Below are positions 1 to 64,000 of a stretch of DNA of 64,000 nucleotides, piece by piece. The first letter of the stretch is position 1; every line of letters starts with the position of its first letter. The notes beneath the pieces were generated by a model. That model had not been told where the DNA came from. It made no database searches and saw only the letters and a list, made by a program, of their open reading frames with translations. The stretch spans positions 62,001-126,000 of the forward strand of contig NZ_SAVB01000009.1 of the NCBI RefSeq assembly GCF_004022265.1. The letters are read 5' to 3'. The DNA comes from Paenirhodobacter ferrireducens (GTDB lineage Bacteria; Pseudomonadota; Alphaproteobacteria; Rhodobacterales; Rhodobacteraceae). The translations under genes were made by a program, and so were the position numbers.

Positions 1-1
1 A

Positions 2-520
2 AGCCTGCGCGCGCAGGCGGCGGAGCCGGGACAGGAGCTGCTGGCCGACTGGCTTGCACAGCTCGACCGGGCGGAGAATCGCTGGGACTTCGAGCGCTAT
101 GCCCGGCCCGACGTCGCCGGCCGTGCGGTGGCGCTGCGTGACGCGATCACCGTGCTGCCCGAGGGCGAGACGATGCCGACGGCGCTGCTGAACGAGATCG
201 CCCGGGTTGCCGCCGACGACTGGGCAGCGGGCTGTGCTGCGCGCACGCCCGAAGGGCATCCGGGTTGCGTGCTGGTGATCGACGATTTCGTGCCGGCCCA
301 GCCCGGGCGCGAGGCGCTTTTGCTGCGTCTCGACGGGGTTCTGGCGTTGCACGAGACCGGCGAGAGCTGGAGCGTCGCGCGGGCGGTCTGGCTGGGCGCC
401 GGGGCGCCGGCCGGCGGTGCGGCGATGATCGATTCGCTCTATGCCGCCGGCGGGGCGCCGGTCGCCACCGAGTTGCGGGCGCTGCCGCTTGGCGGCCAGC
501 AGCTGACGGTCCTGCCCTAG
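2..520 (+). CDS. Unknown protein, C-terminal part (start outside window)
   Basis: The frame is open from the first bases of the window and ends at a TAG at 518-520, so only the last 172 residues are visible. I do not recognise the family. The visible part is rich in Ala, Gly and acidic residues, has no obvious membrane segment and no metal-binding or nucleotide-binding motif that I can name. Codon use, with G or C in most third positions, matches the neighbours, so it is very probably a real gene. An ATG-like start at 128 is internal to the same frame and should not be taken as the true start. It is followed after 62 bases by the H-NOX gene and may be co-transcribed with it; no terminator is visible in the gap. 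Confidence 0.7.
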   Translation, partial: SLRAQAAEPGQELLADWLAQLDRAENRWDFERYARPDVAGRAVALRDAITVLPEGETMPTALLNEIARVAADDWAAGCAARTPEGHPGCVLVIDDFVPAQPGREALLLRLDGVLALHETGESWSVARAVWLGAGAPAGGAAMIDSLYAAGGAPVATELRALPLGGQQLTVLP

Positions 521-582
521 GGCGCGCCGATTGGGATTTTGTTAAGGCTGCCGGGCTATGGTTCCTCCCGAACGGAGGGATC

Positions 583-1173
583 ATGTACGGTCTGATCAAC
601 AAAGCCTTGCAGGCGTTCTTGGTGGAAAACTACGGACCCGCGCTGTGGTCGCGGGTGGCGCACGCCCTGGGTGTCGGACCCGAGGGCTTCGAGGCGATGT
701 TGCGCTATGAGGACCGACTCACCGAAGAGCTGATCGACATCGCCGCGCGCACGCTCGATAAGCCGCGCGCCGCGCTGCTCGAGGATGTCGGCGCCTTCCT
801 GACCACGATCGAGCCGCTGCGCCGGCTGCTGCGCTTCGGCGGGTCGGACTACTGGGAGTTCCTGTTCTCGCTCGACGAGTTGCAGGGGCGCGGGCTGATG
901 ACCCTGCCCGACCTCGAACTGCCCGAGCTGTCGCTGCGTTCGGAAAGCGGGGGGCGCTTCGTGATCGAGGTGCGGGGCCCGATCGCTGGCTGGGGCGCGG
1001 TGATGGCCGGGCTCTTGCGCGCGATGGCGGATGATTATGGCGCGCTGGTGCTGATCGAGGCGGTGCCGCCCTGCGGTCGGCTCGAACGGGTGCAGGTGAT
1101 GCTGCTCGAGGCGGCCTATGCCAGCGGCCGCCGTTTCGATCTGGCGCTGCCCTCGGCCGAGGCGGTGGCATGA
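583..1173 (+). CDS. H-NOX (haem NO-binding) domain protein lacking the haem ligand
   Basis: This 196-residue protein opens with MYGLINKALQ, the typical start of bacterial H-NOX domains, and has the length of a stand-alone H-NOX. Members normally bind haem and sense NO or O2, then act on a partner diguanylate cyclase or kinase. Here the proximal histidine, expected near residue 102, appears to be Gln101 in the segment SLDELQGRG. The YxSxR motif that holds the haem propionates is also lost: the matching stretch VRGPI at 130-134 has Val, Gly and Ile at the three key positions. I infer that it does not bind haem in the usual way. An AGGGATC sequence lies just before the ATG. The stop overlaps the start of the HNOBA-GGDEF gene by 4 bases, so the two are probably co-translated partners. 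Confidence 0.85.
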   Translation: MYGLINKALQAFLVENYGPALWSRVAHALGVGPEGFEAMLRYEDRLTEELIDIAARTLDKPRAALLEDVGAFLTTIEPLRRLLRFGGSDYWEFLFSLDELQGRGLMTLPDLELPELSLRSESGGRFVIEVRGPIAGWGAVMAGLLRAMADDYGALVLIEAVPPCGRLERVQVMLLEAAYASGRRFDLALPSAEAVA

Positions 1174-2204
1174 ACAGCAGTCTTTCTCCCTGCAAGGCAG
1201 TGCTGCAGGGCGGTCTGAGCCCGGCGGCGCTTGGCGAGCTGATGCCGATGTTCCTGTGGCTCGACCGGCACGGGGTGATCTGCGCGGCCGGCCCCACGCT
1301 GATGAAAATTCTCGGCCCCGGTCCGGTGGTCGGCACCGCCTTCGAGACGCATTTCCATCTGCGTCGGGCGCGGGCGCGGCGGCACGAGCAGGACGAGGCG
1401 CACCCGGGCGGGCGCAAGCTGATCCTGATGCTGCTCTCCCATCCCGAGATCGGCCTGCGCGGCACCGCGGTCGAGGTCGGGCCGGAAGGGGCAGAGGGGA
1501 TGCTTCTGAATCTCACCTTCGGCATCCATCTGGCCGATGCGGTGCGCGAATTCGGCCTGACCGAGGGCGATTTCGCCACCTCTGACCTGGCGATCGAGCT
1601 GCTCTATCTGCGCGAGGCGAAGGCCGCGGTGATGGATGAGCTGCGGGCGCTGAACGGCCGGCTTGAGGAGGCGCGGCGCGCCGCCGAACGGCAGGCGCTG
1701 ACCGACCCGCTCACCGGGCTGGCGAACCGGCGCGCCTTCGACGCGGCACTGCAAAAGGCGGTGCGGGCGCAGGCGCATGGCGGCGCGCCCTTCGCCCTGG
1801 TGCTGGTCGACCTCGACCATTTCAAGCAGGTCAACGACCACATGGGCCATGCCGCGGGCGATCAGGTGCTGAACTGGGCCTCGGCGATCCTGGCCCAGGA
1901 GGTGCGGCGCGGCGATGTGGTGGCGCGTGCCGGCGGCGACGAATTCGTGCTGCTGCTGCGCGGCGCGATCGACCGCGCGGCGCTGCAGACGCTGGGCCGG
2001 CGGATGATCGCACGGCTCGAGGAACCCTGCGTGGTCGACGGCACCCCCTGCCGGATCTCGGCCTCGATCGGCATCGCCTTCTCGCGCGACTATCCGGAGC
2101 CCGAGGTGGACCGGATGCTCGCCGATGCCGACGCGGCGCTCTACGAGGCGAAGCGCAGCGGCCGGGGGCGCTGTTCGATCCATGCCGCGGGGGCGGTGGC
2201 CTGA
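1170..2204 (+). CDS. HNOBA-GGDEF diguanylate cyclase
   Basis: The protein has 344 residues. The N-terminal 130 or so look like an H-NOX-associated (HNOBA) sensor domain, containing FLWLDRHGVICAAGP. A signalling helix follows (about 135-175, LREAKAAVMDELRALNGRL), and then a GGDEF domain starting at DPLTGLANRRAF. The catalytic motif GGDEF is intact at 255-259. The product-inhibition site RxxD is present as RRGD five residues before it. It should therefore make cyclic di-GMP from two GTP in the cytoplasm. No EAL domain is present. The ATG overlaps the H-NOX stop in an ATGA, which is the standard arrangement for H-NOX-controlled cyclases. The unusual point is that the partner has lost its haem ligand, so the input signal may differ. 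Confidence 0.93.
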   Translation: MNSSLSPCKAVLQGGLSPAALGELMPMFLWLDRHGVICAAGPTLMKILGPGPVVGTAFETHFHLRRARARRHEQDEAHPGGRKLILMLLSHPEIGLRGTAVEVGPEGAEGMLLNLTFGIHLADAVREFGLTEGDFATSDLAIELLYLREAKAAVMDELRALNGRLEEARRAAERQALTDPLTGLANRRAFDAALQKAVRAQAHGGAPFALVLVDLDHFKQVNDHMGHAAGDQVLNWASAILAQEVRRGDVVARAGGDEFVLLLRGAIDRAALQTLGRRMIARLEEPCVVDGTPCRISASIGIAFSRDYPEPEVDRMLADADAALYEAKRSGRGRCSIHAAGAVA

Positions 2205-2263
2205 GCCATCCTGCTGTCACATTCCGCTTCCCATTGCAGGCCGCGATCGGGTAGGGGGGCTGC

Positions 2264-2872
2264 ATGAGACAGGGCTTTCCCATTGCGTCACCGGGGATGC
2301 GAATCGGCATTCTGGGCGGATCTTTCGATCCGGCCCACGAAGGCCATGCGCATATCACCCGCGAGGCTTTGCGCCGCTTCGGCCTTGACCGGGTGTGGTG
2401 GCTGGTCAGCCCCGGCAACCCGCTGAAGGCCCGCGGGCCGGCTCCGATCGCGCAGCGGATGGCCGAGGCGCGGCGGGTGATGCCCGATCCGCGCGTCGAC
2501 ATCACCGATCTCGAGGCCCGGCTTGGCACCCGCTTCACCGCGCAGACCCTGCGCCGGGTCACGGCGCTCTATCCGGGCGTGCATTTCGTCTGGCTGATGG
2601 GGGCGGACAACCTGCTGCAGTTCGACCGCTGGGACACCTGGCGCGCCATCCTCGGGCTGATGCCGGTGGGCGTGCTGGCGCGGCCGGGGGCGCGGTTCGT
2701 GGTGCGCCATGCCCGCGCCGCCCGCCTGTACGCGCCGATGCGGCTGCCCGAATCCGAGGCGCGGCGGCTACCCTTCGCCGCGCCGCCGGCCTGGTGCTTC
2801 CTGCAGATGCCGATGTCGGATCTGTCATCCTCGGCGATCCGCGCGCAGGGGGCTTGGCGCGGGCGGGACTGA
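2264..2872 (+). CDS. nadD: Nicotinate-nucleotide adenylyltransferase
   Basis: NadD joins nicotinate mononucleotide and ATP to make nicotinic acid adenine dinucleotide in cytoplasmic NAD synthesis. The 202-residue product has the nucleotidyltransferase signature [10 protein letters not shown] near residue 20 and the second motif SSSAIR near the C-terminus, in the place of the family's ISxTxxR. The segment [14 protein letters not shown] is typical of NadD. Length is normal. The chosen ATG lies 8 bases after a GTAGGGGG run; an internal ATG at residue 12 ([12 protein letters not shown]) is an alternative start that would remove 11 unconserved residues. It stands 59 bases after the cyclase gene and 65 bases before the PBP4-type gene, all on the same strand. 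Confidence 0.95.
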
Positions 2873-2937
2873 GCCTTGCAGCCGCGCGCGGCGGGGGGCA
2901 GTATGCCGCCGACAGTCCCGATCACGGCGGGTGCAGG

Positions 2938-4377
2938 ATGAAGATTTCACGACGGGAAGCGATGACGGGCCTGGCGGCGCTTGGTCTGTGTGGCGGGCCG
3001 GCGCTTGGCCAGGGCACGGCGCTGCGGCCGGGCTCGGCCGAGGATGTGATCGCGGCGGCGCAGCTCGGCGGCGAGGTCAGCTATGTCGTTGTCGATGCGC
3101 GCAGCGGGCTGGTGCTTGAACAGCGCGGCGCCGATCGCGGCATGCCACCCGCTTCGACCGCGAAGACGATCACCTCGCTTTATGCGCTCGAGACGCTCGG
3201 GCCGGACTATCGCTTTCGCACCCGGCTGATCGCGACCGGGCCGATTGCCGGCGGCAAGATCCAGGGCGATCTGGTGCTGGCGGGGGGCGGCGATCCGACG
3301 CTCGAGACCGATGCGCTGGCCGAGATGGCGGCGCGGCTTGCGGCGGCCGGGGTGCGCGGTGTCACCGGGCGCTTCCTCGTCTGGGGCGGCGCGATCCCTT
3401 CTGCCGAGCAGATCGCCGACGACCAGCCGGTGCAGGTGGGCTACAACCCCGGGATTTCCGGGCTGATCCTGAATTACAACCGCGTCTATTTCGAATGGAA
3501 GCGTGCCGCGGGCGGCTATGCGCTGACGATGGATGCGCGCGGCGCGCGCAACGTGCCGCGGGTCTACAGTGCCGATGTCGGGCTTTCGAGCCGGGCGGCG
3601 CCGCTCTTCACCTATGCGCGGCAGGGCGGCAAGGAACACTGGACGGTGGCCTCGGGCAGCCTTGGAAAGGCGGGCAGCCGCTGGTTGCCGGTGCGCGACC
3701 CGGTGGCCTATGCGGGCGACGTGTTCCAGACGCTGGCCCGCGCGCAGGGCGTGCCGCTGCCGCCGCCGAAATCCGTCTCGACCTTGCCCGGCGGCACGGT
3801 GCTGGTCGAGCAGGTCTCGGACCCGCTGCCGGTGATCCTGCGGGCGATGATGAAGCATTCGACCAACGTCACCGCCGAGGCGGTGGGGATGACGACGAGC
3901 GTCGCGCGCGGCGCGCCGGCCGGCCGTGGCGCCTCGGGGGCGGCGATGAGCGAGTGGCTGCATGCCCGGCTTGGCGGCGGGCGCGCGCGCTTTGTCGATC
4001 ATTCCGGGCTTGGCGCCGACACAAGGATCTCGGCGATGGAGATGGTGCGGGCGGTGACGCTCCTGGGCCCGAAGGCGGGGCTGCGCGGGCTGATGAAGCC
4101 CTTCGCGCTGCGCGATGCGGGCGGCAAGGTGCAGCAGGGGCAGGCGCTGCGGGTCGATGCGAAGACCGGCACGCTGAACTTCGTCTCGACGCTGACCGGC
4201 TACATGACTGCGCCTGACGGCAGCGAGCTTGCCTTTGCGATCTTCACCGGCGATGTGGCGCGGCGCGCCCGCGCCGGGGCAAGCGAACAACCGCAGGGCG
4301 GGCGGGCCTGGATCAGCCGCTCGAAGGTGCTGCAAAGCGCGCTTCTGGAACGCTGGGGCGCACTTTACGGCGGCTGA
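2938..4377 (+). CDS. dacB: D-alanyl-D-alanine carboxypeptidase/endopeptidase, PBP4 (DacB) family
   Basis: This 479-residue enzyme belongs to the S13 peptidases, which trim or cleave peptidoglycan peptides in the periplasm. The three active-site motifs are visible: SxxK as STAK in PASTAKTITSLY (near residue 70), SxN as STN in KHSTNVTAEAVGM (near 308), and KTG in DAKTGTLNFVS (near 405). The N-terminus, ISRREAMTGLAALGLCG, has a twin-arginine pair before a hydrophobic stretch and an ALG-Q cleavage-like site, so export by the Tat pathway is likely. The ATG at 2938 was chosen because it gives this signal peptide; the frame is open further upstream, inside nadD, but that part is not coding. The next gene on the minus strand points toward it. 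Confidence 0.93.
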   Translation: MKISRREAMTGLAALGLCGGPALGQGTALRPGSAEDVIAAAQLGGEVSYVVVDARSGLVLEQRGADRGMPPASTAKTITSLYALETLGPDYRFRTRLIATGPIAGGKIQGDLVLAGGGDPTLETDALAEMAARLAAAGVRGVTGRFLVWGGAIPSAEQIADDQPVQVGYNPGISGLILNYNRVYFEWKRAAGGYALTMDARGARNVPRVYSADVGLSSRAAPLFTYARQGGKEHWTVASGSLGKAGSRWLPVRDPVAYAGDVFQTLARAQGVPLPPPKSVSTLPGGTVLVEQVSDPLPVILRAMMKHSTNVTAEAVGMTTSVARGAPAGRGASGAAMSEWLHARLGGGRARFVDHSGLGADTRISAMEMVRAVTLLGPKAGLRGLMKPFALRDAGGKVQQGQALRVDAKTGTLNFVSTLTGYMTAPDGSELAFAIFTGDVARRARAGASEQPQGGRAWISRSKVLQSALLERWGALYGG

Positions 4378-4500
4378 TCAGCGGTTCACGTCGCACCACA
4401 CCACATCCTCGGGCTGTGGCAGCGGCCCCTCGCCATCGCGGACGAACTCCTCGAGCGTGCGGCCTTCGGGCGCGGCGCCCTCGAATGTGGAGGACTGCTG
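4378..4500 (-). pseudogene. Possible remnant of a small gene
   Basis: The stretch immediately after dacB on the minus strand has a short open frame ending at 4378 whose last 40 or so codons have strong G/C third-position bias and read plausibly as protein (ending QPEDVVWCDVNR). Going upstream, the bias fades at about 4500 and no convincing start or ribosome-binding site appears before the frame runs into the TerB-like gene. I read this as either the 3' remnant of a decayed gene or a very small gene with an unclear start. I do not recognise the family. The rest of the gap (4500-4592) holds two small hairpins and nothing else I can name. Confidence 0.25.
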
Positions 4501-4563
4501 GCCGCGCCTGTCCAGACAGGCCTTCGGCTGTCTCGTGGAGCGAACCGTGAGCGGCCGCCCGGG

Positions 4564-4584
4564 GCCGGGACGAAAGATCCCGGC
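4564..4584. terminator. Stem-loop after the TerB-like gene
   Basis: A perfect 7-bp stem, GCCGGGA at 4564-4570 and TCCCGGC at 4578-4584, with a 7-base loop lies 9 bases beyond the stop of the leftward TerB-like gene. There is no U-rich tail in either direction, so if it ends transcription it is not a classical intrinsic terminator. It could equally stabilise the 3' end of the messenger. Confidence 0.35.
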
Positions 4585-4592
4585 TGTCCGGA

Positions 4593-5015
4593 TCAGAGCG
4601 TCAGGTGGCGCACCCGCGCGCCCCATTCGATCGCCACTGCGTGCAGCCGGTCGATCGACAGCTCGCCGCGGATCTCCTCGAGCATGCGCAGCTCGGGCTG
4701 GCGCAGAACACCATCGGCCGCGGCGACATCGCAGGCGAGCGCATAGGCGGTCTCGAACAGCTTCTCGGGCAGGCCCTCGCGCACCAGGCCGAAGAGCGCC
4801 TCGATTCCCTCTTCCTCCTCGAAGAGCGAATAGACCGTCTGTGCCACCGGGCGGATGCGGTCGATGTCGTAATCGGCGAAGATCGGCATGTGGTTCACCA
4901 TGCGCTCGATCGCGATCAGTTCGACGGTGCGGATCGTCTCGTCCGAGGCCGAGACCGCGACCATCACGGCGATCAGCGCATCCTGCGGGGAAAGCGAGGG
5001 GAGGGTGTCGGTCAC
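4593..5015 (-). CDS. TerB-like tellurite resistance family protein
   Basis: This 140-residue cytoplasmic, all-helical protein resembles the TerB-like (TerB/DjlA N-terminal) family. Typical features are the acidic core SASDETIRTVELIAIERMV, with paired acidic residues of the kind that bind metal in TerB, and the segment ACDVAAADGVLRQPELRML. The exact function of stand-alone members in alphaproteobacteria is not known, and the tellurite label is only a family name. I chose the GTG at 5015 because AAAGGA lies 6 bases upstream. An ATG nine codons earlier (5042) is possible but has no good ribosome-binding site. It is convergent with dacB and divergent from lysS, with about 100 bases of shared promoter region. 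Confidence 0.8.
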   Translation of the reverse strand: MTDTLPSLSPQDALIAVMVAVSASDETIRTVELIAIERMVNHMPIFADYDIDRIRPVAQTVYSLFEEEEGIEALFGLVREGLPEKLFETAYALACDVAAADGVLRQPELRMLEEIRGELSIDRLHAVAIEWGARVRHLTL

Positions 5016-5118
5016 GGTCTGTCCTTTCATGGGTTCCGCCATGAATTATTGACGATGGCGCGCCCGTTCAATAGGTGATGCGCGGATGGGCGCACGGGGC
5101 GCCCCGATGAGGATGACG

Positions 5119-6729
5119 ATGACCAACCTGCGCGACGCTGCGATGAACTCCAAAGCCTGGCCTTTCGAGGAAGCGCGCCGGGTGCTCAAACGCTACGAGA
5201 AAGCGCCGCCCGAGAAGGGCTATGTGCTGTTCGAGACCGGCTATGGCCCCTCGGGTCTGCCGCATATCGGCACCTTCGGCGAGGTCGCGCGCACCACGAT
5301 GATCCGTCGCGCCTTCGAGATCATCTCGGACATCCCGACGAAGCTCCTGTGCTTCTCGGACGACATGGACGGCATGCGCAAGGTGCCCGAGAACGTGCCG
5401 AACCAGGACCTGCTGAAGGCCAATATCCAGAAGCCGCTGACCGCGGTGCCCGACCCGTTCGGCGAGTTCGACAGCTTCGGCAACCACAACAACGCCATGC
5501 TGCGCCGCTTCCTCGACACCTTCGGGTTCGAATACGAATTCGCCTCGGCCACGCAGTATTACAAGACCGGCAAGTTCGATGACATGCTGCTGCGCTGTGC
5601 CGAGAAATACGATGACATCATGGCGATCATGCTGAAGTCGCTGCGCGAGGAACGTGCCTCGACCTATTCGTGCTTCCTGCCGATCCACCCGGAAACCGGC
5701 CGCGTGCTTTACGTGCCGATGAAGAATGTCGACGCCAAGGCCGGCACCGTGACCTTCGACGACGAGGACGGGCGGGAATGGACGCTGCCGGTGACCGGCG
5801 GCCACGTCAAGCTGCAGTGGAAGCCCGACTTCGGCATGCGCTGGGCTGCGCTTGGCGTCGATTTCGAGATGTACGGCAAGGACCACGCCACCAACACGCC
5901 GATCTACGACAACATCTGCAAGGTGCTGGGCGGCCGCGCGCCCGAGCATTTCACCTACGAGCTGTTCCTCGACGCGAATGGCGAGAAGATCTCGAAGTCG
6001 AAAGGCAACGGCCTGACGATCGACGAATGGCTGACCTATGCCTCGACCGAGAGCCTGAGCTATTTCATGTATCAGAAGCCGAAGACCGCAAAGCGGCTGT
6101 GGTGGGACGTGATCCCGAAGGCGGTGGATGAGTATCACCAGCAACTGCGCGCCTTCGCCGATCAGCCGGTCGAGAAGCAGATCGACAACCCGGTGTGGCA
6201 CATCCACGGCGGCAAGCCGCCGGTCTCGACGCTGGTCGTGCCCTTCGCCATGCTGCTCAACCTCGCCTCGGTCTCGGGGGCGCATGACAAGGAAACCCTG
6301 TGGGGCTTCATCCGCCGCTATGCCCCCGAGGCGACGCCGGAAAGCCACCCCGATCTTGACGCTGCGGCAGGCTTTGCGGTGCGCTACTTCCAGGACTTCG
6401 TTGCGCCGACGCGAGCCTTCCGCCTGCCCTCCGACAAGGAACGGGCGGCGATGGAGGACCTCATCGGCCGGCTGAAGGCGCTGCCGGCGCAGGAGCTGCA
6501 CGAGATCTTCCCGGACGAGGACCCGGCCGAGGGGCTGCAGACCATCGTCTTCGCGGTCGGCAAGGAGCACGGTTTCGAGCCGCTGCGCGACTGGTTCACC
6601 GCGCTGTACGAGGTGCTTCTGGGGCAAAGCCAGGGGCCGCGCTTCGGCGGGTTCATTGCGCTCTACGGCGTGACGGAAACCATCGCGCGGATGGAAACCG
6701 CGCTCGCGGGCGGGCTCGCCAACGCCTGA
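5119..6729 (+). CDS. lysS: Class I lysyl-tRNA synthetase
   Basis: This 536-residue enzyme charges tRNA-Lys with lysine. It is of the class I type (archaeal, also found in alphaproteobacteria and spirochaetes), not the class II LysRS of most bacteria. The class I signatures are HIGT near residue 40 (in [13 protein letters not shown]) and KISKSKG near residue 295. The helical C-terminal domain is complete. Three in-frame ATGs lie at 5107, 5113 and 5119; I chose 5119 because GAGGA sits 5 bases before it and the protein then begins [16 protein letters not shown]. It is a single gene, divergent from the TerB-like gene. The CHAD gene downstream is on the other strand. Confidence 0.95.
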
Positions 6730-6762
6730 TCCGGGGCGGGGGACGGACCGGCCGCGGGCCGG

Positions 6763-7674
6763 TCAGTCCTCCGCTTCCTCGAGCTCGGGCAGGGCCGGAT
6801 CGCAGGCGTGATCCTCCTGCCGCCAGAGCGCATACCACGCCCCCCAGCGGGCGACGAGCGCCTCGGGCGCCTCGGCAAACAGCCGTTCTCCCAGAAAGAA
6901 GCTGAGCGTTTCCAGGCGCTTCTTCTCGTCCTCGATGCGGGTCGAGAGCGCCACCGCGGCTTCGGGCGAGAGATGGTCGGGCATCGCGCGCGCCAGAACC
7001 GCAAGGTCGTGATGCTGTCCGAGCGCCTCGCCCAGCCGGTCGGCGATGTCGGCATGTGCGCTCATCATCTCGGGCCAGATCGGCAGCAGCAACCGCGCCT
7101 GATACCAGTGATGCTTCACCCGCGACCGCCAGGCGTGGAAATGCTCGTCATCGCTGTCGCGTGCGGCGCGGATCATGCGCCGGCGCGCGTCGTGGAAGGT
7201 GGCGGCAAGCCCCGGGGCCAGCGCGTCCCAGCCCTTCTTCTCGAACGCCCAATGCGCGGCGCGGTCATGCACTTCGGCAATGCGCGCGCCGAAGGCCGAA
7301 AGGGCCGCAGCGGGCGGCGCGGTGGGCACGGGCGCCACCGCGGCCAGCATCTGCCGCGCCGCCGCCCCGGCCGCATCCTCGGCCGCGCCGAGCCGGGTGA
7401 GGGAGAGCCGCATCACCTCGGCATCGCGCAGCTCGGAAATGGCTGCGGCGGCATCGCGCAGCACGGCGTTCTCGCGGTGAAATTCGGGGAACACCGGCGC
7501 GACCAGGCGCAGCAGCCCGCGGGTCTTCTTGATGTGCTTGCGCAGCCCGTGCAACAGCGACCCTTCACCTGGGCTGATGGCGAGCCTGTCGAGAGCGCCG
7601 CGCAGCTCGTCGCGGGCGATGTGGCGCACCGTCTTCGCGATGCGGGGCTCTTTCGGGTCGAACTGGAACGGCAT
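6763..7674 (-). CDS. CHAD domain protein
   Basis: The 303-residue product is a stand-alone CHAD (conserved histidine alpha-helical domain) protein. CHAD domains bind inorganic polyphosphate on a basic surface lined by conserved His, Lys and Arg residues. Here these are seen in LLHGLRKHIKKTRGLLRL near residue 45 and again in FHAWRSRVKHHWYQARLL near residue 195. Many relatives carry an N-terminal CYTH domain; this one does not. The start at 7674 is supported by AAGGAGG 5 bases upstream; a longer frame upstream lacks a ribosome-binding site. The C-terminus is acidic (ELEEAED). It is monocistronic, convergent with lysS. Confidence 0.88.
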   Translation of the reverse strand: MPFQFDPKEPRIAKTVRHIARDELRGALDRLAISPGEGSLLHGLRKHIKKTRGLLRLVAPVFPEFHRENAVLRDAAAAISELRDAEVMRLSLTRLGAAEDAAGAAARQMLAAVAPVPTAPPAAALSAFGARIAEVHDRAAHWAFEKKGWDALAPGLAATFHDARRRMIRAARDSDDEHFHAWRSRVKHHWYQARLLLPIWPEMMSAHADIADRLGEALGQHHDLAVLARAMPDHLSPEAAVALSTRIEDEKKRLETLSFFLGERLFAEAPEALVARWGAWYALWRQEDHACDPALPELEEAED

Positions 7675-7708
7675 CTGGGCCTCCTTGCAGCGACTCCGAC
7701 CTAGCATG

Positions 7709-7732
7709 GGGCCATGGCCGTTCGGTGACAAG
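7709..7732 (-). promoter_or_regulatory. Possible sigma-70 promoter for the CHAD gene
   Basis: On the minus strand TTGTCA (7732-7727, five of six bases of the -35 consensus) is followed after 17 bases by CATGCT at the -10 position, a weak match. It lies about 40 bases upstream of the CHAD start. Offered only as a candidate. Confidence 0.25.
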
Positions 7733-7877
7733 ATGCTGCAATGCGGCAATGCGGCGGAAAGGGCGCAGCGCGCGCAGCACTCGGGCTTCGTCAACCCTTT
7801 CCATCTAGCTCTGGTCGCGCCCGCTGCGAGGGCCGCTGCAGCCCCGGCGGGCGGGCCGGAACAAGGAGGATGCGCAG

Positions 7878-10166
7878 ATGAACATGGCGATTACCGACGG
7901 GCTGGCGCTGATGCCGCCGGCTTTCGCGCAGGGGCTCGATCTCTGGTCGAGTGAGAACGGCACGGCAGGCTCTGACACCTACGAGGGGGCGGTGAACGCG
8001 GCGCTGGTGGCGGCGGACGCGGATTTCGGCACCTGCCTCGAGCTGAGCAAGCTGTTTTCCGTGCAGAAGCTGCGGTCGATGGCACAGACGCCGATCGTGC
8101 CGGGCGCCTATCTGCGGATCCGCGCGCGGGTGAAGGCGGTCGCCGGCAACCTGCCCTCGGTGCGGATCGCGGGCTATGCGATGAGCGCCGCGGGCCATGT
8201 CGCGGGGCGGATCGAGACCGGGCCGGAGCTGGCGCTGACGACCTATGGCCAGGTCGTCACCGTCGAGGCGATCGTCGGCACCGGCGCGCGCGGCGGGGTC
8301 GACATGCCCTGGGGGCTGGCGCCCGCCTATGGCCATTTCGGGCTCGACCTGACCGGGCTCAACGGCGGCGTGGTGCGGATCGAGGACATGGTGATCGAGG
8401 ATATCACCGAGGCCTTCCTGCGCGACATGATGGACTGGGTCGATGTGCGCGACTATGGCGCCGCGGGCGACGGGGTGACGAATGACAAGGCGGCCTTCGA
8501 GGCGGCCGACGATGCCGCGGCGGGGCGCTCGATCCTGGTGCCGGAGGGGACCTATTTCATCGGCGGCTCGGTCACGATCACCGCGCCGATCCGCTTCGTC
8601 GGCACCGTCGTCACCCCGACCGAGGCGCGCTTTGCCCTGCGCGGCAGCTTCGACTTCCCGACCTATGCCGAGGCTTTCGGCGATGAGATGCTCGGGTTCA
8701 AAAAGGCGCTGCAGGCGCTTTTCGGCTATACCGACCACAACGCGCTCGATCTGTGCGGACGGCGGATCGAGGTGACCGAGCCGATCGACGTCAAGGCGCT
8801 GTCACCCGACATCAGCTCGTTCTCGAACCGGCGGGTGTTGCGCAACGGCCAGTTCAACGTGATCGAGGGGCCCGCCTGGGACGATACCGTCGTCACCTCG
8901 CAGGCGAGCTATGCGACCGCGACGCCGCTGGTGCTGACCAATGTCGCCAACATTGCCAATATTCCGGTCGGCGCGCGGGTCAGCGGTGCGGGCGTCGGCC
9001 GCGAGGTCTATGTGCGGGCGGTGAACGTGGCGGCGGGCTCGCTGACCCTGTCGCAGCCCTTCTACGGCGGCTCGGGCACGCGCAGCTACACCTTCACCCG
9101 CTACAAGTATGTCCTTGATTTTTCAGGTCTTGCAAAGCTCGACAGGTTCAACATCGACGACATCGAGTTCCTGTGCAACGGCAAGGCAAGCTGCATCCTG
9201 CTCGCTCCGGCGGGCGAGATGTTCCAGATCCGCGACAGCTATGTGGTGAAGCCGAAGGACCGCGCCATCACCTCGATCGGGCATGGCTGTCAGGACCTGC
9301 TGGTCGACCGCTGCCAGTTCCTGTCGAACGAGGGGGCGATGGCGGCGACCGAGCGCAGCTCGATCGCGCTGAACGTCAATGCCAATGACACGAAGATCCG
9401 CGAGAGCCGCTTCGTGCGCTTCCGCCACACGATGATCCTGAACGGCTCGGGGCATCTGATCGTCGGCAACCACTGGTTTCAGGGCGACGATCTCGATGCC
9501 GCGCCGCGCCTGCCGGGGCTGATCTTCTGCCAGCCGAACGTGCAATCGGCGGTGACCGGCAATTACATCGACAATTCGACGATCGAATGGACGAACGAAT
9601 ATTCGGCGAACCCGGATTTCGGCACCGAATATTCCTTCGGCGGGCTCACGGTCAGCGGCAACACCTTCGTCAGCATCGACGCCGCGCCCTGGTTCACCTG
9701 GTTCTCGGTCAAGCCCTATGGCAGCGGCCATTTCATCCAGGGGCTGAGCGTCGCGAACAACGTGTTCAAGGCGATCGACGGGGGGGTGACGCGGATCGAC
9801 GGCGTCGACACTACCTTCGCGGCGCTCGACAACAGCCGGATGCGCAATGTCGTCTTCGAGGCGAACACCTTCAACGGCGTTACCCAGATGACGGTGAACC
9901 CGGTGAGCGTGCAGGTCGATCAGGCCAGCGCGCAGGCGGTCTGGACGGTGGCGGCGGCGGGCTATCTGCCCTTCGGGGGGTGGGCGCGGAACGTCGGCGC
10001 GCTCGTCGCCGAAGGGCCGATCACCAATGCCGCGGGCGGGCGGATCAACGGCATGCCCTATGTCACGGTCGAGCAGGGGGCGACCAAGCAGCTGGTCACG
10101 CTGACCTGGCAGGAGGCGGTGAAGGGGCGGGTGCACATCCGGCTGCGGATGGACAACCCGAACTGA
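7878..10166 (+). CDS. Right-handed beta-helix protein, pectate-lyase-3/GH28-like
   Basis: The protein has 762 residues. From about residue 187 it carries the signature VDVRDYGAAGDGVTNDKAA, the start of the pectate-lyase-3 (glycosyl hydrolase 28-related) beta-helix domain found in phage tailspikes, polysaccharide lyases and surface proteins. The following 350 residues are rich in Asn and Val, with repeated short strands such as IVGNHWF and VANNVFKAIDG, as expected for beta-helix coils. The first 185 residues look like a carbohydrate-binding-type beta-sandwich. There is no signal peptide, so export, if any, must use another route. The ATG has AAGGAGGA 9 bases upstream. A strong terminator follows. 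The substrate is unknown. Neighbours give no hint; no phage genes are nearby. Confidence 0.8.
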   Translation: MNMAITDGLALMPPAFAQGLDLWSSENGTAGSDTYEGAVNAALVAADADFGTCLELSKLFSVQKLRSMAQTPIVPGAYLRIRARVKAVAGNLPSVRIAGYAMSAAGHVAGRIETGPELALTTYGQVVTVEAIVGTGARGGVDMPWGLAPAYGHFGLDLTGLNGGVVRIEDMVIEDITEAFLRDMMDWVDVRDYGAAGDGVTNDKAAFEAADDAAAGRSILVPEGTYFIGGSVTITAPIRFVGTVVTPTEARFALRGSFDFPTYAEAFGDEMLGFKKALQALFGYTDHNALDLCGRRIEVTEPIDVKALSPDISSFSNRRVLRNGQFNVIEGPAWDDTVVTSQASYATATPLVLTNVANIANIPVGARVSGAGVGREVYVRAVNVAAGSLTLSQPFYGGSGTRSYTFTRYKYVLDFSGLAKLDRFNIDDIEFLCNGKASCILLAPAGEMFQIRDSYVVKPKDRAITSIGHGCQDLLVDRCQFLSNEGAMAATERSSIALNVNANDTKIRESRFVRFRHTMILNGSGHLIVGNHWFQGDDLDAAPRLPGLIFCQPNVQSAVTGNYIDNSTIEWTNEYSANPDFGTEYSFGGLTVSGNTFVSIDAAPWFTWFSVKPYGSGHFIQGLSVANNVFKAIDGGVTRIDGVDTTFAALDNSRMRNVVFEANTFNGVTQMTVNPVSVQVDQASAQAVWTVAAAGYLPFGGWARNVGALVAEGPITNAAGGRINGMPYVTVEQGATKQLVTLTWQEAVKGRVHIRLRMDNPN

Positions 10167-10189
10167 GGCGCCCCGTCAGGAGGGAGATG

Positions 10190-10213
10190 CGGGCGCCTTC
10201 GGGCGCCCGTTTT
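10190..10213 (+). terminator. Rho-independent terminator after the beta-helix gene
   Basis: The sequence CGGGCGCC TTC GGGCGCCCG followed by TTTT forms a tight GC-rich stem with a U run, 23 bases after the stop codon. The leftward HugZ-like gene ends at its far edge, so the stem may serve both directions. Confidence 0.85.
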
Positions 10214-10716
10214 CAGGCGAGGTCTTCGGCGGTCAGCCGGAAGGCGCGGCCAAAGCCGCCGTTCAGCGCGCCGCCGATCAGGCGGAACTCGACGAAGAAG
10301 AAATCGTTCAGGTCGATATAGATCTTCGCCTTCGGATGATCGGCGAGCCAGCGCGCCCGTGCTGTGGCCCGGCGGGGATCGTCCGGTGCCAGCGGCAGCG
10401 CCTCGGCCTGCAGGCTCAGCCGCGGATGGGTGAGCGGATCGCCCTTCGCGCCAGGCTCGCCCACCAGCACCGAGACCCGCGGATCGGCGCGCAGCGCCCG
10501 GGCATGGGCCGACAGCCCCGAGACGAGCGTCCAGAGCCCGCCCCCGGGTCCCGCTCCGAGCGCGATGCGGGTCACTGCCGGAAAGCCCGTTTCCGGGTCG
10601 ATCACCCCGAGTGCGCCGAAGCGCGCGCCCGAGATCAGGCTGCGGGCGAGGGCACGGGCCTCGTCATCGGTCGGGCGGATCGGGTCTGCGGGCGGAGCGG
10701 CGGGCATATCGGTCAT
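10213..10716 (-). CDS. HugZ-type pyridoxamine 5'-phosphate oxidase-fold protein
   Basis: This 167-residue protein has the FMN-binding split-barrel fold of the pyridoxamine phosphate oxidase superfamily and resembles the HugZ/heme-utilisation group: ALARSLISGARFGALGVID near residue 25, HARALRADPRVSVLVGEPG near 75, and HPKAKIYIDLNDFFFVEF near 130. HugZ degrades haem for iron; many family members have only been annotated by fold, and I cannot tell which reaction this one performs. The start at 10716 follows only a weak AGAAAG ribosome-binding site. It is divergent from the SulP transporter gene and convergent with the beta-helix gene, from which it is separated by the shared stem-loop. Confidence 0.82.
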   Translation of the reverse strand: MTDMPAAPPADPIRPTDDEARALARSLISGARFGALGVIDPETGFPAVTRIALGAGPGGGLWTLVSGLSAHARALRADPRVSVLVGEPGAKGDPLTHPRLSLQAEALPLAPDDPRRATARARWLADHPKAKIYIDLNDFFFVEFRLIGGALNGGFGRAFRLTAEDLA

Positions 10717-10782
10717 CTGGCTTTCTCTTGACAATCGGTTGTGGCGGACGTCTGCTCGCGCCACATCAAGCGGTATGAAACG

Positions 10783-12432
10783 ATGACAACCAACGCAAGC
10801 CTTACGGCGCGAGCGGGGGGAGACCCCCTGATTCCAATGTCCATCACGGCGCTGCGCGAGGGCTATGGCCCGGCGGCACTGCGCGCCGATGCGGTGGCCG
10901 GGCTGACGGTGGCGATTGTCGCGCTGCCACTCTCGATGGCGATCGCCATCGCCTCGGGCGTCGGGCCCGAGCGCGGCCTCTTCACCGCCATCGTCGGCGG
11001 CTTTCTCGTGTCGCTCTTCGGCGGCTCGCGCTTCCAGATCGGCGGGCCGGCCGGCGCCTTCATCGTGCTGGTCAATGCCTGCGTGATGCAAACGGGCGTC
11101 GAGGGGCTGATGCTGGCCACCTTCCTGTCGGGGATCATGCTGGCCGTGTTGGGGCTCCTGCGGCTTGGCTCGACCATCCGCTTCATGCCCTATCCGGTGA
11201 CGGTGGGCTTCACCTCGGGCATCGGCGTCATCATCTTTGCCAGCCAGGTCAAGGACATGATCGGGCTGCGCCTGGACGGGCCCGAGCCCGGGCCGATCGT
11301 GCCGAAGGTCGAGGCGCTCTGGGCTGCGCGCGCGACGCTCAGCCCCGCCGCGGTGGGTGTTGCGCTGGCGACCGTGGTTCTGATCCTGGCGATCCAGCGC
11401 TTCCGTCCGCGCTGGCCAAGCCTGCTTCTGGGCATCGCGCTGGTCACCGCCGCCTCGGCGCTCCTCGGCCTGCCGGTTGAGACCATCGCCTCGAAATTCG
11501 GTGGCCTGCCGCGGCTTCTGCCGGCGCCGCATCTGCCGCCGCTCAGCGCTGAGGCAGTGAGCGCGGCGCTGCCCTGGGCGGCCTCCTTCACCCTGCTCGG
11601 TGCGATCGAGTCGCTGCTGTCGGCGATGGTGGCCGATGGCATGTCGGGCACGCTGCACCGCTCGAACATGGAGCTGGTGGCGCAGGGCATTGCCAACATG
11701 GGCGCGGCGATCTTCGGCGGGTTCTGTGTCACCGGCACCATCGCCCGCACCGCGACCAACGTCCGCTCGGGCGGGCGCACGCCGATGGCGGGGATGCTGC
11801 ATGCGCTGTTCGTGCTGGGCTTCATGCTGATCGCGGCGCCGCTCGCGGGCTATATCCCGCTGGCCGCTCTCGCCGGGCTGCTGGGCATCGTCGCCTGGAA
11901 CATGATCGAGCGGCACGAATTCGCCGCGCTCACCCGGGTGTCGAAGGGCGATGCGCTGGTGCTGTGGGTGACCTTCCTCGTCGTCGTGTTCCGCGACCTT
12001 GCCGAGGGGATCGTTCTGGGCTTCGCACTTGGCGGTCTGGTCTTCATCCGCCGCATGTCCGAGATGACGGGCCTGCGCGAGGGCGAGCCGGCGGTGCATG
12101 ACGCCGACACCCAGAGCGCCGACCTCGTCACCTATCATCTGCACGGGGCGGTGTTCTTCGGGTCGGTTGCGCGGCTTGGCACGGTGCTCGACCGCATCGC
12201 GCAGCGGCCGCGGGCGGTGTTGCTCGATGTTTCCGAGGTGACCTTCGTCGACTCGACCGGTGCGCGGATGATCCTGCAGCTGGCGCAGAAGCTTTCCTCG
12301 CGCGGTGGGGCGCTGGTGATCGTCGGCGCGCGCCCTGCGGTCGAAACCGCGCTGAAGGCACAGGGGCTGACCGAGCCTGCACTGCGCTATGCCGCCGATG
12401 CCGGGGCGGCGGGGGCGCTTCTTGCCCCCTGA
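10783..12432 (+). CDS. SulP family anion transporter with STAS domain
   Basis: The product has about 549 residues. It has 10-12 hydrophobic segments from AGLTVAIVALPLSMAIAIA onward, the SulP signature GGPAGAFIVLVNACV, and a C-terminal cytoplasmic STAS domain (VTYHLHGAVFFGS to the end) with the conserved DSTGARMI. SulP proteins carry sulfate, bicarbonate or other anions; the substrate here cannot be read from the sequence. The start is uncertain: ATG at 10783 or ATG at 10837 (MSITALREGYGP). Both begin before the conserved region, and neither has a strong ribosome-binding site. It is monocistronic, closed by a strong terminator and divergent from the HugZ-like gene. Confidence 0.9.
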   Translation: MTTNASLTARAGGDPLIPMSITALREGYGPAALRADAVAGLTVAIVALPLSMAIAIASGVGPERGLFTAIVGGFLVSLFGGSRFQIGGPAGAFIVLVNACVMQTGVEGLMLATFLSGIMLAVLGLLRLGSTIRFMPYPVTVGFTSGIGVIIFASQVKDMIGLRLDGPEPGPIVPKVEALWAARATLSPAAVGVALATVVLILAIQRFRPRWPSLLLGIALVTAASALLGLPVETIASKFGGLPRLLPAPHLPPLSAEAVSAALPWAASFTLLGAIESLLSAMVADGMSGTLHRSNMELVAQGIANMGAAIFGGFCVTGTIARTATNVRSGGRTPMAGMLHALFVLGFMLIAAPLAGYIPLAALAGLLGIVAWNMIERHEFAALTRVSKGDALVLWVTFLVVVFRDLAEGIVLGFALGGLVFIRRMSEMTGLREGEPAVHDADTQSADLVTYHLHGAVFFGSVARLGTVLDRIAQRPRAVLLDVSEVTFVDSTGARMILQLAQKLSSRGGALVIVGARPAVETALKAQGLTEPALRYAADAGAAGALLAP

Positions 12433-12455
12433 GTCGCAACAAGCGAATCACCCTC

Positions 12456-12495
12456 GGAACGGGCGCGGCAGGCGACTGCCGCGCCCGTTCCTTTT
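12456..12495 (+). terminator. Rho-independent terminator after the SulP gene
   Basis: GGAACGGGCGCGGCAG and CTGCCGCGCCCGTTCC form a perfect 16-bp stem with a GCGA loop, followed by TTTTC, 23 bases after the stop codon. This is one of the strongest terminators in the window and isolates the SulP gene from acs. Confidence 0.93.
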
Positions 12496-12788
12496 CTGCG
12501 CCGCAGCATGGCGACGCTGCGTTGCGGCTTTTCAGACGCGACGTCAGATCGCGCATCCGTGAACAGACAAGCGGTTGAAACAAAATGTCTATTTCTGGTC
12601 ACTTTTCGTCACATTTACAAACTTACCGTCTGAACTGTGAAGTAATTTACAGAAAAATTCAATTATCATGAGGGCTTAACGGAAAGGTGCGTTCTGGTTT
12701 ACAGTGTCCGCGGGTAGAACGCCCGCGGCCGCTGTCGCGGGCAGAGGGTGCGGCCACAGGGCCGCTCGATTTCCAGGGAGGATTGGCT
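12496..12788 (+). promoter_or_regulatory. acs upstream region with CRP-like site
   Basis: The 356-base gap before acs is the most AT-rich stretch in the window (about 12570-12680). It contains TGTGA-AGTAAT-TTACA at 12636-12651, which matches the CRP/FNR-family consensus TGTGA-N6-TCACA at nine of ten positions. It also has two GTCAC repeats one helical turn apart (12598 and 12608), and TATCAT at 12664-12669, a five-of-six match to a -10 box without a clear -35. Further down, CCGCGGG (12708-12714) pairs with CCCGCGG (12722-12728) in the probable 5' leader. No gene is visible in this gap. Activator-dependent expression of acs is my inference; the identity of the regulator is not shown by the sequence. 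Confidence 0.5.
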
Positions 12789-14759
12789 ATGGCCGCTCAG
12801 GAACAGGCTGTCGTTGCGCCGGAGATGCGGGAGATTCCGCCGGGCTTTGAGAACGCTCACGCGAACACGCAGAAATACCGCGAGATGTATCGCGAATCGG
12901 TCGAGAATCCCGACGCCTTCTGGGGCCGCGAGGGCAAACGCCTCGACTGGATGACCCCCTACACCAAGGTCAAGAACACCGATTTCACTTTCGGCAAGGT
13001 CTCGATCAAGTGGTTCGAGGACGGCGTGCTGAACGCCTCGGTGAACTGCATCGACCGCCACCTGAAGGACCGCGCGCTGCAGACCGCGATCATCTTCGAA
13101 CCCGATGATCCGAACGAACCGGCCGAGCACATCACCTACAAGGAGCTGTCCGAGAAGGTGAACCGGATGGCGAACGTGCTGCTCAGCCAGGGGATCATGC
13201 GCGGCGACCGCGTCGTCATCTACCTGCCGATGATCCCGGAAGCGGCCTATGCGATGCTCGCCTGCGCCCGCATCGGCGCGATCCATTCGATCGTCTTCGC
13301 CGGCTTTTCGCCTGACGCGCTGGCGAACCGCATCAACGATTGCGGCGCGAAGCTGGTCATCACCGCCGACACCGCCCCACGCGGCGGCCGCAAGACGCCG
13401 CTCAAGGCCAATACCGATGCGGCGCTGCTGCACTGCTCGGACAAGGTGCGCTGCCTCGTCGTCAAGCGCACCGGCGACCAGATCTCCTGGGTGCAGGGCC
13501 GCGACGTCGACCTGCTCTATCTGATGGATCACGTCTCGCCCGACTGCCCGCCGCGGCCGATGAACGCGGAGGACCCGCTCTTCATCCTCTACACCTCGGG
13601 CTCGACCGGCAAGCCGAAGGGCGTGGTGCATACCACCGGCGGCTATCTCGTCTATGCCTCGATGACGCATCAGTACACCTTCGACTACCATGACGGCGAC
13701 GTGTTCTGGTGCACCGCGGATGTGGGCTGGGTCACCGGCCACAGCTACATCGTCTATGGTCCGCTCGCGAATGGCGCGACCACGGTGATGTTCGAGGGCG
13801 TGCCGACCTATCCCGATGCCGGCCGGTTCTGGGCGGTGTGCGAGAAACACAAGGTCAACCAGTTCTACACCGCGCCGACGGCGATCCGCTCGCTGATGGG
13901 GCAGGGCACGGAATGGGTCGACAAGTACGATCTCAGCTCGATCAAGGTTCTGGGCTCGGTCGGCGAGCCGATCAACCCCGAGGCCTGGGTCTGGTATGAC
14001 CAGCACATCGGCAAGGGCCGCTGCCCGATCGTCGACACCTTCTGGCAGACCGAGACCGGCGGCCACATGCTGACCCCGCTGCCGGGCGCGACGCCGACGA
14101 AGCCGGGCTCGGCCACCAACCCGTTCTTCGGCGTGAAGCCGGTGGTTCTGGATCCGCAGACCGCGGTGCGCATCGGCGAGACCGAATGCGAGGGCGTGCT
14201 GTGCATCTCGGACAGCTGGCCGGGCCAGATGCGCACCCTGTGGGGCGATCACGAACGCTTCCAGGAGGCCTATTTCGCCCAGTATCGCGGCTATTACTTC
14301 ACCGGCGACGGCTGCCGGCGCGACAAGGACGGCTATTACTGGATCACCGGCCGCGTCGATGACGTAATCAACGTCTCGGGGCACCGCATGGGCACGGCGG
14401 AAGTCGAGTCGGCGCTGGTGGCGCACCCGGCGGTGGCCGAGGCCGCGGTCGTGGGCTACCCGCACGAGCTCAAGGGCCAGGGCATCTATGCCTATGTCAC
14501 GCTGATGAACGACCAGGAGCCCTCGGACGCGCTGCGCAAGGAGCTCGAGAAGTGGGTGCGCACCGAGATCGGCCCGATCGCCAAGCCCGACCTGATCCAG
14601 TGGGCGCCCGGCCTGCCGAAGACCCGCTCGGGCAAGATCATGCGCCGCATCCTGCGCAAGATCGCCGAGAACGATTATGGCAGCCTCGGCGACATCTCGA
14701 CGCTGGCCGACCCCTCGGTGGTGCAGGAACTGATCGACAACCGCATGAACCGGGGCTGA
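12789..14759 (+). CDS. acs: Acetyl-CoA synthetase (AMP-forming)
   Basis: Acs activates acetate with ATP and CoA to acetyl-CoA, AMP and pyrophosphate in the cytoplasm. The 656-residue product has the normal length. Motifs seen: the ATP-loop [11 protein letters not shown] near residue 265, [11 protein letters not shown] near 417, [21 protein letters not shown] near 500-520, and the C-terminal [11 protein letters not shown] with Lys616, the lysine that is reversibly acetylated in this family. The ATG has AGGGAGGA 7 bases upstream; the open frame extends further 5' but without a start site. It begins a run of same-strand genes through the symporter and signalling genes. The stop is only 3 bases from the adk start, so AMP made here meets an enzyme that recycles it. 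Confidence 0.97.
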
Positions 14760-14762
14760 GGC

Positions 14763-15455
14763 ATGGCAGAGACCGAAAACACAGTCGAGACCACCCCCGC
14801 GGTGCTGATCCTGCTGGGCCCGCCCGGTGCAGGCAAGGGCACGCAGGCACGGATGCTGGAAGAGCGCTTCGGCCTTGTCCAGCTGTCGACCGGCGATCTG
14901 CTGCGCGCCGCCGTCGCCCAGGGCACGCCCGCGGGGCTCGCCGCCAAGGCGGTGATGGAAGCGGGCGGGCTCGTCTCGGACGAGATCGTCCTTGCCATCC
15001 TCAAGGACCGCATGGCCGGGCCCGACGTGGCGAAGGGCGTGATCCTCGACGGCTTTCCCCGCACCGCGGGGCAGGCCGAGGCGCTCGATACGCTTCTGGC
15101 CGATGCCGGCCAGAAGGTCACCGCGGCGGTCAGCCTCGAGGTCGATGACGAGGCGATGATCGCCCGCGTCGCCGGCCGCTACACCTGCGCCAAATGCGGC
15201 GAGGGCTATCACGATACCTTCAAGCAGCCGGCGGTGGCCGGGGTCTGCGACAAATGCGGCGGCACGGAGTTCAAGCGCCGGGCCGACGACACTGCCGAAA
15301 CGGCGCGTGCCCGGCTGCAGGCCTATCACGCGCAGACTGCGCCGCTGATCGCCCATTACCGGGCGCTTGGCGTCCTCGAGGAGATCGACGCGATGGGCTC
15401 CATCGACGAGATCGCCGCGGGGCTCGGGTCGATCGTCGAGCGCGTCTCGACCTGA
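14763..15455 (+). CDS. adk: Adenylate kinase with zinc-type lid
   Basis: Adenylate kinase interconverts AMP plus ATP and two ADP. The 230-residue product starts with the P-loop region ILLGPPGAGKGTQARML, has DGFPRTAGQAEALD near residue 100, and ends with a normal C-terminal helix. The lid has the four-cysteine zinc-type pattern CAKC near residue 142 and CDKC near residue 162. The protein carries an extra dozen residues at the N-terminus before the P-loop. Most bacteria keep adk among ribosomal protein genes; here it lies 3 bases downstream of acs, so a role in recycling the AMP released by Acs is a natural inference. Whether the genome has a second adk cannot be seen from the window. Confidence 0.95.
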   Translation: MAETENTVETTPAVLILLGPPGAGKGTQARMLEERFGLVQLSTGDLLRAAVAQGTPAGLAAKAVMEAGGLVSDEIVLAILKDRMAGPDVAKGVILDGFPRTAGQAEALDTLLADAGQKVTAAVSLEVDDEAMIARVAGRYTCAKCGEGYHDTFKQPAVAGVCDKCGGTEFKRRADDTAETARARLQAYHAQTAPLIAHYRALGVLEEIDAMGSIDEIAAGLGSIVERVST

Positions 15456-15523
15456 CACCAAAAAAGGGGGGGTGGGCCCCGGGGAGGGGGCCCGTCCGGA
15501 GGTTTCAACAGGGAGTGACGCTC

Positions 15524-15781
15524 ATGGCGGACAAGTCTTCGTCCAATGCCTACTGGAAAGCGAACATCCGCACGATCCAGCTTTTCCTCGTGATCTGGTT
15601 CGTCTGTTCGTTCGGCTTTGGCATCCTGCTGCGCCCGATGCTCTCGGGCATCGGTGTCGGCGGCACCGATCTCGGGTTCTGGTTTGCCCAGCAGGGATCG
15701 ATCCTCGTGTTCCTCGTGCTCATCTTCGCCTACGTGGCGCGGATGAACCGGCTGGACCGCGAACACGGCGTGGAAGAGTAA
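15524..15781 (+). CDS. DUF4212 small subunit of sodium/solute symporter
   Basis: This 85-residue membrane protein has two hydrophobic segments (about 18-38 and 52-72) and the conserved opening AYWKANIRTIQLFL of the DUF4212 family. Members are always encoded just before a VC_2705-type sodium/solute symporter and are thought to be its small subunit. Here the partner begins 15 bases downstream. The ATG at 15524 follows GGGAG 8 bases upstream. The 68-base gap after adk holds a GC-rich stem (GGGCCCCGGGGAGGGGGCCC) without a U run, which may lower read-through from acs-adk. Confidence 0.93.
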   Translation: MADKSSSNAYWKANIRTIQLFLVIWFVCSFGFGILLRPMLSGIGVGGTDLGFWFAQQGSILVFLVLIFAYVARMNRLDREHGVEE

Positions 15782-15796
15782 GGGAGCGCGGGGACA

Positions 15797-17668
15797 ATGG
15801 ATCAATTTACCCTCAACCTGATCGTGGTGGGCGCGACCTTCGCCCTCTACTTCGGGATCGCGATCTGGGCCCGCGCGGGCTCGACCGCGGAATTCTACGC
15901 GGCGGGCGGCGGCGTTCACCCGATCGCGAACGGCATGGCCACCGGCGCCGACTGGATGTCGGCCGCCTCGTTCATCTCGATGGCCGGCATCATCGCCTTC
16001 GGCGGCTATGACACCTCGGCCTATCTGATGGGCTGGACCGGCGGCTATGTGCTGCTCGCCATGCTGCTCGCGCCCTATCTGCGCAAGTTCGGCAAGTTCA
16101 CCGTGCCGGAATTCATCGGCGACCGGTTCTATTCGGGCACGGCGCGCATCATCGGCGTGATCTGCCTGCTCATCATCTCGATCACCTATGTGATCGGCCA
16201 GATGTCGGGTGTGGGCGTCGCCTTCTCGCGCTTCCTCGAAGTGTCGAACGACACCGGCCTCTACATCGGTGCCGCGGTGGTCTTCGCCTATGCCGTGCTC
16301 GGCGGCATGAAGGGCATCACCTACACTCAGGTCGCCCAGTATGTCGTGCTGATCATCGCCTATACCATCCCGGCGATCTTCATCTCGCTCAACCTGACTG
16401 GCAACCCGGTGCCGCCGCTCGGTCTGTTCTCGGATGCCACCTCCAGCGGCGAGCCGCTGCTGACCACGCTGAACGGCCTGCTCGCGGACCTGGGCTTCAA
16501 GTCCTACACGGCGCAGTCGGACAACACGCTGAACCTGTTCCTGTTCACGATGTCGCTGATGATCGGCACCGCGGGCCTGCCGCATGTGATCGTGCGCTTC
16601 TTCACCGTGCCGAAGGTGGCTGATGCCCGCTCCTCGGCCGGCTGGGCGCTGGTTTTCATCGCGCTTCTGTACCTCACCGCCCCGGCGGTTGCGGCGATGG
16701 CGCGGGTGAACCTGATCCACACCTTCTTCCCGAACGGGCCGATGAATGCCGCGCTGTCGCAGGCCGACACGCCGCAGTGGGTCGACAACTGGGTGAAGAC
16801 CGGGCTGCTCAAGGTCGATGACCTGAACGGCGACGGCATGATCCAGTACTACAACGACGGGGCCGCCGCTCAGGCGAAGGCGCTGGCCGATGCGAAGAAG
16901 TCGGGTGACGAGGCGGCGATCGCCAGCGCGCAGGCCGCCTTCGACACCGCGGCCGCTGCCGGCACCGCCAAGCTTGCCGAGAAGAACCCGCAGGCCGCGA
17001 CCTGGAAGGGCAACGAGCTCACCGTGAACAACGACATCATCGTGCTCGCCAACCCGGAAATCGCGCAGCTTCCGGGCTGGGTCATCGCCCTCGTCGCCGC
17101 TGGTGGTCTTGCCGCCGCACTCTCGACCGCGGCGGGCCTGCTGATGGCGATCTCGTCGGCGGTGTCGCACGACCTGATCAAGGGCCAGCTCAATCCCGGC
17201 ATCTCGGAAAAGGGCGAGCTGCTCGCAGCCCGGATCTCGATGGCGGTGGCGATCGCCGTGGCCACCTGGCTCGGCCTCAACCCCCCGGGCTTCGCCGCGC
17301 AGACCGTGGCGCTTGCCTTCGGTGTGGCTGCTGCGACGATCTTCCCGGCGCTGATGATGGGCATCTTCACCAAGTCCATCAACTCGCAGGGCGCGATCTG
17401 GGGCATGCTGGCCGGCCTGATCACCACCGTGGGCTATATCTTCCTGCACAAGGGCTGGTTCTTCGTGGCCTCGACCGCCTCCTACTCCGACTCGGCGCCG
17501 ATGCTCTTCGGCATCAAGTCGACCGCCTTCGGCACGGTGGGGGCGCTGATCAACTTCGCGGTGGCCTATGTCGTCTCGATGTCGACCAAGCCGACCCCGG
17601 AAACGGTGCAGGAACTGGTCGAGTCGATCCGCATCCCGAAGGGCGCGGGCACCGCGACCCATCACTGA
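15797..17668 (+). CDS. Sodium/solute symporter, VC_2705 (ActP-like) type
   Basis: The 623-residue transporter belongs to the sodium:solute symporter family that includes acetate permease ActP. It has about 13 membrane segments and typical SSS motifs (EFYAAGGGVHPIANGMATGADWMSAASF). Compared with ActP it carries a hydrophilic insert of about 100 residues (roughly 335-430). This insert contains DLNGDGMIQYYN, an EF-hand-like loop, then an Ala/Lys-rich helix. The substrate is probably acetate or another short carboxylate, judging from acs upstream and the family, but this is inference. The ATG lies 15 bases after the DUF4212 gene. A CCGGGCGGGGCC...GCCCGG stem follows the stop without a clear U run. 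Confidence 0.93.
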   Translation: MDQFTLNLIVVGATFALYFGIAIWARAGSTAEFYAAGGGVHPIANGMATGADWMSAASFISMAGIIAFGGYDTSAYLMGWTGGYVLLAMLLAPYLRKFGKFTVPEFIGDRFYSGTARIIGVICLLIISITYVIGQMSGVGVAFSRFLEVSNDTGLYIGAAVVFAYAVLGGMKGITYTQVAQYVVLIIAYTIPAIFISLNLTGNPVPPLGLFSDATSSGEPLLTTLNGLLADLGFKSYTAQSDNTLNLFLFTMSLMIGTAGLPHVIVRFFTVPKVADARSSAGWALVFIALLYLTAPAVAAMARVNLIHTFFPNGPMNAALSQADTPQWVDNWVKTGLLKVDDLNGDGMIQYYNDGAAAQAKALADAKKSGDEAAIASAQAAFDTAAAAGTAKLAEKNPQAATWKGNELTVNNDIIVLANPEIAQLPGWVIALVAAGGLAAALSTAAGLLMAISSAVSHDLIKGQLNPGISEKGELLAARISMAVAIAVATWLGLNPPGFAAQTVALAFGVAAATIFPALMMGIFTKSINSQGAIWGMLAGLITTVGYIFLHKGWFFVASTASYSDSAPMLFGIKSTAFGTVGALINFAVAYVVSMSTKPTPETVQELVESIRIPKGAGTATHH

Positions 17669-17755
17669 TCCCGACCCCGGGCGGGGCCTGTCCCGCCCGG
17701 CACGCGACCCGGCCTGTCCCCCAAGGGGGCGGGCCACCCCGGGGGAGGAAAGATC

Positions 17756-19582
17756 ATGGACGCCGATATCCAGGCCATTACCGCGTTTCTCGAAAGCGTC
17801 CACCCCTACGATACCCTGCCGCGTGACGAGCTGGCGTCGGTCGCCGGTTCCTTCCGCCGCATGGTCTTTCGGGCGAATGCGCTCATCTATGTCTATGACG
17901 CGCCGATCGGCGGGCTCTACCTGATCAAGCAGGGCGGGGTCGAGATCACCGACGGCAACGGCGCGCTGGTCTCGCTTCTGGGCCCGCGCAACTCCTTTGG
18001 TGAGCGCGGGCTGATGCGCGGCGGTATCGCCGTGACCCAGGCCCGCGCCACCGAGGATGCGATCATCCTGGTGCTGCCCGGCACCACCTTCACCCGGCTG
18101 ATCCAGACCTATCCGGCCTTCGAGCGCTTCTTCAACCGCCGCCGGGGCGAGCGGACGGGGGCGGACCTGGCCACCCAGAAGGTCGCCGACCTGATTGCCC
18201 GCCGGCCGCTCGCCTGCGGCCCCGAGGCCACCGTGACCGAGGCCGCGCAGAGGATGCGTGACGCGCATGTCTCCTCTCTGGGCGTCATCGGCGCCGAGGA
18301 GCGGCTGCTGGGCATCGTCACCGTGCGCGACCTGTCGAACAAGGTGCTGGCCGAGGGGCGCGACCTGGCGACCCCGGTGACCGAGGTGATGACCGCCGAT
18401 CCGGTCTCGCTGCCGCCCACGGCGCTTGGCTCGGACATCCTGCACATCATGCTCGAGCGCCGCATCGGCCATCTGCCGATCACCGAAGAGGGGCGCTTCG
18501 TCGGCATGATCACCCAGACCGACCTGACCCGTTTCCAGGCGGTCAGCTCGGCGGTGCTGATCCGCGACGTGGTGTCCTCGATCACGGTCGAGGAGATGGC
18601 GGCGGTGACCGCGCGCATCCCGCAACTGCTGGTGCAACTGGTTGGCAGTCACCTCAGTCACGAGGTGGTGACGCGCCTCATCACCGACATCGCCGATGCC
18701 GTCACCCGCCGCCTGCTGGTGATGGCCGAGGCCGAGCTTGGCCGCCCGCCGGTGCCCTATCTGTGGCTCGCCTGCGGCAGCCAGGGCCGGCAGGAGCAGA
18801 CCGGCGTCAGCGATCAGGACAATTGCCTGATCTATGACGACAGCGCGACCGAGGACGACCGCGGCTATTTCGCAGCGCTGGCGAAGATCGTCTCGGACGG
18901 GCTGAACGCCTGCGGCTATGTCTATTGCCCTGGCGAGATGATGGCGACGACCCCGCGCTGGTGTCAGCCGGCGCGCGTCTGGCGCGACTATTTCAGGGGC
19001 TGGATCGACACGCCGAACCCCGAGGCGCAGATGCTCGCCTCGGTGATGTTCGACCTGCGCCCGATCGGTGGTGCGGCGGCGGGGGTGTTCCAGGCGCTGC
19101 AGGCCGAGACGCTGGAGGTCGCGGCGAAGAACTCGATCTTCGTCGCCCATATGATCGCCAATTCGCTCAAGCACACGCCGCCGCTCGGCCTGCTGCGCGG
19201 CTTCGCCACGATCCGCTCGGGCGAGCACCGCAACCACATCGACCTCAAGCACAACGGCGTTGTGCCAGTGGCCGACCTTGCCCGCGTCTATGCGCTGCAG
19301 GGCCGGATCCCCGAGGTCAATACCCGGGCCCGGCTGCTCGGCGCCGAGGCGGCGGGGGTGATCTCGGCCTCGGGCGCGCGCGACATGATCGAGGCCTATG
19401 ACCTGATCGCGATGACCCGGCTGGAAAACCAGTCGCATCTGATCAGGGCCGGGCGTAAACCCGACAACTACCTTGCCCCGTCGGATCTGAGCGATTTCGA
19501 GCGCTCGCATCTGCGCGACGCCTTCGTGGTGGTGCGCACCATGCAATCGGCGGTGGCGCACAACCGGGCCGTGGTCAGCTGA
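17756..19582 (+). CDS. cNMP-binding, CBS-pair and DUF294 nucleotidyltransferase-like protein
   Basis: The 608-residue cytoplasmic protein has a cyclic-nucleotide-binding-like domain (about 15-130, with GPRNSFGERGLMRGG), two CBS domains (about 155-275) and a DUF294 nucleotidyltransferase-like domain. In the last, GSQGRQEQTGVSDQD (near 340-354) gives the GS and DxD-type residues. A helical DUF294 C-terminal domain (about 450-600) completes it. Proteins of this build lie next to VC_2705 symporters and exonuclease-fused proteins in many proteobacteria, so a regulatory role in the same system is likely. Whether it moves a nucleotidyl group, as GlnD does, is unknown. GGGGGAGGAAA lies 5-15 bases before the ATG. 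Confidence 0.9.
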   Translation: MDADIQAITAFLESVHPYDTLPRDELASVAGSFRRMVFRANALIYVYDAPIGGLYLIKQGGVEITDGNGALVSLLGPRNSFGERGLMRGGIAVTQARATEDAIILVLPGTTFTRLIQTYPAFERFFNRRRGERTGADLATQKVADLIARRPLACGPEATVTEAAQRMRDAHVSSLGVIGAEERLLGIVTVRDLSNKVLAEGRDLATPVTEVMTADPVSLPPTALGSDILHIMLERRIGHLPITEEGRFVGMITQTDLTRFQAVSSAVLIRDVVSSITVEEMAAVTARIPQLLVQLVGSHLSHEVVTRLITDIADAVTRRLLVMAEAELGRPPVPYLWLACGSQGRQEQTGVSDQDNCLIYDDSATEDDRGYFAALAKIVSDGLNACGYVYCPGEMMATTPRWCQPARVWRDYFRGWIDTPNPEAQMLASVMFDLRPIGGAAAGVFQALQAETLEVAAKNSIFVAHMIANSLKHTPPLGLLRGFATIRSGEHRNHIDLKHNGVVPVADLARVYALQGRIPEVNTRARLLGAEAAGVISASGARDMIEAYDLIAMTRLENQSHLIRAGRKPDNYLAPSDLSDFERSHLRDAFVVVRTMQSAVAHNRAVVS

Positions 19583-19591
19583 GGATAAAGA

Positions 19592-20119
19592 ATGATCAAT
19601 GATTTCATCACCATGATGGCGGCAGGCGTATTCGCGCTGATCGTCGTTTTCGCGGCGCGTCATGCGCTGAAGAAGGCGACCGGCCGGGTGCTGCCGAAAT
19701 GGGTGATGCCGGTCTGCGCCGGGCTTGCGATGCTCGCCACCGCAGTGCGGGCCGAATACCGCTGGTTCCCCGAGTTCCGCGCGCAGATGCCCGCGAGCGT
19801 GGTGGTGGTGGCGCAGAGCGCGGAAAGCGCGCCGTGGCGGCCCTGGACCTATCTGGCGCCGATCGTCACCCGCTTCGTCGCGCTCGACCGCGCCAAGATC
19901 ACCCGCCCGGCGCCGGGCGTGGTGCAGACTGACCTGCTGCTGATCGCCCGCTGGCAGCCGCTGCAGGGCGTGCCGGTCGCCTATGATTGCGCAAAGGGCG
20001 CGCGCGCCGATCTTTTCGGCGGCGCCATGGTGAACCCCGACGGCACGACGAGCGGCCCCGCCTGGCAGCCGCTCGCGGCAGATGACGCGGGGCTGAAGGC
20101 CGCCTGCAACGGAGGATGA
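19592..20119 (+). CDS. Hypothetical membrane-anchored protein
   Basis: I do not recognise this 175-residue protein. It has one or two hydrophobic segments at the N-terminus (about 5-22 and 37-53), then a soluble part of about 120 residues containing EYRWFPEFRAQMPASVVVVAQ and several Trp-Pro pairs. The hydrophobic segments ending in ...AMLATAVRA suggest the soluble part faces the periplasm. It starts 9 bases after the DUF294 gene and ends 1 base before the receiver gene, so it is clearly in the same operon as these signalling genes and is probably part of their system. Confidence 0.75.
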   Translation: MINDFITMMAAGVFALIVVFAARHALKKATGRVLPKWVMPVCAGLAMLATAVRAEYRWFPEFRAQMPASVVVVAQSAESAPWRPWTYLAPIVTRFVALDRAKITRPAPGVVQTDLLLIARWQPLQGVPVAYDCAKGARADLFGGAMVNPDGTTSGPAWQPLAADDAGLKAACNGG

Positions 20120-20120
20120 G

Positions 20121-20513
20121 ATGGCTGACGGGGGCAGGAGACAGCGCGTCCTGATCATCGAGGACGAGGACAACATCGCCCTCGCGCTCGACTTCCTGAT
20201 GAGCCGCGAGGGCTATGAGCACGACCGCCTCGCCACCGGCGCCGGTGCGCTCGACCGGATCCGGCGCGAACATCCCGACCTCGTGCTTCTCGACGTGATG
20301 CTGCCCGATGTCTCTGGCTACGAGATCTGCCAGGAGGTGCGGGCGGACGCCGGCCTCTCGGACGTCAAGATCCTCTTGATGACGGCGCGTGGCTCGGCGA
20401 TGGAACGGCGCAAGGGGCTTGCTCTCGGGGCCGACGGGTTCATATCAAAACCATTCGAACTCAAAGAGTTGAGGGGCGAAGTTCACAGGTTGCTTGAGGC
20501 GGGAGGGACGTGA
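20121..20513 (+). CDS. Single-domain response regulator (receiver only)
   Basis: The 130-residue protein is a CheY-like receiver with no output domain. The acidic pair is seen in LIIEDEDN, the phospho-acceptor is Asp58 in VLLDVMLPD, the conserved Thr lies in LLMTARGS, and Lys is in ISKPFELKEL. It therefore should accept phosphate from a histidine kinase. The protein encoded immediately downstream looks like a sensor kinase but has lost the phospho-donor histidine, so the true donor must be elsewhere, perhaps the CrbS-type kinase at 53.8 kb. The stop codon overlaps the ATG of the next gene. Confidence 0.93.
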   Translation: MADGGRRQRVLIIEDEDNIALALDFLMSREGYEHDRLATGAGALDRIRREHPDLVLLDVMLPDVSGYEICQEVRADAGLSDVKILLMTARGSAMERRKGLALGADGFISKPFELKELRGEVHRLLEAGGT

Positions 20514-22594
20514 TGGACTTCGCCCGGCTCAGCCTTCGGCTGCGGGTCTTCCTGTTCTTCGCGGCGCTGGCGGGCGGCAATCTGGCCGCGCTGGTGGCGG
20601 GCCTCGTCTTCGGTTTTCGCAAGCTGGGCGACCCGGGCGCGCTCGATGGTTTCGTGATCGGCGGCACGGTGGCGGGCTTCGTCATCCTCGGCCTGATCGC
20701 CGGGGTCTGGATGCTGTTCGACGAGAATGTCGCGAAACCGATCGAGCGGCTGGCAGGCGGGATGCGGGCGCGCACCCATGCCGAGGTCGAGGCCGACCTT
20801 GACCAGAGCGCCGGCCGCTATCTCGGCGATCTGGCCCCCGCCGCGGCCGCGGTCACCGCGCATCTGGCCGAGACCCGCTCGGCGCTGACCGAGGCGGTGC
20901 AGCGCGAGACGACGCGGCTTGCCCAGGAAAAGGGCCGGCTCGAGGCGCTTCTGTCCGACGTGCCGGTGGGGGTGCTTCTGTGCACCGCAGATCACCAGCT
21001 CGTCTTTTACAACGGCCAGGCGGTCGATTTGCTGGGCGGGGCCCATGCGCCGGGGCTTGACCGCCGCGTCTTCGACTATCTCGACGGCGCGCCGCTCGCC
21101 CATGCGCGCGAGCGGCTTCTGGCGACCGAGGACCCCGATGCGGCCTCGGATCTGCTCTGCGCGACCTCCGCCGACGGGCGGGTGCTGGCGGCCCGGATGC
21201 GGCTTCTGGCCGATGCCTCGGATCCCGGGCGCGCGGGCTATGTGCTGACGCTGCGCGACGTTTCGGCCGATCTGGCTGCGCACGCCCGGCGCGAGCAGCT
21301 GATCGACGAGCTCTTCGACCGGATCCGCCGCCCCGCCGCCGCGCTGCAATCGCTGATCGGCCTTCTGGCCGAAGACGCCGGCCCGACCGGGGCCGAGCGT
21401 GACCGGGTGCGGCTTGCGGCGCTCGAGGCGGCGGGCACGCTCGGCCGGGCGATCCACGATCTCTCGGCGCGTCACGAGGCGAGCCGCGCCGACTGGTGGC
21501 CGCTCGCGCTTGTCCGCGCCTCGGACCTGGGCGAGGCGGTGCGGGTGCGGGTGACCGCCGCGGGGGGCACGCTGCTGCCGGTCGCGGCGCCGCTTCTTCT
21601 GCGCTGCGAGGGCTTCGAGATGGTGGCGCTGCTCGCCGATCTTGCCTCCCATCTCGCCGACCGCGGTGCGCTGCGGCTCGAGATCACCGAGGAGGGCGCG
21701 GGCGCGCTGGTCGCGCTCGAATGGGTGGGCGCGCCGGTCTCGGTGAGCGCGCTCGAGACTTGGCTCGATGCGCCGCTTCAGGGCGTGGCCGAGGTCACCG
21801 GACGGCGGGTGCTGGCGACCCATGCAAGCGAGATCTGGCCCGAGCGTCTGCCCGATGGCCGGGCGCGGCTGTGCCTGCCGCTGCGTGAGGCGCGCCGGGC
21901 GCTTGCCCGCCCGGCACCGGTGCCGCGCAAGGTGGTCTATGACTTCGATCTCCTTACCCGCGCGCGCGAGGCCGAGGTGGCGCAGACGCCGCTCGACCGG
22001 CTGACCTGCGTTGTCTTCGACACCGAGACGACGGGGCTTCTGCCGTCGGAGGGGGACGAGATCGTGCAGATCGCCGCGGTGCGCATCGTCAACGGCCGCC
22101 GGGTCGAGGGCGAGGTCTTCGACACGCTGGTGAACCCGGGCCGCCCGATCCCCGCCGCCTCGACCGCGGTGCATGGCATCACCGAGGCGATGGTGGCCGA
22201 GGCGCCGCCGGTCGCCGAGGTGCTGCGCCGCTTCCACCGCTTTGCCGAGGGCGCGGTGCTTGTCGCCCATAACGCGCCCTTCGACATGGAATTCCTGCGC
22301 CGCAAGGAGGGCGCGACCGGGCTGCGCTTCGATCACCCGGTGCTCGATACCGTGCTTCTGTCGGCGGTGGTCTTCGGGCAGAGCGAGGCGCACAGCCTCG
22401 ATGCGCTGACCCATCGGCTGGGCATCACCATCCCCGAGGAGGCGCGCCACACCGCGCTTGGCGACACGGTGGCGACGGCCGATGCCTTTCTCAAGCTCTT
22501 GCCGGCGCTGAAGGCGCGGGGGCTCGCCACCTTCGGCGAGGTGGTGGCCGAGGTGCGCAAGCACGGCCGGCTGCTGCGCGACCTGAACGGCTGA
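20513..22594 (+). CDS. Membrane sensor-kinase-like protein with C-terminal DEDDh exonuclease domain
   Basis: The 693-residue protein begins with two membrane segments (about 10-32 and 43-68), then a HAMP/linker-like helix and a PAS-like domain (about 142-250, GVLLCTADHQLVFYNG). Next is a helical region where a kinase would have SHELRTP but this has FDRIRRP, with Asp269 at the histidine position. A degenerate ATPase-like stretch without N or G boxes follows. From about 497 it carries an intact DEDDh 3'-5' exonuclease domain like DnaQ/PolC: FDTETTG (D503, E505), HNAPFD (D591) and HTALGD (H646, D651). It would act on single-stranded DNA or RNA ends near the membrane. The ATG overlaps the receiver's TGA; GGGAGGG lies upstream. 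A GTG at 20510 is possible. Confidence 0.9.
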   Translation: MDFARLSLRLRVFLFFAALAGGNLAALVAGLVFGFRKLGDPGALDGFVIGGTVAGFVILGLIAGVWMLFDENVAKPIERLAGGMRARTHAEVEADLDQSAGRYLGDLAPAAAAVTAHLAETRSALTEAVQRETTRLAQEKGRLEALLSDVPVGVLLCTADHQLVFYNGQAVDLLGGAHAPGLDRRVFDYLDGAPLAHARERLLATEDPDAASDLLCATSADGRVLAARMRLLADASDPGRAGYVLTLRDVSADLAAHARREQLIDELFDRIRRPAAALQSLIGLLAEDAGPTGAERDRVRLAALEAAGTLGRAIHDLSARHEASRADWWPLALVRASDLGEAVRVRVTAAGGTLLPVAAPLLLRCEGFEMVALLADLASHLADRGALRLEITEEGAGALVALEWVGAPVSVSALETWLDAPLQGVAEVTGRRVLATHASEIWPERLPDGRARLCLPLREARRALARPAPVPRKVVYDFDLLTRAREAEVAQTPLDRLTCVVFDTETTGLLPSEGDEIVQIAAVRIVNGRRVEGEVFDTLVNPGRPIPAASTAVHGITEAMVAEAPPVAEVLRRFHRFAEGAVLVAHNAPFDMEFLRRKEGATGLRFDHPVLDTVLLSAVVFGQSEAHSLDALTHRLGITIPEEARHTALGDTVATADAFLKLLPALKARGLATFGEVVAEVRKHGRLLRDLNG

Positions 22595-22596
22595 GG

Positions 22597-22660
22597 GGCG
22601 CTGCCCCTCTTTCCCTTCGGGAAATTCACCCCGAGGTATTTCGGGCAAGGAGAAAGCAGG
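22597..22660 (+). repeat. Intergenic repeat, copy 1 (forward)
   Basis: A GC stem (GGGGCGCTGCCCC-like) and a second small hairpin (TTTCCCTTCGGGAAA) are followed by the core CCGAGGTATTTCGGGCAAGG and AGAAAG. The same pattern occurs at 28.15 kb and 44.86 kb and, inverted, just downstream of this copy. Placed between two convergent genes, the pair could work as a transcription barrier. Confidence 0.7.
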
Positions 22661-22676
22661 GGCTCTGGCTCCTTGC

Positions 22677-22740
22677 GTTTTTTCCTGGCGCAAATACTCC
22701 GGGGGGAGGCCGCGAGGCCGGGGGGGCAGCGCCCCCCGCG
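22677..22740 (-). repeat. Intergenic repeat, copy 2 (inverted)
   Basis: On the minus strand this reads as a GGGGGGCGCTGCCCCCC stem, a short GC spacer, then CCCCCCGGAGTATTTGCGCC and AGGAAAAAA. It is the inverted partner of the copy at 22.6 kb, so the two point at each other in the gap between the exonuclease gene and the leftward ArsC gene. Confidence 0.65.
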
Positions 22741-22743
22741 CGC

Positions 22744-23085
22744 TCAGAGGATCTCGAGCACCGCTTCCGGCGGGCGCCCGATCCGCGCCGCGCTGTCGGT
22801 GAGCACGAGCGGGCGCTCGATCAGCCGTGGATGGGCCGCAAGCGCGTCGAGGATCTCGGCCTCGGGCGCGGTCCTGGTCAGCCCGGCGGGGACCTCCGCC
22901 TCTTTCCAGCGCAGAAGATCCGCCGCCGGGCGGCCGAGTTTTGCAAGCGCGGCAACGAGTTCCGCGCGGGTCGGCGCGTCTTCGAGGTAAAGCCGCACCG
23001 TGGGCGCCAGACCGCGGGCCTGCAGCAGCGCCAGCGTCTCGCGCGATTTCGAGCAGCGCGGGTTGTGCCAGATCGTCAGAGCCAT
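22744..23085 (-). CDS. ArsC family reductase (arsenate reductase-like)
   Basis: The 113-residue protein has the glutaredoxin-like ArsC fold. It has the active-site segment [15 protein letters not shown] (Cys11) and the downstream RPLVLTD motif that carries the basic residue binding the oxyanion. Enzymes of this type reduce arsenate to arsenite with glutathione and glutaredoxin. Stand-alone ArsC/YffB-type homologues without an ars operon often have other or unknown substrates, so I keep the name general. There is no arsenite pump or ArsR gene nearby. It overlaps the end of pyrD by 10 bases and is probably the last gene of the DUF952-pyrD-arsC operon. Confidence 0.88.
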
Positions 23086-24134
23086 GCGCCCCTCCCGGTG
23101 CCGACCGCCTCGGCGACCGAGGTGAAGCCGTCGCGGGCCAGAAGCGCATCGAGGCCGCGGGCGATCTCGGGCACCAGCGACAGCCCGGCATAGACCATCG
23201 CCGAATAGACCTGCACCGCACTCGCGCCGGCGCGGATCTTCTCATAGGCCTGTTCGGCCGAGCCGATGCCGCCGACGCCGACGAGCGGCAGCCGGCCCTG
23301 CGTCAGCTGCGACAGGCGGGCGAGCACGCGGGTCGATTTCTCGAAGAGCGGCGCGCCCGACAACCCGCCGGGCGCCTCGGCCTGCGGGCTTTTCAGCCCC
23401 TCGCGCGAGAGCGTCGTGTTCGTCGCGATGATGCCGTCGATGCCGGAGGTGAGTGCGACCTCGGCGATCTCTTCGAGCTCGGAAGGCGAGAGATCGGGGG
23501 CGATCTTCAGGAACACCGGGATCCGGCGTTCCAGCGCGCCGCGTGCCGCGACGACGCCTTTCAGCAGGGCGGCCAGCGCCTCCTTGCCCTGCAGATCGCG
23601 CAGCTTCTCGGTGTTGGGGGAACTCACGTTCACCGTGGCGAAGTCGAGATGCGGCCCCGCGGTGCGCAGCACGGTGGCGAAATCGGCGGCGCGGTCGGCG
23701 CTGTCCTTGTTCGCCCCGAGGTTGAGGCCCACTGGAATCCCCACCGGGCGCGCGGCGAGACGGGCGGCGATCGCCTCCATCCCCTCGTTGTTGAAGCCGA
23801 AGCGGTTGATGACGGCGCGGTCCTCGGTCAGCCGCCACAGCCGGGGCTTGGGGTTGCCGGGCTGCGGCCGCGGGGTGGCGGCGCCGACCTCGAGAAAGCC
23901 GAAGCCCGCGCGCATCAGCTGCGGCAGGGCGACGGCGTTCTTGTCGAAGCCCGCGGCGAGGCCCACCGGGTTCGGCAGCTTCAGCCCGGCGAGATCGGTG
24001 GCAAGCCGGGCGCAGCGCACCGGGCCCGGCAGCGGGGCGAGCCCCGCGCGCAGCGCCATCAGCGACAGCCCATGCGCGGTTTCCGGATCGAAGCGGTGCA
24101 TCAGCGCAAGGCCCGTGCGTTCGACGAAATTCAC
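23076..24134 (-). CDS. pyrD: Dihydroorotate dehydrogenase (quinone), class 2
   Basis: PyrD oxidises dihydroorotate to orotate and passes the electrons to quinone at the membrane, the fourth step of pyrimidine synthesis. The 352-residue product has the class 2 N-terminal helix extension ([22 protein letters not shown]) that contacts quinone. It also has FMN-binding AAGFDKN, the catalytic-loop serine in NVSSPNT (near residue 171), NTTLSREG, and GVGGI with the phosphate-binding region. The start is GTG at 24134; the GTGA overlaps the stop of the DUF952 gene, giving translational coupling. Length is normal. The reductive breakdown of pyrimidines is encoded 15 kb away, so both directions of the pathway are in this window. 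Confidence 0.96.
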
Positions 24135-24469
24135 AGCAGCACCTCGGGGAAGATATGGCCGGAAACGCCGAGCGGCAGGGAGGTGTCCCAGGTGACATCG
24201 GCAAGGGTGAGCGGGCGATAGAGATGCGGGAAGAGCGCACCGCCGCGCGAGGGCTCCCATTTCAGCGCCGTGCCGAGCGGCTCGGCCGCGACTGCGACAA
24301 GGACGAGGTCGCTTTCGGTGGCGAAGTGTTTCGCGGCGGTCTCGACGACCTGGGCGGAGGTCGAGAAATGGATGAACCCGTCGGCGAGGTCGACGGGGGC
24401 ACCGGCGGTCTCGCCCGCGGCGCGGAAGGCATCCCATTCGGGGCGGCGGAAGATCTTGTAAATCAGCAT
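24131..24469 (-). CDS. DUF952 domain protein
   Basis: The 112-residue product matches the DUF952 family, which has a fold like glutathione-S-transferase-associated ART-like proteins. Conserved segments include [25 protein letters not shown] near residue 32, and [10 protein letters not shown] near residue 78. The function is unknown. In many alphaproteobacteria this gene directly precedes pyrD, as here, where its stop overlaps the pyrD GTG start. It is divergent from the UshA-like nucleotidase gene; the 171-base gap holds the Pho-box-like repeat. Confidence 0.88.
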
Positions 24470-24527
24470 GTCCTCTCATGCCCTCAGGCCGCGGGCCGGT
24501 CAATCCCGCGCAGCGCCGCAGGGCGGA

Positions 24528-24545
24528 CTGTCATGCGGCTGTCAG
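24528..24545 (+). promoter_or_regulatory. Pho-box-like direct repeat
   Basis: CTGTCATGCGGCTGTCAG is two 7-mers, CTGTCAT and CTGTCAG, repeated with an 11-base period. This is the build of the PhoB binding site (consensus CTGTCAT-N4-CTGTCAY), with 13 of 14 repeat positions matching. The 4-base spacer is GC-rich instead of AT-rich. It reads toward the UshA-like nucleotidase, whose product is a typical phosphate-starvation enzyme. Confidence 0.55.
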
Positions 24546-24595
24546 CTGGCCGAAACAGGCTGAGCGCCGTCATCGGCTTTGACACGCGGGCCGGT

Positions 24596-24622
24596 GTGAC
24601 GCCACAGTGACGCCCACGTGAC
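24596..24622. repeat. Three GTGAC repeats with 11-base period
   Basis: GTGAC occurs at 24596, 24607 and 24618, exactly 11 bases apart, with partly conserved GCC(A/C)CA between. On the other strand this is GTCAC in tandem, which resembles half-sites of a Pho-box array read leftward. It ends 18 bases before the nucleotidase start codon. Confidence 0.4.
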
Positions 24623-24640
24623 ATTTCTCCGGAGGTTTTC

Positions 24641-26209
24641 ATGAACGCCCGTCTTCTTGCCACGGCCGCCGCGCTCGCGCTCAGCGCGGGCAGCGCGCAG
24701 GCCGAGTACACGCTGCACATCCTGCACACCAACGATCTGCACAGCCGCATCGAATCGATCAACAAATACGATTCGACCTGCAGCGCCGAGGAGGAGGGCG
24801 AGGGCACGTGCTTTGGCGGCATCGCGCGGGTGGCGGCGAAGGTGGCCGAGATGCGCGCCGAACTGGCTGGTCAGAACGTGCTGCTTCTGGATGCGGGCGA
24901 CCAGTTCCAGGGCTCGCTGTTCTACACCACCTACAAGGGCAAGGACACCGCCGCCTTCATGAACGCCATCGGCTATCAGGCGATGGCGGTCGGCAACCAC
25001 GAATTCGACGACGGCCCGGCGCAGCTGGCGGCCTTCACCGGCAGCATCGGGTTTCCGATGGTCTCGGGCAATCTCGATCTCAGCCGCTCGGAGGAGCTGA
25101 AGGGCAAGATCAAGAAGACGCTGGTGTTCGATGTCGGCGGCGAGAAGGTGGGGATCGTCTCGGCGCTGGCCGTCGACACGCCCGAGACCTCCTCGCCCGG
25201 GCCGAACGTGATCTTCCAGGACGAGGCCGAGAGCCTGAAGGCCGATGTCGCCGCGCTCGAGGCCGAGGGGGTGACGAAGATCGTGGCGCTCACCCACACC
25301 GGCTTCGTCAAGGACAAGGCGCTGGCGGCCGCGGTGCCCGGCATCGACGCGATCGTCGGCGGCCACAGTCACACGCTCTTCGGCCCGGGCGGCGAGGCCT
25401 ATCCGACGATGGTCGGCAATGTGCCGGTGGTCTCGGCCTATGCCTATTCGAAATATCTGGGCCATTTGGTGCTGACCTTCGACGATGCGGGCGACCTGAC
25501 CGCCGCCTCGGGCGAGCCGATCCTGCTCGATGCCTCGGTGGTGCCCGATCCGAAGATCGCGGCCGAGGTGGCCGAGATGGCGAAGCCGCTCGAGGCGGTG
25601 CGGGCGAAGGTGGTGGCCGAGGCCGCGGCCGCGATCGACGGTGGCCGCGACAGTTGCCGGGTGAAGGAATGCGAGATGGGCGACCTGATCGCCGAGGCGA
25701 TGCTCGACCGGGTGAAGGATCAGGGCGTGACCATCGCGATCCAGAACGGCGGCGGTGTGCGCGCCTCGATCGACGCCGGGCCGGTGACGATGGGCGAGGT
25801 GCTGACCGTGCTGCCGTTCCAGAACACGCTCTCGACCTTCGAGGCGAAGGGCGCGACGATCCGCGCGGCGCTCGAGAACGGGCTGAGCCAGGTCGAGGAG
25901 GGGGCGGGCCGCTTCCCGCAGGTCGCCGGGTTGAAATTCCGCTGGAGCGCCGAGAAGCCCGCGGGCAGCCGGGTGCTGTCGGTCGAGGTCGCGCAGGACG
26001 GGGGCTGGGTGCCGCTTGATCCCGGGACGGTCTATGGCGTGGTGACGAACAACTATGTCCGCAACGGCGGCGACGGGTTCAAGATGTTCGCGGCCGAGGG
26101 CATGAAGGCCTATGACTTCGGCCCCGATCTGGCCGATGTGACGGCGGAATATCTTGCGAAAGTCGGGCCTTACACGCCGAAGCTCGACGGGCGCATCACG
26201 CAGAAATGA
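24641..26209 (+). CDS. Periplasmic 5'-nucleotidase/UDP-sugar hydrolase-like metallophosphatase
   Basis: The 522-residue protein has a clear Sec signal peptide (MNARLLATAAALALSAGSAQA, cut before EYTLH). An N-terminal two-metal phosphatase domain follows with LHTNDLHSR, LLDAGDQFQG, AVGNHEFDDG and GGHSHTLF. The C-terminal nucleotidase domain has NGGGVRASID near residue 370. It would hydrolyse nucleotides or related phosphate esters in the periplasm, freeing phosphate and nucleosides. This fits both phosphate starvation (Pho-box-like repeat upstream) and the purine and pyrimidine breakdown genes that follow. CCGGAGG lies before the ATG. A strong terminator follows. A precise UshA assignment is not possible without comparison. 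Confidence 0.93.
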   Translation: MNARLLATAAALALSAGSAQAEYTLHILHTNDLHSRIESINKYDSTCSAEEEGEGTCFGGIARVAAKVAEMRAELAGQNVLLLDAGDQFQGSLFYTTYKGKDTAAFMNAIGYQAMAVGNHEFDDGPAQLAAFTGSIGFPMVSGNLDLSRSEELKGKIKKTLVFDVGGEKVGIVSALAVDTPETSSPGPNVIFQDEAESLKADVAALEAEGVTKIVALTHTGFVKDKALAAAVPGIDAIVGGHSHTLFGPGGEAYPTMVGNVPVVSAYAYSKYLGHLVLTFDDAGDLTAASGEPILLDASVVPDPKIAAEVAEMAKPLEAVRAKVVAEAAAAIDGGRDSCRVKECEMGDLIAEAMLDRVKDQGVTIAIQNGGGVRASIDAGPVTMGEVLTVLPFQNTLSTFEAKGATIRAALENGLSQVEEGAGRFPQVAGLKFRWSAEKPAGSRVLSVEVAQDGGWVPLDPGTVYGVVTNNYVRNGGDGFKMFAAEGMKAYDFGPDLADVTAEYLAKVGPYTPKLDGRITQK

Positions 26210-26225
26210 GCCTGCGCACGACGGG

Positions 26226-26253
26226 AAACGGGGGTCTCGGCCCCCGTTTCTTC
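26226..26253 (+). terminator. Rho-independent terminator after the nucleotidase gene
   Basis: AAACGGGGG (26226-26234) pairs with CCCCCGTTT (26241-26249) around a 6-base loop, followed by CTTCTT. It lies 17 bases after the stop codon and separates the nucleotidase from the glycerate kinase gene. Confidence 0.88.
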
Positions 26254-26351
26254 TTGCGCGCGGGGGCCTTGAGGGCAAACCTGTGGCCCTGGAGGGATGC
26301 GATGACCCGAGCGAAGACCTGCCTGACCACATCGTGCCGGAAGGCGCGCGC

Positions 26352-27614
26352 ATGGCTGCGCTGACCCCGCCCGCGGCTTTGCGCGCGATGTTCGATGCGG
26401 CCGTGGCCGCGGCCGATCCGATGCGGGTGATCCCCGCCGCGCTGCCGCCGCGCCCGGGCGGGCGGGTGGTGGTGGTCGGTGCCGGCAAGGCCTCGGCGCG
26501 GATGGCCGAGGCGGTCGAGGCCGCCTGGGGCCCCTGCGAGGGGCTGGTCATCACCCGCTATGGCTATGGCCGGCCCTGCCGCGGCATCGAGATCGTCGAG
26601 GCGGCGCATCCGGTGCCCGACGCGGCGGGCGTCGCGGCGACGCGGCGGATGCTCGATCTGCTTGCGTCTCTGGGAGAGGACGATTTCGTCCTGGCGCTGA
26701 TCTCGGGCGGCGGCTCGGCGCTGCTGTGCGCGCCGGTGCCAGGGCTGACGCTGGCCGAGAAACAGGCGGTGACGACGGCGCTGCTGGCCTCGGGGGCGCC
26801 GATCGACCGCATCAACACCCTGCGCAAGCATCTGAGTGCGGTGAAGGGCGGGCAGCTCGCGGCCGCCGCCTGGCCCGCGCGGATGCTGGCGCTCGTCATT
26901 TCCGACGTGCCGGGCGACGACCTTGCCTTCATCGCCTCGGGGCCGACGGTGGGCGATGGCTCGACCGTCGAGGAGGCGCGAGCGGTGCTGGCGCGCTATG
27001 GCATCGCGGTGCCCGAGGTGGTGCGCGCGGCGCTCTCGCAGGGATCGGGGGTGCTCGCGCCGGGGGACGCGCGGCTCGCGCGGACCGAGACCCGGATCGT
27101 CGCGGCGCCGTCGCAGTCGCTCGCCGCCGCGGCGGAGGTCGCGCGGGCGGCGGGCTGCGAGGTGCGGCTGCTCGGCGACGCGATCGAGGGCGAGGCGGCG
27201 GTGCAGGGCGCGGGGCAGGCGGCGCTGGCGCGCCAGATCGCCGCGACGCGGCGGGCGGGAGACCCGCCGGTGGTGCTGCTTTCGGGCGGCGAATGCACGG
27301 TGACGCTGGCCGGCGCCGATGGTCGCGGCGGGCCGAATGCGGAATTCACGCTGGCGGCGTTGCTGGCGCTGGACGGCGCGCCGGGGATCTGGGCGATCGC
27401 CTGCGATACCGATGGCGTCGATGGCGCCGAGGAGGTGGCGGGTGCGCTGATCGGGCCGGCGACGCTGGCCGCGGCGGCGGCGCGGGGGCTCGATGCGCGC
27501 GCGGCGCTTGCCCGCCACGATGCGCATGGCTTCTTCGGCGCGGCGGGGGCGCAGGTGGTGACCGGGCCGACGCTGACCAATGTCAACGATTTCCGCGCCG
27601 TGCTGATCGTCTGA
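26352..27614 (+). CDS. Glycerate 2-kinase, MOFRL/GckA (TtuD) family
   Basis: The 420-residue protein belongs to the MOFRL family of glycerate kinases (older name hydroxypyruvate reductase TtuD), which make 2-phosphoglycerate. Typical stretches are RVVVVGAGKASARMAEAVE, ALISGGGSALLCAPVPGLT, INTLRKHLSAVKGGQLA, SDVPGDDLAFIASGPTVGD and the C-terminal NAEFTLAALLAL and ACDTDGVDG. Glyoxylate released from ureidoglycolate can be turned into glycerate, so this enzyme plausibly links ureide breakdown to central metabolism; enzymes for the steps between are not in the window. The ATG was chosen after GGAAGG at modest spacing. Its stop directly abuts the stop of allA on the other strand, with no base between. 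Confidence 0.9.
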   Translation: MAALTPPAALRAMFDAAVAAADPMRVIPAALPPRPGGRVVVVGAGKASARMAEAVEAAWGPCEGLVITRYGYGRPCRGIEIVEAAHPVPDAAGVAATRRMLDLLASLGEDDFVLALISGGGSALLCAPVPGLTLAEKQAVTTALLASGAPIDRINTLRKHLSAVKGGQLAAAAWPARMLALVISDVPGDDLAFIASGPTVGDGSTVEEARAVLARYGIAVPEVVRAALSQGSGVLAPGDARLARTETRIVAAPSQSLAAAAEVARAAGCEVRLLGDAIEGEAAVQGAGQAALARQIAATRRAGDPPVVLLSGGECTVTLAGADGRGGPNAEFTLAALLALDGAPGIWAIACDTDGVDGAEEVAGALIGPATLAAAAARGLDARAALARHDAHGFFGAAGAQVVTGPTLTNVNDFRAVLIV

Positions 27615-28106
27615 TCAGGGGGCGGTGACCGTCACCGGGGTGTCGAGGATCACCTCCTCGAGGTTCGCCGTGGCGCCGATCCGGTCGATCACCGCGAAAA
27701 GCCCGGGCTCGGCGAGCGGCGTCAGCACCCCGTGCCAGGTGCCGCGGCGGAAGTTGATCGCCTGCGCGCCCGAGGTGACGAAGGCGCGCGGCTGGCCCGG
27801 GCGGCCGCCCATGTCGGGGGCGACGATGACGAGGAACGGGTCCGCCGTCATCGGCACGAAGGCCTGACTGCCCTCGGGGTGGCGCTCGAGCAGATCGAAC
27901 GTGTAGGGCAGGGCGCGCGGGATCGCCTTGAAGATCGAGATCCCCGGCCGGCCACCGGTCTCGGGGCCGAAATCGAGCGTCGCGCGGTCGTGGAAGCGGC
28001 CGCACATGCCGGCGTTGATGATCCGGTCGGGGGCGCCTTCGGCCTCCATCACCTCGCCGAAGGGGGCGAAGGCCTCGGCGGTGAGGGGTTCGGTCGTGAT
28101 CTGCAT
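27615..28106 (-). CDS. allA: Ureidoglycolate lyase
   Basis: AllA splits ureidoglycolate into glyoxylate and urea, the last step of purine ring breakdown. The 163-residue product has the family opening ITTEPLTAEAFAPFGEVME, the conserved FHDRATLDF, the HPEGSQAFVPM segment with the metal- or substrate-contacting His, and RRGTWHGVLTPL. Length is normal. It is the last gene in a leftward group puuE-uraD, allE, allA. A repeat element fills the 105-base gap between it and the ureidoglycine aminohydrolase gene, so it could have reduced or separate expression. Confidence 0.95.
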   Translation of the reverse strand: MQITTEPLTAEAFAPFGEVMEAEGAPDRIINAGMCGRFHDRATLDFGPETGGRPGISIFKAIPRALPYTFDLLERHPEGSQAFVPMTADPFLVIVAPDMGGRPGQPRAFVTSGAQAINFRRGTWHGVLTPLAEPGLFAVIDRIGATANLEEVILDTPVTVTAP

Positions 28107-28129
28107 GTCGGGGCTCCGGTCCGGGCCGC

Positions 28130-28182
28130 CGGGGGCATCGCGCCCCCGGACCCCCGCGAGGTATTTCGGGCAAGATGAAAGG
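28130..28182 (+). repeat. Intergenic repeat, copy 3
   Basis: A GGGGGCATCGCGCCCCC stem is followed by GGACCCCCGCGAGGTATTTC, GGGCAAG and ATGAAAG. It lies between allE and allA and has the same order of parts as the copies at 22.6 and 44.85 kb. Confidence 0.75.
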
Positions 28183-28211
28183 GGGAACGGGGCCCGTGGG
28201 CCCCGGCCCGG

Positions 28212-29042
28212 TCAGCGCGAAAACGGGCCGCGCAGGCGCGCGTGGCGGTTCACGTCCTTGTAGAGCAGGTAGCGGAACGGGCCGGGCCCCGCGGCATAGC
28301 AGGCCTGCGGGCAATAGGCGCGCAGCCACATGAAATCGCCTGCCTCGACCTCGACCCAGTCCTGGTTCAGCTTGTAGACCGCCTTGCCCTCGAGCACGTA
28401 GAGCCCGTGCTCCATGACATGGGTTTCCTCGAAGGGGATGAGCCCGCCGGGCTGGAAGGTGACGACGTTCACGTGCATGTCGTGGCGCAGGTCGGTCGGG
28501 TCGACGAAGCGGGTGGTGGCCCAGCGGCCCTGGGTGTCGGGCATCGCGACCGGGGCGATCTCGCGCTCGTTCGTCACGAAGGCCTCGGGCGCGGGCAGGC
28601 CGGGCGCGCGCTCGTAGAGCTTGCGGATCCAGTGGAAGCGCAGCGGGTGGTCGGCGCCGTTCTTCACCCGCCACTCGGTGCCCGGCGGGATATAGGCGTA
28701 GCCGCCCGCCGCGAGTTCGTATTCCTGCCCGTCGAGCGAGAGCCACATCTCGCCCTCGGTGACGAAGAGAACATGCTCCGCGCCGGGTTCGGCATCGGGC
28801 GCGTCCGAGCCGCCATCGGCGCCGACCTCCATCACATATTGGCTGAAGGTCTCGGAAAAGCCCGACATCGGCCGGGCGATGAGCCACAGCCGGGTGTCGG
28901 TCCAGCCCGGAAGGTAGCTGGTGACGATGTCGGAGAAGCAGCCTTTCGGGATCACCGCATAGGCCTCGGTGAAGATCGCGCGGCCGGTCATCAGCGCGCT
29001 TTGCGGCGGCAGGCCGCCTTTCGGGGCGTAATAGCCGGTCAC
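28212..29042 (-). CDS. allE: (S)-ureidoglycine aminohydrolase, bicupin
   Basis: This 276-residue bicupin (YlbA/UGHY) converts S-ureidoglycine to S-ureidoglycolate and ammonia. The two cupin barrels are visible: the first around AEHVLFVTEGEMWLSLDG and the second, metal-binding one around FEETHVMEHGLYVLEGKAVY (near residue 205), which has the His, Glu and His ligands. Both precede the C-terminal DFMWLRAYCPQACYAAGPGP, which is characteristic of the family. Length is normal. Translation starts at GTG 29042, overlapping the stop of the PuuE-UraD gene in GTGA, so the two are coupled. Its substrate would come from an allantoate amidohydrolase, which I cannot place with certainty in this window. Confidence 0.95.
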   Translation of the reverse strand: MTGYYAPKGGLPPQSALMTGRAIFTEAYAVIPKGCFSDIVTSYLPGWTDTRLWLIARPMSGFSETFSQYVMEVGADGGSDAPDAEPGAEHVLFVTEGEMWLSLDGQEYELAAGGYAYIPPGTEWRVKNGADHPLRFHWIRKLYERAPGLPAPEAFVTNEREIAPVAMPDTQGRWATTRFVDPTDLRHDMHVNVVTFQPGGLIPFEETHVMEHGLYVLEGKAVYKLNQDWVEVEAGDFMWLRAYCPQACYAAGPGPFRYLLYKDVNRHARLRGPFSR

Positions 29043-30454
29043 GGCAGCAACTCCTTCAGGCGCAGGGTGGCGATGCGTTCGACCTGGTGGCAGGCCTCGG
29101 CGAATTCGGTTTCGGCATCATGCGCGAGGCGGGTCTCGAAGGCGGCGAGGATGCCGTCCTTCGTGTGGTCGCGCACGGCGATGATGAAGGGGAAGCCGAA
29201 TTTCGCGGTATAGGCGGTGTTCAGCGCCTCGAAGCGGGCGCGCTCGGCGTCGGTCAGCGCGTCGAGCCCGGCCGAGGCCTGTTCGGCGGTGCTTTCGGCG
29301 GTGAGCCGCTTCGCCTGGGCGAGCTTGCCGGCCAAGTCGGGGTGGGCGGTCAGCACGCCGAGACGCTCGGCGGGCGTGGCGGTGCGGAACACCCGGGCGA
29401 GCGCATTCGCGAGCCCCACCGCGCTGTCATGCGCCGGGCCGAGTTCGAGGTCATAGGCGCGCTCGGCGATCCAGGGGCTGTGCTCGAAGATGCCGCCCCA
29501 GGCTTCGACGAAGCGGGCGCGGTCCATCTGCGAGGGGCGCTCGATGCGGTGATGCGGGTGCACTTCGGCCCAGTGCCGGGCGATGTCGCCGCGGCGGGCG
29601 AACCACGCGCCCTCGTGCGCCTTTGCGTAGTCGAGGAAGCGCTTCAGCCCGGCCATCTTGCCCGGGCGCCCGATCAGCCGGTTGTGCAGCCCGATCGAGA
29701 ACATCTTGGCGCGGCCCTCGAGCCCTTCGGCATAGAGCGTGTCGAAGCTGTCCTTCAGATACTGGAAGAACATCTCGCCCTCGATCCAGCCGGGCGAGGT
29801 GGCGAAACGCATGTCGTTCGCCTCGAGCGTGTAGGGAATCACCAACTGGTCGCGGTCGGGCAGCTCGAGCCAATAGGGCAGGTCGTCGTCATAGGTGTCC
29901 GAGATCCAGTCGAAGCCGCCTTCCTCGGCGGTCAGGCGAACGGTATTGGCCGAGCAGCGCCCGGTGTACCAGCCGCGCGGCCGCTCGCCCACGACCTCGG
30001 TGTGAAGCCGGATCGCCTCGGCGATCTGCCGGCGTTCCTCGTCCTCGGGCATGTCCTTGTGCTCGACCCATTTCAGCCCGTGCGAGGCAATCTCCCAGCC
30101 GGCGTCCTGCATCGCGGCAAGCTGTTCGGGGTTGCGCGCAAGCGCCGTGGCGACGCCATAGATCGTCACCGGGATCTGCATCGAGGTGAACAGCCGGTGC
30201 AGCCGCCAGAACCCGGCACGGGCGCCGTATTCGTAGATCGATTCCATGTTCCAGTGGCGCTGGCCGGGCCACATCGCGGCGCCGGCGACGTCCGACAGGA
30301 ACGCTTCCGACGCGGCATCGCCGTGCAGGATGCAGTTCTCGCCGCCTTCTTCGTAGTTCAGCACCAGCGAGATCGCGACGCGCGCGCCGCCGGGCCATTG
30401 CGCATCGGGTGGATTGGGGCCGTGGCCACGCATGTCGCGGGGATAACGGATCAT
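29039..30454 (-). CDS. puuE: Fused allantoinase (PuuE) and OHCU decarboxylase (UraD)
   Basis: The 471-residue protein joins two enzymes of urate breakdown. Residues 1-305 are a cofactor-independent, polysaccharide-deacetylase-type allantoinase: MIRYPRDMRGHGPNPP, LNYEEGGENCILHGD, ASHGLKWVEHKDMPEDEE, and GRCSANTVRL. Residues 308-471 are OHCU decarboxylase: FVEAWGGIFEHSPWIAERA, LTAHPDLAGKLA, STAEQASAGLDALT and KFGFPFIIAVRDHTK. Together they take OHCU to allantoin and allantoin to allantoate in the cytoplasm. No stop or frameshift separates the parts. The ATG at 30454 is the natural start of PuuE proteins. It is divergent from uraH, which makes its substrate. Confidence 0.95.
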   Translation of the reverse strand: MIRYPRDMRGHGPNPPDAQWPGGARVAISLVLNYEEGGENCILHGDAASEAFLSDVAGAAMWPGQRHWNMESIYEYGARAGFWRLHRLFTSMQIPVTIYGVATALARNPEQLAAMQDAGWEIASHGLKWVEHKDMPEDEERRQIAEAIRLHTEVVGERPRGWYTGRCSANTVRLTAEEGGFDWISDTYDDDLPYWLELPDRDQLVIPYTLEANDMRFATSPGWIEGEMFFQYLKDSFDTLYAEGLEGRAKMFSIGLHNRLIGRPGKMAGLKRFLDYAKAHEGAWFARRGDIARHWAEVHPHHRIERPSQMDRARFVEAWGGIFEHSPWIAERAYDLELGPAHDSAVGLANALARVFRTATPAERLGVLTAHPDLAGKLAQAKRLTAESTAEQASAGLDALTDAERARFEALNTAYTAKFGFPFIIAVRDHTKDGILAAFETRLAHDAETEFAEACHQVERIATLRLKELLP

Positions 30455-30460
30455 CTGAGC

Positions 30461-30490
30461 CTCCGGGAATTTTTCGGGCGCGATCAAAGG
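30461..30490 (+). repeat. Possible diverged copy of the intergenic repeat
   Basis: CTCCGGGAATTTTTCGGGCG followed by CGATCAAAGG resembles the repeat core and tail but lacks the GC stem in front. It lies in the 5' leader of the PuuE-UraD gene. The match is partial and could be chance. Confidence 0.35.
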
Positions 30491-30519
30491 ACGATTGCCG
30501 GGCGGGCGCAAGGGGGTGC

Positions 30520-30548
30520 TTGCCGGCGCCGGGGACGCGCGCCATAGT
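30520..30548 (+). promoter_or_regulatory. Possible promoter for uraH
   Basis: TTGCCG at 30520-30525 (four of six -35 bases) and CATAGT at 30543-30548 (four of six -10 bases) are 17 bases apart and end 20 bases before the uraH ATG. The spacing is ideal but the match is moderate. Confidence 0.4.
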
Positions 30549-30568
30549 CGGCGCAAAGGAGAGCCGCG

Positions 30569-30925
30569 ATGACCGGATATCTGACCACCCATGTTCTCGA
30601 CACCGCGCGCGGCTGCCCGGCCGAGGGGATCCGCATCGCGCTCTACCGCATCGAGGAGGGCGAGCGCGCGCAGATCGCCGAGGCGATGACCAACGCCGAC
30701 GGGCGCACCGATGCGCCGATCCTGCCCGTGCAGGCCTTCGCGACCGGGGTCTACGAGCTGGTCTTCGAGGTCGGCGACTATCTGCGCGAAACCGGGCAGG
30801 CCGGGGCGGCGCCGCTGTTCCTCGACCATGTGCCGATCCGCTTCGGCATTTCCGAGCCCGCGGCGCATTACCATGTGCCGCTGCTGCTTTCGCCCTTCGG
30901 CTATTCGACCTATCGCGGCAGCTGA
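30569..30925 (+). CDS. uraH: 5-Hydroxyisourate hydrolase
   Basis: UraH, a transthyretin-like protein, opens 5-hydroxyisourate to OHCU. The 118-residue product has the N-terminal [17 protein letters not shown], the central conserved stretch around [12 protein letters not shown], and the C-terminal signature [19 protein letters not shown], which carries the active-site His and the YRGS tail that distinguishes this enzyme from transthyretin. There is no signal peptide. AAAGGAGAG precedes the ATG. It lies between the genes for the enzymes before it (puuD, 135 bases downstream) and after it (puuE-uraD, divergent). Confidence 0.96.
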
Positions 30926-31060
30926 TCTGACATCTGCCTGATTTTCCGGCGCCGGCGCCCGTTTGCGGGGCGCGCGTCCGAGGGGGGGCGGGCTCAGGCC
31001 CGCCGAGGCTTGCGTGGGTGGGGGCGCAGGCCGATGCTGTCGGAAAAAGAACACGGGGAC

Positions 31061-32296
31061 ATGATGTTCGACTATACCTTCCTGCTCGAGTGGGCGCAGT
31101 TCGCGGTGCGCTGGCTGCATGTCGTCACCGCCATCGCCTGGATCGGGTCGTCCTTCTACTTCATCGCGCTCGACCTTGGCCTGCGGCCCGAACCGGGCGC
31201 GCCGAAGGGGGTGACCGGGGCCGCCTGGCAGGTGCATGGCGGCGGCTTCTACCACATCCAGAAATACATGGTGGCGCCCGAGCGGATGCCCGACGAGCTG
31301 ACCTGGTTCAAATGGGAAAGCTACATGACCTGGGTGTCGGGCTTTGCCATGCTGATGCTGCTTTATTGGGCGCAGTCGCAGTTCTATCTGATCGACCCGC
31401 GGGTGATGGACCTGCCGACCTGGGGCGCGATCGCGATCTCGGCGGGCTCGCTGACGATCGGCTGGATCCTCTATGACCTGCTGTGCAAGTCGAAGCTCGG
31501 CGAGAACAGCACCACGCTGATGGTGCTGCTCTATGTCATCCTGGTGGCGATGGCCTGGGGCTATACGCAGGTGTTCTCGGGCCGCGCGGCGCTTTTGCAC
31601 CTTGGCGCCTTCACCGCGACGATCATGACCGCGAACGTGTTCCTGATCATCATGCCGAACCAGCGCATCGTGGTGGCCGACCTGAAGGCCGGCCGCACCC
31701 CCGATCCGAAATACGGCAAGATCGCCAAGCAGCGCTCGACGCACAACAACTACCTGACGCTGCCGGTGGTGTTCCTGATGCTGTCGAACCATTACCCGCT
31801 GGCCTTCGCGAGCGAGTACAACTGGCTGATCGCCTCGCTGGTGTTCCTGATGGGGGTGACGATCCGGCACTTCTTCAACACCCATCACGCGCACAAGGGC
31901 GCGCCATGGTGGACCTGGGGCGTGACCGTGGTGCTGTTCCTGATCTGCGTCTGGCTTTCGACCTTCACCGGCACCGGCGAGGGGGACGACACGGAAGCGG
32001 CGCTGAGCCCGATCGAGGCGCGTTTCGCCGAGGCCGCGGGCTTCGATCAGGTGACCGACATCGTTCTGGGCCGCTGCTCGATGTGCCACGCGACCGAGCC
32101 GGGCGGCTTCGACGCCATCACCCGCGCGCCGAAGGGGGTGCATCTGGAGACCCCGGCCCAGATCGCGCGGGCCGCGCATCAGATCTATGTGCAGGCGGGG
32201 CTGACCCATGCCATGCCGCCGGGCAACCTGAGCTTCATGGAAGCCTCGGAGCGTAAGGCGATCCGCGACTGGTACGAGGCCGCGACCCGCGGCTGA
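31061..32296 (+). CDS. puuD: Membrane urate hydroxylase with C-terminal cytochrome c domain
   Basis: PuuD oxidises urate to 5-hydroxyisourate, replacing the soluble uricase. The 411-residue product has about eight membrane segments, starting with WLHVVTAIAWIGSSFYFIAL, and conserved histidines such as HNNYLTLPVVFLMLSNHYPL and RHFFNTHHAHKG. At the C-terminus lies a cytochrome c-type domain with haem motif CSMCH (near residue 343) and an axial-ligand candidate Met in THAMPPGN. Electrons would go to the respiratory chain. I chose the ATG at 31061 (the first of two adjacent ATGs) after CACGGGGAC; a longer frame upstream is unlikely. Confidence 0.95.
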   Translation: MMFDYTFLLEWAQFAVRWLHVVTAIAWIGSSFYFIALDLGLRPEPGAPKGVTGAAWQVHGGGFYHIQKYMVAPERMPDELTWFKWESYMTWVSGFAMLMLLYWAQSQFYLIDPRVMDLPTWGAIAISAGSLTIGWILYDLLCKSKLGENSTTLMVLLYVILVAMAWGYTQVFSGRAALLHLGAFTATIMTANVFLIIMPNQRIVVADLKAGRTPDPKYGKIAKQRSTHNNYLTLPVVFLMLSNHYPLAFASEYNWLIASLVFLMGVTIRHFFNTHHAHKGAPWWTWGVTVVLFLICVWLSTFTGTGEGDDTEAALSPIEARFAEAAGFDQVTDIVLGRCSMCHATEPGGFDAITRAPKGVHLETPAQIARAAHQIYVQAGLTHAMPPGNLSFMEASERKAIRDWYEAATRG

Positions 32297-32330
32297 ACGC
32301 CCGCGCCCGTCCTGCCCGGCCGTCGGCTGC

Positions 32331-32357
32331 GCCCGCTCCCGCCCGGGGCGGGCGTTT
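32331..32357 (+). terminator. Possible terminator after puuD
   Basis: GCCCGC (32331-32336) pairs with GCGGGC (32348-32353) around a GC-rich loop that can itself pair, followed by GTTTCC. The U run is short, so this is only a likely terminator. Confidence 0.4.
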
Positions 32358-32381
32358 CCATGCCCGGCGCCGGGCCCGCTT

Positions 32382-32397
32382 TGCCGCACTTGCGGCA
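32382..32397. promoter_or_regulatory. Perfect palindrome upstream of clpP
   Basis: TGCCGCACTTGCGGCA has two 7-base arms around CT with no mismatch and lies 103 bases before the clpP start. It is a candidate operator for a dimeric regulator. About 20 bases further on, CTTG (32417-32420) and CACTAAG (17 bases later) give a weak heat-shock-like promoter pattern. Confidence 0.35.
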
Positions 32398-32499
32398 TCA
32401 ACTGTTGCCGGCTGCCCTTGCAGCGTCCTGCCCGCGCCACTAAGACTCGGGTAAAGTTCCGCGTTCATCGTGACGCAAGACCGCAGGGAAGGCTGAGGA

Positions 32500-33129
32500 A
32501 TGAAGGATCCGATCGACCTCTACATGAACACGCTGGTGCCGATGGTGGTCGAACAGACCTCGCGTGGCGAGCGTGCCTATGACATCTACTCGCGCCTGCT
32601 GAAGGAGCGGATCATCTTCCTCGCGGGCCCGGTGCATGACGCCATGTCGACGCTGATCTGCGCGCAGCTGCTGTTCCTCGAGGCGGAGAACCCGACCAAG
32701 GAAATCGCGATGTACATCAACAGCCCGGGCGGCGTGGTGACCTCGGGGCTCTCGATCTACGACACGATGCAGTACATCCGGCCGAAGGTCTCGACGCTCG
32801 TCATCGGCCAGGCGGCCTCGATGGGCTCGCTGCTGCTGCAGGCCGGCGAGAAGGGCATGCGCTTCTCGCTGCCGAACTCGCGCGTGATGGTGCACCAGCC
32901 CTCGGGCGGTTATCAGGGCCAGGCCACCGACATCATGATCCACGCCCAGGAGACGCAGAAGCTGAAGCGCCGCCTGAACGAGATCTACGTCAAGCACACC
33001 GGCAACGATTACGAGACCGTCGAGGCGGCGCTCGAGCGCGACAACTTCATGTCGGCCGAGGATGCGAAGGCCTGGGGCCTGATCGACGACATCCTCGAAA
33101 GCCGCGGCAAGGCCGAGGCGGAGAAGTGA
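32500..33129 (+). CDS. clpP: ATP-dependent Clp protease proteolytic subunit
   Basis: ClpP forms the double-ring serine protease chamber that degrades proteins unfolded by ClpX or ClpA. The 209-residue product has the catalytic triad Ser107 in [11 protein letters not shown], His132 in [11 protein letters not shown] and Asp181 in [11 protein letters not shown]. The N-terminus, including [19 protein letters not shown], is typical, with a short propeptide. Length is normal. GGAAGGCTGAGGA precedes the ATG. A strong stem-loop follows, then clpX 113 bases downstream, the usual order. ClpXP and the Aat transferase 3 kb away both serve regulated proteolysis. Confidence 0.98.
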
Positions 33130-33157
33130 TCCTGCCCCGCGGCGGGGCAGGATTTTT
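33129..33157 (+). terminator. Terminator or attenuator between clpP and clpX
   Basis: ATCCTGCCCCGC and GCGGGGCAGGAT form an almost perfect stem, followed by TTTTT. It begins at the last base of the clpP stop. It probably uncouples clpX from clpP, so clpX likely has its own promoter in 33158-33242. Confidence 0.88.
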
Positions 33158-33242
33158 GACATTGTGATGACCATGGGGCTGCCCTAAACTTCAGGGGCGG
33201 CCCACCAGGGACCCGCGTTCCGGGCCAGAGCAGAGGAAGACG

Positions 33243-34511
<1,269 letters not shown>

Positions 34512-34516
34512 GCGCG

Positions 34517-34540
34517 GGGCGGGCGCGGGCCCGCCCTTTT
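34517..34540 (+). terminator. Rho-independent terminator after clpX
   Basis: GGGCGGGC and GCCCGCCC pair around a GCGG loop and are followed by TTTT, about 8 bases after the clpX stop codon. Confidence 0.85.
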
Positions 34541-34574
34541 CGCAAGCGGCTCTGGACCTTGCCGCGCAACAGGC

Positions 34575-34580
34575 TATAAA
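34575..34580 (+). promoter_or_regulatory. Possible -10 box for the NDUFA12 gene
   Basis: TATAAA stands out in a GC-rich gap, 25 bases before the ATG of the NDUFA12-like gene. No good -35 box is seen at 16-18 bases, so it is a candidate only. Confidence 0.35.
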
Positions 34581-34605
34581 CGGGCAAAAGCCCGCGGAGG
34601 ATGGC

Positions 34606-34986
34606 ATGAACTTTCTGCTTCGCATTTTTACCTGGTGGAACCGGTCCCAGACCTCGGGGATCCGGCTGTTCACGGCCCGCAAGGGCGTGAAGGTGGGCGA
34701 GGATGCGGAAGGCAACGTCTATTACCAGACGGCCGACGGCAAGCGCCGCTGGGTGATCTACAACGGCGAGATCGAGGCGAGCCGGATTCCGCCGGAATGG
34801 CACGGCTGGATCCACTTCACCTGGGATGAACCGCCGACCAAGGTCGCCGTCGCGCACAAGTCGTGGGAGCTGCCGCATCTGGCGAACCGCACCGGCACCG
34901 ACGCGGCCTATGTGCCGGCGGGCTCGATTCGTCGCGACGCGCCGGTCGAACGGCGCGACTACGAGGCCTGGCAGCCGGCCGAATGA
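34606..34986 (+). CDS. NDUFA12 family protein (complex I accessory subunit)
   Basis: The 126-residue product matches the NDUFA12/B17.2 family, an accessory subunit of NADH:ubiquinone oxidoreductase found in mitochondria and alphaproteobacteria. Conserved parts are [24 protein letters not shown] at the start, here split as [14 protein letters not shown] and [14 protein letters not shown], then [22 protein letters not shown] and the tryptophan-rich HFTWDEPP. It sits on the matrix-equivalent, cytoplasmic side of complex I. It starts a rightward group with mlaD and the DUF2155 gene, an arrangement shared with many Rhodobacteraceae. Confidence 0.95.
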
Positions 34987-35023
34987 GGCCGGGGCCCCGC
35001 CGGGTCCCTGCGCAGGAGAGATC

Positions 35024-35524
35024 ATGAGCGAGAATCGCGTTGAAGTGCTGACCGGGGCGGTCGTTCTGGCTGTCGCCGCCGGCTTCCTGTTCTGGGCCGG
35101 CAAGGGGCACAGCTTCGGCACCGCCGCGGGCAGCTACCCGCTGCATGCCTCGTTCCGCTCGGTCGAGGGCGTGACGCCGGGCACCGACGTGCGCATGGCA
35201 GGCGTCAAGATCGGCACCGTCACCGACATCCGGCTCGATACCAAGACCTTCTTCGCCGACACCGCGATCGCGATCAACAAGGGCGTCGAGCTGCCCGACG
35301 ATTCGCAGATCATCGTCGCCTCCGAGGGGCTGATGGGCGGCTCGTTCATCGAGATCCTGCCGGGCGGCAGCGTCGACAATTTCGCTCCGGGCGACGAGAT
35401 CCTCGACACCCAGGGAGCGGTCTCGACGCTCGGGCTGCTGATGAAATTCGTCGGCGGTGGCGCGGACAAGCCGAAGGATGCGACCGGCACCGATGCCGGC
35501 ACCACACCCGGGGTGCCGCAATGA
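35024..35524 (+). CDS. mlaD: MlaD family protein, outer membrane lipid asymmetry
   Basis: MlaD is the periplasmic, inner-membrane-anchored hexameric substrate-binding part of the Mla phospholipid transporter. The 166-residue product has an N-terminal membrane anchor (VLTGAVVLAVAAGFLFWAG) followed by the MCE domain (YPLHASFRSVEGVTPGTDVRMAGVK, split here as FRSVEGVTPGT and DVRMAGVKIGTV), and the GLMGGSFIEILPGG loop. Length is normal. CAGGAGAG precedes the ATG. The rest of the mla genes are not here, so the transporter is encoded in pieces. Its stop overlaps the start of the DUF2155 gene in ATGA. Confidence 0.94.
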   Translation: MSENRVEVLTGAVVLAVAAGFLFWAGKGHSFGTAAGSYPLHASFRSVEGVTPGTDVRMAGVKIGTVTDIRLDTKTFFADTAIAINKGVELPDDSQIIVASEGLMGGSFIEILPGGSVDNFAPGDEILDTQGAVSTLGLLMKFVGGGADKPKDATGTDAGTTPGVPQ

Positions 35525-35898
35525 TCGCGGCCCTGCGCGCCGCGGCGCTGGCGCTCGCAGTCGGGGCGACGGCGGCGGTCGCGCAGGATGGCGGCGACGG
35601 GCTGGCCGAGGCGTCCGGTGCGGTGCTGCGCGGCCTCGACAAGGTGTCGGCGACCGCATCCGATATCGTGCTGGCGGTGGGCCAGACCGTCGAATTCGGC
35701 CATCTCCAGGTGACGCTGAAGGAATGCCGCTATCCGGCGGATGACCCTTCGTCGAACGCCTATGCCTATCTCGTCATCACCGATCCGAACGTTGCGCAAC
35801 CGGTCTTCGACGGCTGGATGATTGCCGACAGCCCGGCGCTCTCGGCGCTGGATCACCAGCGTTATGACGTCTGGGTCATGCGCTGCAAGACCGACTGA
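35521..35898 (+). CDS. DUF2155 protein, exported
   Basis: The 125-residue product has an N-terminal signal peptide (MIAALRAAALALAVGATAAVAQ) and a DUF2155 domain: TVEFGHLQVTLKECRYPADD, the aromatic-rich AYAYLVITD, PVFDGWMIADSPALSALDH and VWVMRC. Two cysteines (in KECRY and VMRCK) may form a disulfide in the periplasm. The function is unknown; in alphaproteobacteria it is regularly found between mlaD and aat. Its start overlaps mlaD by 4 bases, and its 3' end overlaps the end of aat on the other strand by 37 bases. Confidence 0.92.
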   Translation: MIAALRAAALALAVGATAAVAQDGGDGLAEASGAVLRGLDKVSATASDIVLAVGQTVEFGHLQVTLKECRYPADDPSSNAYAYLVITDPNVAQPVFDGWMIADSPALSALDHQRYDVWVMRCKTD

Positions 35899-36500
35899 GC
35901 ATCGGGCACTGGCGCCGCGGTGAAATCGGCGCTCAGGCTCAGCGCTGCCGCCAGTCGGCGCCGATACTCGAGCCGCGGAATCTCGATCCCGCCCAGACTT
36001 GCCAGATGCGATGTCAGATATTGCGTGTCGAACAGCACGAAGCCGCTCTGCCGCAGCCGGTCGACGGTGTAGGTCAGTGCCACCTTCGAGGCATCGGGCA
36101 CGCGCGAGAACATGCTCTCGCCGAAGAAGGCACCGCCCAGCGTCACGCCGAACACGCCGCCGACCAGCGCCTCGCCGCGCCAGACCTCGAGCGAATGCGC
36201 ATGCCCCATCGCGAAGAGCGCATCGTAAAGGGTGAAGAGCGGGCCGTTGATCCAGGTTTCCTTGCGCGCCGCGCAGGCCTCGACCACCGCACGAAAGGCG
36301 GTGCCGATGCGGATCTCGAAGCCGCCGCGGCGGATTGTGCGGGCAAGCGAGCGCGAGACGTGGAAGCCGTCGAGCGGCAGGATGCCGCGGGCGCGGGGCT
36401 CGAACCAGAACAGCTCCGGATCGTCGCGGCTTTGTGCCATCGGGAAGATGCCCCGGGCATAGCCCGAAAGCAGCATCCCTGCCGTCAGTTCCTGCGCCAT
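35862..36500 (-). CDS. aat: Leucyl/phenylalanyl-tRNA-protein transferase
   Basis: Aat adds Leu or Phe from tRNA to proteins with N-terminal Lys or Arg, marking them for ClpS and ClpAP. The 212-residue product has LLSGYARGIFPMAQSRDDPELFWFEP (seen as YARGIFPMA and LFWFEPRARGILPLD), the core HAHSLEVWRGEALVGGVFGV and GAFFGESMFSR, and FDTQYLTSHLASLGG. Length is normal for alphaproteobacteria, with a short variable tail. The tail overlaps the DUF2155 gene for 37 bases, end to end. Upstream lies the accBC terminator. The presence of clpP and clpX 3 kb away is consistent but not diagnostic. Confidence 0.96.
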   Translation of the reverse strand: MAQELTAGMLLSGYARGIFPMAQSRDDPELFWFEPRARGILPLDGFHVSRSLARTIRRGGFEIRIGTAFRAVVEACAARKETWINGPLFTLYDALFAMGHAHSLEVWRGEALVGGVFGVTLGGAFFGESMFSRVPDASKVALTYTVDRLRQSGFVLFDTQYLTSHLASLGGIEIPRLEYRRRLAAALSLSADFTAAPVPDAQSVLQRMTQTS

Positions 36501-36565
36501 CGCATCCCCTCGCGTTGCCCCCGCACAATGGGCCGGAATCGGGGCGGGTTCAAACGGGTTCGCGC

Positions 36566-36596
36566 AAAGAAAAACGCCCCCTTGCGGGGGCGTTTC
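36566..36596 (-). terminator. Rho-independent terminator after accBC
   Basis: AAACGCCCCC and GGGGGCGTTT pair around a TTGC loop at 36572-36595. On the minus strand the stem is followed by a T-rich tail (TTTTCTTT), so it ends the leftward accB-accC transcript, 20 bases after the accC stop. Confidence 0.9.
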
Positions 36597-36615
36597 ATGG
36601 TCTTTGGCGGATCGC

Positions 36616-37968
36616 TCAGCCGTAGGTCTTCTTCAGCCACTTCTCGAGCCAGTGGATCGAGTAGTCGCCCTTCAGAATGTCGGGCTCCTGCAGCAGCGCG
36701 GTGAACAGCGGCACGGTGGTGTCGACGCCGTCGACGATCAGCTCGCTCAGCGCGCGGCTGAGACGCGCCAGCGCCTCCTGCCGGTCACGCCCGTGCACGA
36801 TCAGCTTGCCGATCAGGCTGTCGTAATAGGGCGGGATCTTGTAGCCGTCATAGAGTGCCGAGTCGACGCGCACGCCCAGACCGCCCGGGGCGTGATACTG
36901 GGTGATGCGGCCGGGGCAGGGGGCGAAGTTCGGCATCCGCTCGGCGTTGATCCGGACCTCGATCGCGGCGCCACGGATCTTCAGGTCTTCCTGACGGAAT
37001 TCCATCTTCTCGCCGGCCGCGACGCGGATCTGTTCGCGCACGAGATCGACGCCGAAGATCGCTTCGGTCACCGGATGTTCCACCTGCAGACGGGTGTTCA
37101 TCTCGATGAAGTAGAACTCGCCGTCCTCGAACAGGAATTCGATCGTGCCGGCGCCGGAATAGCCGAGCTCGGCCATCGCGTCGGCGCAGATCTTGCCGAT
37201 CTTGGTGCGCTGTTCGGGGGTGATGCAGGGGCCGGGCGCCTCTTCCAGCACCTTCTGGTGGCGGCGCTGCAGCGAGCAGTCGCGCTCGCCCAGATGCACG
37301 GCGCGGCCCTTGCCGTCGCCGAAGACCTGGATCTCGATGTGACGCGGCTTCTGGAGATATTTCTCCATGTAGACCTCGTCATTGCCGAAGGCGGCCTTGG
37401 CCTCGGAGCGCGCGGTGCGGAAGGCGATCTCGAGGTCGGCCTCGGTCTCGGCGACCTTCATGCCGCGCCCGCCGCCGCCGGCGGTGGCCTTGATGATCAC
37501 CGGATAGCCGATCTCGGCTGCGGTGCGCTTCGCCTCCTCGACGTCATGCACGCCACCGGCCGAGCCCGGAACCACCGGGATGCCCAGCTTCTTCGCGGTT
37601 TCCTTGGCGGTGATCTTGTCGCCCATGATGCGGATATGTTCCGCCGAGGGGCCGATGAAGGTGATGCCGTGATCCTCGAGCACCTGCACGAAGTTCGCGT
37701 TTTCCGAAAGGAAGCCATAGCCCGGGTGGATCGCCTGGGCGCCGGTGATCTCGCAGGCGGCGACGATCGCCGGGATCGAGAGATAGCTCTCGGAGGACGG
37801 CGGCGGGCCGATGCAGACGCTCTCGTCGGCCATGCGCACATGCATGGCGTCGGTGTCGGCGGTCGAGTGCACCGCGACCGAGGCGATCCCCATCTCGCGG
37901 CAGGCGCGGATCACCCGCAGGGCGATCTCGCCCCGGTTGGCGATCAGGATCTTGTCGAACATGGGCAT
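36616..37968 (-). CDS. accC: Acetyl-CoA carboxylase, biotin carboxylase subunit
   Basis: AccC carboxylates the biotin on AccB using ATP and bicarbonate, the first half-reaction of fatty acid synthesis. The 450-residue product has the normal length. Visible motifs include [19 protein letters not shown] at the start, the ATP-grasp glycine-rich loop [13 protein letters not shown] near residue 165, the [18 protein letters not shown] segment ([11 protein letters not shown]), and [14 protein letters not shown] near 290 with the catalytic Glu and Arg. It starts 4 bases after accB and shares its transcript. Confidence 0.98.
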
Positions 37969-37972
37969 GCCC

Positions 37973-38464
37973 TCACTCGACGATCATCAGCGCCGAGCCG
38001 TATTCGACCGGCGTGCCGTCGTCGACGAGGATGCGCTTGACCGTGCCCGAATGCGGTGCCGGGATGTGGTTCATCGTCTTCATCGCCTCGACGATCAGCA
38101 GGGTCTGGCCCTCCGTCACCGTGTCGCCGACCTTGACGAAGGCATTGGCGCCTGGTTCCGGCGCCAGATAGGCGGTGCCGACCATCGGCGAGGTCACGGC
38201 GCCGGGCAGCGAGGCCGGGTCGGCATCGGCCACGGGGGCTGCGGCGGCAGGGGCTGCAACCGCAACCGGCGCGGCGGCGGGGGCCGCATAGACGGGGGCG
38301 GGGGCCGCGGCGATCACCGTCGCCTGCTTCACCACGCGCACTTCGAGGCTGTCATCCTCGCCGTATTCCCGCACAACCGAGATTTCGGTGAGGTCGTTGC
38401 TGTTCAGGAGCTCGGCGAGCGCCTGAATGAAAGCCACGTCGTTTTCATGGGATTGTTTGGTCAT
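37973..38464 (-). CDS. accB: Acetyl-CoA carboxylase biotin carboxyl carrier protein
   Basis: AccB carries biotin between the two halves of acetyl-CoA carboxylase. The 163-residue product has a N-terminal domain (residues 1-45), a long Ala/Pro/Val linker (about 48-85), and the biotinyl domain with EAMKTMNHI, in which Lys129 receives biotin. The ATG at 38464 was chosen because the family begins near [20 protein letters not shown]; the frame is open upstream but does not look coding. AGGACGG lies close upstream, and the promoter is presumably in the 290-base gap before preT. Confidence 0.97.
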
Positions 38465-38755
38465 GCCGTCCTCAAAGGATGCTGTCAGGTTCTGGTCGGC
38501 CCGGTCGTTTGGTGCCGGGCGCCCCGGTATCAGGACCGCCTTATACGCCAGCCGGGCCGGGGAGGAAAGCGCGAACGACTGACGTGGCGGCAGGCCGGAG
38601 CCGGGCGACTTTGCCCAATTTTTCGGCGATGACGCGTAGGCTGCCTTGCGCGCGGGCAAATCGGCCCGGATGCGGCGCCGCGGCGTATTTTACCACTTGA
38701 TAAAATTTTTGCCCGTGCAAGCGTGGGGACAATAACAAAGCCAGGGAGGTCCAAG
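38465..38755. promoter_or_regulatory. Divergent promoter region of accBC and preTA
   Basis: This 291-base gap serves two operons. Next to preT there is an AT-rich patch with an inverted repeat, TTTTA (38688-38692) and TAAAA (38701-38705), spaced by 8 bases, overlapping TTGATA (a good -35-like sequence). It could be a regulator site for preTA. It does not match the TGACC-N4-GGTCA operators found at 43.5 kb. The half nearer accB is GC-rich and I see no named site or gene in it. Confidence 0.4.
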
Positions 38756-40093
38756 GTGACCAACAGCCAGTTCACGCCCGGGGTGGTGCCCGGGCGGCTT
38801 TCGCCCGAGCGCTATGCGGCGAATTTCCAGGATGTCGCGCCGCCGCTCAGCGCCCATGCGGCCGCGGTGGCGGCGGATCGGTGCTATTTCTGCCATGACG
38901 CGCCCTGCGCCACGGCCTGCCCGACGACGATCGACATTCCGCTCTTCATCCGGCAGATCGCGACCGGCACGCCCGAGGCGGCGGCGAAGACGATCTTCTC
39001 GCAGAACATCCTCGGCGGCATGTGCGCGCGCGTCTGCCCGACCGAAAACCTGTGCGAGGGCGCCTGCGTGCGGATGGAGGCCGAGGGCAAGCCGGTCGAG
39101 ATCGGCCTGCTGCAGCGCTTTGCCACCGACACGCTGCTGGAAAAGCAGGGCCATCCCTTCACCGCCGGCGCCCCCACCGGGCGCTCGGTCGCGGTGGTGG
39201 GCGGCGGGCCCGCGGGGCTTGCCTGTGCGCACCGGCTCGCGCTCAAGGGCCACAAGGTGACGCTCTACGAGGCAAAGCCGAAGCTCGGCGGGCTCGATGA
39301 ATACGGCATCGCCGCCTACAAGGCGCCCGAGGATTTCGCCGCGCGCGAGGTCGCCTGGCTGTTGCAGGTGGGCGGCATCGAGGTGGTGACGAACTGGGCG
39401 CTCGGCCGGGCGGGCGACGGCACGCTCGACGATCTTCTGGGCCAGCACGACGCCGTCTTCCTCGGCATCGGGCTGTCGGGCGTGAACGCGCTGAGCCTGC
39501 CGGGAGGCGAGCTTGCGACGCCTGCGACCGAGTTCATCGCGGCGCTGCGGCAGGCCGACGACCTCGCCACCCTGCCGGTCGGGCGCAAGGTGGTGGTGAT
39601 CGGCGGCGGCATGACGGCGGTCGATGCAGCGGTGCAGGCGAAGCTGCTCGGCGCCGAGACCTCGACCATCGTCTATCGCCGCGCGCAGGCCGAGATGCCG
39701 GCCTCGGTCCACGAGCAGGAGCACGCCGCGACGCATGGCGTGCGGATCATCTGCAACGCCGCGCCGGTGGCGATCCATGCCGTCGCGGGCGGGCTCGAGG
39801 TCGAGTTCGCGCGCACCGAGACCGGCGGCGCCGGGCTGCGGATGCTTGATGACACCTTCCGGCTGAAGGCGGATCAGGTGCTCTCGGCGATCGGCCAGAC
39901 GCTTGGCGCGCTGCCCGAGGGGGTGAAGACGGCCGGGCCGAAGATCGGCACCGACGGGGCGGGGCGGACGAGCCTTGCGCGGGTCTGGGCGGGCGGCGAC
40001 TGCGCGCCTGCGGGCGAGGACCTGACGGTGACTGCCGTCGCGCAGGGGCGCGATGCGGCCGAAGACATCCACTCTTTCCTGATGGGGGCCTGA
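38756..40093 (+). CDS. preT: NAD-dependent dihydropyrimidine dehydrogenase, subunit PreT
   Basis: PreT is the FAD/Fe-S subunit that, with PreA, reduces uracil and thymine to their dihydro forms, the first step of the reductive pathway. The 445-residue product has N-terminal Fe-S cysteines (CYFCHDAPCATACPTTID and CARVCPTENLCEGAC). Two dinucleotide-binding folds follow (VAVVGGGPAGLACAHRLAL near residue 136 and VVVIGGGMTAVDAAVQAK near 280), and the C-terminal GGDCAPAGEDLTVTAVAQG. The start is GTG at 38756, with GGGAGG 7 bases upstream; an earlier ATG lacks a ribosome-binding site. The preA start is 3 bases after its stop. Confidence 0.95.
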   Translation: MTNSQFTPGVVPGRLSPERYAANFQDVAPPLSAHAAAVAADRCYFCHDAPCATACPTTIDIPLFIRQIATGTPEAAAKTIFSQNILGGMCARVCPTENLCEGACVRMEAEGKPVEIGLLQRFATDTLLEKQGHPFTAGAPTGRSVAVVGGGPAGLACAHRLALKGHKVTLYEAKPKLGGLDEYGIAAYKAPEDFAAREVAWLLQVGGIEVVTNWALGRAGDGTLDDLLGQHDAVFLGIGLSGVNALSLPGGELATPATEFIAALRQADDLATLPVGRKVVVIGGGMTAVDAAVQAKLLGAETSTIVYRRAQAEMPASVHEQEHAATHGVRIICNAAPVAIHAVAGGLEVEFARTETGGAGLRMLDDTFRLKADQVLSAIGQTLGALPEGVKTAGPKIGTDGAGRTSLARVWAGGDCAPAGEDLTVTAVAQGRDAAEDIHSFLMGA

Positions 40094-40096
40094 CAG

Positions 40097-41416
40097 ATGG
40101 CGGACCTGCGCAGCAACTTCATCGGCATCAAGTCGCCGAACCCGTTCTGGCTCGCCTCGGCGCCGCCGACCGACAAGGAATACAACGTCCGCCGTGCCTA
40201 TGAGGCCGGCTGGGGCGGCGTGGTGTGGAAGACCCTCGGGGCCGAGGGGCCGCCCGTCGTCAACGTCTCTGGGCCGCGCTATGGCGTGATCTATGGCGGC
40301 GACCGGCGGGTGATGGGGATCAACAACATCGAGCTGATCACCGACCGCCCGCTCGAGGTCAACCTGCGCGAGATCAAGTCGGTCAAGCGCGACTATCCCG
40401 ACCGGGCGCTCGTCGTGTCGCTGATGGTGCCCTGCGACGAGGAGAGCTGGAAGGCGATCCTCGCCCATGTCGAGGACACCGGCGCCGACGGGGTCGAGCT
40501 GAACTTCGGCTGCCCGCATGGCATGGCCGAACGCGGCATGGGCTCGGCGGTGGGGCAGGTGCCCGAATATATCGAGATGGTGACCCGCTGGGTGAAGCAA
40601 TATTCGCGCATGCCCTGCATCGTGAAGCTGACGCCCAACGTGACCTCGATCCTGCCGCCGGCGCTGGCCGCCAGGCGCGGCGGGGCGGATGCGGTCAGCC
40701 TGATCAACACAGTGAAATCGGTGACCTCGGTCAATCTCGACGATTTCTGCCCCGAGCCGATGATCGACGGCAAGGGCACGCATGGCGGCTATTGCGGCCC
40801 GGCGGTGAAGCCGATCGCGCTGAACATGGTGGGCGAGATCGCGCGCTATGCCGAAACCCGCGGTCTCCCGATCTCGGGCATCGGCGGCGTCACCACCTGG
40901 CGCGACGCGACCGAGTTCCTGGCGATGGGGGCGGGCAACGTGCAGGTCTGCACCGCGGCGATGACCTATGGCTTCAAGGTGGTGCAGGAGATGATCTCGG
41001 GCCTGTCGGACTACATGGACAGGAAGGGCTTCACCTCGGTCGAGGAGATCGTCGGGCGCGCGGTGCCGAATTTCTCGGAATGGCAGCACCTGAACCTGAA
41101 CCACGTCACCAAGGCGGTGATCGACCAGGAGGACTGCATCAAGTGCGGGCGCTGCTATGCCGCCTGCGAGGACACCTCGCACCAGGCGATCGCCATGGGC
41201 GAGGACCGCATCTTCACCGTGAAGGACGAGGAATGCGTCGCGTGCAACCTCTGTGTCGATGTCTGCCCGGTCGATTGCATCAGCATGAAGACCCTGCCGC
41301 TTGGCACGGTCGATCCGCGCACCGGGCGCAAGGTCGCGCCCTATGCGAACTGGACGACCCATCCGAACAACCCGGGCTCGTCGAACTACACCTGCGGCAT
41401 CACCGCCGCGGAGTGA
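40097..41416 (+). CDS. preA: NAD-dependent dihydropyrimidine dehydrogenase, subunit PreA
   Basis: PreA holds the FMN site where uracil or thymine is reduced. The 439-residue product has the dihydroorotate-dehydrogenase-like barrel with NPFWLASAPPTD, ELNFGCPHGMAERGMGSAVG and GYCGPAVKPIAL. The catalytic loop before ISGIGGVTTW follows. At the C-terminus two [4Fe-4S] motifs are seen, CIKCGRCYAACEDTSH (from Cys347) and CVACNLCVDVCPVDC (from Cys380). Length is normal. Together with PreT, the hydrolases at 43.6-46.4 kb and the transporter, it makes up a full pyrimidine-use cluster. It is convergent with an Ala/Pro-rich hypothetical gene 6 bases away. Confidence 0.97.
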   Translation: MADLRSNFIGIKSPNPFWLASAPPTDKEYNVRRAYEAGWGGVVWKTLGAEGPPVVNVSGPRYGVIYGGDRRVMGINNIELITDRPLEVNLREIKSVKRDYPDRALVVSLMVPCDEESWKAILAHVEDTGADGVELNFGCPHGMAERGMGSAVGQVPEYIEMVTRWVKQYSRMPCIVKLTPNVTSILPPALAARRGGADAVSLINTVKSVTSVNLDDFCPEPMIDGKGTHGGYCGPAVKPIALNMVGEIARYAETRGLPISGIGGVTTWRDATEFLAMGAGNVQVCTAAMTYGFKVVQEMISGLSDYMDRKGFTSVEEIVGRAVPNFSEWQHLNLNHVTKAVIDQEDCIKCGRCYAACEDTSHQAIAMGEDRIFTVKDEECVACNLCVDVCPVDCISMKTLPLGTVDPRTGRKVAPYANWTTHPNNPGSSNYTCGITAAE

Positions 41417-41422
41417 TCCCGC

Positions 41423-41998
41423 TCAGCGCGTCACGTCGAGGCTTGGCCCCGGCGGGACCGCGCCCCTGACCTCGGCCCCGAGCGGCCAGGCGCCCCGCGG
41501 CAAGGTCGCGGGGCGTTCGTCTGACGCGGGGGCGGTGGCGCTGGCTTGCTCCGGCGCGACGGCGGGCCGCATCGGAGCGACCTGCACCGCGCCCGTGGCC
41601 GCAAGGTCTTTGCCGGCGGAGGCACGAAGAGAAGACACCTCGTGCAGCGGGCGCGGGCGCAGGGCCGCGACATGCGCTTCGAGCGGCGTCACCTCGAAAG
41701 CGGGGGGCGGTCCGGTCGGCGCATCAGGGTCCGGCGCAGCCTCGATCCGCGGCACGATGGCCCTGGCGGCGTCCGGTCCGGCCGGATCGGCTCCGGCGCC
41801 GTCCTGTCGCAACAGGCTGCGGATTCGGGCAACGAAACCGGTGCCGCTGCCGGTGTCGACATCCGCCTCCATCCCGCCCGCGGTGTCGGCGCTGCTGCGG
41901 ACCGGCTCGACGGTGGTGGCGGGGGCGGCCTTCGGGGCAGCCGGAACCAGCTGCGGCGACCAGCCGATCTGGGGCAGCACACCGGAAATCCGGTCCAT
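41423..41998 (-). CDS. Hypothetical Ala/Pro-rich protein
   Basis: I do not recognise this 191-residue protein. It starts MDRISGVLPQIGWSPQLVPA and has low-complexity Ala/Pro-rich stretches, with a more ordered middle (FEVTPLEAHVAALRPRP and HEVSSLRASAGKDL). There is no signal peptide or membrane segment, and much of it is probably disordered. I chose the ATG at 41998 because AGGAGG lies 6 bases upstream; other ATGs slightly earlier are too close to it. Codon bias supports that it is real. It follows rutR-like genes on the same strand with a 106-base gap, so it may have its own promoter. Confidence 0.65.
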   Translation of the reverse strand: MDRISGVLPQIGWSPQLVPAAPKAAPATTVEPVRSSADTAGGMEADVDTGSGTGFVARIRSLLRQDGAGADPAGPDAARAIVPRIEAAPDPDAPTGPPPAFEVTPLEAHVAALRPRPLHEVSSLRASAGKDLAATGAVQVAPMRPAVAPEQASATAPASDERPATLPRGAWPLGAEVRGAVPPGPSLDVTR

Positions 41999-42104
41999 TT
42001 CCATCCTCCTCGCCCGATTCCTCCACGGGCTCACTCTGTGCCGTCGGGGTTATCCGGGGGTAAATCCGGGAGGGTTTATTTCAGGGACTGGTTAACTCAG
42101 CCGC

Positions 42105-42725
42105 TCAGGGGGCGAGCAGCCGCTCGAACAGCGTGTCGAGGAACTGCCCGGCCTCGTCGAGCGGGTCGCGCCCGGGGCCGAGCACGGCACGCACCTGCAC
42201 GTCGAAATCGGCGTAATGCTGGGTCAGCGCCCAGATCGAGAAGATCAGGTGATGGGGGTCGACCGGGGCGATGCGGCCGGCTTCGGACCAGGCGCGGATC
42301 ACCGCGGCCTTCTCGTCGACAAGCTCCTTCAGCTCGCTGCCCAGAAGCGCGCTCATCCGCGGCGCGCCCTGCAGCACCTCGTTGGCGAAGAGGCGGCTTT
42401 CGCGCGGCATCTCGCGGCTCATCTCGAGCTTGCGGTGCATGTAGGCCATGATCTCGGCCTTGGGCTCGCCCGCCGGGTCCATCGCCCGCAGCGGCGCCAG
42501 CCAGTCGTCGAGCAGCCCGCTCAGCAGCTCGACATGGATCGCCTCCTTCGAGGGGAAATAGTAGAGCAGGTTCGGCTTCGACAGACCCGCCGCCTGTGCG
42601 ATCTGGTCGAGCGTTGCACCGCGGAAGCCCTGCGCCGAGAACACCTCGAGCGCGGCCTCGAGGATGGTCCCGATGTTGCGGCGCTGAATGCGGGTGCGCG
42701 GACGCTGGGGCGTGATCTCGGCCAA
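42105..42725 (-). CDS. rutR: TetR family regulator, RutR type
   Basis: The 206-residue product has an N-terminal TetR DNA-binding domain (ILEAALEVFSAQGFRGATLD, split as FSAQGFRGATLDQIA and GLSKPNLLYYFPSKEAI). Its C-terminal ligand domain resembles RutR/YcdC: ESRLFANEVLQGAPRM and LIFSIWALTQHYADFDVQV. E. coli RutR binds uracil or thymine and a TTGACCA-N2-TGGTCAA site. The location between preTA and the hydrolase genes supports a pyrimidine-responsive regulator. A related protein is encoded next to it on the same strand, 30 bases upstream. Which of the two is the true RutR cannot be decided here. Confidence 0.85.
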   Translation of the reverse strand: MAEITPQRPRTRIQRRNIGTILEAALEVFSAQGFRGATLDQIAQAAGLSKPNLLYYFPSKEAIHVELLSGLLDDWLAPLRAMDPAGEPKAEIMAYMHRKLEMSREMPRESRLFANEVLQGAPRMSALLGSELKELVDEKAAVIRAWSEAGRIAPVDPHHLIFSIWALTQHYADFDVQVRAVLGPGRDPLDEAGQFLDTLFERLLAP

Positions 42726-42755
42726 GTTCTCTCCTCCGGATCCTCGCGGTATACT

Positions 42756-43448
42756 TCAGGTTTCCGGGGGGTTCAACGGATCGGGCTCATGGCGGCAGGG
42801 CGCCGGATCGGCGCCGATGCCGCGCAGGATGATCTCCTTGACCGAGGTCTTGGCCGCGGCCCAGTCCGCCTCGCTCAGCGGGCCGCCGTTCAGCACCTCG
42901 ATCTGGTGGCCGAAATCGGCGTAATGCTGGGTCGAGGCCCAGAGCATGTAGAGCAGGTGCTCCGGGTTCACCTCGGCCATCTTGCCCTCGGCGATCCAGC
43001 GCCGGATCACCGCTGCGCGCCCCGCCGTCCAGTCGCGCAGCGTGGTCTCCAGATAGTCCTGAATCACCGGCGCGCCATGCATCACCTCCGACGCCCAGAC
43101 CTTCGAGCCGTTCGCATGCCGGCGCGAGATTTCGAGCTTGGCATCGATATAGGCGCCGATGCCCTCGGCCGGGCCGGCGGCATCGTCCATCACATTCGCC
43201 GCGGCCAGCCAGATCCGGAAGATGCGCTCGACCACGGCGCGATAGAGCGCCTCCTTGGTGGCGAAATAGTAATGCAGGTTGGCTTTCGGCAGCCCCGCCA
43301 TGTCGGCGATCAGCTGCATCGTCGCGCCGCCGAAGCCCGCCTCGGCGAAGACGGTCTCGGCCGCCTTCAGGATGGTTTCCTCGTTCGCCTTGCGGTTCGC
43401 GGTGCGGCGCCCATTTTTTGGGCGTCCTGCTGCTGTCGTTTCGTTCAC
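42756..43448 (-). CDS. TetR family regulator, second RutR-like paralogue
   Basis: This 230-residue protein is a paralogue of the neighbouring RutR-like regulator: ILKAAETVFAEAGFGGATMQ and GLPKANLHYYFATKEALYRA in the DNA-binding domain, and SKVWASEVMHGAPVIQD and LLYMLWASTQHYADFGHQIE in the ligand domain. The first 20 residues are a basic extension (NGRRTANRKANEE). The start is GTG at 43448 with AGGGGG close upstream. The twin palindromes at 43475-43521 lie just in front of its start, so it may repress itself and the divergent hydrolase operon. The two regulators form a tandem, with 30 bases between them. Confidence 0.88.
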   Translation of the reverse strand: MNETTAAGRPKNGRRTANRKANEETILKAAETVFAEAGFGGATMQLIADMAGLPKANLHYYFATKEALYRAVVERIFRIWLAAANVMDDAAGPAEGIGAYIDAKLEISRRHANGSKVWASEVMHGAPVIQDYLETTLRDWTAGRAAVIRRWIAEGKMAEVNPEHLLYMLWASTQHYADFGHQIEVLNGGPLSEADWAAAKTSVKEIILRGIGADPAPCRHEPDPLNPPET

Positions 43449-43474
43449 GGCGCCCCCTGCGGCGGAAATCTTGT

Positions 43475-43488
43475 TGACCGGATGGTCA
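43475..43488. promoter_or_regulatory. RutR-like operator, site 1
   Basis: TGACCGGATGGTCA is a perfect 5-base inverted repeat with a 4-base centre. With flanks it reads TTGACCGGATGGTCAG, close to the RutR consensus TTGACCA-N2-TGGTCAA. It lies 27 bases upstream of the start codon of the leftward regulator. Confidence 0.7.
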
Positions 43489-43507
43489 GGACGTGGCTCC
43501 CTCAACC

Positions 43508-43521
43508 TGACCATACGGTCA
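43508..43521. promoter_or_regulatory. RutR-like operator, site 2
   Basis: TGACCATACGGTCA has the same TGACC-N4-GGTCA form as site 1. The centres are 33 bases apart, close to three helical turns, so both would lie on the same face of the DNA. It is 57 bases before the start of the rightward hydrolase gene. Confidence 0.7.
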
Positions 43522-43578
43522 GAAAAAGATTCGTCGCAAGAGGGCAAGACGCCCCACAGTCGACAGGGAGTTCGCAAG

Positions 43579-44829
43579 ATGTCTGCACCCGGAGAAAACC
43601 TCCGCATCAATTCCGCACGCCTGTGGGACAGCCTGATGGAGATGGCGAAGATCGGCCCCGGCGTGGCCGGCGGCAACAACCGCCAGACCCTGACCGACGC
43701 CGACGCCGAGGGCCGCGCGCTGTTCCAGAGCTGGTGCGAGGCCGCGGGCCTGACGATGGGCGTCGACAAGATGGGCACGATGTTCATGCGCCGCGAGGGC
43801 ACCGAGCCCGACGCGCTGCCGGTCTATATCGGCTCGCATCTCGACACCCAGCCGACGGGCGGCAAGTATGACGGCGTGCTGGGCGTTCTGGCCGGGCTCG
43901 AGACGCTGCGCACGATGAACGATCTGGGGATCAGGACGAAGCATCCGATCGTGCTGACGAACTGGGCGAACGAGGAGGGGGCGCGCTTCGCCCCGGCGAT
44001 GCTCGCCTCGGGCGTCTTCGCCGGCGTGCACACGCTCGACTACGCCTATGGCCGCAAGGATCTCGAGGGCAAGACCTATGGCGCCGAGCTCGAGCGGATC
44101 GGCTGGAAGGGCGGCGAAGAGGTCGGCGCGCGCAAGATGCACGCCTATTTCGAATATCACATCGAACAGGGCCCGATCCTCGAGGCCGAGGAGAAGACGA
44201 TCGGCGTCGTCACCCATTGCCAGGGGCTGTGGTGGCTCGAGTTCACCCTGACCGGCAAGGAGGCGCACACCGGCTCGACCCCGATGGCGATGCGGGTGAA
44301 CGCGGGCCTCGCGATGGCGCGGATCTTCGAGATGGTGCAGGAGGTGACGATGGCCGCCCAGCCGAACGCCGTGGGCGGCGTCGGGCAGGTGACCTTCTCG
44401 CCGAATTCGCGCAACGTGCTGCCCGGCACGGTGGTCTTCACCGTCGACATCCGCACCGTCGACCAGGAAAAGCTCGACGCCATGCGCGCCGCGATCGAGA
44501 CCCGCGCCGCGGCGATCTGCGCCGAGCTGGGCGTGGGCTGCGCGGTCGAGGCGGTGGGCCATTTCGACCCGGTGACCTTCACCCCCGAGCTGGTGGGCCG
44601 GGTCCGCGCGGCGGCGGAAAAGCTTGGTTACAGCCACATGGACATCGTCTCGGGCGCCGGCCACGACGCCTGCTGGGCCGCCAAGGTGGCGCCGACCACG
44701 ATGATCATGTGCCCCTGCGTCGACGGTCTGAGCCACAACGAGGCTGAGGAGATCAGCCCCGACTGGGCCGCCGCCGGCGCGGATGTGCTGCTGCATGCGG
44801 TGCTCGAGACGGCGGAAGTCGTCGCCTGA
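43579..44829 (+). CDS. hyuC: Zn-dependent N-carbamoyl amidohydrolase, probable beta-ureidopropionase
   Basis: The 416-residue enzyme belongs to the M20-like family that includes N-carbamoyl-amino-acid amidohydrolase, beta-ureidopropionase and allantoate amidohydrolase. Metal ligands are seen in YIGSHLDTQPTGGKYDGVLG, WANEEGARFAPAM, YHIEQGPILE, and the C-terminal GAGHDACWAAK and GLSHNEAEEI. Its place before dihydropyrimidinase in a cluster with preTA makes beta-ureidopropionase (N-carbamoyl-beta-alanine to beta-alanine, CO2 and ammonia) the best guess. Allantoate hydrolysis is a possible alternative, since that step is otherwise missing here. AGGGAG precedes the ATG. The RutR-like operators lie upstream. 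Confidence 0.9.
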   Translation: MSAPGENLRINSARLWDSLMEMAKIGPGVAGGNNRQTLTDADAEGRALFQSWCEAAGLTMGVDKMGTMFMRREGTEPDALPVYIGSHLDTQPTGGKYDGVLGVLAGLETLRTMNDLGIRTKHPIVLTNWANEEGARFAPAMLASGVFAGVHTLDYAYGRKDLEGKTYGAELERIGWKGGEEVGARKMHAYFEYHIEQGPILEAEEKTIGVVTHCQGLWWLEFTLTGKEAHTGSTPMAMRVNAGLAMARIFEMVQEVTMAAQPNAVGGVGQVTFSPNSRNVLPGTVVFTVDIRTVDQEKLDAMRAAIETRAAAICAELGVGCAVEAVGHFDPVTFTPELVGRVRAAAEKLGYSHMDIVSGAGHDACWAAKVAPTTMIMCPCVDGLSHNEAEEISPDWAAAGADVLLHAVLETAEVVA

Positions 44830-44832
44830 GAA

Positions 44833-44886
44833 AACGGCCGGGGGCGCCGCCCCCGGACCCCCGAGGTATTTGGGCCAAGATGAAAG
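44833..44886 (+). repeat. Intergenic repeat, copy 4
   Basis: A GCCGGGGGCGCCGCCCCCGG stem is followed by ACCCCCGAGGTATTTGGGCC, AAG and ATGAAAG. It fills most of the 80-base gap between hyuC and hydA. The ATG in the tail is in frame with hydA but is part of the repeat. Confidence 0.78.
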
Positions 44887-44909
44887 CAACGGCTTTCAGG
44901 GAGTTATCC

Positions 44910-46364
44910 ATGACCACCACAGTCATCAAGAACGGAACCATCATCACCGCCGATCTGACCTATAAGGCCGACGTGCTGATCGAGGGCGGCAAGATCATCG
45001 GGATCGGGCCGGATCTGGCGGGCGACGAGGTGCTCGAGGCCGAGGGCTGCTATGTCATGCCCGGCGGCATCGACCCGCATACCCATCTGGAATTCCCCTT
45101 CATGGGGACTTTCTCGGCCGATGATTTCGACTATGGCACGCGCGCGGCGCTGGCGGGCGGCACGACGATGGTCGTCGATTTTGCGGTGCCGGCGCCGGGG
45201 CAGAGCCTGCTTGATGCCTACAAGGCCTGGCACAACAAGTCGGCGCGGGCGCGCTGTGACTATTCCTTCCACATGGCGGTGACCTGGTGGGGCGAGCAGG
45301 TCTTCGAGGAGATGAAGGAGGTCGTCGGCCTCGGCATCACCACCTTCAAGCACTTCATGGCCTACAAGGGCTCGCTGATGGTGAATGACGACGAGCTCTT
45401 CGCCTCGTTCAAGCGCTGTGCCGAGCTGGGGGCGATCCCGCTCGTCCATGCCGAGAACGGCGATATCGTCGCCGAGATGTCGGCGAAGCTCCTGGCCGAG
45501 GGCAACACCGGGCCCGAGGCGCATGCCTATTCGCGCCCCTCCCAGGTCGAGGGCGAGGCGACGAACCGCGCGATCATGATCGCCGACATGGCGGGGGTGC
45601 CGCTTTATGTCGTGCACACCTCCTGCGAGGAGGCGCACGAGGCGATCCGCCGCGCCAAGATGAACGGCAAGCGGGTCTGGGGCGAGCCGCTGATCCAGCA
45701 TCTGACGCTTGATGAAAGCGAATATGCGAACCCCGACTGGGATCACGCCGCGGGCCGGGTGATGTCGCCGCCCTTCCGCAACAAGAAGCATCAGGACAGC
45801 CTGTGGGCGGGCCTTGCGTCGGGCACGCTGAGCTGTGTCGCCACCGACCATTGCGCCTTCACCGTGGAGCAGAAGCGCTATGGCGTCGGCGATTTCACCA
45901 AGATCCCGAACGGCACCGGGGGCCTTGAGGACCGGATGCCGGTGCTGTGGGAGAAGGGCGTGAACACCGGCCGGATCACGATGAACGAATTCGTCGCCGT
46001 GACCTCGACCAATATCGCCAAGATCCTGAACTGCTATCCGAAGAAGGGCGCGGTGCTGGTCGGCTCGGACGCTGATCTCGTGGTCTGGGACCCGAAGGCG
46101 TCGAAGGTGATCTCTGCCAAGACCCAGCAATCGGCGATCGAATACAACGTCTTCGAGGGCATCGAGGTGCACGGCCTGCCGCGCTACACCCTGTCGCGGG
46201 GTCTGCTCGCCTATGCCGATGGCAAGGTGCTGGCACCCGAGGGGCATGGCGAATTCGTGGCGCGCGCGCCGAACGGCACGGTCAACCGCGCGCTTTCGAC
46301 CTGGAAGGAGCTCACCGCGCCGCGCCCGGTCGCGCGTGCCGGCATTCCGGCCTCGGGGGTGTGA
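44910..46364 (+). CDS. hydA: Dihydropyrimidinase
   Basis: The enzyme opens dihydrouracil or dihydrothymine to the N-carbamoyl-beta-amino acid, the second step of reductive pyrimidine breakdown. The 484-residue product is a cyclic amidohydrolase: the metal-binding HxH in GGIDPHTHLEFPFMG, the carboxylated Lys153 in KHFMAYKGSL, His in PLVHAENGD and YVVHTSC, and Asp in CVATDHCAF. Length is normal. I chose the ATG at 44910 after AGGGAG; the upstream ATG belongs to the repeat. The stop overlaps the start of the ABC ATPase gene (TGATG), so enzyme and transporter are one operon. Confidence 0.96.
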   Translation: MTTTVIKNGTIITADLTYKADVLIEGGKIIGIGPDLAGDEVLEAEGCYVMPGGIDPHTHLEFPFMGTFSADDFDYGTRAALAGGTTMVVDFAVPAPGQSLLDAYKAWHNKSARARCDYSFHMAVTWWGEQVFEEMKEVVGLGITTFKHFMAYKGSLMVNDDELFASFKRCAELGAIPLVHAENGDIVAEMSAKLLAEGNTGPEAHAYSRPSQVEGEATNRAIMIADMAGVPLYVVHTSCEEAHEAIRRAKMNGKRVWGEPLIQHLTLDESEYANPDWDHAAGRVMSPPFRNKKHQDSLWAGLASGTLSCVATDHCAFTVEQKRYGVGDFTKIPNGTGGLEDRMPVLWEKGVNTGRITMNEFVAVTSTNIAKILNCYPKKGAVLVGSDADLVVWDPKASKVISAKTQQSAIEYNVFEGIEVHGLPRYTLSRGLLAYADGKVLAPEGHGEFVARAPNGTVNRALSTWKELTAPRPVARAGIPASGV

Positions 46365-47152
46365 TGGCGGCGATCCCGATCATCGAGGCGCGGGGCGTCG
46401 ATCTCGTCTTCCAGACGAACGACGGCCCCGTGCAGGCGCTGCGCGATGTGAACCTCGAGGTTGCGAAGGGGGAGTTCGTCTCCTTCATCGGGCCCTCGGG
46501 CTGCGGCAAGACCACCTTCCTGCGCTGCATCGCGGCGCTGGAAACGCCGACCGGCGGCACGCTGAAGGTGCGCGGCATGAGCGCCGACGACGCGCGCCGC
46601 GAACGCAGCTATGGCTATGTGTTCCAGGCGGCGGGGCTCTATCCGTGGCGCACCATCGCCGGCAACATCCGCCTGCCGCTGGAGATCATGGGCTATCCGA
46701 AGCCCGATCAGGAGGCGCGGGTCGAGAAGGTGCTCGAGCTGGTCGACCTCAAGGGCTTTGGCAAGAAGTTCCCCTGGCAGCTCTCGGGCGGCATGCAGCA
46801 GCGTGCCTCGATCGCGCGCGCGCTCGCCTTTGACGCCGAGATCCTGCTGATGGACGAACCCTTCGGCGCGCTCGATGAGATCGTCCGCGACCGGCTGAAC
46901 GAGGAGCTTCTCAAGCTCTGGTCGCGCACCGGCAAGACCATCGGCTTCGTCACCCATTCGATCCCCGAGGCGGTCTATCTGTCGACGAAGATCGTGGTGA
47001 TGAGCCCGCGTCCGGGCCGGATCACCGACGTCATCGACAGCCCGTTGCCGCGCGGCGAGCGGCCGCTCGAGATCCGCGACAGCCGCGAATTCCTCGAGAT
47101 CGCGCACCGGGTGCGCGAGGGGCTGCGGGCGGGGCATGCCTATGAGGTCTGA
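46364..47152 (+). CDS. ABC transporter ATP-binding protein, nitrate/taurine/pyrimidine type
   Basis: The 262-residue ATPase powers the importer encoded by the next three genes. It has Walker A GPSGCGKTT near residue 45, the Q-loop YVFQAAGLYPW, the signature LSGGMQQRASIARAL near 142, Walker B LLMDEPFGALDE near 165 and the switch His in FVTHSIPEAVYL. It belongs to the group of SsuB/TauB/ThiZ-like ATPases. The ATG overlaps the hydA stop, which argues for a substrate related to pyrimidines. The two permease genes follow after 24 bases. Confidence 0.95.
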   Translation: MAAIPIIEARGVDLVFQTNDGPVQALRDVNLEVAKGEFVSFIGPSGCGKTTFLRCIAALETPTGGTLKVRGMSADDARRERSYGYVFQAAGLYPWRTIAGNIRLPLEIMGYPKPDQEARVEKVLELVDLKGFGKKFPWQLSGGMQQRASIARALAFDAEILLMDEPFGALDEIVRDRLNEELLKLWSRTGKTIGFVTHSIPEAVYLSTKIVVMSPRPGRITDVIDSPLPRGERPLEIRDSREFLEIAHRVREGLRAGHAYEV

Positions 47153-47176
47153 ACGCGGCGCAGGGGGAGAGATGCG

Positions 47177-48040
47177 ATGAACCGGATCCTGCCGGTGCTG
47201 ACCGTTGTCGCCGCCATTGTCGTGCTGTGGTATGGTGCGGCGGTCTGGCTGAATTCGAAATGGGTCTATGACCAGGCGGCGCGGGCGGGCACCGAGGTGA
47301 CGACCGCGCAGCTGATCTCAGAGACCATGGCGCAGGAGCGCCCGGTCCTGCCCGCGCCGCATCAGGTGCTGGCCGGGCTGTGGGACGGCGTCGCGGGGCA
47401 GAAGATCACCTCGAAACGCTCGCTCGTCTATCATGGCTGGGTCACGCTCTCGGCGACGATGGCGGGCTTCGTGCTGGGCACGGCGGCGGGGCTGATCCTG
47501 GCCATCGGCATCGTGCACAGCCGGGCCATGGACATGTCGGTGATGCCTTGGGCGATCGCCAGCCAGACCATCCCGATCCTGGCAATTGCGCCGATGGTGA
47601 TCGTGGTGCTCGCCTCGCTCGGCATCAAGGGGCTGGTGCCGAAGGCGATCATCGCGGCCTATCTCAGCTTCTTCCCGATCCTTGTCGGCATGGTGAAGGG
47701 GTTGCGCGCGCCCGACGGGATGCAGCTCGACTTGCTGCGCACCTACAACACGCCGCGCGCGGCGGTGCTGTGGAAGCTGCGGCTGCCGTCCTCGATGCCC
47801 TATCTCTTCGCCTCGCTGAAGGTCGGGGTCGCGGCGGCGCTGGTCGGCACGATCGTGGCCGAGCTGCCGGCGGGCGCGACGGCGGGTCTGGGCGCGCGGC
47901 TGCTCTCGGGCAGCTATTACGGCCAGACGATCCAGATCTGGGCCGCGCTCTTTGCCGCGGCGCTGCTCGCGGCGGCGCTGGTGGCCGTGGTCGGCGCGCT
48001 CGAGGCGGTGACGCTCAAACGCATGGGGATGGCACGATGA
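47177..48040 (+). CDS. ABC transporter permease 1
   Basis: This 287-residue inner-membrane permease has about six membrane segments and the EAA-like cytoplasmic loop (NTPRAAVLWKLRLPSSMPYLFASLKV, split as AAVLWKLRLPSSM and PYLFASLKVG) that contacts the ATPase. Compared with ordinary SsuC-like permeases it has an N-terminal extension between the first two segments (about 25-85, ANSKW...VAGQKITSKR region), probably periplasmic. It overlaps the next permease in ATGA. The two permeases are paralogous and likely form a heterodimer. Confidence 0.93.
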   Translation: MNRILPVLTVVAAIVVLWYGAAVWLNSKWVYDQAARAGTEVTTAQLISETMAQERPVLPAPHQVLAGLWDGVAGQKITSKRSLVYHGWVTLSATMAGFVLGTAAGLILAIGIVHSRAMDMSVMPWAIASQTIPILAIAPMVIVVLASLGIKGLVPKAIIAAYLSFFPILVGMVKGLRAPDGMQLDLLRTYNTPRAAVLWKLRLPSSMPYLFASLKVGVAAALVGTIVAELPAGATAGLGARLLSGSYYGQTIQIWAALFAAALLAAALVAVVGALEAVTLKRMGMAR

Positions 48041-48885
48041 GCTGGCAGGGCTGGGCGGCACTCGCCTTCTGGATCGCGACCTCGGCGCTGAACGCGACCA
48101 TCGCCAACCGCTGGGGCGGGGCCCGCTGGGCGCGGATCTTCGTGCCGGTCCTCTTCGGCATCACCCTGCTCGTGCTGTGGCAGGGCGTGGTGACCGGGCT
48201 GGGGGTGAGCCCGGTGATCCTGCCGCCGCCCTCGATGATCGCGGCGCGCTTTGCCGAAAGCACTGCGCTGCTGTGGGGCGATTTCGCCCAGACCATCCTG
48301 AAGGGGGCGCTGGCGGGCTATGTCATCGGCTGCGGCGCGGCGGTGCTGGTGGCGATCGCCGTCGACCGCTCGCCCTTCCTGCAGCGCGGGCTGCTGCCGG
48401 TGGGCAATTTCGTCGCCGCCCTGCCGATCGTCGGCATCGCGCCGATCCTGGTGATGTGGTTCGGCTTCGACTGGCAGTCGAAGGCGGCCGTGGTGGTGGT
48501 GATGGTGTTCTTCCCGGTGCTGGTGAACATGGTCGCGGGGCTTGCCGCCACCGATGCGCTGCAGCGCGACCTGATGCAGACCTATTCCGCCACCTACCGG
48601 CAGAGCCTGCTGAAGATGCGCCTGCCGGCGGCGATGCCCTTCCTGTTCAACGGGCTGAAGATCGCCACCACGCTGGCGCTGATCGGCGCAATCGTTGCCG
48701 AATTTTTCGGCAGCCCGACGCGGGGCATGGGCTTCCGCATTTCGACCGCGGTGGGGCAGCTTGATATGCCGCTCGTCTGGTCGGAGATTGCGGTGGCGGC
48801 CCTCGCCGGGTCGGGCTTCTTCGGGATGATGGTGCTGATCGAGAAGGCGGTGACCTTCTGGCACCCCTCGCAGCGCGTGAAATGA
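48037..48885 (+). CDS. ABC transporter permease 2
   Basis: The 282-residue second permease has about seven membrane segments, an extra one at the N-terminus (GWAALAFWIATSALNATIANRW) and the loop TYRQSLLKMRLPAAMPFLFNG that binds the ATPase, seen as SLLKMRLPAAMPFLF. The segment PIVGIAPILVMWFGF is typical of the ThiX/SsuC group. The start overlaps the stop of permease 1. The solute-binding protein gene is 47 bases downstream. Confidence 0.93.
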   Translation: MSWQGWAALAFWIATSALNATIANRWGGARWARIFVPVLFGITLLVLWQGVVTGLGVSPVILPPPSMIAARFAESTALLWGDFAQTILKGALAGYVIGCGAAVLVAIAVDRSPFLQRGLLPVGNFVAALPIVGIAPILVMWFGFDWQSKAAVVVVMVFFPVLVNMVAGLAATDALQRDLMQTYSATYRQSLLKMRLPAAMPFLFNGLKIATTLALIGAIVAEFFGSPTRGMGFRISTAVGQLDMPLVWSEIAVAALAGSGFFGMMVLIEKAVTFWHPSQRVK

Positions 48886-48932
48886 GTTTTTCAACACCGG
48901 GGAAACACCCGGGTTCAACTGTGGAGACGACG

Positions 48933-49913
48933 ATGAAGAAATTTCTGATCGGTGCGGCGGCGCTGGCCCTGATGGCGGGGGGCGTGTCGGCCGAAGAGGT
49001 CAAACTGCAGCTGAAATGGGTCACCCAGGCCCAGTTCGCGGGCTATTACGTGGCCAAGGACAAGGGCTTCTACAAGGAAGAGGGGCTCGACGTCGACATC
49101 ATGCCGGGCGGCCCGGACATCTCGCCCACCCAGGTGATGGCCGGCGGCGGCGCCGATGTCACCGTCGACTGGATGCCCTCGGCGCTGGCCGCGCGCGAGA
49201 AGGGGCTCGCGCTCGTCAACATCGCCCAGCCCTTCAAGCATTCGGGCATGATGCTGACCTGCCTCAAGGAAACCGGGATCAAGGGGCCCGAGGACTTCAA
49301 GGGCAAGACGCTGGGCGTGTGGTTCGGCGGCAACGAATACCCGTTCCTGAGCTGGATGGCGACGCTCGGCATCCCGACCGACGGTTCGGCCGAGGGCGTG
49401 AAGGTGCTCAAGCAGGGCTTCAACGTCGATCCGCTGCTGCAAAAGCAGGCCGCCTGCATCTCGACGATGACCTATAACGAATACTGGCAGGTGATCGACG
49501 CCGGGCTGACCCCCGAGGATCTCGTCACCTTCAAGTACGAGGACGAGGGCGTCGCCACGCTCGAGGACGGGCTGTATGTCATGGAAGACAAGCTCAAGGA
49601 CCCTGCCTTCAAGGACAAGATGGTCAAGTTCGTCCGCGCCTCGATGAAGGGCTGGAAATACGCCGAGGCGAACCCCGACGAGGCGGCCGAGATTGTGCTC
49701 GAGAACGACGAGTCGGGCGCGCAGACCGAAAAGCACCAGAAGCGGATGATGGGCGAGATCGCCAAGCTGACCATGGGCTCGAACGGCGCGCTCGATCCGG
49801 CGGATTACGAGCGCACGGTGAAGATCCTGCTGGCCGGCGGCTCGGACCCGGTCATCTCGAAGGCGCCGGAAGGGGCCTATACGCTCGAGATCACCGACGC
49901 GGCGCTGAAGTAA
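48933..49913 (+). CDS. ABC transporter substrate-binding protein, NMT1/THI5-like
   Basis: The 326-residue protein has a Sec signal peptide (MKKFLIGAAALALMAGGVSA, cut before EEVKL) and an NMT1/THI5-like domain: LQLKWVTQAQFAGYYVAKDK, EEGLDVDIMPGGPD, VDWMPSALAAREKG and LGVWFGGNEYPFLSW. Members bind pyrimidine precursors of thiamine, riboflavin or other flat rings. Position at the end of a pyrimidine breakdown operon suggests uracil, thymine or a related ring or its ureido derivative as ligand; this is inference. GGAGACG precedes the ATG. A strong terminator follows. Confidence 0.93.
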   Translation: MKKFLIGAAALALMAGGVSAEEVKLQLKWVTQAQFAGYYVAKDKGFYKEEGLDVDIMPGGPDISPTQVMAGGGADVTVDWMPSALAAREKGLALVNIAQPFKHSGMMLTCLKETGIKGPEDFKGKTLGVWFGGNEYPFLSWMATLGIPTDGSAEGVKVLKQGFNVDPLLQKQAACISTMTYNEYWQVIDAGLTPEDLVTFKYEDEGVATLEDGLYVMEDKLKDPAFKDKMVKFVRASMKGWKYAEANPDEAAEIVLENDESGAQTEKHQKRMMGEIAKLTMGSNGALDPADYERTVKILLAGGSDPVISKAPEGAYTLEITDAALK

Positions 49914-49932
49914 GCACGGCCCGCGCGGATCT

Positions 49933-49957
49933 GGGGCGCCCTTCGGGGCGCCCTTTT
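49933..49957 (+). terminator. Rho-independent terminator after the ABC operon
   Basis: GGGCGCCC, TTCG and GGGCGCCC form a stem-loop followed by TTTTTT, 20 bases after the stop codon. It closes the hyuC-hydA-transporter operon. Confidence 0.92.
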
Positions 49958-50012
49958 TTCATGGCCGATTCCTTAACCCCTCTGTGCTGATCTCGGGGCC
50001 GGAGGATCGCCG

Positions 50013-50450
50013 ATGACCCGCACCTATGTGACCGACGAGGATCTGCCGGCGCCGCTGCTCTGGACGGGGGGCGGGCTGCTTGTCGTCGTCGTGGCGGGGC
50101 TGTTCTGGGCGGTGTGGAAAAGCCAGTTCGCCGCGCCGCCGGGGTATCTTTTCGACACCCCGACCGAGGCGGTCGAGGCGGGCTATTGTCTGGCCGTTGC
50201 TCAGGAATACCTGCCCGCGGGCGCCCCGGTCGGTAGCTTGCAGGACGAGGCGGCGCAATTCTGGATCGGCCGGCTGCGAAAGCTCGACGTCGACGGCATG
50301 GGCCGCGCGATCGTCGCCGGGCGGGCGAAGCTCGGCGCCGATCTGAAGGCTTCGCACGAGCGGGACCGCGCCTGGTTCGATTATGCGCTCGACCGCTGCA
50401 CCCGCCGTGCGATGAACTATGGCGCGCGGTTCGGCAGCCTCGAGGATTAG
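50013..50450 (+). CDS. Hypothetical protein with one membrane anchor
   Basis: I do not recognise this 145-residue protein. It has one membrane segment (about 15-35, LLWTGGGLLVVVVAGLFWAV) and a soluble part with YLFDTPTEAVEAGYCLAVAQEYL and DRAWFDYALDRCTRRAMNYGAR. The two cysteines at about 58 and 129 could pair if the domain is periplasmic. GGAGGATCGCCG precedes the ATG. The 3' end touches the end of the leftward MscS gene. Codon bias supports that it is real. Confidence 0.75.
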   Translation: MTRTYVTDEDLPAPLLWTGGGLLVVVVAGLFWAVWKSQFAAPPGYLFDTPTEAVEAGYCLAVAQEYLPAGAPVGSLQDEAAQFWIGRLRKLDVDGMGRAIVAGRAKLGADLKASHERDRAWFDYALDRCTRRAMNYGARFGSLED

Positions 50451-51565
50451 CCCGGCTCTTCGGCGAAGGGCGGGCGGGCCGCGGTGACGGCGATCTCCTC
50501 GCGGGTGCGGGGCAGGGCGTCGGGATGGTCCTCCTGCAGCCAGCCGATCAGCTTCTCGCGTATCTCGCAGCGCAGGTCGAAGGCGCGCGGCGCGGTCCGG
50601 GCCGAGACGAGCACGCGCACCTCCATCACCCACTCGCGGAAATCGGTGACCTGCAGCGCATAGACCTTGCCATCCCACAGGGGCGAGGCGGCGGCCAGCT
50701 CGCGCCCCTTGGTGCGGATCTCCCCGACCGGGGCGCGGTGGTCGAGATAGAGCAGCACGGTGCCGATCAGCTCGGCGCTCTCGCGGGTCCAGTTCTGGAA
50801 CGGCTGCTCGATGAAATAGCTCAGCGGCACGATGAGGCGGCGCCAGTCCCACAACCGGATCACGACGTAAGTCGACGAAATCTCTTCGACATTGCCCCAT
50901 TCGCCCTCGACGATGAGGGCGTCGTCGATGCGGATCGGCTGGGTGATGGCAAGCTGGATGCCGGCGATCAGGTTCTTCAGCACGGGTTGCAGCGCAAGGC
51001 CCACGACGATGCCCGCCGCGCCGCCCGCAGCCAGCAGCGAGACGCCGTATTGCCGCACCGGCTCGAAGGTCATCAGCGCCGCGGCGGTGGCGAACAGGAT
51101 CAGCACCACCTTGGCGACCCGCATCAGGATGCGGGTCTGCGTGACATGCTTGCGGGCCAGCAGGTTGTCCTCGGCATCCAGCTTGAAGCGGCGCAGGTGC
51201 AGCGTCGTCCAGATCGAAAGCGCGGTCCAGGCGATCCAGGCGAGGCACAGGATGAAGGCGACCAGCAGAAGCTGCGCGAGCCCCGCCGCCACGGTTGCCC
51301 CGAGTGGTGCGAGCGACAGCGCGAAGCGCAGCGCGGCGATGGCAAGGACCAGCCGCAAGGGCGCTGCGCCCCGTCCGACGAGCGAGCGCCAGAACAGATC
51401 CCGCCCCGCCACCAGCCGGTGCAGCGCCCCGAAGACCAGCCGCCAGACCGCCAGCGCCAGCATCAGCGCCGCGCCCAGCACCAGCGCCGAGACCGCCCAA
51501 CCGGGCAGCCACACCCCGGCCCGCGCGATCAGGGTTTCTAGGTCGGCCGTCATTGTCTTGCCCAT
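50447..51565 (-). CDS. MscS family mechanosensitive ion channel
   Basis: The 372-residue membrane protein has about five hydrophobic segments, the last forming the glycine/alanine-rich pore helix (LLAAGGAAGIVVGLALQPVL). The MscS beta domain (QPIRIDDALIVEGEWGNVEEI) and a cytoplasmic domain with ISSTYVVIRLWDWRRLIVPLS, seen as STYVVIRLWDWRRL, follow. Such channels open under membrane tension and release solutes on osmotic downshock. The start at 51565 has AAAGGAGG 5 bases upstream. It is divergent from the ScfR-type regulator gene, with 175 bases between. Confidence 0.93.
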   Translation of the reverse strand: MGKTMTADLETLIARAGVWLPGWAVSALVLGAALMLALAVWRLVFGALHRLVAGRDLFWRSLVGRGAAPLRLVLAIAALRFALSLAPLGATVAAGLAQLLLVAFILCLAWIAWTALSIWTTLHLRRFKLDAEDNLLARKHVTQTRILMRVAKVVLILFATAAALMTFEPVRQYGVSLLAAGGAAGIVVGLALQPVLKNLIAGIQLAITQPIRIDDALIVEGEWGNVEEISSTYVVIRLWDWRRLIVPLSYFIEQPFQNWTRESAELIGTVLLYLDHRAPVGEIRTKGRELAAASPLWDGKVYALQVTDFREWVMEVRVLVSARTAPRAFDLRCEIREKLIGWLQEDHPDALPRTREEIAVTAARPPFAEEPG

Positions 51566-51740
51566 GTTCCCTCCTTTGCGCCGCAACGCAGCAGGGCGGG
51601 GCGGGGTTCCGTTGCACTTGCCAGCAACGGCGCGGCATTTTCCCGTGCAGGCCTGAAAACCGCCGCCATCATGCGTAAAATGCTTTTGCAGACAGTCTAT
51701 TGCCTGTAAATTCCGGGCATGGACACGAAGGGAGGTGGCC

Positions 51741-53045
51741 GTGGCCCGTTCCGCCCTCACCGGCACGCGGATCCGCGAGCGGCGCACGGCGCTGCATGTG
51801 AAGCAGGCCGACCTTGCCCGCAGCGTCGGCATTTCCGCGGCCTATCTGAACCTGATCGAGCACAACCGCCGCCGCGTCGGCGATGACCTGCTCGAGACGC
51901 TTGCACGCGCCCTCGGGGTCGAGCCGGTGGCGCTTTCGGAAGGGGCCGAGGCGGTGCTCTTCGACGGGCTGCGCGAGGCCGCGGTGGGGGCCGAGAAGGC
52001 CGGGCCCGAGCTTGAACGCATCGAGGAATTCGTCGGCCGATTCCCGGGCTGGGCCGCGGTCCTGGCCGATCGTCAGGCCCGCGTCGGCGCGCTGGAACGC
52101 GTGGTCGAGGCCTATGCCGAGCGGATGGCGCAGGACCCGTTCCTGCTCGACAATCTGCATGAGGTGCTCTCGGCGGTGACCTCGCTGCGCTCGACCGCGG
52201 CGATCCTGGCCGAGACCGAGGACATCGAGCCGGAATGGCGCAACCGCTTCCTGCGCACCATGGCCGAGGAAAGCCTGCGGCTGTCGGGCACGGCGGAATC
52301 GCTGGTGGGCTATCTTGATGAAATGGAGACTGCCGAGACCGGTCTTGCCGCGCCGCTCGAACAGCTCGAGACTTGGCTGGCCGGGCGCGACTGGCATCTG
52401 GCCGAGCTCGAAACCGACGCCCCGCCGGCGCCCGAGGCGCTGATCGAGGGGGTGCCGGAACTCGCCTCGGCCGCGGCGCGCGAGCTGGCGCTCGCCCATG
52501 TTGCCCGCGCGGCGGCCGAGGCGCGGGCGCTGCCGCTGGCGGCGTTCTCCGATGCGCTGGCCGAGCTCGGGCCCGAACCGGGGCTGCTGGCCGCGCGCTT
52601 TGGCGTGCCGGTCGGGATGGTCTTTCGCCGCCTTGCCACGCTGCCGCCCGGCCTGCCCGGGCGGGTGCCGGCGGGGCTTGTCGCCTGCGACGGCTCGGGC
52701 ACGCTGACCCTGCGCCGGCCGGTGCCGGGTTTTGCCCCGCCGCGCTTCGGCGCCGCCTGCCCGCTCTGGCCGCTCTACGAGGCGCTGGCCCGCCCGGCGC
52801 AGCCGGTGCGCGCGGTGATCGACATGGCCGGCCGGCTGCCGGCGCGTTTCCTCGCCTATGCCTGGTGCACCCAGCACCCGGTCGGCGGCTTCGACGGGCC
52901 GGTGCTGCGCGAGGCGATGATGCTGCTTCTGCCCGCCCCGCCCGGGCGCGAGGGGAACGAGCGCGCGGTTGGCAGCTCGTGCCGGATCTGTCCGCGCGCG
53001 GGCTGTCCGGGGCGACGCGAGCCCTCGATCCTGCCCGAACGTTGA
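51741..53045 (+). CDS. ScfR-type short-chain fatty-acyl regulator, XRE family with DUF2083
   Basis: The 434-residue regulator has an XRE helix-turn-helix domain at the N-terminus (VKQADLARSVGISAAYLNLIE) and a C-terminal DUF2083 domain ending in the cysteine motif CRICPRAGCPGRREPSIL. This is the build of ScfR/RamB/PrpC-regulator proteins that respond to short-chain acyl-CoA and control acetate or propionate use. The middle domain corresponds to the IrrE/ImmA-like part, but I find no HExxH zinc motif. The start is GTG at 51741 with GGGAGG 5 bases upstream; GTG at 51735 is possible. It lies directly before the receiver and CrbS-type kinase genes. Confidence 0.88.
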   Translation: MARSALTGTRIRERRTALHVKQADLARSVGISAAYLNLIEHNRRRVGDDLLETLARALGVEPVALSEGAEAVLFDGLREAAVGAEKAGPELERIEEFVGRFPGWAAVLADRQARVGALERVVEAYAERMAQDPFLLDNLHEVLSAVTSLRSTAAILAETEDIEPEWRNRFLRTMAEESLRLSGTAESLVGYLDEMETAETGLAAPLEQLETWLAGRDWHLAELETDAPPAPEALIEGVPELASAAARELALAHVARAAAEARALPLAAFSDALAELGPEPGLLAARFGVPVGMVFRRLATLPPGLPGRVPAGLVACDGSGTLTLRRPVPGFAPPRFGAACPLWPLYEALARPAQPVRAVIDMAGRLPARFLAYAWCTQHPVGGFDGPVLREAMMLLLPAPPGREGNERAVGSSCRICPRAGCPGRREPSILPER

Positions 53046-53065
53046 GCCCCCCGACCGCGCGCCGT

Positions 53066-53094
53066 TTGACAGCACGGCCCCGGCCCGCGATAGT
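53066..53094 (+). promoter_or_regulatory. Probable sigma-70 promoter for the receiver-kinase operon
   Basis: TTGACA (53066-53071, a perfect -35 match) is followed after exactly 17 bases by GATAGT (53089-53094, four of six -10 bases), 27 bases before the ATG of the receiver gene. It starts 20 bases after the ScfR-type stop. Confidence 0.6.
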
Positions 53095-53120
53095 CGGCCG
53101 AGGGGGAGAGGAGGCACAGG

Positions 53121-53540
53121 ATGGCGCAACGTCAGGTGCTGCTGATCGAGGACGAGCCGCATATCGCCGAGGCGATCCGGTTCATCCTCGGACGTGCGGG
53201 ATGGCAGGTCATGCTCGAGGCGAACGGGGCGCAGGCGCTCGCGCGCATTGCCGAGTTGCGACCCGAGGCCGTCATCCTCGATCTGATGCTGCCCGGCCGC
53301 TCAGGGCTCGAGATCCTGACCGATCTGCGCGCCGATCCGCGCCTTGCCGCAACGCCGGTGCTGATGCTGACCGCCCGCGGTCAGGCGCGCGACCGCGAGG
53401 CGGCCGAGCAGGCCGGCGCCACCGCCTTTCTGGCGAAACCCTTCGCCAATGCCGATGTCGTCGCCGCGCTCGAGGCGATCGCCGGGGCCGGCACCCCGGG
53501 CGGTGCCGCGGCCGCGGTCGCCGGGCCGGGGCAGCGCTGA
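53121..53540 (+). CDS. Single-domain response regulator (receiver only)
   Basis: The 139-residue CheY-like protein has VLLIEDEPHIAEAIRF with the acidic pair, phospho-acceptor Asp54 in VILDLMLPG, Thr in LMLTARGQ and Lys in LAKPFANAD. A short Gly/Ala-rich tail follows. It has no output domain. It overlaps the next small membrane gene (TGATG), and the kinase follows, so it is probably phosphorylated by that kinase. CrbR of the known CrbS/R pair has a LuxR-type DNA-binding domain, which this one lacks. Confidence 0.93.
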   Translation: MAQRQVLLIEDEPHIAEAIRFILGRAGWQVMLEANGAQALARIAELRPEAVILDLMLPGRSGLEILTDLRADPRLAATPVLMLTARGQARDREAAEQAGATAFLAKPFANADVVAALEAIAGAGTPGGAAAAVAGPGQR

Positions 53541-53845
53541 TGCCGCGCGGCGCCGGCCAGCCGTTGTTCCTTGCCCGCCGGTCCTACCGCCGCCGGCGGA
53601 TGATGGACGGCGGTCGCGTGCTGCCGCTCCTCGGTGCGGTGCTGCTGCTGCTGCCCGGGCTGTGGCATTCGGACGGCAGCGACTGGCCCGGCACCGGCGC
53701 GGGCGGGATCTATCTCTTCCTCGTCTGGAGCGGGCTGATCCTTGCGGCCTTCGGCCTGGCCCGCGGCCTTGGCCCGGCGCTCGAGGCCGAGGAAGAGGCG
53801 GTGGGCGGGCCGCCGCTGGGCACCGGGCCGGGCGAGGACGGCTGA
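53540..53845 (+). CDS. Small membrane protein between receiver and kinase
   Basis: This 101-residue protein has two membrane segments (about 28-46, VLPLLGAVLLLLPGLW, and 60-80, IYLFLVWSGLILAAFGLARG), an arginine-rich N-terminus and an acidic, Gly-rich tail. I do not recognise the family. It overlaps the receiver stop and lies 1 base before the kinase start, so it is tightly bound to the pair. It may be a small subunit of the symporter-like kinase, in the way that DUF4212 goes with its symporter, but this is only an inference from position and topology. Confidence 0.8.
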   Translation: MPRGAGQPLFLARRSYRRRRMMDGGRVLPLLGAVLLLLPGLWHSDGSDWPGTGAGGIYLFLVWSGLILAAFGLARGLGPALEAEEEAVGGPPLGTGPGEDG

Positions 53846-53846
53846 G

Positions 53847-56534
53847 ATGCCCTTCGACAGTCTCGTCGCGGTCAGCCTTGGTTACGTCATCCTCCTCTTC
53901 ACCGTGGCCTTCGTCGCCGAGCGGCGGGCGCGCCTTGGCCGGCTGCGGTTCCTGCGCAGCCCCTGGGTCTATACCCTGTCGCTGTCGATCTATTGCACCG
54001 CCTGGACCTTCTATGGCGCGGTGGGCTATGCGGCGCGCTCGGGGCTCGAATTTGCCACCATCTACCTTGGCCCGACGCTGGTCTTCGTCGGCTGGTGGGC
54101 GCTCCTGCGCAAGCTGGTGCGGATCGGCCGGGCGCAGCGGGTGACCTCGATCGCCGACCTGATCTCCAGCCGCTATGGCAAGTCGAACCTGCTCGGCGTC
54201 ATCGTCACGCTGATGTCGGTGGCCGCCGCCACGCCCTATATCGCACTGCAGCTGCAGTCGGTGACGCTGAGCTTCGGGGTCTTTGCCGCGGAGACGCCCG
54301 AGGGCTGGGCGCTGCCCGATCAGGGCTCGACGGCGCTGTGGATCGCGGGGGGGCTCGCGCTTTTCACCATCCTCTTCGGCACCCGCAACCTCGATGCGAA
54401 CGAGCGCCACCACGGCGTCGTCATGGCGATCGCGCTCGAGGCGGTGGTGAAGCTGCTGGCGCTGGTCGCGGTCGGCGTCTTCGTCGTCTGGGGCATCGCC
54501 GACGGGCCGGCCGATGTGCTTGCCCGCATCGACGCCTCGCCGATTGCCGGCTGGGACCTGCGCCCGGGCCGCTTTGCCGGGCTGACCTTCGTCTCGGCCG
54601 CCGCCGTGCTGACCCTGCCGCGGATGTTTCAGGTGCTGGTCGTCGAGAATGTCGAGGAACGCCATCTGGCGACTGCAAGCTGGGCCTTCCCGGCCTATCT
54701 GATGCTGATGAGCCTTTTCGTCGTGCCGATTGCGGTCCTCGGGCTCGAGCGGCTGCCGGCGGGGGCGAACCCAGACCTGTTCGTTCTGACGCTGCCGCTG
54801 GCCGAGGGGCAGGGGCGGCTCGCGTTGCTGGCATTCCTCGGTGGCTTTTCCTCGGCCACCTCGATGGTGATCGTGGCGGCGATCGCGCTGGCCACGATGG
54901 TGTCGAACCACATCGTCACGCCGCTGTGGCTGGCGCTGCGCTCGGGCCGGGCGCAGCAGGGCGACGTGCGCGGCCTCGTGCTGACCAGCCGGCGACTGTC
55001 GATCGGCGCGGTACTGGCGATGGGGTATCTCTATTATCACCTTTCGGGCGGGGCCGAGGCGCTCGCGGCGATCGGGCTGATTGCCTTCGTCGGCACCGCA
55101 CAGGTGCTGCCGGCGCTGATCGGCGGGTTGTTCTGGCGCGGCGCGACCCATGTCGGGGCGACGGTGGGGCTGGTGAGCGGTTTCGCGATCTGGCTTTACG
55201 CGCTTTTCCTGCCCTCCTTCGGCGGCGGCGGGCTGATGTCGGCGGGGCTGCTGGCAGAGGGGCCCTTCGGCATTTCCTGGCTGCGGCCGCAGGCGCTCTT
55301 CGGGCTCGAGGGGCTCGACCCGCTGCTGCATGCGCTGTTCTGGTCGCTGCTGGTGAACACGCTCGCCTTCCTCGTCTTCTCGATGACCAGCTTCCCGGGA
55401 CCGATGGAGCGGCTGCAGGGCGTGGCCTTCGTCAATGTCTTCGATCAGGGCCAGGGCGCGCGCAGCTGGTCGCGCGGTCAGGCCGAGGCCGAGGATCTGC
55501 TCAGCATGGCGCAGCGCATCCTGGGCGCCGAGGAGGCACAGCAGTTCTTCCAGACCCAGGCGGCAGCGCAGGGCAAGGCGGGCTTCCTGCCCGACCCGAC
55601 GCCCGAGTTTCTGGCAAGGCTCGAGCGCCAGCTGGCAGGCTCGGTCGGTGCGGCGACGGCGCATGCGATGATCGCGCAGCTTATCGGCGGCGCCTCGGTC
55701 AGCGTGCAGGACCTGATCGCCGTGGCCGGCGAGGCCGCCGACATCAAGGAATATTCGGCCCGCCTCGAGGCGAAGTCCGAAGAGCTGGCCCGCACCGCGC
55801 GCGCGCTGCGCGAGGCGAATGAGAAGCTGACCTCGCTGTCGGTGCAGAAGGACGCCTTCCTCGGTCAGATCAGCCACGAGCTGCGTACGCCGATGACCTC
55901 GATCCGCGCCTTTTCCGAGATCCTGATGGAGCCGGATCTGCCCGAGGCGCTGCGCGCGCAATATGCCGAGATCATCCACGAGGAGGCACGTCGGCTGACC
56001 CGGCTGCTCGACGACCTGCTTGACCTTTCCGTGCTCGAGCATGGCAAGGCGCAGCTCACCGTCTCGGTCGCCAACCTGCACGACCTGATCGACCGCGCCG
56101 TCGCCGCCGCCTCGAACACCCGCCCCGAGCGCGACCTCCGCCTCGAGCGCGACTTCCCGGCCGAGCACGTGCCGATCTTCACCGACACCGACCGGCTGGT
56201 GCAGGTGTTCATCAACCTCGTCTCGAACGCCCGCAAGTATTGCGATGCCGAGCGCGCGGTGCTGCGCATCGAGGTGAAGCGGCGCGGCCAGAAGGTGCAG
56301 ATCGACTTCATCGACAATGGCTCGGGCATCCCGAAGGCAAGCCAGGCGCTGATCTTCGAGAAGTTTTCGCGCCTCACCGACACCTCGAAGGCCGGCGGCG
56401 CGGGGCTGGGGCTGGCGATCTGCCGCGAGATCATGGCCAATCTGGGCGGCAGCATCGACTATCTGCCGGGGCAGGGCGGGGCCGCCTTCCGCGTCACCCT
56501 GCCGCTGCGCCGGCGTGAGGGCGATGCCGCCTGA
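53847..56534 (+). CDS. Symporter-histidine kinase, CrbS/CbrA type
   Basis: The 895-residue membrane protein joins a sodium/solute-symporter-like domain (about 1-520, some 13 membrane segments) to a STAC-type linker (about 540-640, ILGAEEAQQFFQ and LERQLAGSVGAATAHAM). A histidine kinase follows, with SHELRTPM at His677, N box NLVSNARKY, and G boxes DNGSGIP and GAGLGLAIC. There is no PAS and no receiver at the C-terminus. CrbS and CbrA proteins of this build sense or carry small substrates and control acs and carbon use. The acs cluster in this window and the ScfR-type gene upstream make acetate control likely. The start at 53847 is fixed by position: GAGATG 1 base after the small membrane gene. 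Confidence 0.93.
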   Translation: MPFDSLVAVSLGYVILLFTVAFVAERRARLGRLRFLRSPWVYTLSLSIYCTAWTFYGAVGYAARSGLEFATIYLGPTLVFVGWWALLRKLVRIGRAQRVTSIADLISSRYGKSNLLGVIVTLMSVAAATPYIALQLQSVTLSFGVFAAETPEGWALPDQGSTALWIAGGLALFTILFGTRNLDANERHHGVVMAIALEAVVKLLALVAVGVFVVWGIADGPADVLARIDASPIAGWDLRPGRFAGLTFVSAAAVLTLPRMFQVLVVENVEERHLATASWAFPAYLMLMSLFVVPIAVLGLERLPAGANPDLFVLTLPLAEGQGRLALLAFLGGFSSATSMVIVAAIALATMVSNHIVTPLWLALRSGRAQQGDVRGLVLTSRRLSIGAVLAMGYLYYHLSGGAEALAAIGLIAFVGTAQVLPALIGGLFWRGATHVGATVGLVSGFAIWLYALFLPSFGGGGLMSAGLLAEGPFGISWLRPQALFGLEGLDPLLHALFWSLLVNTLAFLVFSMTSFPGPMERLQGVAFVNVFDQGQGARSWSRGQAEAEDLLSMAQRILGAEEAQQFFQTQAAAQGKAGFLPDPTPEFLARLERQLAGSVGAATAHAMIAQLIGGASVSVQDLIAVAGEAADIKEYSARLEAKSEELARTARALREANEKLTSLSVQKDAFLGQISHELRTPMTSIRAFSEILMEPDLPEALRAQYAEIIHEEARRLTRLLDDLLDLSVLEHGKAQLTVSVANLHDLIDRAVAAASNTRPERDLRLERDFPAEHVPIFTDTDRLVQVFINLVSNARKYCDAERAVLRIEVKRRGQKVQIDFIDNGSGIPKASQALIFEKFSRLTDTSKAGGAGLGLAICREIMANLGGSIDYLPGQGGAAFRVTLPLRRREGDAA

Positions 56535-56641
56535 GGTGGCGAAATCCCGTCGTCTCTCAATGATTTGTAAACCCTGAGGGGCGCATTCTGGCCGGCGAAG
56601 GCGCCCGTGCGGCGCGGGCAAAGGCGGGGCGGATCGGGCGG

Positions 56642-57772
56642 ATGGCGGCGCAGGCGCAGGACAGGTCGTTGTTGGCGCGCAAGGCAGAGGCGGGGCGGTG
56701 CGAGCCCGGCGCGCCGCCGATGACGGCCGAGCGGGCGATCTCGCAGGCGCTGTCGCGCGCGGCCGGCGAGATGTTCGATTTGCCGCTCGCCGTGCACGCG
56801 ATCCGCGAGCGGCGGATGACGCTGGCCGACCTGCCGGAACTGCTTGAGGAGCTGTCGCTGCTTGCGCTGATCGAGGGGCCGCAGGAGACGCTCGGCCTGC
56901 TGGCCCTGCCGCCCGCGACGCTCGCGACGCTGATCGAGGTGCAGATGACCGGTCGGGTCGGGCGCGCCGCGGCACCGCCGCGCCGCCCGACCCGGGTCGA
57001 TGCGGCGATGGCCGCGGCGTTCGTCGATGCCTTCCTCGAAGGGGTCGAGGAGGGACTCGAGGGGATGGAGGAGCAGGTCTGGGCGGGGGGCTATCGCTAT
57101 GCCTCGCATCTTGACGATCCGCGCCCGCTTGGTCTGCTGCTCGAGGATCTGGGCTATCGGGTGTGGCAGCTTGATCTGCTGCTCGGCCCGCCCCCGGGGC
57201 GACCGGCGGGGCTTTTGTGGGCGGTGCCGGCGCAGGGCCGGTTCCGGCGGCAGCCGGTGCGGCGTGCGGCCGAGCCGGCGACGCATGTCGCCCCCGCGCC
57301 AGACGGCGATGCGGCCGGGGCGGCCGACTGGGCGCGGCGGATGGAGGGCACGGTGATGGGCACGCAGGCGGTGCTCGAGGCGGTGCTGCACCGCGTCACC
57401 CTGCCGCTTGCCGCGGTGATGGCCTTCGCTTCCGGCACCCAGATCCCGTTGCCCGAGGATGCGCTCGAACGGCTGTCGCTCGAGGGGGCGGGGGGGCGGC
57501 GGCTTGCCCCGGCGCGACTTGGCCAGCACCGCGGTTTCCGCGCGCTGCGGCTGTCCTCCGACGAGGACGAGGCGGCGCCGCCACAGGCGGTGAAACCGCT
57601 GAAGATGACCTCCGCGCCGCCGTTCGAGCCGGGGCCGAGCCCCTTTGCCGCCCGCTCCGCCGCCCCGCCCGCAACCGCAGGCACGGGGGCGCTCGGTCTT
57701 GCCATGGACTGGGACGGCGACGCCGGGGAGGCACCGGCCAAACCGCCGGCGCGGCGCGGCTCCTTGGCCTGA
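56642..57772 (+). CDS. FliM/FliN-like (SpoA domain) protein
   Basis: The 376-residue protein appears to carry a C-terminal SpoA domain like the flagellar switch proteins FliM and FliN: GTQAVLEAVLHRVTLPLAAV, GTQIPLPEDALERLSLEG and RRLAPARLGQHRGFRALRL (about 240-305). A middle domain (about 40-190) is compatible with a FliM-like CheC region. A Pro/Ala-rich tail follows. No other flagellar gene is nearby, so it is a solitary copy whose role (motor switch or other export apparatus) is not clear. The ATG at 56642 follows GGGCGG; a second ATG at 56720 is possible. It ends 7 bases before the end of the convergent aldehyde dehydrogenase gene. Confidence 0.72.
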   Translation: MAAQAQDRSLLARKAEAGRCEPGAPPMTAERAISQALSRAAGEMFDLPLAVHAIRERRMTLADLPELLEELSLLALIEGPQETLGLLALPPATLATLIEVQMTGRVGRAAAPPRRPTRVDAAMAAAFVDAFLEGVEEGLEGMEEQVWAGGYRYASHLDDPRPLGLLLEDLGYRVWQLDLLLGPPPGRPAGLLWAVPAQGRFRRQPVRRAAEPATHVAPAPDGDAAGAADWARRMEGTVMGTQAVLEAVLHRVTLPLAAVMAFASGTQIPLPEDALERLSLEGAGGRRLAPARLGQHRGFRALRLSSDEDEAAPPQAVKPLKMTSAPPFEPGPSPFAARSAAPPATAGTGALGLAMDWDGDAGEAPAKPPARRGSLA

Positions 57773-57779
57773 GCCGGGC

Positions 57780-59288
57780 TCAGACCACCATGCAGACGGT
57801 CTTCGTCTCGAGGTAGTTCTCGAGCCCGTTCGGCCCGTTCTCCACCCCCCAGCCCGAGGTCTTCATCCCGCCCTTCGGCAGCTCGGGCGAGAAGTAGCTG
57901 TGGCAATTCACCCAGACCGTGCCCGCCCGCACCGCTGCCGCCATCCGGTGCGCGGCGCTCAGGCTTTCGGTCCAGACCGAGGCGGCAAGGCCGTAGTCGG
58001 TGTCATTGGCGAGCGCCAGTGCCTCCTCGGGCTCGTCGAAGGGGGTGATCGCGGTGACCGGGCCGAAGATCTCCTCGCGCATCAGCGCCATGTCGGGGGT
58101 GACGCCGGCAACGACCGTCGGCGCGAAGAAGGCCGGTGCCTCGGCAAAGCCCGTGCCGCCCGCCAGCACCTCCGCCCCCGCGGCGCGCCCGCCCGCGACA
58201 TAGGCCGCGACGCGCGCCGCCTGGTCCGGGCTGACGAGGGGCCCGAGGTCCGACGCCGGGTCGAGCCCGTGGCCAAGCCGCAGCCGCCCCGCCTCGCGCG
58301 CCAGCCCCTCGGCCATCGCCTCGTAGAGCTTGCGCTGCACATAGACGCGCGAGCCGGCAACGCAGACCTGCCCGGAATTGGCGAAGATGCCGCGTGCGAC
58401 GCCGGGGATGGCGAGCGACAGGTCGGCATCGGCCATCACGATCGCGGGCGACTTGCCGCCGAGCTCCAGCGTCAGCTTCTTCAGATTGCCGCGGGCCGAG
58501 CCGAGCAGGATCCGCCCGACCTCGGTCGAGCCGGTGAAGGCGACCTTGGCGACGCCGGGGTGACGGGCCAGCGCATCGCCCACCTCGGCGCCAAAGCCGG
58601 TCAGCAGGTTGACGACGCCCGCGGGCAGCCCCGCCTCGAGCATCAGCTCGCACAGCCGGATCGCGGTGAGCGAGGTCTCCTCGGCCGGTTTCAGCACCAC
58701 GGTACAGCCCGCGCACAGCGCCGGTGCCAGCTTCATCGCGGCCATCAGCAGGGGCGAGTTCCACGGCGTGATCGCCGCCACCACGCCGATCGGCTCGCGC
58801 CGGGTGTAGGCCATCACCTGCTTGCCGGCAGGCGCATAGCCGATCGAGGGGGTGATCGCGGTGCCGAGGATCTTGCTCGCATAGCCCGCATAATAGCGGA
58901 ACTGCGCGATGGCGCCCGGGATCTCGCCGAAGCGGGCGGTGGCGAAGGTCTTGCCCTGATCGAGGCTTTCAAGCTCGGCCAGTTCGTCGGCGTGCGCCTC
59001 GATCGCATCTGCGATCTTCCACAGTAGCGCGCCGCGCGCCATCGGCAGCATCCGGGCCCAGTCGGGGCGGGAAAGCGCCGCCTGGGCCGCGGCAACGGCG
59101 GCCTCGGCCTCGGCCGCGCCGGCACGGGCGAGCGTGGCAAGGGGGGCTCCGGTCGCCGGATCGGTGGTCTCGAAGGTCGCGGCGGTGGCGATCCATTCGC
59201 CGTCGATCAGGATCTTCTTCGCGCCGCCCTGCAGAAAGGCGCGCGCGCCCTCGGTCTTCGGGGCATGGGGGATGAGGCTCAGGGTCAT
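57780..59288 (-). CDS. Aldehyde dehydrogenase (NAD-dependent)
   Basis: The 502-residue product is an ALDH-superfamily enzyme oxidising an aldehyde to its acid. Motifs: TPWNSPLLMAAMKLAPAL and KPAEETSLTAIRL for NAD binding, FTGSTEVG, catalytic Glu in LELGGKSP, catalytic Cys309 in NSGQVCVAGSRVYVQ, and EIFGPVTAITPF. Length is normal. The substrate is unknown. The start at 59288 overlaps the stop of the Fe-S subunit gene in ATGA, so it belongs to the leftward cluster with the molybdenum hydroxylase, the oxygenase and the amidohydrolase. It may oxidise an aldehyde released from their substrate. Confidence 0.94.
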   Translation of the reverse strand: MTLSLIPHAPKTEGARAFLQGGAKKILIDGEWIATAATFETTDPATGAPLATLARAGAAEAEAAVAAAQAALSRPDWARMLPMARGALLWKIADAIEAHADELAELESLDQGKTFATARFGEIPGAIAQFRYYAGYASKILGTAITPSIGYAPAGKQVMAYTRREPIGVVAAITPWNSPLLMAAMKLAPALCAGCTVVLKPAEETSLTAIRLCELMLEAGLPAGVVNLLTGFGAEVGDALARHPGVAKVAFTGSTEVGRILLGSARGNLKKLTLELGGKSPAIVMADADLSLAIPGVARGIFANSGQVCVAGSRVYVQRKLYEAMAEGLAREAGRLRLGHGLDPASDLGPLVSPDQAARVAAYVAGGRAAGAEVLAGGTGFAEAPAFFAPTVVAGVTPDMALMREEIFGPVTAITPFDEPEEALALANDTDYGLAASVWTESLSAAHRMAAAVRAGTVWVNCHSYFSPELPKGGMKTSGWGVENGPNGLENYLETKTVCMVV

Positions 59289-59755
59289 GGCAGGTCTTTC
59301 AGGCGGTCGCGGGCGGTTCTCGCGCCGCGCAGGATCGAGTGGTAGCCGGTGCAGCGGCACAGGTTGCCCTCGAGCGCCTCGGCAATGCGGGCGTCATCGG
59401 GCAAAGGGCGGGCCGCGAGCAGCCCCGCCAGCGACATCATCATGCCGGGCGCGCAATAGCCGCACTGGAAGGCGTTTTCCTCCTCCATCGCGGCGGCGAG
59501 CGTCTCGCCCACGGGCAGGGCGGCAAGCCCGGCGATGGTGGTGATCGCGCGGCCCGCAACCTGCCAGCCCGAGAGCAGACAGGCGTTCACCGCGGCGCCG
59601 TCCAGAAGCACCGTGCAGGCGCCGCAGCGGCCGATGGCGCAACCCGCCTTGACCTCGGTCGCGCCAAGCCGCTCGCGCAGCGCATCGAGCAGGGTTTCCT
59701 CGGCGTCGATCGTCGCCGGGGCGCCGTTCAGGGTGAAGGCGAGGGGCGGGCTCAT
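59285..59755 (-). CDS. [2Fe-2S] subunit of a xanthine dehydrogenase-family hydroxylase
   Basis: The 156-residue subunit passes electrons in a molybdenum hydroxylase. It has a plant-type ferredoxin [2Fe-2S] motif (CAIGRCGACTVLLDG with a further Cys in NACL) and the second, helical [2Fe-2S] motif (FQCGYCAPGM and NLCRCTGYHSI). All eight cysteines are present. It is the XdhS/CoxS type. The start overlaps the stop of the large FAD-Mo subunit in ATGA, and its stop overlaps the aldehyde dehydrogenase start. Confidence 0.96.
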   Translation of the reverse strand: MSPPLAFTLNGAPATIDAEETLLDALRERLGATEVKAGCAIGRCGACTVLLDGAAVNACLLSGWQVAGRAITTIAGLAALPVGETLAAAMEEENAFQCGYCAPGMMMSLAGLLAARPLPDDARIAEALEGNLCRCTGYHSILRGARTARDRLKDLP

Positions 59756-62700
59756 CGGGCGGCCTCCAGCATCGCAAGCAGGGTTTCGGGCGGGAAGGGC
59801 GCGGTCGCGGGCCAGGCGCCAAGCGCATCGGCGACGGCATTCGCGATCGCCGGCGTCACCGCGCCGATGCCAAGCTCGCCCACCCCGCGCGGGCCGAAGG
59901 GGTCGGCGGGGTCGAGCGGTTCGTGTGCCGTCGCCCGCATCCGCTCGGGCACGTCGCGCACCGTGGGCATCAGATAGCTGTCGAAGTTGCGCGCAAGCGG
60001 CCTCCCGCCCGTCATCGGCATGTCCTCGGTCAGGGTGAAGCCAAGGCCCTGCACCAGCCCGCCCTCCATCTGGCCAAGATACGAGGCCATGTCGATCACC
60101 TTGCCGGCGGCGGTGTGGATCTCGAGGTCGAGCACCCGCACCGCGCCGCTCACCCGGCTGATCGCGACACGGGCGAGGGTGACGCCATAGGCGAAGATGA
60201 AGCGCGCATTGCCGGCGCGGTAGTCGCTTTTCGGGAAGGCGAAGAAGGTCTCGGCGCGCTCGGGCGCCAGCGCGGAAAAGGCGAGGGTGGGGCTGTGGTT
60301 GCCGCCCTCGGCCTGGACCCCGCCCGGCACGATGCGCAGCCGGTCCGCGGGCAGGCCAAGCCGCAGGGAGGCCTGCACGAGGATCTTTTCGGCCAGCGCT
60401 GGCGCCGTCTCCTCGACGCCGCGCCACACGACATAGCCGCCGCGCGAGGCGGTGGTCGAGCCGCTGTCGGGCGCGGTGCCGGTGTCGCCGAAGATCACCT
60501 CGATGTCCGCGCGTGCGCAGTGCAGCCGTTCGGCCACCGCGGCATGGACCGAGGCCACCATGCCCTGACCGATCTCGTCGAGCCCGGTGAAGACGCGGAT
60601 CCTGCCGCCTTCGAGCCGGATCTCGAAACGGGCCTCGTCGGTCGGGATCGTGCCAAGACCGTTGCCCTGATAGTTCAGCGCGATGCCGGTGCCGGTGACC
60701 TCGTCGGCGCGGACCGCGGCGGGCGCCCACAGAGTGGAGGCCGCGGCGACATCGAGCATCTCGGACAGCTTCTCGGTCGGCGCGACTTTCTGGCCGAGGA
60801 AGCCCGGCTCGCCCGCCCGGCGCAGGTTGCGGCGCCGGATCTCGACCGGGTCGAGCCCGCACAGTGCTGCAAGCCGGTCAATCTGGCACTCGATCGCATA
60901 GCTCATCTGGTTCGCGCCGAAACCGCGGAAGGCGCCGCCGGTGCCGTTGTTGGTATAGGCGAGCCGGCCATGAGTGCGGATGTTCTCGACCCGATAGGGG
61001 CCGGCCGCGTGCTCCATCGCGGTTTCCAGAACGCCCGGCGAGAGCGAGGCATAGGCGCCGCTGTCGGCCAGCGCCTCGACCTCTTGCGCCACCAGTCGCC
61101 CCTCTGCGTCGCAGCCGGTGCGCATGCGGATCACGAAGGGGTTGCGCTTGGTCCCGGCAAGCACGCTTTCGGCGCGGCTCAGATGCAGGCGCACCGGGAC
61201 GCGGGCCTTCAGCGCCAGAAGTGCGAGCGCCGGCTGCACGGTCAGCTCGTCCTTGCCGCCGAAAGCGCCGCCGGTCGGAGAGGTGACGACGCGGATCCGG
61301 TCCTCGGGCAGGGCGAGGATGCGGGCCAGCTGCATCCGGTCGCGCGCGCCGTGCTGACCGCCCGCGCAGACGATCACGCCCTCGCCCTCGGGCGCGGCCC
61401 AGCCCCCTTCGGTCTCCATGAAACCGTGCATCTGGCGCGGTGTGACATAGGTGTCCTCGACCACATGCGCGGCGCCGGCAAAGCCCGCGGCCAGATCGCC
61501 GCGGCTCAGCCCGACTTCGGTCACCAGATTGCCGGCGGCATGGAGGGCGGGCGCCCCGGGGGCAAGCGCCGCCTCCATGTCCTCGACCAAGGGCAGCGGG
61601 CGATAGTCGACGCGGATGAGCGACAGCGCGCGCTCGGCGGTCTCGGCATCGATCGCCGCCACCGCGGCGACCGCATCGCCGAGATAGCGCACCCGGTCGG
61701 CGCAGAGCGCCGGCTGGTCCTGCAACAGGATGCCGAAGGCATTCAGCCCGGGCACGTCGCGATGGGTGACGACGGCGCGCACGCCGGGCAGGGTCTCGGC
61801 GGCCGTGGTGTCGATCGCGAGGATCTCGGCATGGGGATGGGCGGCGCGCAGGATGCGGCCGACCAGCATCCCCTCGGCCCGGACGTCGGTCATGTAGGCG
61901 AGCGTGCCGCGCACCTTGGCGGGCATGTCCTCGCGCATGTGCCAGCGGTCTTCGCCGGCAGTGCGGCTCAGCTCGGTCAGGTCTGGCAGCGGCGCCGGGG
62001 CAGGGCGCGGGCGCGCGGGGCGGCGCAGCGGCGCCAGCCCGACCAGCCCCGCGACCAGTGCATTCGCCGCCACGCGCCGGCGGTAGCGGGCGCTGCGGAA
62101 GGCGCAGTCGGGGGCGGCGATCTCGGCCTCGATCCGGGCGCCGAGCGCCGCGCGGTCGAGCGTGGCGAGCGGCCGGCCGAGCAGCCAGCCCTCGGTTTCC
62201 GGCAGGCGCGCGGGGGCGACCGCGCCGCCGCCGACCGCAAGCCGCACAGCGGTGATGCGGCCGTCTTCCATGCTGAACGAGCCCGCCGCGGCGATGATCG
62301 AGGGGCAGAAGCCCGCCCTCAGCCCGGTCTTGCGCCAGATCTGCCGGGCAAGCGGCAAGACGGTGACGGACAGCACCAGCCCCTCGGGCCGGGCGAGCCA
62401 GTCGGCGAGCGGGCGGGGGCCGTGAGTGGTCCCGACCTGCGCATCAAGCGCAAGAAGGGCAGGAAGAAGGCACCCCGCCCGCCAGCCGATGGTGCCGCCG
62501 AGCGTCGCCAGACGGCGAATGTTCGGGGCGGCCACATCGGCCGCCGCCGCGCTCAGAAGCGGCACTGACTCCCAACGCAGGGTTTCGAGATCGGTTCCCG
62601 CGCCGATCCGGTTTTTCGCGATGCCTTTCGGCAGCAGCGCGCCGATGTCGACCAGATCCGCGGGCACAGGTTTGCCCGCCGCCGCATCCAGACGAAAGGC

Positions 62701-62781
62701 GGTGCCGCCCGCGACCGGGCGCGCCCCTGCGGCGATGCGGGCGAGCGCGTCGTCGAGCGTCGCGGCGCGGGTGACGCTCAT
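59752..62781 (-). CDS. Fused FAD- and molybdopterin-binding subunit of a xanthine dehydrogenase-family enzyme
   Basis: The 1009-residue protein joins two subunits that are normally separate. Residues 1-230 are an FAD-binding (XdhB/CoxM-like) domain with RPVAGGTAFRLD and RRLATLGGTIGW. Residues 255-1009 are the molybdenum subunit: GGAFGGKDEL, FRGFGANQMSYAIE, LDEIGQGMVASVHAAV, SGSTTASRGGYVVW and the active-site Glu in RGVGELGIGAV. It would hydroxylate an N-heterocycle such as a purine at a carbon, feeding electrons through the [2Fe-2S] subunit. Compared with CoxM the FAD part is shortened (typical subunits have about 280 residues). The ATG overlaps the stop of the oxygenase gene. No stop separates the domains. 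Confidence 0.93.
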   Translation of the reverse strand: MSVTRAATLDDALARIAAGARPVAGGTAFRLDAAAGKPVPADLVDIGALLPKGIAKNRIGAGTDLETLRWESVPLLSAAAADVAAPNIRRLATLGGTIGWRAGCLLPALLALDAQVGTTHGPRPLADWLARPEGLVLSVTVLPLARQIWRKTGLRAGFCPSIIAAAGSFSMEDGRITAVRLAVGGGAVAPARLPETEGWLLGRPLATLDRAALGARIEAEIAAPDCAFRSARYRRRVAANALVAGLVGLAPLRRPARPRPAPAPLPDLTELSRTAGEDRWHMREDMPAKVRGTLAYMTDVRAEGMLVGRILRAAHPHAEILAIDTTAAETLPGVRAVVTHRDVPGLNAFGILLQDQPALCADRVRYLGDAVAAVAAIDAETAERALSLIRVDYRPLPLVEDMEAALAPGAPALHAAGNLVTEVGLSRGDLAAGFAGAAHVVEDTYVTPRQMHGFMETEGGWAAPEGEGVIVCAGGQHGARDRMQLARILALPEDRIRVVTSPTGGAFGGKDELTVQPALALLALKARVPVRLHLSRAESVLAGTKRNPFVIRMRTGCDAEGRLVAQEVEALADSGAYASLSPGVLETAMEHAAGPYRVENIRTHGRLAYTNNGTGGAFRGFGANQMSYAIECQIDRLAALCGLDPVEIRRRNLRRAGEPGFLGQKVAPTEKLSEMLDVAAASTLWAPAAVRADEVTGTGIALNYQGNGLGTIPTDEARFEIRLEGGRIRVFTGLDEIGQGMVASVHAAVAERLHCARADIEVIFGDTGTAPDSGSTTASRGGYVVWRGVEETAPALAEKILVQASLRLGLPADRLRIVPGGVQAEGGNHSPTLAFSALAPERAETFFAFPKSDYRAGNARFIFAYGVTLARVAISRVSGAVRVLDLEIHTAAGKVIDMASYLGQMEGGLVQGLGFTLTEDMPMTGGRPLARNFDSYLMPTVRDVPERMRATAHEPLDPADPFGPRGVGELGIGAVTPAIANAVADALGAWPATAPFPPETLLAMLEAAR

Positions 62782-63629
62782 TCGGCGGCCATCGCGACGG
62801 GTTCGGCGGTGGTGCCGAAGGTCAGCCCCTTCTCCTTCAGCCAGCGGCGATAGGCGATCGAGGAGCTGTCGGCGCGGGTCGGGATCTCGGCCCGCGGTTC
62901 CAGCGGCAGCAGCAGCGGGCGCTGGTTCTCGACGATGATCCGGTCTTGCAGGAAGATCACCTGCTCGAAGCGCAGAAGCTGGGTCTGCGTCGCCTGCTGG
63001 TCGAGCAGATACATCACCGGCTGCGCCCGACACAGCCCGGCCTCGATCGGGTGGATGAAAAGCGCGATGGCATCCTGCCGCTCGGGGGCCGAGGGGCAGA
63101 CGCGATAGAGCATGACGACGAAGGGATCGGGCACGCGATAGGTCAGGCGGGCGAATTCGCCCTCGGGCCGGGTGCTGGTCATCTGCGGCTGGAAGAAGGT
63201 GCAGTTCGTCGCCCAGACCTCGTCGACCTCGCGGCGGATCTCGGACTTGTAGCCGGGCACTTCGGTGTGCGGCTCGGAGCCGAGGATGTCGGTGTGCACG
63301 AAGGGAAAATGCGCCATGTCGAGAAAGTTCTCGACCACCCTCAGCCCCGAGGCCCGCATGGTCACCCAACCGCAGGGGACGAAGCGGCGGTCGGGTTCCC
63401 CGGCTTCGGCGATGTCGAAGATCTCGCGCCCGGGGGTGCCGAGCGTGGTCCACAGACAGCCGAATTTCTCGCGCACCGGCAGGGCGCGCGCCCCTGATGT
63501 CACCTGCCGGCCCGGCCCGATGGTGATTGGGTGGCCCAGCAGTTTCGTGTCCTCGACCCGGTCGAGGTCGGCAAGCGTGGCGACCGCGTACCAGGCGTTC
63601 AGGGCGACGGGATCTTGCGTGGCGCTCAT
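62778..63629 (-). CDS. Ring-hydroxylating oxygenase alpha-like protein without Rieske domain
   Basis: The 283-residue protein has the catalytic domain of Rieske non-haem iron oxygenases (VanA/NdmA group). The iron ligands are seen as D104-x2-H107-x4-H112 in NFLDMAHFPFVHTD and Asp229 in LQDRIIVENQRP. But the N-terminal Rieske domain is missing: WYAVATLADL and LLGHPITIG are there, and the next stretch, SGARALPVREKFGCLW, belongs after the Rieske cluster in normal members. No CxH or CxxH pair exists anywhere in the protein. Normal length would be about 340-350. It needs an outside Rieske protein for electrons. GAGGAGG precedes the ATG at 63629. The neighbours suggest a purine or other N-heterocycle as substrate. 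Confidence 0.88.
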   Translation of the reverse strand: MSATQDPVALNAWYAVATLADLDRVEDTKLLGHPITIGPGRQVTSGARALPVREKFGCLWTTLGTPGREIFDIAEAGEPDRRFVPCGWVTMRASGLRVVENFLDMAHFPFVHTDILGSEPHTEVPGYKSEIRREVDEVWATNCTFFQPQMTSTRPEGEFARLTYRVPDPFVVMLYRVCPSAPERQDAIALFIHPIEAGLCRAQPVMYLLDQQATQTQLLRFEQVIFLQDRIIVENQRPLLLPLEPRAEIPTRADSSSIAYRRWLKEKGLTFGTTAEPVAMAAE

Positions 63630-63639
63630 CGTGGCCTCC

Positions 63640-64000
63640 TCAGGCATCGGTCCATTGTTTCGAGGCATTCTCGGCGAGCCACGCCTTGCGGCGGGTGAAA
63701 AGGCCGGGGGCAAGGCGGTCGATGCGGGCGATGATCTCGCCCATGTCGCCGGTCTTGAGTTCGCCATCCTCGACGACGATCGCGCCATTGACCATGGTCA
63801 TCGCCACGTCCGAGCCGCGCACCGCATGTACAAGGTTGTGCTGCAGGTTGAACCACTCGCCATCGGGCAGGAAGGGCGTCATCCGCGGCGTGTCGGCGCG
63901 CACCGCGATGATGTCGGCCTTCTTGCCGGGTTCAAGCGCGCCGGTGACCTCGCCGAGCCCCACCGCCTTCGCGCCAAGCGAAGTGCCCATGCGCAGCGCC
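63640..64000 (-). CDS. Amidohydrolase family protein, C-terminal part (start outside window)
   Basis: The last 119 residues of an amidohydrolase are visible; the frame stays open to the edge of the window. The segment GTSLGAKAVGLGEVTGALEPGKKADIIAV, seen as LGAKAVGLGEVTGAL and GKKADIIAV, is typical of the AtzA/guanine deaminase/8-oxoguanine deaminase group, and MVNGAIVVEDGEL is the conserved C-terminal beta-sandwich. The catalytic residues lie upstream. An internal ATG at 63990 should not be taken as the start. It ends 10 bases before the oxygenase gene, so it heads or is early in the leftward cluster. A ring deaminase is the likely role. Confidence 0.85.
   Translation of the reverse strand, partial: ALRMGTSLGAKAVGLGEVTGALEPGKKADIIAVRADTPRMTPFLPDGEWFNLQHNLVHAVRGSDVAMTMVNGAIVVEDGELKTGDMGEIIARIDRLAPGLFTRRKAWLAENASKQWTDA

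Follow-up and report, generated by a model that had tools for sequence, protein, structure and literature searches.

The window, a stretch of 64,000 nucleotides (C61:62001-126000) from a Paenirhodobacter ferrireducens genome of 61 contigs estimated to be 100% complete, encodes an oxygenase subunit that has no Rieske domain. This protein, named P0001, is probably an NdmC-type catalytic subunit whose Rieske cluster is carried by a separate protein encoded in the same gene cluster, P0004, while an NdmE-like GST would assist in the assembly. The kinship of P0001 with NdmC is supported, and the split arrangement appears to be a variation on NdmCDE.

An oxygenase subunit devoid of a Rieske domain

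The P0001 gene (62778-63629, minus strand; 283 aa, NdmC family) is a single open frame whose ATG is preceded by GAGG. It starts 10 bp past the stop of an amidohydrolase gene, and its own stop overlaps the start of a xanthine-dehydrogenase-like molybdenum-hydroxylase gene by 4 bp (ATGA), a tight packing that leaves no spare DNA for a Rieske motif. The first-pass annotation had asserted that the motif is missing without any frameshift or spare DNA, and the gene bears this out. Pfam detected VanA_C in P0001 (7.4e-16), with KshA_C below the cut-off, and found no Rieske domain. The closest solved relatives are SxtDIOX (8.1e-20) and SxtT (1.2e-19), followed by NdmA and NdmB. In the alignments with SxtDIOX and SxtT the offset passes from -1 to +57, so that by manual count about 58 residues are absent, in agreement with the 50-60 residues initially described as cleanly missing in frame; judged by the SxtT alignment, these are the residues expected to bear the Rieske ligands. 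The usual oxygenase alpha subunit contains a Rieske cluster and a mononuclear iron in one chain, a combination that P0001 does not have.

We then considered an alignment of 42 oxygenases including P0001, obtained by thinning at 86% identity the 82 oxygenase matches from 80 related loci (the L032 row was omitted). D104, H107, H112 and D229 are invariant in this alignment; the ENxxDxxH motif was found in 42 of the 42 sequences and CxH..CxxH in none of them, as expected from the earlier claim that the Rieske ligands are absent. Judging by the motif, we take H107, H112 and D229 to be the ligands of the iron, and D104 to be the aspartate bridging to the Rieske histidine of the neighbouring subunit. 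The four residues first assigned to the iron site are all intact, but on this reading D104 is a bridging residue and not a ligand. A conserved bridging Asp of this kind is described in an excerpt of PMC12445004. Since D104 is invariant in the 42 aligned sequences, its conservation suggests that P0001 is still supplied with electrons by a Rieske cluster that binds where such clusters normally do.

The N-terminal remnant of P0001 matched the first strands of the Rieske domain with an hhalign probability of 90% (E 1.5e-6) when half was compared with half; against the complete oxygenase profile the probability fell to 50-54%. Profile searches with the NdmC and VanA families and a structure prediction had been proposed as checks in the first-pass annotation; the former gave the VanA_C match and a match of NdmC to the oxygenase-family HMM, and the latter a catalytic fold (pLDDT 88.1, pTM 0.88), with a TM-score (TMq) of up to 0.84 to SxtT chains.

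The same Rieske-less form, with 99% identity, is carried by Sinirhodobacter hankyongi (G011, locus L023), and the oxygenases of all 80 related loci lack the Rieske motif. In one of them (L058) the frame runs beyond the normal end and CxH..CxxH occurs in this run-on, outside the oxygenase. A relative retaining the Rieske segment, which would have spoken for an artefact, was not encountered in these 80 loci. An assembly error or a frameshift as the cause of the missing Rieske domain is ruled out by the S. hankyongi copy and the 80 motif-less loci.

The gene cluster around the oxygenase

The xanthine-dehydrogenase-like gene adjoining P0001 (59752-62781, minus strand; 1009 aa) encodes a single polypeptide, pucC- and pucD-like, that combines the FAD part with the molybdenum subunit. 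Genes for the 2Fe-2S subunit of the molybdenum hydroxylase (pucE-like; 59285-59755, minus strand; 156 aa) and for an aldehyde dehydrogenase (57780-59288, minus strand; 502 aa) lie beside it, and on the other side of P0001 the window contains the 3' end of the amidohydrolase gene (63640-63999, minus strand), the rest being beyond the window. The free-standing Rieske protein P0004 (C61:131337-131981; 215 aa) and the NdmE-like GST P0005 (C61:130711-131337) are encoded outside the window, both coordinates being given without the stop codon. The P0004 gene belongs to this cluster, at 5.7 kb from P0001, and there is a 4-bp overlap between its stop and the GST start.

A LysR gene, a TPP-enzyme pair, a GMC oxidoreductase and the amidohydrolase separate the P0004/GST pair from P0001. 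On the far side of the pair, divergent genes encode a BMP-type ABC transporter (by manual reading here, and annotated as such in the syntenic L018), an 8-oxoguanine deaminase (580.6 bits for an equivalog cut-off of 532), a second Rieske-less oxygenase and a guanine deaminase (361.7 bits, slightly short of the 375.4 required). The transporter and the two deaminases agree with the purine setting that had been proposed for the oxygenase. The second Rieske-less oxygenase (C61:138640-139503, outside the window; L014:2641-3504) is 55% identical to P0001 and is flanked by the two deaminases.

A free-standing Rieske protein in the same cluster

A search of the whole genome with PF00355 gave three matches, P0004 and two others; from their sequences and adjoining genes we interpret these two as a GbcA-like oxygenase and the iron-sulphur protein of bc1. 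It had been supposed that a reductase with an extra Rieske domain, encoded elsewhere and similar to NdmD, supplies P0001; none of the three matches is fused to a reductase. NdmC of Pseudomonas, which has no cluster of its own and relies on the Rieske domain of NdmD, operates in this way according to excerpts of PMC4408171 and PMC10380055, and NdmC-like and NdmD-like genes adjoin in L103, L104 and L105. In the present genome such a supply is contradicted unless the assembly misses a gene, and we consider it extremely improbable. The Rieske-family search identified one P0004-type protein in this genome, and this single protein appears to serve the two catalytic subunits.

Classical Rieske ferredoxins have about 105 aa. 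P0004 does not share their features, with its 215 aa and its best PDB matches among oxygenase Rieske domains, to which it is nearer (SxtDIOX, 9.5e-25) than to ferredoxins (CarAc, 6.1e-7). In its family the Rieske motif is present in 48 of 48 sequences and the iron motif in none of them. Other oxygenase systems often include a free-standing Rieske ferredoxin, and since the GbcA-like protein found by manual reading is another Rieske oxygenase of this genome, P0004 could be an ordinary ferredoxin of another oxygenase, with P0001 an inactive or regulatory relative. We regard this as improbable given the proximity of P0004 to SxtDIOX, the invariance of the iron ligands and of the bridging Asp in the 42 aligned oxygenases, and the co-occurrence of Rieske and oxygenase genes described below.

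The model of the P0004 homologue from S. hankyongi (pLDDT 93.7) matches whole Rieske oxygenases with a TMq of 0.68-0.73 (24 SxtT/GxtA chains listed) and an rmsd of 4.0-7.6 A for the matches listed. As the Rieske part represents about 119 of the 215 residues, a match confined to this part would not exceed a TM-score of about 0.55. Compared by eye with the P0001 model, the strands and the long helix at the C-terminus look like a catalytic fold that has been reduced. Based on this model, P0004 seems to be an oxygenase subunit that has degenerated, with an intact Rieske domain and a shrunken catalytic domain without iron ligands. Sequence profiles did not reveal any kinship of the P0004-family C-terminus to the catalytic domain (hhalign probability 0.6-0.7%), and because of this the fold model is the sole basis for seeing a former catalytic domain there. 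The missing profile link would also fit a P0004 that docks as proposed through a C-terminal part that is an unrelated docking domain, a reading that we find unlikely since the model matches whole oxygenases and has strands and a long helix at its end.

Co-occurrence of the oxygenase, Rieske and GST genes

Loci were collected by a contig scan with an alignment of three oxygenases, and the 80 loci are the best 80 of 448 confirmed, chosen by the oxygenase alone; they are not independent, as five contigs give two loci each and some species recur. P0004-type Rieske and NdmE-type GST genes were both present within the fetched flanks in 74 of the 80. Each genome of the remaining six (L050, L054, L056, L072, L091, L100) has a Rieske-family match elsewhere, covering model positions 3 or 4 to 218-221 of 226 in five cases and 36-222 in one, and at the genome level the oxygenase gene is accompanied by a Rieske gene for every one of the 80 loci. 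We propose that P0001 and P0004 are partners because their genes belong to the same cluster, the P0004 and GST genes overlap, and both these genes accompany the oxygenase in those 74 loci. In L025/L101, as worked out from the coordinates, two oxygenases have one common Rieske gene.

When the class was sampled evenly, the oxygenase was detected at E <= 1e-40 in seven of 387 genomes, its own included. A full-length Rieske-family match was found in eight of the nine oxygenase-bearing genomes searched, directly beside an oxygenase in five; the exception, G050, has no full-length match in a genome that is 74% complete. Sixteen oxygenase-lacking genomes, hand-picked among the rows listed, gave no full-length match, only partial ones over the Rieske part or none. 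P0001 matched 303 of 72,556 plasmid records at 1e-5, with complete oxygenases such as HpxD among the distant matches, and P0004 gave 143 matches in plasmid records at 1e-20. No partner is visible on the Roseicitreum plasmid (L021), the search having covered the plasmid.

The split form recurs in Rhodobacterales, Hyphomicrobiales, Acetobacteraceae and Rhodococcus. The order Rieske-oxygenase-GST was observed in L019, L020, L143 and L146-L149, the carriers being Shinella, R. johnstonii pRL10, Paracoccus alcaliphilus and, for L146-L149 (four loci), three genomes; the order oxygenase-Rieske-GST was observed in L144 and L145. Rhizobium tumorigenes has the same cluster as that of the window, with both oxygenases and one Rieske/GST pair, and the 8-oxoguanine deaminase was not found in the stretch shown. 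Relatives of the neighbouring genes (best query, E 1e-30) were present in the 80 loci as follows: GMC in 72, the TPP pair in 71 and 72, the amidohydrolase in 68, LysR in 67, BMP and the XDH large chain in 61 each, and ALDH in 57. The 8-oxoguanine and guanine deaminases had relatives in 18 and eight loci at the same threshold; with this gene order, both would often fall outside the flank.

A few further loci stood out. In Lichenihabitans (NZ_CP036516.1, W02, 149187-149842) the Rieske-family match extends over two overlapping frames, which suggests a frameshift or a sequencing error. In Komagataeibacter nataicola (L106:6814-7347) a 177-aa Rieske protein fails the CxH..CxxH motif, one cysteine being replaced, and has as neighbours a VanB-type reductase, a GST and a Rieske-less oxygenase of divergent sequence. 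Another genome of the same family as the present one (L015:9942-13256) has a Rieske-less oxygenase beside two genes read manually as GcvT-type aminomethyltransferase-like, together with a complete Rieske oxygenase and a BMP-type ABC transporter; a one-carbon unit may be transferred there to a folate carrier.

Comparison with NdmCDE and other oxygenases

NdmCDE, the 7-methylxanthine N7-demethylase of Pseudomonas putida CBB5, also combines a Rieske-less NdmC-family catalytic subunit with an NdmE-family GST, and P0004 can be aligned with the N-terminal part of NdmD. In NdmD the Rieske domain is fused to a flavin/NADH reductase, whereas here it is encoded by a free-standing gene in a cluster without reductase. 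According to an excerpt of PMC10380055, NdmCDE is a 3:3:3 complex in which NdmD and NdmE are required for the solubility of NdmC. An excerpt of PMC4408171 mentions ndmCDE homologues in 18 further organisms, including Mesorhizobium; some of them may be of the split form, which would then have been seen already without being singled out. Among the literature matches listed, no paper dealt with an NdmC system having a free-standing Rieske protein.

The P0004-family HMM matched NdmD over residues 7-241 (L103, 129.4 bits), 6-216 (L105, 130.4 bits) and 6-157 (L104, 136.2 bits). NdmC scored 320-340 bits with the oxygenase HMM, the NdmC of a Pseudomonas ndm plasmid reaching 322 bits in support of the kinship first proposed, and NdmE scored 199-218 bits with the GST HMM. 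The NdmD scores are not above that of the complete oxygenase in L015 (138.3 bits, model positions 3-145 only), and only the extension of the L103 and L105 matches past the Rieske domain distinguishes NdmD. Judged by these matches, NdmD resembles a P0004-type protein to which a VanB-type reductase has been fused. Pseudomonas pTmex-577K and pKF715A and Sinorhizobium pSymA (L103-L105) carry the oxygenase, the Rieske-reductase fusion and the GST together. On sequence grounds the pTmex-577K cluster is a genuine ndm cluster, since its NdmA matches PDB 6ick (764.6 bits) and the last 87 residues of its NdmD match PDB 6icm chain D. The NdmD region of P. putida 1290 pPp1290 (L142:8992-12272) is annotated as three genes and the match to its NdmC gene is split in two, a possible sign of a broken ndmCDE set.

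The genomic setting also differs, as the Pseudomonas ndm plasmids encode a nucleobase symporter and the present cluster a BMP-type ABC transporter and purine deaminases. S. meliloti pSymA has two catalytic subunits and a BMP transporter with a fused NdmD, and therefore neither trait is peculiar to the split form. NdmA/NdmB and SxtT/GxtA share the catalytic domain fold and the iron motif with P0001, but contain both metal centres in one chain, while here they are on two chains. A similar arrangement is found on Paracoccus alcaliphilus p429813 (L143), with a free-standing Rieske protein, a Rieske-less oxygenase annotated as '(2Fe-2S)-binding protein', a GST, a BMP ABC transporter and an 8-oxoguanine deaminase, to which a PDR/VanB reductase is added.

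Candidate reductases

No reductase was found in the P0001 cluster: the four PF00175 matches of the genome are on C57, C58, C14 and C7, none near the cluster, and were read manually as GbcB-like (C57), flavodoxin-type (C58), FNR-like (C14) and VanB-type in a dmm-like setting (C7). A reductase gene is likewise absent from 79 of the 80 loci at E 1e-8, the only one being in L042, where it adjoins a 481-aa Rieske ORF. The PDR/VanB reductase of the L143 set is a separate gene, and another one lies beside the related set of Komagataeibacter nataicola. We propose a VanB-type reductase for the split systems because NdmD looks like a P0004-type protein fused to such an enzyme; in this genome the candidates are the VanB-type (C7), GbcB-like (C57) and FNR-like (C14) proteins.

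Phylogeny of the split and fused forms

The oxygenase tree contains 65 hand-picked rows, about half of the matches in the 80 loci. All 59 Rieske-less rows are separated from six complete oxygenases by one branch (support 100/99), at which long branches meet, and P0001 groups with NdmC apart from the complete Rieske oxygenases. The four fused-type rows do not form one clade and are placed among the split ones. An AU test gave p = 0.003 against their single clade in a quick tree without four long rows, for a group named after a tree was seen and with several long rows. In the Rieske-domain tree, a pair of free-standing rows (L144, L145) is intermingled with the three NdmD rows, and this group joins the domains of complete oxygenases (95/95) and does not fall inside the other free-standing proteins. 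The two trees agree only in part.

One possible history is a reciprocal loss, giving two related subunits, one with the Rieske cluster only and the other with the catalytic iron only, held by the GST, with one Rieske partner for two catalytic subunits that differ in substrate specificity; the fused NdmD known from caffeine degraders would be a later variant within the split family. This scenario is tentative and less likely than not, the more so because the Rieske-domain tree agrees only partly with the oxygenase tree.

Proposed mechanism and substrate

P0001 and P0004 would be the reciprocal halves of an oxygenase and would form a complex with the GST. Electrons would pass from NADH to a VanB-type reductase, then to the P0004 cluster and, across a subunit interface by way of D104, to the mononuclear iron, where O2 would be activated and an N-alkyl group hydroxylated with loss of an aldehyde. 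N-dealkylation of a purine by the split oxygenase is likely, and the neighbourhood suggests a modified purine as substrate, for instance a guanine that is methylated or oxidised. The GMC gene and the TPP pair (71-72 of the 80 loci) are not accounted for by a simple demethylation, and their enzymes hint at a larger side chain than a methyl group. L004:7008-9674 carries the GMC oxidoreductase and a two-gene TPP enzyme resembling sulfopyruvate/phosphonopyruvate decarboxylases. The literature search returned no paper joining 7-methylguanine, demethylase and Rieske.

Rieske oxygenases transfer electrons between neighbouring subunits, so in principle the cluster and the catalytic iron need not share a chain. 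Here, the split between the two is complete. If our reading is true, it would provide a natural system for intersubunit electron transfer whose halves can be mutated separately, and a setting for asking what the role of the GST is; it would also guide the annotation of records named 'aromatic ring-hydroxylating dioxygenase subunit alpha' or '(2Fe-2S)-binding protein'.
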